DNA from: an uncultured Methanobrevibacter sp.
GTDB taxonomy: Archaea; Methanobacteriota; Methanobacteria; Methanobacteriales; Methanobacteriaceae
Assembly: GCA_902796575.1 (NCBI GenBank)
Contig: CADBPS010000014.1
Span: 1-34,572 of the forward strand
Direction of reading: 5' to 3'
DNA length: 34,572 nucleotides
The notes beneath the pieces are model-generated. The model was not told the DNA's origin. It saw only the letters and a list, made by a program, of their open reading frames with translations, and made no database searches. A program made the position numbers and the translations under genes. Shown here piece by piece: positions 1-34,572 of the stretch; the first letter of the stretch is position 1, and each line of letters begins with the position of its first letter.

Positions 1-296
1 ACTTTTATTAAATTTAATTAAATAATCATTATTTTATAGTTTTCACATATAACATACAATTATATAATTCATATTTTTAATTATTTTGTGGATGCGGATG
101 GTCACATTTTTTTAATTGTAGCATTCGTTTATATGATGGCTTTAAAAAATTATGGAAATTCAAAAAATATAAGAAAAAGCTATCAATCTTTTTTTTTAAA
201 ATGTATAACTTGTTTGATAATTTATTATTCATCAACAAATTGATATTAAAAAAGATATGTTAAATATGATGTTTTTATCCATAATTCTGATTTTTG
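1..296. other. AT-rich intergenic DNA, no recognised gene
   Basis: This stretch lies downstream of the methyltransferase gene and runs off the left edge of the window. A plus-strand reading frame of about 50 codons from a GTG near 88 to a TGA near 243 has no ribosome binding site and no recognisable motif. I see no RNA gene, no hairpin terminator and no repeat here. Confidence 0.5.
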
Positions 297-1115
297 TTAT
301 TTTTCCCACCAAATTAGAATCCAGTCTGCCTTATCCTTTTTATTGTATAATTTGCCTGTTTCGGAATCTTTAATCAATATTTTCTCCAAATATTCTCTCA
401 ATTTATTTTTTTCATCTGTATCTAGTAAATCAAGTCTAAATTTACCATTATCCATGGCCTCTTCAATCGAATCATATTCTCGGTATGTTTTAATGTTCAA
501 TCTTTCAACATTAGCGTAAATCCCCATATTGAATAAAATATTAAAAATATAATTGTGTCCTGGAAAATGCTTATTTTCATGGCCTATGTATTCATTAAAT
601 TCTCCTTCTATTTTCCAGTTTTCCGGACCGAATAATGTGATGAAAACATACTTATTTGCTATTTTATTGATTGTTTTCAGTGTTTTTTCTATGGGTATTA
701 TTCCGTTTAGTGATCTTGATGCCAAAACGATGTCATATGAACCAATTTCATCGTAGGTAATATCTTCTAAAGGTTTTAAAATGGTTTTGACATTTTCGAT
801 TTTTTGAGTTTCGGCTCTCTGATTAAGTAGCTCTAGCATTTTTGGAGATGAATCAATAGCTGTTATTTTTTTAACTTTTTTGGATAGGGGTAATGTTATT
901 GAACCTTCACCACAGCCCAAATCAAGCAGAGTGTCATTTTCATCCAGAATCAATTTGGAAAACAATAGCTGCTGATAATCATCCTTTTTCGCTCTTTTGT
1001 GAAATGATTCAGCTGCTTTATCCCAGTTTTTTCCACGATCTTCTTTTTCTTTTAGTTTGTATTCCCAAAACTTACTCCATTTTACTTCATTTGGATTTGT
1101 AATGCACTGTTTCAT
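297..1115 (-). CDS. class I SAM-dependent methyltransferase
   Basis: This 272-residue protein is a Rossmann-fold methyltransferase. Motif I is clear (LLDLGCGEGS, residues 63-72), followed by the acidic residue that binds the SAM ribose (AIDSS, D88). The N-terminal stretch NWDKAAESFHKRAKKDDY is typical of a small-molecule methyltransferase group common in methanogens; nothing seen identifies the substrate. The ATG overlaps the TGA of the upstream aldo/keto reductase gene as ATGA, and AAAGGTG sits upstream as ribosome binding site, so translation is probably coupled. It is the last gene of a three-gene minus-strand operon. Methyltransferase identity is secure from the motif; the specific role is unknown. 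Confidence 0.85.
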   Translation of the reverse strand: MKQCITNPNEVKWSKFWEYKLKEKEDRGKNWDKAAESFHKRAKKDDYQQLLFSKLILDENDTLLDLGCGEGSITLPLSKKVKKITAIDSSPKMLELLNQRAETQKIENVKTILKPLEDITYDEIGSYDIVLASRSLNGIIPIEKTLKTINKIANKYVFITLFGPENWKIEGEFNEYIGHENKHFPGHNYIFNILFNMGIYANVERLNIKTYREYDSIEEAMDNGKFRLDLLDTDEKNKLREYLEKILIKDSETGKLYNKKDKADWILIWWEK

Positions 1116-2113
1116 TTTTGCACCTTTAGGATATTCTGATAATCTTCATAATTTTCTTTCAGTAATCGTGGAATATTCAGTTCATATGGACATTTGCTCG
1201 TGCATGTCAGGCATTCTGTACATTCTTCTGTTTTATCCATTATTTTCTGATATTCTTCAGTTAGATATGGCTCTGACGGGAATCTTCTTATCCATAGTGA
1301 CATTCTGGCACACATACTTATGTTGATTTCCTGAGGACATGGCATGCAGTATCCGCATCCTCTACAAAAGTCTTTTTTTAATTCATTTCTATCTTTTTCG
1401 ATAATCTTTTTCAAATTTTCAGTTAATACTGTGTTTTTATCGTATGAGAGAAATTCTTTCAGCTCTTCCAGTTTTTGAATTCCCCATATTGGCAGTACAT
1501 TATCAAATTGGTTCATGTATGCATATGATGCTTTGGAGTTTCTAATTAACCCGCCTCCCATTGCTTTCATAGCTATAAAACCAACATTCAACTCTTTACA
1601 TCTTTTAACCAAATTGATTTCATCTTCACCGCTTAAATATGAAAATGGGTACTGTAGAGTTTCGTATAATCCGCTTTCTATTGCTTCATGTGCCATTGTG
1701 ATTTTGTGTGTTGTTAATCCGATATGTTTTATTTTACCTTCATTTTTTGCTTCCAATATTGCTTTATATAAGTCATCTTCTTGTTTTGGACAAAATGAAA
1801 TATTGTGGAACTGGTATAAGTCAAGATAGTCAGTTTTCATATTTTTAAGTGATGTTTCCAGGTCTTTGTGAAATTCCTCCACTTCCTCAGCTGCAGTTTT
1901 GCTTGCAAGATATGTGTCTTCCCGCACATCCTCTAATGCTTCACCAATTTTGCTTTCACTGTCCGTATAGTATCGTGCCGTATCGAAAAAATTTATCCCG
2001 TTTTCGTATGCATACTGCAGTATTTCAACTGAATCAGCTAAATTTCTTCTCTGAATTGGCAGTGCTCCAAATCCGTTTTTATTTATATTCAAGTTTGTTT
2101 TTCCAAGTATCAT
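1112..2113 (-). CDS. aldo/keto reductase with C-terminal ferredoxin-like domain
   Basis: The N-terminal ~230 residues form an aldo/keto reductase barrel with the usual tetrad D44, Y49, K72 and H103. The C-terminal ~100 residues carry two cysteine clusters, CRGCGYCMPCP and CTECLTCTSKCP, of the kind that bind 4Fe-4S clusters. This fusion is a known archaeal and clostridial AKR subfamily, expected to be a cytoplasmic oxidoreductase that can pass electrons between nicotinamide and Fe-S centres. I prefer the ATG at 2113: the frame stays open to a TTG at 2125, but that would overlap the TPR gene and has no better binding site. The substrate is unknown. It lies between a TPR protein and a methyltransferase in a tight operon. 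Confidence 0.88.
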   Translation of the reverse strand: MILGKTNLNINKNGFGALPIQRRNLADSVEILQYAYENGINFFDTARYYTDSESKIGEALEDVREDTYLASKTAAEEVEEFHKDLETSLKNMKTDYLDLYQFHNISFCPKQEDDLYKAILEAKNEGKIKHIGLTTHKITMAHEAIESGLYETLQYPFSYLSGEDEINLVKRCKELNVGFIAMKAMGGGLIRNSKASYAYMNQFDNVLPIWGIQKLEELKEFLSYDKNTVLTENLKKIIEKDRNELKKDFCRGCGYCMPCPQEINISMCARMSLWIRRFPSEPYLTEEYQKIMDKTEECTECLTCTSKCPYELNIPRLLKENYEDYQNILKVQK

Positions 2114-2114
2114 T

Positions 2115-3119
2115 TTAATAACCAAGTATTTTTAGTATAACATAAAAAATCATTATTATTATCAGTATGATTATTGATGTTCTTGCGGAGAAGAATCTTG
2201 TCTGTCTGAACTCTTCATCTTTTACTTCTCCTTTTTTCATTATTCTTTCCTTTTCAAATGAACATTTCTGATAAATTGATTCTAAATCTTTTGGTAATCT
2301 TCCATGTTCATTTAACATATTTATGGTTTTATTTAAATATTTAATGGCTTCCTGTTCTTTATTAAGATTTATACAGCAGAATGCTGCTTTATAATTAAAG
2401 TTTGTAACCAATTCCAAGTTGTCTGATGCTTTTTTTTCATAGGAAATACAGTCATTATATAATCTTAAAGCCTGTTTGTATTGTTTCATTTCATATAATG
2501 CATCGGCTTTTGAATTTAATCCGGTTAATGTGTCTTCATTTTCAAGGGATTTGTCCAGATATTCTATTGCCTTTCTGTTATCACCGTTTTTTTGAAGCAT
2601 CTGTCCCTTGTACAAATCCAGCTTTGCATCTGAACCGTATGTTTTTTCATAGCTGTTCAGTTCATCTAATGCTTTTTCATACCTTTTGGCCTGTATCAGT
2701 AATTCAATTTTACCCATTTTCACTTCTTTTTTTGATATTCTGGGTTTTTCAATAGCTGAATATGATTTGTATTTTTCTTCGGCCTTTTCCATATATTCAA
2801 TAGCTTCATCAACTTCATTTTTATTGAATCTTGACAGTGCCTTGTCACACAGGACATTTATTGATCGGGGCTGTTTTTCAAGATATTTGTCAAAGTACTT
2901 TTCACCGTAGTCTCCATTGTCATGATTTTCATCAAAATACTGATAGTACATTCCTTTTTCCTCAATTGCTGGAATGTAATCTCTGTCAATCAGCAAATCC
3001 AATATGGCGAGATAGGTCTCGATATCATCTTTTGAATGTCTTTTTTTAGCCAGTTTGAGGGCTTCTTCATAATTTTCGTCATCTATATATAGTTCTGCCG
3101 TTTTAATGCTATCATTCAT
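2115..3119 (-). CDS. TPR-repeat protein with C-terminal membrane anchor
   Basis: This 334-residue protein is mostly helical. It contains several tetratricopeptide-like units with the usual small/aromatic spacing, for example around KYLEKQPRSINVLCDKALSR, DEAIEYMEKAEEKY, KAIEYLDKSLENED and EAIKYLNKTINML. The last ~22 residues (SIIILIIIMIFYVILKILGY) form one hydrophobic helix after a basic stretch (RQTRFFSARTS), so it looks tail-anchored with the repeats in the cytoplasm. TPR proteins are protein-binding scaffolds; the partner is unknown. It is the first gene of the operon with the aldo/keto reductase and methyltransferase, and is divergent from gltX over 134 bp. Confidence 0.85.
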   Translation of the reverse strand: MNDSIKTAELYIDDENYEEALKLAKKRHSKDDIETYLAILDLLIDRDYIPAIEEKGMYYQYFDENHDNGDYGEKYFDKYLEKQPRSINVLCDKALSRFNKNEVDEAIEYMEKAEEKYKSYSAIEKPRISKKEVKMGKIELLIQAKRYEKALDELNSYEKTYGSDAKLDLYKGQMLQKNGDNRKAIEYLDKSLENEDTLTGLNSKADALYEMKQYKQALRLYNDCISYEKKASDNLELVTNFNYKAAFCCINLNKEQEAIKYLNKTINMLNEHGRLPKDLESIYQKCSFEKERIMKKGEVKDEEFRQTRFFSARTSIIILIIIMIFYVILKILGY

Positions 3120-3175
3120 TTTACCTACCCTTTTATATTCTCCCCTCTTTTTTTCTTTAATACTACTCTGCTTAA

Positions 3176-3188
3176 TATTTATATATTC
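3176..3188 (+). promoter_or_regulatory. TATA box for gltX
   Basis: The run ATTTATATATTC matches an archaeal TATA box. It predicts a transcript start near 3208 and a leader of about 45 nt before the gltX ATG at 3254. A weak GTGAT ribosome binding site sits at 3243-3247, six bases before that ATG. Confidence 0.5.
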
Positions 3189-3253
3189 TTAATTAAATAG
3201 ATTATTACGTTACTGTTTTTATTATTTACATAAATTTAAGTTGTGATGATTAA

Positions 3254-4921
3254 ATGAATGATTTGGAAGAAATTGTATATAAACATGCTTTAGTGAATGC
3301 TGCTAAACATAAAGGAAATGCAAACCCTGGTGCTGTAATCGGTTCTATTATGAGTCAGGAACCGGAACTTAGAAAAAGAGGAAAAGAAATAGGTTCATTG
3401 GCCGGTAAGATTGTGGCTCAAGTTAATAATTTGTCAGCTGATGAGCAGGCAAGTGAAATGGAAAAATATAATCTTGAGATTCGTGAAAAAAAGCATGTCA
3501 AGGAAGTCGGACTTCAGGAATTGCCTGGCAGTCATGATAATATTGTAATGCGTTTTGCTCCCAATCCAAGCGGACCTCTTCATATTGGTCATGCAAGATC
3601 TGCCGTTCCCAACGGGGAGTATGTCAAAAGGCATAATGGAAAATTAATTTTAAGGATTGAGGATACTGATCCCAAAAGGGTTTATGAACCTGCATATGAT
3701 ATGATTCCTGAGGATTTAAAGTGGCTGGGCATTAATCCTGATGAAATCATCTTTCAGTCAGACAGATTTGAAATCTATTATGATTATGCCCGTCAGTTAA
3801 TTGAAAAAGGTGCTGCATACATGTGTACATGTGATGGAGCCACTTTTAAACAGCTTAAGGATAACTGCCAGCCATGTCCGTGCAGAGATAATTCCGTTGA
3901 AGAAAATCTTAAATTGTGGCATGAATTTGATAAGATGGATGCTGGTGAGGCTGTTTTAAGGGTAAAAACTGATATTAATCATAAAAATCCCGCCATTCGT
4001 GACTGGGTTGCAATGAGACTTGTTGATGAAACACATCCTCGGCTGAAAAACAAGTACAGAATATATCCTATGATGAACTTCTCCGTTGCGGTTGATGACC
4101 ATCTTATGGGCATGACACATGTTCTGAGGGGAAAGGATCATCTTGCAAATACTGAAAAGCAAAAATATCTTTACAATCATATGGGATGGGATTTACCGGA
4201 ATACATACATTACGGTCGATTGAAAATGGAAGATATTGCTCTCAGCACATCAAAGGCATTGGAAGGCATTGAAAGTGGAATTTACAGTGGATGGGATGAT
4301 CCTAGACTTGGAACATTAAGGGCAATAGCCAGACGTGGAATCAACCCTAAGTCAATTTATGATTTAATCACTGAAATCGGAGTTAAAATGGCCGATTCCG
4401 CTATCAGCTGGAAGAAAATTTATGGACTGAACCGTAATCTGATTGAACCGGTAGCCAACAGATATTTCTTCGTTGAAAATCCCCAACTGATTGAAATTGA
4501 AGGATACGACGGCGGAGATATGATTATTGAAAGATCGTTGCACGGCGATCATCTGGACCGTGGAAACAGATTGCTTCCATTTAACGGCACTGCATATATT
4601 GCAGATGAGGATATTAATGACGGTATTTTCAGACTGATGGATGCTGTTAACGTTAATATTGATGGGGATAAAATTACCTATAATTCAACTTCATTTGAAG
4701 ATGCACGGGAAGTGAAGGCCAAAATTATTCAGTGGATACCTGCTGAGGACAACGTCAGTGTTACTATAGTTATGGATGACGCATCCACCAAAAAGGGTCT
4801 GGGCGAATCGTCTTTAAAAGATTTAAAAGTTGGAGATGTTGTTCAGTTTGAAAGGATTGGATTTGCACGTTTGGATGAAATAGCTGATGATGAGCTAATT
4901 TTCTACTTTGCCCACAAGTAA
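3254..4921 (+). CDS. gltX: glutamyl-tRNA synthetase (archaeal type)
   Basis: This class I aminoacyl-tRNA synthetase charges tRNA with glutamate. The nucleotide-binding signature FAPNPSGPLHIGH (residues 101-113) holds the HIGH motif, and LSTSK near residue 330 is the KMSKS equivalent in its archaeal form. The archaeal/eukaryotic N-terminal extension (residues 1-95) and the C-terminal beta-barrel anticodon domain are both present; 555 residues is normal for the archaeal enzyme. Methanogens lack GlnRS and use this enzyme in a non-discriminating way together with GatDE, so it probably also makes Glu-tRNAGln (established for the group, not seen here). A TATA box lies near 3180. A small unknown gene follows after 9 bp. 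Confidence 0.97.
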   Translation: MNDLEEIVYKHALVNAAKHKGNANPGAVIGSIMSQEPELRKRGKEIGSLAGKIVAQVNNLSADEQASEMEKYNLEIREKKHVKEVGLQELPGSHDNIVMRFAPNPSGPLHIGHARSAVPNGEYVKRHNGKLILRIEDTDPKRVYEPAYDMIPEDLKWLGINPDEIIFQSDRFEIYYDYARQLIEKGAAYMCTCDGATFKQLKDNCQPCPCRDNSVEENLKLWHEFDKMDAGEAVLRVKTDINHKNPAIRDWVAMRLVDETHPRLKNKYRIYPMMNFSVAVDDHLMGMTHVLRGKDHLANTEKQKYLYNHMGWDLPEYIHYGRLKMEDIALSTSKALEGIESGIYSGWDDPRLGTLRAIARRGINPKSIYDLITEIGVKMADSAISWKKIYGLNRNLIEPVANRYFFVENPQLIEIEGYDGGDMIIERSLHGDHLDRGNRLLPFNGTAYIADEDINDGIFRLMDAVNVNIDGDKITYNSTSFEDAREVKAKIIQWIPAEDNVSVTIVMDDASTKKGLGESSLKDLKVGDVVQFERIGFARLDEIADDELIFYFAHK

Positions 4922-4930
4922 GGTGGTTTA

Positions 4931-5401
4931 ATGACACTGTTCACTAACGGTTATGTTAGCCTTAAAACATTCGATGATTTTGAAATAATCCCCAACAAGG
5001 GAGATTTTGTTGAACTGTCGCTTGTAAATGCAAAAATCCCAATGACAGTTAAATTTTCTATTGTCCCGACACCTTCCAATCTCGTTGATTTTAAAAATCA
5101 CACAGAATCAAACATATCTCAAAACAAAAGTATAACTATGATTGCTTCTGATTTCATAGCCATAAACGAAGACATTTATTATATGGCAGTATCTGTTATC
5201 AGCAATGGTGAAAGTGAAATTCGAAGAAATGAATTTATGTTTATTAAGGATGACAACCTCTATGATTTTGAATTTGTCTATCCTTATGCTGAAGCGGAGC
5301 TGGATGATTTTTATTTGAACATTATCCGTTCAATGGATATTAAAAGGCCAAAGTATATTTTAAGTGATGATTCATACAAAATCAATGAAGGGGAGTTATA
5401 A
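4931..5401 (+). CDS. hypothetical protein downstream of gltX
   Basis: This 156-residue protein is not recognised. It begins 9 bp after gltX, with AAGGTGG just before the ATG as ribosome binding site, so it is very likely cotranscribed and probably translationally coupled. The sequence is acidic and beta-rich in its first half (alternating hydrophobics around GYVSLKTFDDFEIIPNKGDF) with an acidic C-terminus (YPYAEAELDDFY). No signal peptide, membrane segment or metal-binding cluster is visible. Convergent with the CitG-like gene, whose stop lies 9 bp away. Confidence 0.8.
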   Translation: MTLFTNGYVSLKTFDDFEIIPNKGDFVELSLVNAKIPMTVKFSIVPTPSNLVDFKNHTESNISQNKSITMIASDFIAINEDIYYMAVSVISNGESEIRRNEFMFIKDDNLYDFEFVYPYAEAELDDFYLNIIRSMDIKRPKYILSDDSYKINEGEL

Positions 5402-5410
5402 TAAATCTCC

Positions 5411-6286
5411 CTAAAAATTTGATTTTATGTTGCTTATAAAAATAGCTGTTGCTGTTAAATCGGCGGTAGTTCCAGGGTTTAATTTGTTTTCATATAAATA
5501 ATCGTCGAATTCCTTAAGTCTTTCGTGAAAATCATCATCATTTTTCATTTTAAGCAAATCTCGTGTCATCATCGATACTTTCAAAGCTTCTTCTTCACCG
5601 TATTTTCTTGTTATTAGAGTATCTGGAACCTGGGATAATATTGTCAAAAAGGTCAAAACACAGGCTTCATTTAATGATTTTTCCTTTTTAAGTTCGTGAT
5701 ATGTGGGATATCCAAGTTCAAATGAAATTGGCATATCTGAGGTCATTTCCCGACCCAAAATATCTCTTGGAGCTGAAATTTTTAAAACATCCCACATGGT
5801 CTGATTATTTTTTCTTAATTCATCTTTGGCACTGTCTGAAGTTACATCATATTCTTCCTCTTCACCCATTCCTCCGGCAGCTGCAATATTGATGGCATCA
5901 TACAGGTCGCATGCATCATCCACATTCGTATTCTTCATTAATACAACAACGTTATTTCTTATTTCATCAAAGTCACTGCTGATTGAAGCTGCAGCTGCAA
6001 TTGGTGTAATCATCATTAGTATCCCCAGATTTGTGTTTTCACCAACCCATTTGTCGGTTTCACTTACTCCTTCAAGGATATATTTGCCCAGTCTAGGGTT
6101 TTCAACATCAACATCTGTGGCGGCCCTGCGGATGCTGTCTCCAATTACAATCCCGCTGATTATAAAGTCCTCGAATTTCATGTCATCATAATCTCTTGTT
6201 CTGTGGACATTTCCAGGCTTGGGATAGCCGCTTACTTCAAGTGCCGATGCGATTTGAGCAATCTGAGCTATTTTATCCGCATTCAT
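5411..6286 (-). CDS. CitG/MdcB-like triphosphoribosyl-dephospho-CoA synthase family protein
   Basis: The 291-residue protein carries the family hallmark near its N-terminus ([17 protein letters not shown], residues 13-29), followed by the mostly helical acidic body typical of the family. Characterised members (CitG, MdcB) make the triphosphoribosyl-dephospho-CoA prosthetic-group precursor of citrate lyase or malonate decarboxylase. No citrate lyase or malonate decarboxylase gene is in this window, so the archaeal role may differ. Its ATG overlaps the hemB TGA as ATGA, so the two are translationally coupled. The family call is firm; the reaction is uncertain. Confidence 0.85.
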
Positions 6287-7287
6287 TCTATCATGTCCTC
6301 CATTAATACTTTAGCTGCAAAATTTGTGATGATTAAATCTGCACCAGCCCTTTTAATTGAAAGCAAACTTTCCATTATTGCTCTTTCGGTTAAATATCCT
6401 TTTTCAATAGCTGCCATTATCATTGAAAATTCTCCGCTAACATTATACGCGACTAAAGGCAGCATAAACTCATCCTTTACATTTCGGACAATGTCAAGAT
6501 ATGGCAGTGCAGGTTTCACCATTAAAAAATCACATCCTTCAATCATATCCAGTTCGCATTCACGGATTGCTTCAACTGCATTTGCAGGGTCCATCTGATA
6601 GCTTTTTCGATCTCCTTTATGTGGAGATGAGCAGGCTGCCTGACGGAAGGGTTCATAAAATGCAGATGCATATTTGGCGGAGTAGGACATTATCATTACA
6701 TTGTAAAATCCATTTTCATCCAGGGCTTTTCTGATGGCATCTACTCTTCCATCCATCATATCTGAAGGTGCCACGATATCTGCACCTGCACGGGCATGGG
6801 ATAAAGCCACTTTTGCAATGTATTCCAGGGAATCATCATTCAATATTTCAATTCCATCATCCATATTGTCATTTTCCTTAATCAGACCGCAGTGGCCGTG
6901 GGATGTGTATTGGCACAGGCAAACATCACTTATAACTACAAGATTTGTCTGTTTTTTAAGTTCCCTTACTGCTTTTTGAACAATCCCATTGTCTGCATAA
7001 TCAGGTGTTGCTATTTCATCTTTTTCATCTTCTTTAGGTATTCCAAAAACGATTATTGATTTCAGTCCCTTTTTTTCCAGCTCTTTTGCAAATTCAACAC
7101 CGCTTTCAAGTGAGTATCTGTATTCTCCCGGAAGTGAAGATATTTCTTCTTTTTCACCAGGCTTTAATTCATCCTTAAAATAGATTGGATATATTAAATC
7201 TTCCTTTTGAAGTTTTGTTTCACGAACAATATCACGTATTTTCGAATTTTGTCTTAGCCTTCTCATTCTTGTAACTGGATAGTGCAT
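6283..7287 (-). CDS. hemB: delta-aminolevulinic acid dehydratase (porphobilinogen synthase)
   Basis: HemB condenses two 5-aminolevulinate molecules to porphobilinogen, the first shared step toward F430, cobamides and siroheme in methanogens. The metal-binding cysteines are in [15 protein letters not shown] (C123, C125, C133), which points to a zinc-type enzyme. The two active-site lysines are K205 (SAKYAS) and K258 ([10 protein letters not shown]), the latter being the Schiff-base residue. 334 residues is full length. It is the middle gene of a minus-strand operon, 14 bp after the glycosylase gene and overlapping the CitG-like gene by 4 bp. Confidence 0.97.
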
Positions 7288-7301
7288 TTTTTTTCACCTT
7301 T

Positions 7302-8003
7302 TTATAATTTGAATTTATTTAAAATATTGTCATTAATCCCATATGGTTTTTTTGAATAATAGTTTTTTGCATGCTCTACAATCAGTGCATGGTACTCCTG
7401 ATACTCACCAGTGTCTCCCTTAAAATTACTTTCAAATTCCTTTTTAATTTTAGTGTAACTGTCATTTTCACTGATATATCCAAGATATGAAAATATTCTT
7501 CGTGTATATGCATCAACAACAAATTCCTTTTCATTATATGCATACAGTAAGATTGAATCTGCAGTTTCAGGACCTATTCCTTTCACTTCAAGCAGTTTTT
7601 TTCTTCGAGGAGTTTCACTGCCGAGGGTGAGATAAAATTGAGTTATGTTTATCAGATAATCATACTTCTGATTATAGTATCCTGAAGGTTTAATAGCTTC
7701 TTTAATTTCTTCTTCATCTTTTTCAAGGATTTTTCCCGGGTTTAAATCCGCTGTTTTTTGAAGGTTTTCCAGAGACTTTTCAGCCTGGGGCCAGGAAGTG
7801 TTCTGTGTCAGCACTGCACCAAGTATTATTTCGTATTTTTCGTTTTCATTTCTTGGAAATGAGTAATCTCCCGGATGATATCCGTTAACTGATCCTGTTT
7901 TGGTCGGATTATTTCCTTTAAATGTGATGATGGGCCACCATCCCTGATAGGAGTATGTATCAAGCAGTGTTTCGTATATTTCATTAAATGTCATATTTAA
8001 CAT
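7302..8003 (-). CDS. HhH-GPD DNA glycosylase, endonuclease III/MagIII-like, lacking the Fe-S cluster
   Basis: This 233-residue protein belongs to the endonuclease III superfamily. It has the LGAVLTQNTSW block (residues 61-71), a helix-hairpin-helix around LLEVKGIGPETADS (137-150) and the catalytic aspartate D164 in VVDAYTRR. The four C-terminal cysteines of endonuclease III are absent; the whole protein has no cysteine. That combination resembles the 3-methyladenine glycosylase MagIII and its archaeal relatives rather than Nth. Expected role is base excision repair of alkylated or otherwise damaged bases. An alternative start is the ATG at 7994. It heads the operon with hemB. Confidence 0.85.
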   Translation of the reverse strand: MLNMTFNEIYETLLDTYSYQGWWPIITFKGNNPTKTGSVNGYHPGDYSFPRNENEKYEIILGAVLTQNTSWPQAEKSLENLQKTADLNPGKILEKDEEEIKEAIKPSGYYNQKYDYLINITQFYLTLGSETPRRKKLLEVKGIGPETADSILLYAYNEKEFVVDAYTRRIFSYLGYISENDSYTKIKKEFESNFKGDTGEYQEYHALIVEHAKNYYSKKPYGINDNILNKFKL

Positions 8004-8033
8004 ATTAATAGTTTAAATCATATATAAATTAGT
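8004..8033. promoter_or_regulatory. 30-bp divergent promoter between the glycosylase operon and aroC
   Basis: Only 30 bp separate two divergent start codons. The TATA-like CATATATAAATT (8020-8030), read on the minus strand, predicts a start near 7998, close to the in-frame ATG at 7994. For aroC a weaker TATA-like run lies at 8002-8010. Neither start codon has a ribosome binding site, which suggests leaderless or nearly leaderless transcripts in both directions (inference). Confidence 0.45.
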
Positions 8034-9128
8034 ATGTCAAATAGAATTGGGGAAAAATTTCAAATAACTACTTTCGGCTCCAGTCACGGCAAGGCTGTGG
8101 GGGCTGTTGTTGACGGATGTCCTGCTAATCTTGAACTGGATACATCAGACATTCAAAGTGAACTGGATAAGCGAAGGCCAGGTACAAGTGCGGTAACCAC
8201 CTCCCGCAGTGAGGATGATATGGTTCAAATTTTATCAGGTGTTTTCAACGGAAAGACGGATGGAACACCTATTGCTGCTGTTGTTTTTAACAAAAATCAA
8301 CATTCCAAGGATTATTCTCCTTTTGAACATACGCCACGTCCTTCTCATGGTGATTTTGCATGGATGAGCAAATACGGCAACTATGACTACAGAGGAGGCG
8401 GCCGGGGCAGCGGCAGAGTAACCATAGGTCATGTTATTGGAGGTGCAATAGCTAAAAAACTTTTAAAAACACAGGGAATTGAAGTTGTTTCTCATGTAGT
8501 TCAGATTGGCGATATTATTTCAGATGAGAAAGATTTAAACATTATCAAAAGCAATATAGATAAAAATCCTATTCGATGTGGGGATTTGGATGCTGCCTCT
8601 AAAATGGAGGAACTGATTCTTTTAAAGAAAAGTGAGGGGGATTCTGTTGGTGGTGTTGTTGAAACGGTAGTGACAGGTGTGCCTGCAGGAATTGGAGAAC
8701 CGGTTTTTGAGAGAATTGACGGTGACTTGGCAAGAATTTTAATGAATATCGGTGCAGTTAAAGGCGTTGAAATCGGTCTGGGCTTTGGAGTTGCAGATAA
8801 ATGCGCATCCCAAATCAATGATGAATATTATATTGACGGAGAAAATGTTAAAACATTATCCAATCATTCCGGCGGCATAATAGGTGGGATGTCAAATTCA
8901 ATGCCTATTGTATCCAGAATTGCCGTTAAACCAACTCCTTCTATTTCCAAACCTCAGTGTTCTGTTAATTTGGAAAAGATGTGTGATGAAAAAATAGAGA
9001 TTAAAGGAAGGCATGACCCGTGCATCTGTCCGAGAGTAACGGTTGTTGCTGAATCATCAACAGCTATTGTCATTGCCGATCATATGATTCGTTCCGGATT
9101 CATACATCCTAGTAATTTAAAAATTTAA
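8034..9128 (+). CDS. aroC: chorismate synthase
   Basis: AroC eliminates phosphate from 5-enolpyruvylshikimate-3-phosphate using reduced FMN, the last shikimate step toward aromatic amino acids. All signatures are present: [19 protein letters not shown] at the N-terminus, [16 protein letters not shown], the glycine-rich [15 protein letters not shown], and the C-terminal [16 protein letters not shown]. 364 residues is normal. The start at 8034 fits the family N-terminus; there is no ribosome binding site before it, so it may be translated leaderless. It converges with the metallo-beta-lactamase gene, whose stop is 5 bp away. Confidence 0.97.
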
Positions 9129-9133
9129 TATTT

Positions 9134-10021
9134 CTATCTGTATTTTGATGAAAGATTGTGCGTATGCTTTCTTTCAAAATTTGATAATTTTCGAATTGAA
9201 CTGTGGCTGGGATTGTTGACATCCTTGAGAGTGTATATCCTGCTTCTGTCAGGGTTTCTGAAATTTACATTCAATGACATTCCGTCAAAAGCGGCCAGTG
9301 TTTTAACTCCGCTTTCTTTTGAAACTCTTTTGGCTTCATGGATATGATTGTTTGTCATTTTAAGACCCATATGAGTTATTATTGCAAGCTTTGGTTTGAC
9401 TTCTCTTATCAGTTCGATAAATGTGTTTGAACACATATGTCCCTTAATCGATTTGGCTCCCGGACGCAGAACACTTCCTATCAGTATATGTGCACCTTTA
9501 TGGGCTTCAGGCAGTCTTGTAAAATATGAAGTGTCTGAAGTATAGGATATTTTAAACCCTTTGTAATCAATCTGAAAGCCTATCCCCAAAGGATCACCAT
9601 GTCTTGTTGGAGTTGCCTTTATTGTACATGCATCCATTTTTCTGCTTTCATTAACATTGAGAGGCATTATTTTTGACTTGCTCTTGTGGTATTTTGAGAT
9701 GCAGGGACCCCAATGCTTATATCCGTCAATAACACTTTTAGCACCAACTATATATCCCTTGCTTTCAGTCATACCTTTTGTCATTGCTTCAATAAGGATT
9801 TCAGCATCATTATAATGGTCTGTATGGGAATGGGATACGAAAACTCCATTGATGTTTCTCGGGTCAAGTCCGAACTGATATGTGCGCACCAGTGCTCCAG
9901 GACCTGGATCTACATGGTAGTTTTTTCCTCCAAGATTATCCAGCCTGAAACCTCCAGTCATTTTTCTCTGGCTGATAGCTGAGAACCTTCCTCCGCCAGT
10001 TCCTAAAAAGATTATTTTCAT
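9134..10021 (-). CDS. metallo-beta-lactamase fold hydrolase (RNase Z/PhnP-like)
   Basis: The 295-residue protein has the N-terminal IIFLGTGGGR strand-loop of RNase Z and PhnP-type enzymes and the zinc motif HSHTDHYND (H64, H66, D68, H69). Further metal ligands are plausible in PTRHGDPLG, YTSDTSYF and ITHMGLKM. Known relatives are tRNA 3'-processing nucleases, phosphodiesterases and metal-dependent hydrolases. The long RNase Z exosite arm is not apparent, so I do not call it RNase Z. The start lies 9 bp after the Connectase stop, so the two are probably cotranscribed. Cytoplasmic; the substrate is unknown. Confidence 0.85.
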   Translation of the reverse strand: MKIIFLGTGGGRFSAISQRKMTGGFRLDNLGGKNYHVDPGPGALVRTYQFGLDPRNINGVFVSHSHTDHYNDAEILIEAMTKGMTESKGYIVGAKSVIDGYKHWGPCISKYHKSKSKIMPLNVNESRKMDACTIKATPTRHGDPLGIGFQIDYKGFKISYTSDTSYFTRLPEAHKGAHILIGSVLRPGAKSIKGHMCSNTFIELIREVKPKLAIITHMGLKMTNNHIHEAKRVSKESGVKTLAAFDGMSLNVNFRNPDRSRIYTLKDVNNPSHSSIRKLSNFERKHTHNLSSKYR

Positions 10022-10030
10022 TTGAATTCC

Positions 10031-10945
10031 TCATAATGAACACAGGATAATATTACATATCAGGGGAGCACTGTTTTTCTTAAGACATAACACCTCATCT
10101 TTAATTATGACCTTGTCACCTATTTCAACATCTTTTGCTCTGCAAAACATTATGACATTCTGATTAGGTTTGGATAATAGCTTCCAGTTATAGTCAAATG
10201 CCTGTGTTTTATCATTTAACTTAACCTCAATCATTTTTCCGTCAATTGATATTACCTCACCAATTTCGCCTGTTTTAATAATTTTATTACTCAGTTCAAT
10301 TTCTCTGTTTTTTTCAATTATTTCTTTGGCCAATTGCTGTCTGTATTTAGTTAAAACTTTTATATCATTATCAATTGTGATATTAAGATGCATTTGTGCT
10401 TCTGCTTTTGAAAAGTTAGGTTGTTTTATCAAAACATCAAAGTTCTTACCAATCGTTGGTGTTTTATTTGAAATTTCTTCTAAAATTTCCCCAAAAATAT
10501 CTCCCATCAGCTTCAGACTGTAAGATACTTTCCATTTCCTTTTGATTAATAATTCTGCCTGTTTTTTGGCAAAGTTGTTTCCAAACAGTATTATTCCACT
10601 ATCGCCGGCCTGACGGGATGTTGTTTCTGATCCGATTAGTTCAATAATTTGATAGCCATTAGTTGTCCCGTAAATTCTTCTTCTTTTTGTTTCATGTGTT
10701 CCCTTTGTGCTTACTTCTCCTCTAATGGTATTTCCAACTATCCGTATCTTATCGGCATCATCACTTACCTTAATCGGCACATTAAGTTCCTCAGATCTCT
10801 GTTCAAGTTCGGCATTATTCTTAATTTCTCCAGAATATAATTCTTCTTCAAGACTCTGCCTATTTTCTCCAAAATAAGCAATCTTACGCTTATCTCCGGC
10901 CATTACACAGCCTTTTTTACCAACATATGCTATAATTAAGCTCAT
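10031..10945 (-). CDS. DUF2121 protein, Connectase-type proteasome-beta-related protein ligase
   Basis: The N-terminus MSLIIAYVGKKGCVMAGDKR mirrors a proteasome beta subunit: a nucleophile right after Met (Ser2), then a G-x-VMAGDKR strand holding the conserved lysine. Together with the whole-length pattern this fits DUF2121. A member of this family from Methanocaldococcus jannaschii was characterised as Connectase, a sequence-specific protein ligase that recognises a KDPGA-type motif in the methyltransferase subunit MtrA. Residues ~220-304 form a separate beta-barrel-like domain. A strong GAGGAGG site precedes the ATG by 3 bases and fixes the start so that Ser is exposed after Met removal. 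304 residues fits the family. MtrA is not in this window. Confidence 0.85.
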   Translation of the reverse strand: MSLIIAYVGKKGCVMAGDKRKIAYFGENRQSLEEELYSGEIKNNAELEQRSEELNVPIKVSDDADKIRIVGNTIRGEVSTKGTHETKRRRIYGTTNGYQIIELIGSETTSRQAGDSGIILFGNNFAKKQAELLIKRKWKVSYSLKLMGDIFGEILEEISNKTPTIGKNFDVLIKQPNFSKAEAQMHLNITIDNDIKVLTKYRQQLAKEIIEKNREIELSNKIIKTGEIGEVISIDGKMIEVKLNDKTQAFDYNWKLLSKPNQNVIMFCRAKDVEIGDKVIIKDEVLCLKKNSAPLICNIILCSL

Positions 10946-11102
10946 TTTCCTCCTCTCATTTTTACTTTAATCTTAAATTATTTGTGTATTATGTATAATG
11001 TTCATATGTTAAATAATTTTCATATTAATTTCACTTTTAAAAATCCTTTAAAAATTTTTAAATCATATATAAAGGTTTTAAATTAATTATTTAAACAATA
11101 TC

Positions 11103-11110
11103 TTTATATA
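11103..11110 (+). promoter_or_regulatory. TATA box of the acyl-CoA synthetase gene
   Basis: TTTATATA is a good archaeal TATA element. With the usual spacing of ~26 bases from its centre it predicts transcription starting near 11133, which is at the left edge of the palindrome described at 11134-11155. Confidence 0.55.
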
Positions 11111-11133
11111 ATAATAAAACAAAAAATATCATT

Positions 11134-11155
11134 ATAAATAATTGTAATTATTTAT
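11134..11155. promoter_or_regulatory. operator-like inverted repeat at the predicted transcript start
   Basis: The bases form a perfect inverted repeat, arms ATAAATAATT and AATTATTTAT around a GT centre. It lies about 26 bases past the TATA box at 11103-11110, where a repressor would block RNA polymerase. In addition ATCATTATAAATAA occurs twice as a direct repeat (11128-11141 and 11154-11167). In such AT-rich DNA some symmetry is expected by chance, but the length, the perfection and the position favour a regulator site. Confidence 0.45.
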
Positions 11156-11187
11156 CATTATAAATAAAATGCCGAGGAGAATATTTT

Positions 11188-13284
11188 ATGAAAGATCTCA
11201 CTAAAATGTTTAAACCTGAATCAGTTGCTGTTATCGGAGCTTCAAATACTCCAGGTAAAGTAGGATACATAATTGTCGATAACCTTATAAACGACGGTTT
11301 TGAGGGTAAAATATACCCTGTCAACCCTAAAGGTGGAGAGATTCTAGGTAAACGAGCATATGGAAATATTAAAGACATACCTGAAAAAGTTGATTTGGCA
11401 ATAATCACCATACCTTCAGTTTTCGTTAATAAAAGTGTAGAAGAATGTGGTGAAGCCGGTGTGGAAAACATGGTGGTAATTACCGCAGGATTCAAAGAAG
11501 TCGGCGAGGAAGGAGCTAAATTGGAAGCTGAATTAACTGCATTAGGTGAAAAATACGGAATTAACATAATCGGACCAAACAGTCTTGGAATAACTGACTC
11601 TCACACTCCTTTAAACGCTTCATTTTCACAGATGATGCCTCCTACAGGAAACATTGCATTCATATCCCAAAGTGGAGCGATGATGGTTGCAATCATCGAC
11701 TGGAGTGTAACTTCAGGAATAGGATTCAGTAAAGTAATAAGTCTTGGAAACAAGGCGGGGGTTAATGAAATAGAACTCCTGCAGTACCTTGCCGAAGATG
11801 ATGAAACAAATGTAATAATCTGTTATCTCGAATCCATATCCGATGATGAAGACTTCATCAGAACAATGAGACAGACTGCAGTTAAAAAACCAATAATCAT
11901 ACTCAAATCAGGTTCAAGTTCAGCCGGAGCAGAAGCAGCATCATCACACACTGGTGCTCTTGCAGGCAGCGATTTAGCATTCGACACAGCATTCGGCCAG
12001 TCAGGAATCATGAGAGTAGAAACAATGGCTGAATTATTTGATTTAGGATTAGCATTCTCTAAAGCACCACTTCCTGAAGGAAGCAATGTAGCTATTATTA
12101 CAAATGCAGGTGGTGGAGGAGTACTGACAGTTGATGCAATGGAAAAAGCCGGATTGGATCTTGTTAAATTCGATGAAAAAACAACTGCAAGATTAAAAGA
12201 ATGCATACCTGATGAAGGCAGTGCAAATAATCCTATTGATGTATTGGGAGACTCACCTGTACACAGATATCAGGAATCCCTTGATATTGTCCTGCATGAT
12301 GAACAGGTGGACAGTCTGATAATAATGGTATGTCCAACGGCATCCGCAGACCCTGACGGAATAGCAAAAGCTATTTTAGACGGAAGAAAAGATTCTAAAA
12401 AACCAATTCTCGTTGTAAATATGGGCGGACCTACATTTGAAAATGCAAATAAACTTTTAAGAGAAAACAACATTCCAACTTATGTATTCCCAGAAACTGC
12501 AGTTCATGCACTATCAGCAATGACTTCATATGCAAAACTTGAAGAAAGAAGCTATGATGATGTTGTTGAAAATGTGGAAGACGTTGACAAAGATGCCGTA
12601 AAGGAAATATTCGAAAAAGTGATTGCTGACGGAAGAGATACTCTGCTTGGAAGTGAAGCATATGCAGTAGCTGAAGCTTATGGTATATCTGCAGCACCAA
12701 TCAAATTATCCACATCTGCAGATGAAGCAGCACAGTTAGCTGAAGAAATGGAATTCCCTGTAGTTCTCAAAATTGCTTCTGACAAAATATTGCACAAATC
12801 CGATATCGGTGGAGTTAAAGTTGGAATTTCAAATGCCGATGAGGCAAAAGCGGCCTATGATGAAATCATAGCAAATGCTAAAAAAGCACATCCTGACATT
12901 GTACCGGATGGAGTTGAAGTTCAAAAAATGATGGATACAGGTCAGGAAGTAATTGTCGGTATGATAAAGGACAAACAGTTCGGACCAATGATTGCATTCG
13001 GAATGGGTGGAATATACGTTAATCTCATAGAAGATGTATCATTCAAACTGGCAAAAGGACTGTCCTCCCAGGAAATCGAAGAACAAATCGAAGCTACCAA
13101 AGTTTCCCAGCTGCTCAAAGGTTACAGAGGCGAAGCTGCCTGTGATATTGATGAAGTAAAAGAAGCTATTAAAAGAGTAGCCAGATTAACCCTAGACTTC
13201 CCTGAAATATCTGAACTTGATATAAATCCAATATTTGTATATGAAGAAGGCTCAAGTGCCCTTGATATAAAAATAAAATTATAA
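11188..13284 (+). CDS. ADP-forming acetate/acyl-CoA synthetase, fused alpha and beta parts
   Basis: The 698-residue enzyme interconverts acyl-CoA plus ADP and phosphate with acid, CoA and ATP. Domain order: CoA-binding Rossmann domain (VAVIGASNTPGKVG, residues 12-25), succinyl-CoA-ligase-like domains with the phosphorylated histidine H254 in SSHTGALAGSD, then a C-terminal ATP-grasp domain from ~475 (FPVVLKIASDKILHKSDIGG). In many archaea these parts are separate subunits; here they are one chain. GAGGAGA at 11174-11180 is a strong ribosome binding site. Codons favour A-ending forms (GGA, ATA, ACA) more than the neighbours do, as expected for strong expression. It is monocistronic, with its own promoter, operator-like site and terminator. 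Acyl specificity (acetate or branched/aryl acids) cannot be read. Confidence 0.93.
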   Translation: MKDLTKMFKPESVAVIGASNTPGKVGYIIVDNLINDGFEGKIYPVNPKGGEILGKRAYGNIKDIPEKVDLAIITIPSVFVNKSVEECGEAGVENMVVITAGFKEVGEEGAKLEAELTALGEKYGINIIGPNSLGITDSHTPLNASFSQMMPPTGNIAFISQSGAMMVAIIDWSVTSGIGFSKVISLGNKAGVNEIELLQYLAEDDETNVIICYLESISDDEDFIRTMRQTAVKKPIIILKSGSSSAGAEAASSHTGALAGSDLAFDTAFGQSGIMRVETMAELFDLGLAFSKAPLPEGSNVAIITNAGGGGVLTVDAMEKAGLDLVKFDEKTTARLKECIPDEGSANNPIDVLGDSPVHRYQESLDIVLHDEQVDSLIIMVCPTASADPDGIAKAILDGRKDSKKPILVVNMGGPTFENANKLLRENNIPTYVFPETAVHALSAMTSYAKLEERSYDDVVENVEDVDKDAVKEIFEKVIADGRDTLLGSEAYAVAEAYGISAAPIKLSTSADEAAQLAEEMEFPVVLKIASDKILHKSDIGGVKVGISNADEAKAAYDEIIANAKKAHPDIVPDGVEVQKMMDTGQEVIVGMIKDKQFGPMIAFGMGGIYVNLIEDVSFKLAKGLSSQEIEEQIEATKVSQLLKGYRGEAACDIDEVKEAIKRVARLTLDFPEISELDINPIFVYEEGSSALDIKIKL

Positions 13285-13318
13285 ATTTCTCCTAATTGAG
13301 AAATTTTTTCTCTTTTTT
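13283..13318 (+). terminator. hairpin plus T-run after the acyl-CoA synthetase gene
   Basis: AAATTTCTC (13283-13291) pairs perfectly with GAGAAATTT (13298-13306) around the loop CTAATT. It is followed by TTT, C, T, C and seven T bases. The stem begins within the stop codon. Archaeal termination needs mainly the T-run; the hairpin strengthens the call. Confidence 0.7.
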
Positions 13319-13440
13319 TAATGAGGATTAAACTTTTCTGTGAATCTCTTTAAATGAATTTATGGGTAATTTAATTACAATGTTTTTAATGAAACCTATC
13401 AAATAAACAACTGATACTTTAAATATAATGGCGTTGTGAT

Positions 13441-14067
13441 ATGAAATATGATTTAACTAGTGTTGGAATATATCCTAATTTACAATATGAGTGCATTTAT
13501 ACAACAATTGACTCCAATAAGCAAAAAAATTCAGCGGCATTTGCATTCATTTACCTTGGTGATGATAGGGTAAGATGTCGAATATTTGAAGGATCAAAAA
13601 CACTGAAAAATATCCGGGAATCCAAAGAGTATGTTGTTAACATCACTCAAGATCCGATTATATTCACCCAGTCAACAATAGATAAACTGGATTCAAGCTA
13701 TTATACCGATGATGATGAAATAGCTATTTTGAAAAATGCAGGATCTTACCTGATTATTGATGTTGAAAAAATTGATACAAAATCTCCTCATGATTTTCCA
13801 ATAAAAAATGACAACAGACTTTTCTTTATTGAAGGAAGAATCAGAGATTTCACCATAAATGATGACTCAGTAAAAGCATTCAACCGCGGACTTTCATGTT
13901 TAATAGAATCCCTTGTTAACTTCAGCAGATATAAAATTGTAAATGAGAAAAAAAGACAGCACTATCTGAGTCGCCTTATCGAAAATAAAAGAATCATTGA
14001 TACAGTATCTGATGATAACACAAGGAAAGCAATGGATTTGCTTGTTGAGGAATATAAAAAAAATTAG
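13441..14067 (+). CDS. DUF447 family protein
   Basis: This 208-residue protein matches the pattern of DUF447, an archaeal family with a flavin-reductase-like split-barrel N-terminal half (starting GIYPNLQYECIYTT, with AAFAFIYLGDDRVRCRIFEGS) and a helical C-terminal half (ESLVNFSRYKI...RLIENKRIIDTVS). Family members are suspected FMN-binding proteins, but I know of no assigned function. No membrane segment. It stands alone, 156 bp after the acyl-CoA synthetase gene, with the decayed ATPase fragment converging on it. Confidence 0.82.
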   Translation: MKYDLTSVGIYPNLQYECIYTTIDSNKQKNSAAFAFIYLGDDRVRCRIFEGSKTLKNIRESKEYVVNITQDPIIFTQSTIDKLDSSYYTDDDEIAILKNAGSYLIIDVEKIDTKSPHDFPIKNDNRLFFIEGRIRDFTINDDSVKAFNRGLSCLIESLVNFSRYKIVNEKKRQHYLSRLIENKRIIDTVSDDNTRKAMDLLVEEYKKN

Positions 14068-14123
14068 CTATTTTCGATTCCTAAAAATATGGTCAATTTC
14101 TCATATGAATTATTGTCTTTGAT

Positions 14124-14340
14124 TTAGATTTCTCCATTATTATTTTTTAAAAAGTCGATTATGTTTAGATGTATTATTCTTTTATCTGAAAAGTCATCTT
14201 CATCCATTGAAATAACATATTTCAGATAATTATATTTAACTAATAATAATGGTCTAAATTCTTTTTCAATAACCTAGATAATTGTGGATTGTTTTTCTAG
14301 AAATTTTAACTCCTTTTTTTTCTAAGTATTCAATAATGCT
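14124..14340 (-). pseudogene. remnant of a DUF4143-type AAA ATPase
   Basis: No intact gene lies between 14068 and 14623, but two minus-strand blocks read as pieces of one known family. The first, from 14340, gives SIIEYLEKKGVKISRKTIHNYL, the winged-helix-like segment of the archaeal/bacterial ATPases with AAA_14 and DUF4143 domains. The second, from 14273 in a different frame, gives KEFRPLLLVKYNYLKYVISM followed by DEDDFSD and HLNIIDFL, the family's conserved C-terminal end, stopping at 14124. The two blocks abut although they are about 100 residues apart in intact proteins, so there is an internal deletion as well as a frameshift. The ATP-binding N-terminal part is missing. The rest of the gap to 14623 shows nothing I recognise. 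Confidence 0.65.
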
Positions 14341-14623
14341 TTTTGCTGAAAACTATTTAAAAACACCACGAAATGATGCTGTGTTATTTAAATTCAAATT
14401 TCTTTTACATACTTGTATCTTGTTGAGATTTCTATTTATAACTCTTTATAATTTTCATCCAATATTTTATATGCTCCAATCTGTAGAAAATTCCACATAT
14501 GTTTCATAATAATCCTGTGATGATAATTAACTTTCTGTTGATATGCTCTTTTTGAGTAAATTGGGATTAATTAATTTTTAAGGCCCATTTCATAAAAATA
14601 TAAATATAAATGGATGAATTTAA

Positions 14624-15517
14624 TTATCCGTCTCTATCTATCTTTTTAAAGGCCATCGGATATATTGCAAGCATGATAAATATGCCTAGAGAATACGCAA
14701 TACATTTAACTATATCTGTGTTGCCTGCAACTTTTACAAACAATACAAAAATTAATACAAACAATATGATTGCTCCGGCAACTCTGAGTATTGCATCACG
14801 TCTGCTTTTGGGGTTTTCAAAGTTAACGTATTTCTCTTCAACAAGAAAACCTGATGAAATTCCACAAATCAAGGCCACATATTTAAGATAACTCATTTCG
14901 GGACAGAATATAATTCCTACAAAAGACAGTGCTATAATACCTAAATAGATGTATGTCCTATTTTCGACCATGTCAAAAATACGGGATAAAATTAAGATTA
15001 TCGCCAAAGCAATGATGAAACCTGCAATGGTGTCTGTGGGAAAATGAACGCCTAATCCAATCCTTGAAAGGGCAACAATCAAAACTCCAATGAGTCCAAT
15101 AACAATAAACTTCATATTTTTGATGTAAATCGGAATGGCCAAAAATAAGTTGGTTGCCATCATCGAATGCCCGCTTGGGAAGGAATATTCCTGGATTTTA
15201 AAGTCAAAAGGATTCTGGCCAGGTTTATTTGGATAAATACACTTAATTTTATTCACGACTGCATATGGTCTTAAACGTGCCACAAACACCTTAAGAAATT
15301 CACAGCACACACCTGCCACGCCCAACGAAAGCAATGTAAATCTACCCCATTCCTTGTTGTATGCCAAATAGACTAAAATGAATAACAGGGCAAGGACATT
15401 TTTTGAAATAAGATTTGCTATAATTTTAAAAAATCCAAATATAAAATCTGGAAGAGAACTTTGCATAAATAGTATAAGATTAACTTCCCATGGAAAATAA
15501 AAAACAGTTTCTATCAT
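14624..15517 (-). CDS. PAP2-family membrane phosphatase
   Basis: The 297-residue integral membrane protein carries the three PAP2 signatures in order: KVFVARLRP (KX6RP), SFPSGHS (PSGH) and SRIGLGVHFPTD (SRX5HX3D). About eight hydrophobic segments are visible. Family members dephosphorylate lipid phosphates such as undecaprenyl or dolichyl pyrophosphate and phosphatidate analogues, with the active site at the outer face. In an archaeon a polyprenyl-pyrophosphate recycling role in glycan synthesis is plausible but not shown. A TATA-like GATATATTAA at about 15545-15554 lies near enough to the ATG to predict an almost leaderless transcript. Confidence 0.9.
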   Translation of the reverse strand: MIETVFYFPWEVNLILFMQSSLPDFIFGFFKIIANLISKNVLALLFILVYLAYNKEWGRFTLLSLGVAGVCCEFLKVFVARLRPYAVVNKIKCIYPNKPGQNPFDFKIQEYSFPSGHSMMATNLFLAIPIYIKNMKFIVIGLIGVLIVALSRIGLGVHFPTDTIAGFIIALAIILILSRIFDMVENRTYIYLGIIALSFVGIIFCPEMSYLKYVALICGISSGFLVEEKYVNFENPKSRRDAILRVAGAIILFVLIFVLFVKVAGNTDIVKCIAYSLGIFIMLAIYPMAFKKIDRDG

Positions 15518-15696
15518 AGTCTTAACGTATCTTTTACAAAGTTAATATATCTTTTTACTTAATGTTTGTACTATTTTCCAAAATTATTCCAGGGCATTTA
15601 TAAAATGTAATTAAATTTGTTTTATTTTAAAATAATAATAATTTGAATCTCTTCATTTTAAATAATGTTTAATGCAAACTGATTTTATTATATTTA

Positions 15697-15706
15697 TTTA
15701 TATAAA
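15697..15706 (+). promoter_or_regulatory. TATA box upstream of the transglutaminase gene
   Basis: TTTATATAAA followed by an A-run is a good archaeal TATA box reading rightward. It predicts a start near 15727 and hence a ~205-nt leader before the transglutaminase ATG, or a nearly leaderless message for the doubtful 65-codon frame beginning at 15722. Confidence 0.45.
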
Positions 15707-15721
15707 AAAAGTAATCGGTTT

Positions 15722-15919
15722 ATGGGAGTCATCCATAAATTTAATAAATCATGCCAATTAAATTTCATTACAGAAATGTCACCAGAAATATGCATAAATA
15801 AAAGTTCTTTTACGGGAATACGTTTCCCAGAAGTTTTAGAATATATCCTTTTAAAATTCATTTCAACAAATTCTACAAAGGATTATGTCAAGATAGTATT
15901 AGTTATAATAATTGAGTAG
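15722..15919 (+). CDS. doubtful 65-codon frame before the transglutaminase gene
   Basis: An open frame from ATG 15722 to TAG 15919 sits directly behind a TATA box and ends 13 bp before the transglutaminase start. It has no recognisable domain. Its middle part (15760-15853) is one of two diverged copies of a ~94-bp sequence; the other copy, at 17713-17805, is broken by stops in this frame, which argues against a conserved protein on this strand. It could be a small leader protein or just an open stretch of leader DNA. Confidence 0.25.
   Translation: MGVIHKFNKSCQLNFITEMSPEICINKSSFTGIRFPEVLEYILLKFISTNSTKDYVKIVLVIIIE
15760..15853 (+). repeat. copy A of a diverged ~94-bp repeat
   Basis: This segment and 17713-17805 align in the same orientation. 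Shared exact blocks in order are AAATTTCATT, GAAAT, GCAT, TAAAAGTTCTTT, GGGAATA and ATATCCT, at nearly equal spacing. By eye roughly two thirds of positions match. Read on the minus strand, both give a KELL-x-M motif followed by a [D/N]IS motif, so the ancestor may have been coding on that strand. Confidence 0.5.
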
Positions 15920-15932
15920 AGGAATGATATTT

Positions 15933-16505
15933 ATGAAAGAATATTTAATTGAGACAGCAAGTATTGATTACATGAATCCCATTATACAAGAAAAAGTTCA
16001 GGAATTAAAAAATCAATCAAATGATGATTTAGATTATATCGAACAAAGTTACCTGTTTGTTAGAGATGAAATTCCTCATTCATGGGATATTGGAACAAAT
16101 ATAGTTTCAAGAACAGCCAGTGAAGTGCTTATAAATAAGACAGGAATCTGCTGGACAAAATCATGTCTTCTTGCAGCACTTCTAAGAGCAAATGAAATTC
16201 CATCAGGAATAAGTTATCAACTTCTAACAATAGCAGAAGACGACAGTGAAGGCCACATCATCCATGCTTTAAATACAATATATGTTAAAGATTCAGAGAA
16301 ATGGATTAGAATAGATGCTAGAGGAAATAGTGGAAATCTAAATACAAATTTCAGCCTAGATAAAGACCAATTAGCTTTTCAAGTTCGCGAAGAATTTGGA
16401 GAAATTGATTACAATGACAACAATGCTGATTTGGATGAACGACTTGTGAATGCACTAGCGAAAACTGAAAATCTATTCGAAATTGACATAGATTTTGACT
16501 TTTAA
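15933..16505 (+). CDS. transglutaminase-like (cysteine protease fold) protein
   Basis: The 190-residue protein has the transglutaminase core triad in order: C73 in KTGICWTKS, H111 in HIIHALN, and D128 in WIRIDARGN. The preceding segment (FVRDEIPHSWD) is the usual family helix. Microbial members are mostly proteases, peptidases or amidases rather than cross-linking enzymes. No signal peptide or membrane segment is visible, so it is probably cytoplasmic. I choose the ATG at 15933 because AGAGGA lies at 15918-15923, nine bases upstream; in-frame starts at 15912 and 15924 lack a usable site. The family is clear; the substrate is unknown. Confidence 0.85.
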   Translation: MKEYLIETASIDYMNPIIQEKVQELKNQSNDDLDYIEQSYLFVRDEIPHSWDIGTNIVSRTASEVLINKTGICWTKSCLLAALLRANEIPSGISYQLLTIAEDDSEGHIIHALNTIYVKDSEKWIRIDARGNSGNLNTNFSLDKDQLAFQVREEFGEIDYNDNNADLDERLVNALAKTENLFEIDIDFDF

Positions 16506-16571
16506 TTATGATAAACCTGAAAAAAATGAAAAAGAATAATGGCTAAACTTTAGCAATATCTCAAACTAATA

Positions 16572-17403
16572 TTACTTTAAATTTTCATCCAATAACTTTG
16601 GATTTTTAGAATTTTTACTGCTAACTACTTTTTGTTCGGTTCTATCTTCTAACTCTCTTAAAGCATTGCCTGCAATACTTTCACCATCTCTTGCAACAGC
16701 TTTACTTTCTTCAAAACCCTGAGGATTTTCAGTTTTGCTAATTTCGGCAGTGTCCAACTCGCCAAGCATATTAGTAACCAATTCATCATTGGTCATGTTA
16801 TCGCGAAGGTTCTCCTTTTTCAAGCCTTTAATTCTTTTATGTTCTCCCGTCGTCATGCCAAAAGATGCCTGGCTAATCTCATTGGTAAGTATTGCATATT
16901 CTTGTCCTTTTTTAACACCAGACCTATCTCATTCAGCGGTTAAATCTTTTCTTATTTCAATGCCCCTTAATCTTTAAGTGATCCATTCTTCACTATATCC
17001 TTTTTCACGGTAAGTGACAACCGCTCTTTCAATAGCTATTTCAGGGTCTGCTATTTCATCAAGTCTGTCTTGACCTAATTGTGCCATCCACTGTTTGAAT
17101 GGTTCTGCATTTGGTGAAGGTGTTGATTGTATGATACGTAATAACTGTTTGGCTGTAGCAACGTCAGTTTACCCATTTTCCCATCTTTAGCAGGCATTTT
17201 CAACTTGTTACAAAATGTAACACTTTGAGCACCTTCATCATTTAACCGACTTTTTAATGTTCTCCAATATCGTGAAGGATTTTTACTCCCGCTAAGAATT
17301 CCAACAACATCTATTACTGAAAAATAGTATTCTTCTATTTCTCATCCCATTTAATCCTTACTTCCTGATTTTGAAATAATTTAATTTTTGTTTCTTCACT
17401 CAT
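16572..17403 (-). pseudogene. broken BRO-N/phage antirepressor-like gene
   Basis: The minus strand from ATG 17403 (with AAAGGAG upstream) encodes a BRO-N antirepressor of the type also annotated as DinD-like, common in prophages. Readable blocks: FQNQEVRIKWDE, then YYFSVIDVVGILSGSKNPSR and YWRTLKSRL; next SPNAEPFKQWMAQLGQDRLD; and finally FGMTTGEHKRIKGLKKENLR with DNMTND. The gene is inactivated by a one-base loss near 17336, another in an A-run near 17170, an in-frame TAA at 16974-16976 (a Gln codon in relatives) and a TGA at 16929-16931 (Trp in relatives). The last 94 codons remain open. It is a relic of a phage or mobile element. Confidence 0.85.
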
Positions 17404-17893
17404 TTCTTTTTCTCCTTTTGTTTATTTCCCCAAATACAAAAACTTTTGATGTGAAGAATAATATTTGTCAATGAATAACTCCATGTTGTTTAGACAATCT
17501 TTAAAATTCATTCTTTGAATTTATTTTATCGGTAATACTATTTTTAGTCAAAATTATATTTAAATCAAATGAGAGAGCATTTGAAAAGCAATCCCAACCA
17601 CCCATTTATGTAATTTCCCCATATTTTAAATAATTTAGATAATTTTTACACCCTAATGTCAAAATAAGTAATGTCTGTGTGTTTTCCACAAATTCAATAA
17701 TGTAAAATGAATAAATTTCATTTTGAGAAATATTATCCCAAAGCATGAGTAAAAGTTCTTTCTTGTGGGAATATGTTGAACTGAGAATCTCCAATATCCT
17801 ATTTGATTAGTGATTTAATTAATATTAATGATATTATCTTAAAAAAATATCCAATCATCACAGAAAAAATATTTTCAACAAAAATTACTACAG
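17404..17893. other. gene-free spacer with repeat copy B
   Basis: Nearly 500 bp between the broken antirepressor gene and the larE promoter. A 62-codon minus-strand frame (17606-17794) has no ribosome binding site of note and no known motif; part of it is the diverged repeat copy at 17713-17805. I see nothing else. Confidence 0.5.
17713..17805 (+). repeat. copy B of the diverged ~94-bp repeat
   Basis: Partner of 15760-15853, same orientation, about 1.95 kb apart. It includes the exact shared 12-mer TAAAAGTTCTTT. The two copies bracket the transglutaminase gene and the broken antirepressor gene, so they may be duplicated ends of an inserted segment or remnants of a multi-copy sequence. Confidence 0.5.
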
Positions 17894-17894
17894 A

Positions 17895-17902
17895 TTTATA
17901 AG
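17895..17902 (+). promoter_or_regulatory. TATA box for the larE-like operon
   Basis: TTTATAAG, with AT-rich flanks, predicts a start near 17924. The transcript would begin just before ATG 17926, so either that ATG is used leaderless or the GGGGGA at 17928-17933 serves the ATG at 17938. Confidence 0.45.
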
Positions 17903-17937
17903 AGTTAAAAATACATAGTAATCTCATGGGGGATAAA

Positions 17938-18948
17938 ATGGATTTGGAAGATAAAATTAACAGGGTAAAAGAAATTTTAGCTGACAGGAAAGTAGCTATA
18001 GGCTTTTCAGGTGGTGCTGACTCAACATTATTGGCTTATTTATCTTCAAAAGTCTCAAAAGACACATTAGCCATTACAATTAACAATCATTTACTCCCTA
18101 CAGATTTCATTGAAAATACAAAGCAATCAGCAAATGAATTCGGAATAAAACATCAGATTATAGACATGGATTTCTATGAAAACGACAGTTTTTTATCAAA
18201 CAGCACCCGAAGATGCTATGACTGCAGGGAGATGATGTATGATAACATTGAAAAAACTGCACTGGAAAAAGGCTTTGATTTCATATGTGACGGCAATAAT
18301 ATAAGTGATTTAGTAGTTGACAGACCGGGAATTTTAATAACATATAAGAAGAATTTTAAAACGCCATTCATTGAAGCTAATTTATCATCAAAAGAAATCC
18401 ACAGATATTTGGATGAAAACAATATATATTACTCTAAATCAACCACTTGTCTTGCAACAAGGATTCCAACCAATACTATGATTACAAAAGAGAAAATTGA
18501 AAAAATAAGGCTGGCTGAAGATTATATTCAAAATAATACCGGATGCAGGATAGTCAAAGTCAGACAGTTAAAAAATTATGCACTATGTGAAGTTGATGAT
18601 TTAGGTGAAATATTAAACAGCAATAGCTATGAACAAATAAACAGTCAGTTAAAAAAATACGGCTTTGAAAAAGTGGCTTTAAATCTGGAAGCTATTGATG
18701 ATGACGAATACATCAGCATTGAATATGAAAACGGCTCATTTTCATATCAGCTTCCGTATACAATAAATATTTCTGAGACAAAAAAGCAGTTCAAAAATCG
18801 AATAGTTAATATATCAAAAGATAAAATAGAATTAGATAATATTTCCATAAGTGAAAATGGACTTATCCAGGTCAACAATCTCAAGACATATGAAATTGCA
18901 GTAAACAGATTCATGGAAATATTGCCGAAAATAAGAAGGAATATATAA
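17938..18948 (+). CDS. larE: LarE-like ATP-dependent sulfurtransferase with C-terminal extension
   Basis: The N-terminal PP-loop SGGADST (residues 24-30) activates a substrate as an adenylate. The family cysteines are in RRCYDC (C93, C96) and TTCLATRIP (C171). LarE proteins insert sulfur into the pyridinium ring of the nickel-pincer cofactor; three-cysteine members carry a 4Fe-4S cluster that accepts sulfide instead of sacrificing a cysteine, and this protein has that pattern. Homology to LarE seems to end near ~255 (GFEKVALNLEAID); the last ~80 residues are an extension I do not recognise. I prefer ATG 17938 with GGGGGA before it; ATG 17926 is the alternative. No larB, larC or larA is nearby, so another sulfuration substrate is possible. 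An E1-like gene follows after 12 bp. Confidence 0.85.
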   Translation: MDLEDKINRVKEILADRKVAIGFSGGADSTLLAYLSSKVSKDTLAITINNHLLPTDFIENTKQSANEFGIKHQIIDMDFYENDSFLSNSTRRCYDCREMMYDNIEKTALEKGFDFICDGNNISDLVVDRPGILITYKKNFKTPFIEANLSSKEIHRYLDENNIYYSKSTTCLATRIPTNTMITKEKIEKIRLAEDYIQNNTGCRIVKVRQLKNYALCEVDDLGEILNSNSYEQINSQLKKYGFEKVALNLEAIDDDEYISIEYENGSFSYQLPYTINISETKKQFKNRIVNISKDKIELDNISISENGLIQVNNLKTYEIAVNRFMEILPKIRRNI

Positions 18949-18960
18949 TTAGGTGAAAGG

Positions 18961-19716
18961 ATGCCGACAAGATACATTGGTGATGGATACTGGGAAATAG
19001 CCTCAAGACAGATGAGTATAGTAACAAGAAGTCAGCAGGAAAGATTTAAAAATGCAAAAATCACAGTCATAGGCTGCGGTGGAATCGGAGGCCAAACAAT
19101 TGAAATGCTGGCCAGAATGGGTATTGGAGAGCTGACATTAGTGGATGAAGATGCATTCGACCTCTCAAATCTCAACAGACAGACCCTTGCATCAATTGCA
19201 GATTTGGGATTGGATAAAAGCAGTGTTGCATGTGAAAAGGTCAGACTAATAAATCCCTACGTTAAAGTTAAAACATTCAATGAGCATGTTTGCTTGGAAA
19301 ATATTGATGAAATAATTGGTGACTCGGATATTGTTATAGATGCTCTGGATAATGTATTGACAAGAGTTATAGTTTCAAGAACAGCAAAAGAAAAAGAAAT
19401 TTCCTACATTCATGGGGCAATCCACGGTACCTTGGGTCAAATTACAGTATTTCTGCCTGACAGTGATGAAACATATGAAAAAATGTTCAATTTACCCTCT
19501 CTTGGCAAGAAACTAAATGAAGAGGTAATTAATGATTTGAAAAATGTAACATCTGGTGTTCCGCCAGTCATAGGTCCGACCCCTAATCTGATTGGATGTC
19601 TGGAATCTTTTGAAGCATATAAAATCATAACTGGAATTGGTGAAGTTACTAAAGCTCCGAAAATATTAACATTTGATTTATTGGATTTAAGTTCTTTTTC
19701 TCTGGATGAACTTTAA
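18961..19716 (+). CDS. ThiF/MoeB/HesA family E1-like adenylyltransferase
   Basis: This 251-residue protein adenylates the C-terminus of a ubiquitin-like or sulfur-carrier protein. The nucleotide-binding loop is GCGGIGG (residues 38-44), followed by VDEDAFDLSNLNRQ with D62 and the conserved N72-R73-Q74. The later block GVPPVIGPTPNLIGCLESFEAYK matches the family's second half. The paired CxxC zinc motifs of MoeB and many ThiF proteins are missing, a feature of HesA/TcdA-like members. AGGTGA precedes the ATG by four bases. It is cotranscribed with the LarE-like gene, so a joint sulfur-transfer role is likely (inference). Its carrier partner is not in this window. Confidence 0.88.
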   Translation: MPTRYIGDGYWEIASRQMSIVTRSQQERFKNAKITVIGCGGIGGQTIEMLARMGIGELTLVDEDAFDLSNLNRQTLASIADLGLDKSSVACEKVRLINPYVKVKTFNEHVCLENIDEIIGDSDIVIDALDNVLTRVIVSRTAKEKEISYIHGAIHGTLGQITVFLPDSDETYEKMFNLPSLGKKLNEEVINDLKNVTSGVPPVIGPTPNLIGCLESFEAYKIITGIGEVTKAPKILTFDLLDLSSFSLDEL

Positions 19717-19718
19717 AT

Positions 19719-20558
19719 CTATTTTTCCAGCTCAATACGCTCAGGGCTTGTGTAAACAGTAAATCTGTTATTTCTGACAAAACCAATCATTGTAATATTT
19801 CCTTTTTCTGCAACTTCAATTCCTGAGGATGCGGGTGCAGCATTTGAAATGATGATTGGAATTCCGACTCTTATGACTTTAATTATCATGTCTGCAGGCA
19901 TTCTTCCGCTGTATGAAATATATGATTTTGAAAAATCATAGTCATTTATTGCAGCAGCACCAATTACTTTATCCACTGCTACATGTCTGCTAACATCTTC
20001 CCGGATGATTATATTCTTTTCGAATTTCAGCTGTGCAACATGAACCCCTCCGGTTTTCTGCCAGATTTTTGCCTCATCAGTCAAATGATTTAAATCTTTA
20101 ATAACCTGTGTTGCATTTATTTTAAAATCAGAACTAATTGGAGTAAGTGTTTCTGCCTGTGATCTGATGCCTCCTCCACTGTCTGAATTAACTCCCTGAT
20201 ACTCAAGTAATTTACATACGCAGGCATGTTCACAGTTTCCTTTTCTTTTTTGCATAATTTCGTCCTGATCAAAGTCTTCTTGAGGGTCATGTCGGTGTTT
20301 TGTTTTGATTAAAACATTATTGCCTTCTAATTTGATGGATTCAATATCATTATAATCTTTAATCAGTCCTTCTCCCAAACAATATCCAACAGCGAAATCC
20401 TTTAAATCCTTCGGATAAGTTGAAAATTTACGTGGTGGCAAATAATCAATGAACAGATAGGTGTATTTATCTTCTACACAGTTTTCAGTAATTGTTTTAT
20501 ATTCTCCATTTTTCCACTGAATTGCTTCAGTTTTTTTTATAAATTCCATATTAACCAC
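19719..20558 (-). CDS. fdhD: formate dehydrogenase accessory sulfurtransferase
   Basis: FdhD transfers sulfur to the molybdenum or tungsten bis-MGD cofactor of formate dehydrogenase, which formate-using methanogens need for growth. Family blocks are SGGGIRSQAETL, IIREDVSRHVAVDKVIGAA, YISYSGRMPADM and IIISNAAPASSGIEVAEKGN. The sulfur-handling cysteines are in NCEHACVCK rather than the usual CxxC loop. The first codon is GTG at 20558 with AAGGA upstream; an ATG at 20549 with GTGG upstream is equally possible. It converges on the E1-like gene with 2 bp between stops, and lies 18 bp after a membrane acyltransferase gene. Confidence 0.93.
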   Translation of the reverse strand: MVNMEFIKKTEAIQWKNGEYKTITENCVEDKYTYLFIDYLPPRKFSTYPKDLKDFAVGYCLGEGLIKDYNDIESIKLEGNNVLIKTKHRHDPQEDFDQDEIMQKRKGNCEHACVCKLLEYQGVNSDSGGGIRSQAETLTPISSDFKINATQVIKDLNHLTDEAKIWQKTGGVHVAQLKFEKNIIIREDVSRHVAVDKVIGAAAINDYDFSKSYISYSGRMPADMIIKVIRVGIPIIISNAAPASSGIEVAEKGNITMIGFVRNNRFTVYTSPERIELEK

Positions 20559-20576
20559 TTTTAAGTCCTTTTTAAA

Positions 20577-21653
20577 TTACTTAACACCGCTGCATATCTT
20601 TAAAACAGGTATTTTACTTAAAATATAAATAATTGCCCAGCTTATCAGTGCTATTAAAATTGAAAATAATGGGATCCATATATAGGCTTTACCTACTTTA
20701 AACTGATTGAAAAATGGATTATATGCAATATAATTAATAATCACCCAATGCAGGAAGAAAATACCGAAAGTACATGTGCTGTATGATACTATTAATTTGG
20801 CAAGAAAAGTTTCTTTTACATTCTTAAATTTCTGGTTAATCATTTTAAAATTAAAGTATTTGAATAATAAAAAGATTCCTGAAGCTTCAATTACTACAAA
20901 AATATTAAAGAAATCCAGCTTGTTGATTTGCCAACTTCCGTAGCCTAGAACATACATTGAATAGAAGTTGCATATGGCTCCGATAATGAATAAAACAAAA
21001 CCGATTAGAGCCAATCTCTTATCTGAAATATTAAATTTATAATGCTGGATAAAATAACCTAAAATATAATATGCAATTCCATTAATAAAATAGTAAATAG
21101 GTCTAAATAAATTTTTAATTTCATCTGTAAAAAATCCTACTGAAAACAATATGGAGAATAAAAATATTATGAATAAAAGGTATTTTGCACCATCAAAACC
21201 CTTGTCCTGAATAAAGCTATTTAAGATGGGTATTAATAAATATATTCCGAGTAAAAACCATATAAACCAGGATATGCTTGATATTCCCATAAAACCAAAG
21301 AGTACATTTACAAAATAATTAATGCTTAATTCATACCCTGCAAAATTCGAAAAATAAACTAATCCGAAGATGCTGAATATTACTGTCCAGCATATGAAAG
21401 GAACAACTACACTGCGGGCTCTCTTTTTAAAAAATACTTTCATCTCCTGTTGTCTGTTAAGCAGTAGTGCACCGCTTACCATCAAAAATAAAGGAACACC
21501 TATTCTAACAACAGAAATCAGGCTTGTTGAAACAATCCAGTTGCCGTATGATCCTTTACCAAAAAATGTGCAGACATGACCTATAATCACACAAATTATA
21601 GCTAATGAACGTAATTCATCTAAATATAAAATCCTTCTGTCTAAACTAACCAT
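20577..21653 (-). CDS. acyltransferase family 3 membrane protein (OafA/WecH type)
   Basis: The 358-residue protein has about ten membrane segments and the family start LDELRSLAIICVIIGHV, with the active-site histidine at the end of the first helix, then VRIGVPLFLMVSGALLL. Such enzymes move acetyl or other acyl groups onto surface sugars or lipids from the cytoplasmic side. GTGA upstream of ATG 21653 supports the start. With the nearby FkbM methyltransferase and PAP2 phosphatase it suggests a scattered set of cell-surface modification genes. The acceptor is unknown. Confidence 0.9.
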   Translation of the reverse strand: MVSLDRRILYLDELRSLAIICVIIGHVCTFFGKGSYGNWIVSTSLISVVRIGVPLFLMVSGALLLNRQQEMKVFFKKRARSVVVPFICWTVIFSIFGLVYFSNFAGYELSINYFVNVLFGFMGISSISWFIWFLLGIYLLIPILNSFIQDKGFDGAKYLLFIIFLFSILFSVGFFTDEIKNLFRPIYYFINGIAYYILGYFIQHYKFNISDKRLALIGFVLFIIGAICNFYSMYVLGYGSWQINKLDFFNIFVVIEASGIFLLFKYFNFKMINQKFKNVKETFLAKLIVSYSTCTFGIFFLHWVIINYIAYNPFFNQFKVGKAYIWIPLFSILIALISWAIIYILSKIPVLKICSGVK

Positions 21654-22159
21654 TATTTCACTGATTTAAATCTATTATAACAAATCTTCTTTTAAATTAT
21701 TCAGCAGTCTTTTAAATGCTGAATATAGGAGAATTTACAGCATTCATAATTTTTTTTTTTAATTATTCGTTGCTTTCTGTAAACATTTTTTACACAGTTT
21801 TATGTTTTGTCTTTAATGACTAATTAAAATAACTATTCAATGTCATCAACTTCACATTCTATTTTCGCATAAAATAATTAAGTCTTTATATAATGTTGTT
21901 AGATTAAGTACTAATTGTGCGTAATGAATTTTTTAAAAAAGTGTTCTATCACAAAATATGCATCATTTAAATCAATATTTGCGAATTGAATAAGCAAATT
22001 TTGTGTCAACTCATATTATTTCCTGCACCATCTTTTGAATTTGCTTGAAACAATATCTTTGTACCTTAATTTAATATTGTCCATACATTTTATCCAATTT
22101 TTTTTAGGAAAAAAATAAGATTGTAATAATCTTTAAATTCAACAAAATAATTCTAGTTT
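21654..22159. other. gene-poor spacer with a possible relic frame
   Basis: About 500 bp without a convincing gene. On the minus strand a frame from ATG 22084 to TAG 21911 reads as 57 codons but for one in-frame TAA at 22016-22018 (MDNIKLRYKDIVSSKFKRW before it, NLLIQFANIDLNDAYFVIEH after it). It may be a decayed gene piece; I cannot name a family. AT-rich runs near 21745-21765 may stop transcription. Confidence 0.35.
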
Positions 22160-23062
22160 TTATTTAATCATATAAAGAATACCTTTGCCATCATTTTTGA
22201 ATTTCAGTTGATTTTTTAAGGTGAATCCCTGTTTTTTAAGAATGTCAATTAAGATATTTTCGCTTACTCCAGTAGTGTTAGTGTGATATTCCATTATAAT
22301 TTGTTTAAACATGGATAAATCTGAATGTTTAACTATATTAACTTCACAACCCTCACAATCAATTTTTAATATATTTGGTTGTATATTATACTCTTCAATT
22401 ATATTTTCTATTGTTATTGTGTCAACGGTTACTTCTTGATCTGCTTTGGCATATTCGCTTGCTCCGGCCGTATCATTCTTGTTATATTTAATTGTAATTA
22501 CTCCATTTTTACATGAAACGGCTTTATTTACAAAAATTATTTTTTCTTTAATTGAAGGGTTTAAATCTATATTTTTTTTGGCTATTTCATAAATATGTGG
22601 TAAAGGTTCAAAAGCAACCACATTATAACCTTTATTTGCAAAATAAATTGCGGTATCTCCTACATTTCCACCAATATCTATTATGGAGTCACCATTAGTG
22701 TATGGGATATAATCATAATCTCCGAAAATAAAACTTTCAAAAATAAGACTAACTTCTTTGTTTAAAAATTTAAATTCATGATTGTCATGATAGTTTTTCA
22801 CATTTATTATTTCATTATCGATTTGTGGTAAATAGGATTTCAGTAACTCATACTGATCTTGAGATAGGTTTTTTGATGTTGAAAAGACTAATGCTCTGAA
22901 TAATGGTGAATTAAGATAATTTTTTCCTTTCTTTAATTGTACTGATCCAATATTTTTGATTTTGCAGGTGACTTCTCTTTTTAAAATGAACATATTTAAT
23001 GCAACTGAAAACCAATTTTCGATACCGTTTTTGAATATTTTAAAACCTTCAATCATACTCAT
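22160..23062 (-). CDS. FkbM family methyltransferase
   Basis: This SAM-dependent methyltransferase has motif I in IDIGGNVGDTAIYFANKGY, the acidic end VVAFEPLPHIYEIAK, and the FkbM hallmark ILKIDCEGCEVNIV. Members O-methylate sugars, polyketides and other small molecules; many archaeal ones sit in surface glycan regions. The frame extends up to a TTG at 23086, but AGAGGG lies about six bases before the ATG at 23062, so I use that start (300 residues). The first ~100 residues are a family-variable N-terminal part. It stands alone in gene-poor, AT-rich DNA, a pattern seen with horizontally moved genes. Confidence 0.88.
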   Translation of the reverse strand: MSMIEGFKIFKNGIENWFSVALNMFILKREVTCKIKNIGSVQLKKGKNYLNSPLFRALVFSTSKNLSQDQYELLKSYLPQIDNEIINVKNYHDNHEFKFLNKEVSLIFESFIFGDYDYIPYTNGDSIIDIGGNVGDTAIYFANKGYNVVAFEPLPHIYEIAKKNIDLNPSIKEKIIFVNKAVSCKNGVITIKYNKNDTAGASEYAKADQEVTVDTITIENIIEEYNIQPNILKIDCEGCEVNIVKHSDLSMFKQIIMEYHTNTTGVSENILIDILKKQGFTLKNQLKFKNDGKGILYMIK

Positions 23063-23086
23063 TATAAACCCTCTAGATATTTTCAA

Positions 23087-23740
23087 TCTAACTATTTTTA
23101 AACACTAAGCAGTAAATTTTTTATCCACTAAATCACTACATTTGGTTATATTTTCGTAGGTTATTTATATCAATCATCATTATTAAACATATCATGTTAT
23201 ACAAAAGCGATTAATAATTATTTTTCATAAAATTAAATACCTGTCCAAACAACGCTGTGATCTTTAGAAATTTTTTGTGATTTTTTTCTTATTTCATGGA
23301 AAATCCTCCTTAGGATATTGGTTGGTATCTTATGGGATATTAATAAATGGTTTCGATTTCTTATGTGTTTATATTCTATTTTTTTTTTAATTTTATTGGG
23401 TTCATTTGTCGACTCTTAGATTAAGTCAATCATAATCGTCATTATCAAATAAAATTATAAAATTATGAATATTATTTTGTAATTTTAAAAATAGGTTATG
23501 TGATTTAAGAAAAAAAATAAGGAGAATAAAATAAAGACTAATCTAAAGTTTACAACATTAAATAGATATTAATGGTTATTCTGTTGTAGTTAACATCAAT
23601 ATAATACGGTTATTTAATTTATAGTCGCACCGAAAGATTGCATTAAAATTCAGAAGAATCGAATGATGAAAAAAAAATAATGAGAAAAATGGTGATGCTA
23701 AACAATCATGTTTTTTTTTTGTTTGTATCTTAAAAATCTA
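23087..23740. other. 650-bp AT-rich spacer, possible tiny relic
   Basis: No gene is supported. On the minus strand a very strong AAGGAGGA (about 23305-23312) precedes ATG 23297, but the frame reads ATG AAA TAA and then continues open for about 25 codons (KITALFGQVFNFMKNNY) to about 23214. That looks like the front end of a dead gene. I found no RNA gene signature or repeat array. Confidence 0.35.
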
Positions 23741-23757
23741 TAAAAAAGCCCATATTG
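23736..23757 (-). terminator. hairpin and T-run after purA
   Basis: Read on the minus strand, the sequence after the purA stop is AGCC, loop AATATG, GGCT, then six T bases. The stem is only four pairs, but its position and the T-run fit transcription termination of purA. Confidence 0.5.
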
Positions 23758-23770
23758 GCTATGAGCTTAA

Positions 23771-24793
23771 CTATAATAATTCTTTTCTTAAATCAATTGT
23801 ATCTTTTAAATCAGGACCGGTTGATATAATAGTCACTGGAACACCAGTTTCAGTTTGGATATCTTCAATAAATGATTTAGTTTCAGATGACAAATCATTA
23901 TAATCCTGTGTTCTGGCACAGTCAGGGTATAATCTATCAACACATGTTAAAGCTATTTGTGTTGCGCCGTTGATTCTGCAGGATTCTTTTGCAAGTTCCA
24001 TATCGAAGTATCCTATTCTCCGTCTGCGTCCGGTTACAACACCATATTCTTCTAATCCTTTGCTTTCTGCTTCTTCTTGTGTCATTTCTGTTGGGAAAGG
24101 TCCTTCTCCAACACGTGAAATATATGCTTTAAAAACATCTATTACTTCATCAACCCTTGTTGGTCCGACTCCAACATCAGCTGCAAATGTTGATGCGGTT
24201 GTGTCTTTACTTGTTACAAACGGATATGTTCCGTAATAAAGTGACAGCGCGAAGCCTTGTGATCCTTCAATAAATACATCTTCTCCGTTATCAAGGGTTT
24301 CATTAACTTCCAGTGAAACATCAGCAATATATTCTTCAAGTTCAGGAATGTCACGTGCCAAGTTAATTGTTCTCATTACACGGTCTGAATTTGCAGGACC
24401 ACATCCGGAACCGGTACTTCCTATTTTTTTAGCTAAATGCTCTGAAGATTTATCTCTGTTCATATGGTCTTCAGTTATGATTGCACATCTAGGGTCAATT
24501 GACATTCTTTCTTTTACATTGTATTTGGATAAGTCCTTAAATTCTTTGTACATTACTTCAGGATTTACTAAAACTCCTGCTCCAATCATCAGTTTTGCAT
24601 CTGTATGAACAAAACCTGAAGGGGTTAATCTTAAACCATACTTTTCTCCATTAAACTCTACAGAGTGTCCTGCATTTGGTCCCACTCCTGCACGAGCTAT
24701 AATGGATGGTTTGTCATTGCTGCAAAGGTACGTAATACATTTTCCTTTACCTTCATCACCCCATGCTCCTCCAACTAAAATACTACAAGTCAT
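23771..24793 (-). CDS. purA: adenylosuccinate synthetase
   Basis: PurA joins IMP and aspartate using GTP, the first step from IMP to AMP. The P-loop is near the N-terminus ([11 protein letters not shown]), followed by [36 protein letters not shown] and [14 protein letters not shown], all family blocks. At 340 residues it is the short archaeal form, about 90 residues below the bacterial enzyme. AAAGGAG lies eight bases before the ATG. A TATA-like GATTATAAAC in the 71-bp gap suggests its own promoter in addition to any read-through from the upstream dapL operon. Confidence 0.96.
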
Positions 24794-24864
24794 CTGATAA
24801 ACTCCTTTACTAAAAATTTTTCACAAAGTTATTGTTTGTTTATAATCTTTTAAAAATCTTTCCA

Positions 24865-25449
24865 CTATTTGTTGAATGGGTGATTTTCACACATTGGATC
24901 TTTCAGTATATTTCTTTTTTGATGGTATCTCAAGTAGTATAACATCCATTGGTTTGATAGCTCTTTTAATAGCTCATCATCAAGTTCTTCTGAACCTACT
25001 TTAAATTTAAGGCCATTTCCACCAACAACTATTGCTATTTTACCAAATCCAACTAAACAGAAATAATCATTACGGATATTATGTATGTTAAATCCTTCTT
25101 CTAATGTGTAACTTTTTTGCTTTCCGTAATCATGGAAATATGTATTCAAATACTCAAAGTCATTGAATCTGATTTTTTCAACATCAAGTTTCAAATCTTC
25201 ATCAAGATAATGTTTTTTGTAATTGAATGTTGATAAAAATTCAATGTTCCATATATTGTCATAGAATACTGTTAAAAACGGATTTTTCGTCAATTCTATA
25301 GTTAATGACATGTCTTTATCATTTTTAGGAACCCCCAGTTCAACATCAATAAATTTCAAGCTTACTTCCTCTTTTGTAATTTTAACTGATGTTAATTTAG
25401 CAAAATTGTTTATAACTTCTTCGATTCTTTTCAACGATTCATTTCTCAT
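24865..25449 (-). CDS. hypothetical protein, last gene of the dapL operon
   Basis: This 194-residue protein is not recognised. It is charged, with no membrane segment or signal peptide; a glycine-rich strand (CLVGFGKIAIVVGGNG) lies near residue 145, and the C-terminus is basic (LRYHQKRNILKDPMCENHP). Its ATG overlaps the TGA of the DUF6891-like gene as ATGA, with AGGTGA seven bases upstream, so it is translationally coupled. Its constant partners may be the two DUF genes before it. Confidence 0.8.
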   Translation of the reverse strand: MRNESLKRIEEVINNFAKLTSVKITKEEVSLKFIDVELGVPKNDKDMSLTIELTKNPFLTVFYDNIWNIEFLSTFNYKKHYLDEDLKLDVEKIRFNDFEYLNTYFHDYGKQKSYTLEEGFNIHNIRNDYFCLVGFGKIAIVVGGNGLKFKVGSEELDDELLKELSNQWMLYYLRYHQKRNILKDPMCENHPFNK

Positions 25450-26036
25450 TTCTTATTCACCTTGCAGTATAAATCATATGCCCCTTCAATTTCATATTCT
25501 TTTTCGGCATTGTATTTTTTATCCCATTCAAAATTCATAATAGTTATCTGGGTGTTTACACTTTCGTCCCATTCTGTTCTTAAATTTGCATTTTCTAAAT
25601 ATTCATACACTGTTTTTCCTATTTTCAGTGCATTTTTCTCGTTTTTATTATAATCTCCAAATGTTATCTTTAGCTTTTTGCTTAGTATAGATTCCTCCAC
25701 ATCTTCAAATGTGTAAAAGCAAAATCCCTCAGGGTGATACCCGTTGTTAACTAGATGGATGTATAATTCGTAGATGTCTTCAACACCTTCTTTGAAATCA
25801 TATCCACAATTGTGAACTCCTATTATGGATTTTTCAGCCAATTTTTCGAATGTCTCTTCCAGGATTTGGAAATTATCATTTTTCTGATTGTTTAGGGGGA
25901 TGCTGAATTTGTCCAAATCAATATCTTCGTATATGAACTGTTCTTCTATTATTTCTTCTATTTCTTCAGTTGAGAAAAATCCAGATTTAGCTAATAAATC
26001 CATCATATTTTCCACTTCATTAACTAAATCTTTCAT
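25446..26036 (-). CDS. DUF6891-like protein
   Basis: The protein begins with an SGFFSTEEIEEIIEEQF helix and contains IIGVHNCGYDFKEGVEDIYE, then GYHPEGFCFYTFEDVEESI and KLKITFGDYN. This order matches my recollection of DUF6891, a family of unknown function found mainly in actinobacteria and scattered elsewhere. No catalytic motif is certain; the H-N-C-G-Y turn and G-F-C-F-Y strand are the conserved features. I prefer ATG 26036 because GTGAT lies just before it; in-frame starts at 26048 and 26054 (TTG) would overlap the upstream gene. It lies in the dapL operon. Confidence 0.65.
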   Translation of the reverse strand: MKDLVNEVENMMDLLAKSGFFSTEEIEEIIEEQFIYEDIDLDKFSIPLNNQKNDNFQILEETFEKLAEKSIIGVHNCGYDFKEGVEDIYELYIHLVNNGYHPEGFCFYTFEDVEESILSKKLKITFGDYNKNEKNALKIGKTVYEYLENANLRTEWDESVNTQITIMNFEWDKKYNAEKEYEIEGAYDLYCKVNKK

Positions 26037-26040
26037 ACAA

Positions 26041-26730
26041 TCACTCATCTTCAAGCAGCATTTGTATATGTGTTGTGTTTCCTCTTTCTGTAAATCCTAC
26101 TATTATTCTGCTTTCTCCAAGATATGCTACACTGAAATCTTCTTTTTCTTTGTATTTGTATCCTTTGAGTTTTGTGTAGGATTTGAAGGCTAATTTTTCA
26201 TACACATCAAAGTTTTTCTGAAATGTGTAGTAGGTGTCTCTGAATTTTTCAACACTGTTTATTTCAGGGACATTTCCCTTGTTTATTCCAACGAAAATAT
26301 CCAATCCCTCTTCATTGACAGCATAATATGCATCCAAATCTATAATTGATGTTGTTGTCATTGCAAGTGTGTGGCATGCATTGAAATCGGCCTGTATTAT
26401 TGCATTGGAGAATTCAGGAATTCCTGCATCTATTCCGGCCTGTTTCATTTCTTTTGCTGCTTTTATCAAATCATCTCCGAAGAGGTCTTCACTGTCCCAT
26501 GCCCACACCCATTGCTGGATGTCTTCACGGTAATATCCTATAACCTGTATAGGAAGTGTTATGTTATTGAATGTTATTGTTGCATTTTCCAAGTCCAGAC
26601 TGCCTTCTTCATTTCCTATTAGCTCAGACAGGTTTTCCTGTTTGTCAAGTGCCAAAGCACCATACTTTGATAAAACAGTTTTAAATGAATCTCCTTCATT
26701 TATTACAACTGCTTCTTCTGGAATTTTCAA
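26041..26730 (-). CDS. DUF6882-like protein
   Basis: The protein has the features I associate with DUF6882: an N-terminal helix with the segment GALALDKQENLSEL, then a strand ITLPIQVIGYY followed by QQWVWAWDSEDLF (the W-x-W-A-W signature), and a helical middle (LIKAAKEMKQAGIDAG). Function unknown. The frame opens with a GTG at 26739 abutting the dapL TAG, but AGGTG (26737-26741) is well placed, six bases away, for the TTG at 26730, so I take TTG as the start. It directly follows dapL, so coupled expression is certain in layout if not in function. Confidence 0.65.
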   Translation of the reverse strand: MKIPEEAVVINEGDSFKTVLSKYGALALDKQENLSELIGNEEGSLDLENATITFNNITLPIQVIGYYREDIQQWVWAWDSEDLFGDDLIKAAKEMKQAGIDAGIPEFSNAIIQADFNACHTLAMTTTSIIDLDAYYAVNEEGLDIFVGINKGNVPEINSVEKFRDTYYTFQKNFDVYEKLAFKSYTKLKGYKYKEKEDFSVAYLGESRIIVGFTERGNTTHIQMLLEDE

Positions 26731-26739
26731 ATTAAACAC

Positions 26740-27975
26740 CTAAAATTTTAATTTTGATATTCTATCCATGGCTTCTTTTGTATTTTCCAATGTATTGAAT
26801 GCAGTGAGTCTTAAGTATCCTTCACCACTAGGTCCAAATCCTGAACCTGGTGTTCCTATAACATTGGCTTCATTTAAAAGAATATCAAAGAAATCCCATG
26901 AATTCATATCGTTCGGAGTTTTTACCCATATGTATGGAGAACTTACTCCTCCGTATACTGTAAGTCCTATTTCCGTTAAACTGTCTCTGATAATTTTTGC
27001 ATTTTCCATATAATAATCGATAACTTCTTTGATTTGTGCCTGGCCTTCTTCGGAATATGTTGCCTCTGCCGCCTTTTGAACAGGATATGATACTCCATTG
27101 AATTTTGTTGTCTGTCTTCTGTTCCATAACGGATTGATTTCAATTTCATTTCCTTCACTGTCATATCCGATTAATTCTTTTGGAACAACGGTGTATGCGC
27201 AGCGGGTTCCTGTAAATCCTGCAGTTTTTGAGAAGCTCTTGAATTCAATAGCTACTTCACGTGCACCTTCAATTTCATAAATGGTATGTGGAACATCATC
27301 TTCACTGATAAATGCTTCATAAGCAGCATCAAATAAAATGATTGCTTTATTTTCTTTTGCATAGTCCACGAAAACTTTCAGCTGATCTTTTGTAAGTGTT
27401 GTTCCTGTCGGATTATTTGGATAGCATAAATATATAATATCAACATCTTCGTCTGGAAGTTCAGGGATAAAATTGTTTTCAGTATTGCATTTCAGGTATA
27501 CCAGATTTTCATACATTCCATCATCTTTCATTTTACCTGTTCTTCCGGCCATAACATTGGTATCTACATAAACGGTATAAACCGGATCGGTTACTGCAAT
27601 CTTATTGTCAAGACCGAAGATTTCCTGAATATTTCCTGTATCGCATTTTGCACCGTCGCTGATGAACACTTCACTTTTATCAAATTCTATGCCATATTTT
27701 TTGTAGTCATTTTCAATTATGGCTTCAGCCAGAAATCCGTAGCCCTGTTCGGGTCCGTATCCCATAAAAGTATCTGCACTACCCATTTCATCAACAGCAT
27801 CCTTAAATGCATTAATAACTGAAGGCACTAATGGCTTAGTAACATCACCAATTCCCATTTTAATAACATCTGCATCAGGATTTGCATTTATAAATTCAGA
27901 TTCTCTTCTAGCTACTTCAGTAAAAAGGTAACTGCTTTTCAGTTTAAGATAGTTTTCATTAATTTTAACAACCAT
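26740..27975 (-). CDS. dapL: LL-diaminopimelate aminotransferase
   Basis: DapL converts tetrahydrodipicolinate directly to LL-diaminopimelate for lysine synthesis. It is a class I PLP aminotransferase: CYPNNPTG near residue 185 (N187 contacts PLP), D216 in ILFDAAYE, and the Schiff-base lysine K250 in [13 protein letters not shown]. The N-terminal [20 protein letters not shown] and [10 protein letters not shown] are DapL-type. 411 residues is full length. A perfect GGAGGTT sits five bases before the ATG. It heads an operon with three further genes of unknown function. Methanobacteriales use this route (established). Confidence 0.95.
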
Positions 27976-28280
27976 TATCTAACCTCCAAAATAATACTGT
28001 TGCTTTCTATATATCACCTTTAAAATATATAAATTATATTACTTCCTTTAATTTCAAGGATTTTCTTTTTTTTTAATATTTACTTATTTAATGTTTTGAT
28101 TTTCATGATTGAAGATTTCATGACATTAATTGGGATTATTATTAAGCATAACGAAGAATTATATTCTAAAAAATATTCAAACCGGTGAAATGGCACAAAT
28201 TAATTTCGAAAACATAAAAGTTTATAATTAATAATATTCATAATTATTAAGTGATAAAAAAATATTGAGATGTGGATTAT
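27976..28280. promoter_or_regulatory. divergent intergenic region, dapL and the pheS operon
   Basis: About 300 bp between two divergent operons. On the plus strand AGTTTATAATTAATA (about 28219-28233) is a likely TATA box, giving a start near 28250 for the membrane-protein/pheS operon. On the minus strand AT-rich sequence at about 28010-28035 probably holds the dapL promoter. I found no inverted repeat strong enough to call an operator. Confidence 0.4.
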
Positions 28281-30014
28281 ATGAATACTACAATATTATT
28301 GGTATGGGCTTGTATTGCTATTATTGGTATAATAGCTATTGTTATTGTAAGATCGTATTATGAAGACAAAGAATCTGAGGAAGTGAATTTTTCTAGTATT
28401 ACTTCGAAAAATCCATTTCAGGGTGTATTATCTGGGGAAAATAGGAATGAAAACAGAAGAGATCTTTATGAATCCAGAGACTTATCTTCTGATAGACTTT
28501 CATACGAAAGAGATGATTATTCTCGTTTGAATGATGAACCTATTCGTTATAATGAACCACAGTATGAAAGGGACTTTGAACCTCACTATGAGAGGGATTT
28601 TGAGCCTGCTGGAAGGGACTTTGAACCTCACTATGAGAGGGGTTTTGAACCGGTCAGAAATGAGTTTGAACCTGCCTATGATAGGGATTTTGAGCCTGTT
28701 GTAATAGAGCCTGAACCACAGCAAGAAGTGGAAGTTGTACAGCAGGAAATTCCTAGAGCTAATCCTTTGACTAATAATAGAAATATAACCTACTCTTCTC
28801 AAAATCAGGTACTTGTTAATTATGATGATGACAATGTTGAAAAGTTTCAGGAACCTATCACTGAAACCCAGAGAGACATGATGGACGGATCCAGAAGAAT
28901 GGATGAAACTAATAAAGTCACTTTTAGAAAAGCTTCAGAATCAAATCATGAACTTAAGGATTTATTCACAATTGATGAGTTAATTGAAGAATCAAAAAGA
29001 AAAGATGATGAAAGGGAACGTGAATCAAAAACAATAAATAAAAAAATTGATGACAATGATGATATCAAGGAAAGCATAAGAAGAAGAAAGGACTTCCTTG
29101 AGGATGCTTCAGTTGAAAACAGTGATAATGTTGCAGATATTGCAGATGCCATTAAATCCAGTGATGATGAAGAACCGCTATCCCAGTCAGTCGCTTCACA
29201 AAAAGAGGTCAATGAAGCAATTGAATCTGCAAGTAATGAAATCAGTCAGAATGAAGAGGATACCACTCAGGAAAGTTCAATAACTGAGGCTGTACTTAAT
29301 GCTAATGAATCACATGAGGATAAAGTTGAAACCGACAGAACTGTTCAGGAAACATTAACTCCTGTAGAAGAATTCACATCTCCTGCACTTAAAACTCCAA
29401 ACAAGGTTGAAAGTGATGGCGTAAGTGTATTATCCAGTAGGGATGACTATGAATTCGGTGCACCTGTCAGTTCCTCCAATCTTTTCAGAGATGAAAATGG
29501 CGAATTAAGCGATTTGGATTACAGAAAAGACTTGGCCAAATTCAGAAATTCAATCAAAAACTCAAGCATTGTTAAAGACATTCGTGAAAAGATAAATACC
29601 GAAGATGATTATGATCAGGTAAATAATGATTTCATACGCAATGTCAACACCTATGAGGAAGATACTTATGAGCCAATCATTAATGAAACTCATGTTGACT
29701 ATGTTGCTTCAAATGATGATGATTCCTTAAGACAGGAAAATACTCGAAAAGTATTTGACATGGTTAAAAATTCAGCTTCAGAACCTGAAGAAACTTCGGT
29801 TACAACGCTAAAAGAAATGCCTGAAAGATCCAATCTTAAAATAATGATAAACAACAATGAAGAAGTTCTCTGCAAAGGTGATGAAATCATCTACAACTAC
29901 GGCGGAGACACATATTCAAGTAAAGTCTACGGCATTAATGGAAGAGAAATTAGAGTAAAATACAGGGGAGAAGACATCATAATCAAGGAAAGTGATGTTA
30001 AAAAAATCTATTAA
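28281..30014 (+). CDS. single-span membrane protein with acidic linker, tandem repeats and C-terminal SH3-like domain
   Basis: About 577 residues. One N-terminal membrane helix (TTILLVWACIAIIGIIAIVIV) is followed by ~490 residues of low-complexity, acidic, presumably disordered sequence. Inside it are six tandem copies of a 7-8-residue unit of the type YERDFEP (codons at about 28560-28697). The last ~60 residues look folded and beta-rich (NNEEVLCKGDEIIYNYGGDT, then KVYGINGREIRVKYRGEDII), like an SH3-type barrel. The layout resembles the division protein ZipA, but without sequence similarity I can name. I use ATG 28281; GTG 28272 is the alternative. It is 21 bp upstream of pheS and surely cotranscribed. 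Function unknown. Confidence 0.82.
   Translation: MNTTILLVWACIAIIGIIAIVIVRSYYEDKESEEVNFSSITSKNPFQGVLSGENRNENRRDLYESRDLSSDRLSYERDDYSRLNDEPIRYNEPQYERDFEPHYERDFEPAGRDFEPHYERGFEPVRNEFEPAYDRDFEPVVIEPEPQQEVEVVQQEIPRANPLTNNRNITYSSQNQVLVNYDDDNVEKFQEPITETQRDMMDGSRRMDETNKVTFRKASESNHELKDLFTIDELIEESKRKDDERERESKTINKKIDDNDDIKESIRRRKDFLEDASVENSDNVADIADAIKSSDDEEPLSQSVASQKEVNEAIESASNEISQNEEDTTQESSITEAVLNANESHEDKVETDRTVQETLTPVEEFTSPALKTPNKVESDGVSVLSSRDDYEFGAPVSSSNLFRDENGELSDLDYRKDLAKFRNSIKNSSIVKDIREKINTEDDYDQVNNDFIRNVNTYEEDTYEPIINETHVDYVASNDDDSLRQENTRKVFDMVKNSASEPEETSVTTLKEMPERSNLKIMINNNEEVLCKGDEIIYNYGGDTYSSKVYGINGREIRVKYRGEDIIIKESDVKKIY
28560..28697 (+). repeat. in-frame tandem repeats encoding YERDFEP-like units
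   Basis: Six units of 7-8 codons follow each other: YERDFEP twice, then GRDFEP, YERGFEP, RNEFEP and YDRDFEP. The DNA copies are still alike (for example GAAAGGGACTTTGAACC against GAGAGGGATTTTGAGCC), so the expansion is fairly recent and copy number may vary between strains. Confidence 0.8.
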
Positions 30015-30035
30015 GCTAATAATGATGGTGTTTAA

Positions 30036-31580
30036 ATGAGTGAGGATATACAAAAAATCATTAACGAACTGCATATTTATGAAAAGAAATTTCTAAAAGA
30101 GTTAAGCTTAAATCCATCTGCTACTCCTGAAGAAATAGCTGAAAATACGGGAATGGATATTAAATCGGTTATGAGTGCTGCAGGTTCTCTTGCTGCAAAG
30201 GATATTATTGAAGTTGAAAAAAATGTAAATGAATATATCTCACTGACCGATATTGGAATCAAATATTCAGATGAAGGTTTTCCTGAACGTAGAATACTAA
30301 ATGTACTGAATGAGAAAAAACAGCTAAGTATGAAAAATCTGGCTGATGAATCAGGTATTGAGAAAAAAGAATCAAATATAGCTATCGGATGGGTAGTTCG
30401 TAAAAAATGGGCTAAAATCGATAAAGGTGTTCTTTTCCTAACTGATACAGGTAATGAATTTGAATCAAAGCAATGCGAGGATGAAAAACTGCTTGATTTG
30501 CTTAATGAAAAAGGTCAAATACTGAAAAACAATCTCAGTGATGATTTAGCCGTTGGATTTGAAAATCTTAACAAACGTAAAAATATTATTAATATAAAAA
30601 AAGACACATTACACTCATTTAAAATTTTGGATAAAGGACAGGCAATACTTGATGAAGGATTCACTATCCAGGAACAGGCTACACAGTTAACACACAAGCA
30701 GCTGAAAGACGGAGAATGGAAAAACCTTCAGTACCGTCCTTATGATATTCAGGCAGAAGCACCATTGTCATTTGCAGGTAAAAAACATCCTTTAAGAATA
30801 ATAATAGATGAAATACGGGAAATATTTTTAAACATGGGTTTTTCAGAGGACAATGGTGATATATTGGAGTCTGCTTTCTGGAATTTCGATTCACTGTTCC
30901 AGCCTCAGGACCATGCTGCCCGTGAAATGCAGGATACATTCTATGTTAAAAATCCTCTTACATGTGATTTGCCTGAAGGGGACATTGTCAAATTAACTGC
31001 CCAGACACATGAAACCGGAGGAGACACAGGTTCTACAGGATGGCTCTATCACTGGGATGAAGATGTGGCAAGGCAGAGTGTTTTAAGAACACACACAACT
31101 GGAATCTCAACCAAACACCTGTTTAATCATGAACCTCCAATAAAAATGTTTTCAGTTGGAAGAGTTTTCAGAAGAGAAACCTTTGATTATAAACATTTAC
31201 CTGAATTCCATCAGGTTGAAGGTCTCGTATGTGGTGAGGGAATCAGCTATCAGAATCTTTTAGGTACTTTAAAAGAATTCTACAAAAAATTAGGATTTGA
31301 AGTCAGATTCAGACCTGCATACTTCCCGTATACATATCTTTCTACAGAATGTGAAGTTTACCTTGAGGAAAAGGAAAGCTGGATTGAACTTGGAGGATCA
31401 GGAATGTTCAGACCTGAAGTCTTAAAACCCTTAGGCATTAACCAGCCTGCACTTGCATTCGGTTTAGGTATAGAAAGATTGGCTATGATTAGATATGATG
31501 TATCAGACATTAGAATGCTTTATAAAAGTGATATCAAATGGCTTCGTGAACTGCAGTTGGATGATGGAGTGAAATTATAA
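30036..31580 (+). CDS. pheS: phenylalanyl-tRNA synthetase alpha subunit
   Basis: PheS is the catalytic class II subunit of the (alpha-beta)2 enzyme that charges tRNA-Phe. Class II blocks are all here: the motif 2 region [26 protein letters not shown] and motif 3 [27 protein letters not shown] and [15 protein letters not shown] are phenylalanine-type signatures. The first ~200 residues are winged-helix tRNA- or DNA-binding-like domains typical of the archaeal/eukaryotic form (514 residues). A GATGGTG site precedes the ATG. pheT is not in this window. The exonuclease gene starts 1 bp after its stop. Confidence 0.96.
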
Positions 31581-31581
31581 A

Positions 31582-32355
31582 ATGTCAGTAAAGTTAATTT
31601 CATGGAATGTAAATGGAATTAGAGCAGTTTCCAAAAAAGATGAATTTTGGGATTGGTTTGACAATACTGATGCAGATATTATTAATTTTCAGGAAGTTAG
31701 AGCCTCAAAAAAGGATATTCCAAAAAAATTAACAGCTATTGATAATTATGAAAAGTATTTCAACGAAGCTGAAAAGAAAGGATACAGTGGTGTTGGAACA
31801 TACTCAAAAATCAAAGCTGAAGATATAACAAAAGGACTGGGTATTGAAGAACTTGATAATGAAGGAAGGGTCTTAAAAATCAAATATCCTGATTTTATAT
31901 TGTACAATATATACTTTCCGAACAGCGGAACCAATGGAAAAAGGCTTGATTTCAAAGTTGATTTCTGCAATGCTCTTTTGGATGAACTGAAAAAGTTAAA
32001 ATCTGAAGGTGAAAACATAATTATCACTGGAGATTATAATATAGCTCACAATCCTATTGATGTGTACAATCCGAAAAATTGTGAAGGAAAATCAGGTTAT
32101 CTTCCTGAAGAACGTGCATGGCTAGATGAACTTGAAAAAGCAGGGTTTGTTGATACATTTCGATTATTTAATGAAAGTGGAGATAATTTCACCTGGTGGA
32201 GTTACAGAACTCGAGCCCGCGAAAGAAACGCCGGATGGAGACTTGACTATTTTTATGTAAACGAAGAGATTAAGGATAATGTTATCTCGGCTGAAATATT
32301 GGATGATGTTTATGGTTCCGACCATTGCCCTGTAACTTTGGAAATTGATTTCTAA
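31582..32355 (+). CDS. xth: exonuclease III/AP endonuclease, Mth212-like
   Basis: This 257-residue EEP-fold nuclease cuts DNA at abasic sites and trims 3' ends. Metal and catalytic residues are E38 (NFQEVR), D151 and N153 (GDYNIAH), D222 (RLDYFYV) and D247-H248 (GSDHCP). The methanogen relative Mth212 of Methanothermobacter also nicks directly at uracil, which replaces a uracil glycosylase there; the lysine I recall as important for uracil recognition, K125, is present here at the same number (RLDFK). So this protein may be a uridine endonuclease as well. It lies between pheS and a HAD gene, and near polB2. Confidence 0.93.
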   Translation: MSVKLISWNVNGIRAVSKKDEFWDWFDNTDADIINFQEVRASKKDIPKKLTAIDNYEKYFNEAEKKGYSGVGTYSKIKAEDITKGLGIEELDNEGRVLKIKYPDFILYNIYFPNSGTNGKRLDFKVDFCNALLDELKKLKSEGENIIITGDYNIAHNPIDVYNPKNCEGKSGYLPEERAWLDELEKAGFVDTFRLFNESGDNFTWWSYRTRARERNAGWRLDYFYVNEEIKDNVISAEILDDVYGSDHCPVTLEIDF

Positions 32356-32391
32356 AAATATAAATATTAATCAAGAATATATATTGTACTG

Positions 32392-33093
32392 ATGATTGGT
32401 AGAAATAATGATGACGATAGGGTTGTCTTTTTTGATGTAGATGATACTTTACTGGACACATCTACTTTTGCACAGACTGCAAGAAAAGCAGCTATTGGAT
32501 TGATGGTTGATAATGGACTTCCTTTAGATAAGGATGAGGCCTATGGTGTTTTAAAGACTATTATTAGAAAAAAAGGATCTAATTATGGCAAACACTTTAA
32601 TGTACTGACTCAGGTAGTACTGGGACGTGAAGATCCGATGCTTGTTGCTTTAGGCATGATTACCTATCACAACGTGAAAATGGCACTGCTCAAGCCCTTT
32701 GCAGAGACTATTGACTCTTTGATTTATCTGAAAAGTCAGGGATACCGTTTGGCAGTAATATCAAATGGTATTACAATTAAGCAATGGGAAAAACTGGTGA
32801 GACTTAACATTTACTCCTTTTTTGATGAAGTAATAACTTCTGAAGAAGTAGGTGCAAAAAAACCGGATAAAATTATATATGATGTTGCATTGAGAAAAAT
32901 GAAAGGTGTTCCTGATAAGTCCGTAATGATAGGAAACAAATTTAGGGAAGATGCTCTGGGTGCAGTCAATGCAGGTATGGGTGCAATATTGGTCAACTCA
33001 GATATAACTGAAGAAGACAGGGAATACATTAAAAAAGAACAGCTTGATATTACTATAGCTGAATCGATAGGGGATATAAACACTATTTTATAA
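32392..33093 (+). CDS. HAD-superfamily phosphatase
   Basis: The 233-residue protein has the four HAD motifs: VVFFDVDDTLLDTS (nucleophile D15 and acid D17), the serine in LAVISNGIT, the lysine in EEVGAKKPDKIIYDVAL, and the metal site VMIGNKFREDALGAVNAG. The helical cap between motifs I and II places it in subfamily I, in a group annotated as TIGR02253/CTE7-like. Substrate unknown; phosphoglycolate or sugar phosphates are usual guesses. The ATG follows a short gap after the exonuclease gene with a weak binding site. It converges with polB2, stops 1 bp apart. Confidence 0.9.
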   Translation: MIGRNNDDDRVVFFDVDDTLLDTSTFAQTARKAAIGLMVDNGLPLDKDEAYGVLKTIIRKKGSNYGKHFNVLTQVVLGREDPMLVALGMITYHNVKMALLKPFAETIDSLIYLKSQGYRLAVISNGITIKQWEKLVRLNIYSFFDEVITSEEVGAKKPDKIIYDVALRKMKGVPDKSVMIGNKFREDALGAVNAGMGAILVNSDITEEDREYIKKEQLDITIAESIGDINTIL

Positions 33094-33094
33094 T

Positions 33095-33778
33095 TTAAAA
33101 GAATGCGTCAAGACTCTGCTGTACTTCACCGACAGCCAGGTCCTGCAAATCTTTTTTTGTGTATCCGAATGTTTCCATAATACGTCCTATTGCAGGTATT
33201 ATCTGATTATTAATGTAGTATTCCTTATCATAGTCTATGCCTTCACTGTATTCATAGGGTACTGCCCTTTGGCTTATTGAACCTTTTCCCCTTTTGATAA
33301 TATACTGAACAATAGTCCCTCGGGTTACTTTAACACCGTGGTCCTCGATGATTTGTGCCGCAATAACGTGTGGTCCGACCTGTTTGTATTCGGATAATGG
33401 TTTGGTGATTTGGGTGTGAATGATAAGTTCCTTGTTATCAACTTTACCGCTTTTAATGCGTTTTAAAACTTTTTTAATTTCTCTAATAGCTTTATCTGAA
33501 TCTCCTTCTCTTAATATTGCCATCAGTACAGATTCCTGAGTTTTTTTAACAATAGGTGCCCAGTCTCTTCTAACCAGTTCCAGTCCTTTTGCTATAATTT
33601 CTCCGTTTTCAATAACTGCATATCTTTTTTTGCTGACGAAAAATCCTCGCCTGTAGAATCCCTCATATTCAAGCTCCATGCTTTCGGGCAAATTCGCATT
33701 AAGATCTTTTATGAACATCTGGGCCTGATGTTTGATTTCATATTCCCGTTCCTGTTGTTCTATACTTTCCCTAATCAT
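33095..33778 (-). CDS. polB2: small subunit of split family-B DNA polymerase (PolB2)
   Basis: This 227-residue protein equals only the C-terminal part of a family-B polymerase. It begins in the palm with [14 protein letters not shown] (the KKxY motif, K50-Y53), followed by [12 protein letters not shown] and the thumb segment [19 protein letters not shown]. The exonuclease domain and catalytic aspartates are absent, as expected for PolB2, which pairs with a separate PolB1. This split is known from Methanothermobacter (MTH1208 and MTH208) and is characteristic of the Methanobacteriales. It is not a truncation: it has its own start and a TATA box (ATATAAATA) at about 33812-33820. PolB1 lies outside this window. 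Confidence 0.93.
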
Positions 33779-33811
33779 TATAATACCTATGTAGTAATTA
33801 TGTTAATTTAC

Positions 33812-33820
33812 TATTTATAT
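33812..33820 (-). promoter_or_regulatory. TATA box of polB2
   Basis: Read on the minus strand the run is AAAAATATAAATAG, a good archaeal TATA element. It predicts transcription starting near 33790, giving a leader of only ~10 nt before ATG 33778. Confidence 0.5.
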
Positions 33821-33954
33821 TTTTATGAGTTAGGACAATTTTATTTCCTTGTTTGATAAGTATTGCCTTGAATCATAATTAAATAGTCTTCAAATGCTCT
33901 TACAATTGATTTATATTTGTTTTTATACAGATCATTGTTTGAGGATTGATAATT

Positions 33955-34296
33955 ATGAAAACACAAGAATTGATAACAAGTTATGATGAAATAAATGATA
34001 CATTTGTAAGTAAGATAAAAAATAAAAATGGATTTTATGCAGATTTTGATATATCTGATGGTATAATTTTAGCTATTGATAAAAATAATTTGCCAACATC
34101 AATATTTGTTAATAATGCGTCTGATGTCTTTAATGTAGATAAAAATATATTCGATGATTCCGAAATTTTAATTTCCATTGAATGTGATGAAGCTGATATT
34201 GACTTTGAAATTTTTGTTGGTTGCAAGAGAATTTATTATGTAAAATCCAATAATGATTTTGAAATTCCTGTTTTCAGATGTATCATGCAAAATTAA
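33955..34296 (+). CDS. small DUF2283-like protein
   Basis: The 113-residue protein has a pattern like DUF2283: a YDEINDTFV strand, then FYADFDISDGIILAIDKNNL, where a D-x-D-x-S-D-G-I-I-L-x-I-D run is followed by a strand PTSIFVNNAS. The C-terminal half adds an acidic strand (ISIECDEADIDFEIFVG). Family members are small beta-rich proteins of unknown function, often near toxin-antitoxin or mobile genes. The frame extends to a TTG at 33946, but GAGGATTGAT before ATG 33955 makes the ATG the better start. A TATA-like TTTATATTTG lies at about 33910. Confidence 0.6.
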   Translation: MKTQELITSYDEINDTFVSKIKNKNGFYADFDISDGIILAIDKNNLPTSIFVNNASDVFNVDKNIFDDSEILISIECDEADIDFEIFVGCKRIYYVKSNNDFEIPVFRCIMQN

Positions 34297-34572
34297 ATAG
34301 TATTTACTATTTTTTTTAATTTTATATTTTTTTTTTAAACACTGATAATTTATTAATCTTATTATTTAAAAGATGTTTAGGTGCGAAAATCGATAAAAGA
34401 AGCATTCACCTTCCAGTTTCCACTGCTAGAAACTTAAGCAAAAATTGATTATTTGTTAACACTGTTATATTTTTATTTTAGAAAGTTTTTCAATGTCGTC
34501 AAGTTGGTGAATTTTGATTCATAATTTTTTCTCCTTTATTTTACGTTATTTTATGTTTATTATGTTGGTTGA
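34297..34572. other. AT-rich window end with possible gene remnant
   Basis: No gene is supported. On the minus strand AAAGGAG lies upstream of ATG 34522, but the frame stops after seven codons (MNQNSPT) at 34499; a neighbouring frame continues as DDIEKLSKIKI. It resembles the frameshifted start of a lost gene. Nothing else is visible. Confidence 0.35.

Follow-up and report, generated by a model that had tools for sequence, protein, structure and literature searches.

The open reading frame on the minus strand at positions 10031–10945 of the window, the whole 34,572-nucleotide stretch of DNA from an uncultured Methanobrevibacter sp. that was analysed here, is a real and ordinary MJ0548-type connectase with a predicted Ser nucleophile and belongs to a known family. 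The gene very probably encodes a monomeric proteasome-like transpeptidase that detaches and reattaches MtrA heads at a KDPGA linker, its chemistry and monomeric state being predicted by analogy with the published enzymes. The features of the locus are as follows:

10031–10945, minus strand: connectase gene, 304 amino acids, two-domain MJ0548 type (open reading frame, Pfam, PDB, model)
10940–10945, minus strand: ATG start and Ser2 codon AGC, the predicted nucleophile (DNA read and relatives)
10946–10957, minus strand: Shine-Dalgarno-like GAGAGGAGGAAA ahead of the start (DNA read)
10361–10945, minus strand: N-terminal Ntn-hydrolase (proteasome-beta-like) domain, residues 1–195 (Pfam, model, structure search)
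10781–10867, minus strand: two-helix insertion, the connectase signature element (model; hallmark according to PMC8665760)
10040–10348, minus strand: C-terminal beta-rich domain (MJ0548_C), residues 200–302 (Pfam, model)
9134–10021, minus strand: MBL-fold hydrolase, RNase Z-like, 9 bases downstream of the connectase (neighbourhood comparison)

Both connectase family domains were matched above the curated Pfam cut-offs: the N-terminal model PF09894 ('Connectase MJ0548-like, N-terminal') covers residues 1–195 with 223 bits against a cut-off of 26.8 (E 2.7e-66), and the C-terminal model PF25274 covers residues 200–302 (E 2e-28). The sequence search of the PDB returned connectases (DUF2121) only, namely 6zvz and 6zw0 of the Methanocaldococcus jannaschii connectase at E of about 1e-38 (6zvz 1.4e-38), and the DUF2121/connectase entries 8wkd and 8jtu at E 7.6e-29. 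The AlphaFold2 model of the window protein, built from 39 relatives, reached a mean pLDDT of 92.2, and connectases took the first five places among its structural matches in the PDB, with TM up to 0.83 (chain C of 6zvz, E 2e-26). The model shows a proteasome-beta-like fold with helices 29–38 and 44–53 inserted past the third strand, and such a two-helix insertion over the active site has been described as the connectase hallmark (PMC8665760). Proteasome subunits were far behind the connectases in the structure search (E about 5e-4 to 3e-3, TM(query) about 0.3), and no proteasome match was observed in Pfam and no proteasome chain in the PDB sequence search. The preliminary description had aligned the N-terminus with proteasome beta subunits and placed the protein in the connectase family; the first likeness holds as a weak match at the fold level and was not recovered at the sequence level, while the family assignment is upheld by the two Pfam domains, the PDB sequence matches, the fold, the insertion and Ser2, the closest homologues in both sequence and structure being connectases rather than proteins outside that clade.

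MJ0548 of M. jannaschii (6zvz, 6zw0; PF09894 and PF25274) shares with the window protein the two-domain architecture, the Ser after Met and the two-helix insertion, and its fold matches over the whole length, although just about a third of the residues are identical (32%). The Methanosarcina mazei connectase (8jtu, 8wkd), whose target is KDPGA in MtrA, shares the N-terminal domain and the insertion, but its nucleophile is Thr instead of Ser, and its solved chain of 192 residues is without the C-terminal domain that the window protein has. The proteasome beta subunit, HslV and Anbu have the common Ntn-hydrolase fold with an N-terminal nucleophile, but only about 10% identity to the window protein and a weak structural match. 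Unlike these proteasome-type relatives, connectase is monomeric and works as a ligase (PMC8665760).

The start of the gene was read from the DNA, where GAGAGGAGGAAA stands immediately 5' of ATGAGC on the minus strand, and an M-S start was observed in 112/112 relatives, gathered by an N-terminal pattern permitting S, T, C, A or G; the earlier proposal of an ATG start with Ser2 behind a strong ribosome binding site is thus confirmed. The initiator Met is generally removed before Ser by methionine aminopeptidase, which would leave Ser as residue 1, and Ser2 supplies the Thr/Ser found right after the initiator Met in members of the family. In a separate alignment of 39 diverse relatives, S2, D18 and R20 were invariant. 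Judged from these sequence comparisons, Ser2 and the start of the open reading frame are not accidental. Exceptions to M-S were observed in a tandem pair of connectase genes in genome G061 (L339, contig C40, 915–2882), the first starting with MTLIIAY (M-T) and the second with MVLIIAY (M-V), where Val after Met would abolish the nucleophile.

After the removal of Met, the new N-terminal Ser would attack the Asp-Pro bond of KDPGA, the N-terminal part of the target would be held on the connectase's own N-terminus via a hydrolysis-resistant amide, and the held part would be passed to a polypeptide starting with PGA (acceptor peptide for connectase ligation, PGAFEEEAMVISV). The target would be the MtrA linker that ties the corrinoid-carrying head to the membrane anchor, and MtrA heads would be reversibly detached and reattached. 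The characterised connectases cut the Asp-Pro bond of KDPGA and need about 10 residues after the motif (PMC10154401), and their mechanism is documented in three papers (PMC10154401, PMC11745163, PMC11961121). The purpose is most likely the exchange or repair of MtrA heads, which has less support than the chemistry.

Connectase and MtrA were sampled in the class Methanobacteria plus control genomes, the MtrA sample of the class containing 184 distinct entries. KDPGA was present in 91/91 membrane-anchored MtrA outside Methanosphaera, Methanobrevibacter included (motif peptide ECVEKDPGAFEEEAMVISV), and lies in the linker between the head and the transmembrane helix. Conservation of the target motif in connectase-bearing relatives is strongly supported by these alignments; a KDPGA-like MtrA target in other methanogens, as the preliminary description had expected, is therefore found, and the case of no such site in MtrA or elsewhere does not arise among these relatives. 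The tag after KDPGA differs from that of M. mazei (FEEEAMVISV vs FDADPLVVEI), and this difference between Methanobrevibacter and M. mazei could give an orthogonal ligase pair.

No match to MtrA or MtrE was found in the host genome (86% complete), and no EKDPGA-coding DNA was found in the host assembly, even allowing one mismatch. The missing KDPGA is explained by a contig that ends inside mtrH, rather than by true absence: host contig C91, which is 5295 bases long, follows the 18 kb mtr-mcr region of the relative G004 (L081) up to position 7411 and breaks off there, its end coding for the last 74 residues of MtrH, 97% identical to G004 and in the same gene order. The remaining host mtr operon most likely lies in an assembly gap. 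A second stretch of host DNA (G000:C29, 11525–12466) lies outside the mtr operon, matches mtrH at 71% in DNA and is probably an mtrH paralogue. The named relatives with 75–79% identical connectase are Methanobrevibacter genomes, and in the wide sense of this genus connectase was detected in 37/37 high-quality genomes and mtrA likewise in every one (37/37). The missing MtrA, MtrE and EKDPGA DNA would also fit a host that truly lost Mtr and kept connectase as a leftover, but the mtrH codons at the end of C91, the incompleteness of the genome and the presence of mtrA in every high-quality genome of the genus make this reading barely credible. The absence of mtrA sequence from the host assembly could also suggest a connectase by descent only, which in the host has a different target protein or simply works as a protease; this is very unlikely, as the motif is invariant in all connectase-bearing relatives, the connectase described in the literature is no protease (PMC11961121), and the search of the host assembly revealed no EKDPGA-coding DNA elsewhere.

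Connectase was detected in 0/20 genomes of Methanosphaera, the sister genus with a lifestyle on methanol plus H2, by searches with the Pfam model and with a profile from the relatives, the latter giving one chance-like match of 39 residues (E 0.017), and the probability that incompleteness caused all 20 absences is about 1e-27 if these are independent. There is strong support for Methanosphaera as a natural connectase knock-out that arose by specific gene loss, and the Methanosphaera comparison represents a single evolutionary loss event. The motif Lys was lost in 15/15 Methanosphaera MtrA (12 Asn and 3 Glu; motif peptide ECISNDPGAYDEDAMIVEF), with KDPGA in 0/15 and DPGA kept in 10/15, and this pattern is suggestive of motif decay in the aligned sequences. 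The Lys loss alone is not decisive, because Lys is one of 12 columns, out of 98 that MtrA conserves in other genera, where 90% or more of the Methanosphaera sequences differ; moreover, the M. mazei connectase recognises the residues ahead of the cut only loosely (PMC11745163), therefore the loss of Lys need not abolish recognition. Two genomes with MtrA and without a connectase match, G102 and G132, could have been counter-examples but were discounted, since the neighbouring MBL gene is also missing there and the connectase locus is therefore probably missing from those assemblies.

Across the class, the MBL hydrolase is a conserved neighbour of connectase, located close downstream in 84/96 loci with room, and the order of connectase, MBL hydrolase and then usually aroC was observed in Methanothermus, Methanothermobacter and Methanobrevibacter. 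Among the Methanosphaera genomes, most have uvrA, MBL and aroC side by side and lack connectase alone, and the MBL gene is kept in 14/14 Methanosphaera genomes searched and is therefore not dependent on connectase. A functional pairing of connectase with the MBL hydrolase, considered for the conserved pair, was rejected for this retention in connectase-less Methanosphaera, and the hydrolase is probably functionally separate from connectase. Irregular connectase loci were also observed, including interrupted or partial open frames at L343 (genome G046, contig C53) and L341 (genome G062, with a full connectase copy elsewhere, L340), which may represent either decay or assembly error; second full-length connectases within one assembly at L342 and L031 (genomes G003 and G036), of which the one at L031 looks like those of the M. 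ruminantium-type genus and possibly stems from a contaminating contig; and a connectase gene under a Treponema title in L126, which is most probably an archaeal contig placed in the wrong bin.

A second MtrA without the membrane helix (MtrA2) was found in most Methanobrevibacter genomes, M. ruminantium (G111), Methanothermobacter and Methanothermus fervidus, which we take to be genome G079. Among the 74 MtrA2 outside Methanothermobacter, the motif was KDPGA in 62, KDSGA in 8, KDTGA in 2, RDPGA in 1 and QDCGA in 1 (motif peptide ECVEKDPGALEAEPIVMEV). MtrA2 and the anchored head of the same Methanobrevibacter genome share on average 96% protein and 83% DNA identity, several pairs being 100% identical in protein at about 80–89% in DNA, and 3–5 of the ten residues past the motif are common to MtrA2 and anchored MtrA in Methanobrevibacter. 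Gene conversion behind the identical heads was mostly rejected, given a mean DNA difference of about 17% and the finding that the anchored copy of the same genome is the nearest one for only 7/35 soluble copies. No common neighbours of MtrA2 were seen between L082, L347 and L348. In Methanothermobacter, the MtrA2 head is just about 65% identical to the anchored copy, and the motif has decayed (VIKDSGA and VVHDSGA at L242, L243 and L323), with Pro lost, and Lys lost in some.

A narrower form of the preferred explanation is that connectase swaps heads between soluble MtrA2 and anchored MtrA, and replaces damaged or wrongly charged heads while the Mtr complex is not dismantled. This reading is put forward tentatively and is favoured by the mostly kept lysine motif of MtrA2, its S and C variants at the Pro position being tolerated by the M. 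mazei connectase (PMC11961121); by the near or full identity of the heads in protein at much lower DNA identity; by the MtrA2 tag PGALEAEPIVMEV, similar to the M. mazei tag PGAFDADPLVVEI; by the C-terminus of M. fervidus MtrA2, which stops exactly 10 residues past KDPGA, a stretch as long as the known recognition sequence; and by the connectase-less Methanosphaera, where no MtrA2 was found and each genome has one MtrA. However, Methanobacterium-type genera and M. smithii possess connectase without MtrA2 (single MtrA in G104, G105, G160 and G007), therefore a head swap cannot be the universal or only role. The Methanothermobacter MtrA2 without Pro and in some cases without Lys also count against it, as do the two MtrA2 that carry Thr in place of Pro, a change by which ligation is strongly reduced (PMC11961121), and a shared task, the same methyl transfer performed by MtrA2 in solution, may be all that keeps the heads identical. 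A full head-exchange cycle in MtrA2-bearing Methanobacteria, in which free heads would be placed onto Mtr anchors and spent heads would return to the cytosol, and in which Methanosphaera would have lost connectase, MtrA2 and the Lys of the motif all together, is rather doubtful as a joint claim.

The cellular task of connectase, a useful protein ligase, is not settled in the literature surveyed, where the repair of the Mtr complex was suggested as its role by one 2025 paper (PMC12774963). Neither the Methanosphaera loss nor a soluble MtrA substrate was found in the literature searched, the original 2021 PNAS connectase paper being outside that scope, and the clean loss in Methanosphaera together with soluble MtrA as a candidate second substrate is possibly new. 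With Methanosphaera as a knock-out genus and soluble MtrA as a candidate substrate, the physiological role of connectase becomes testable by simple experiments.
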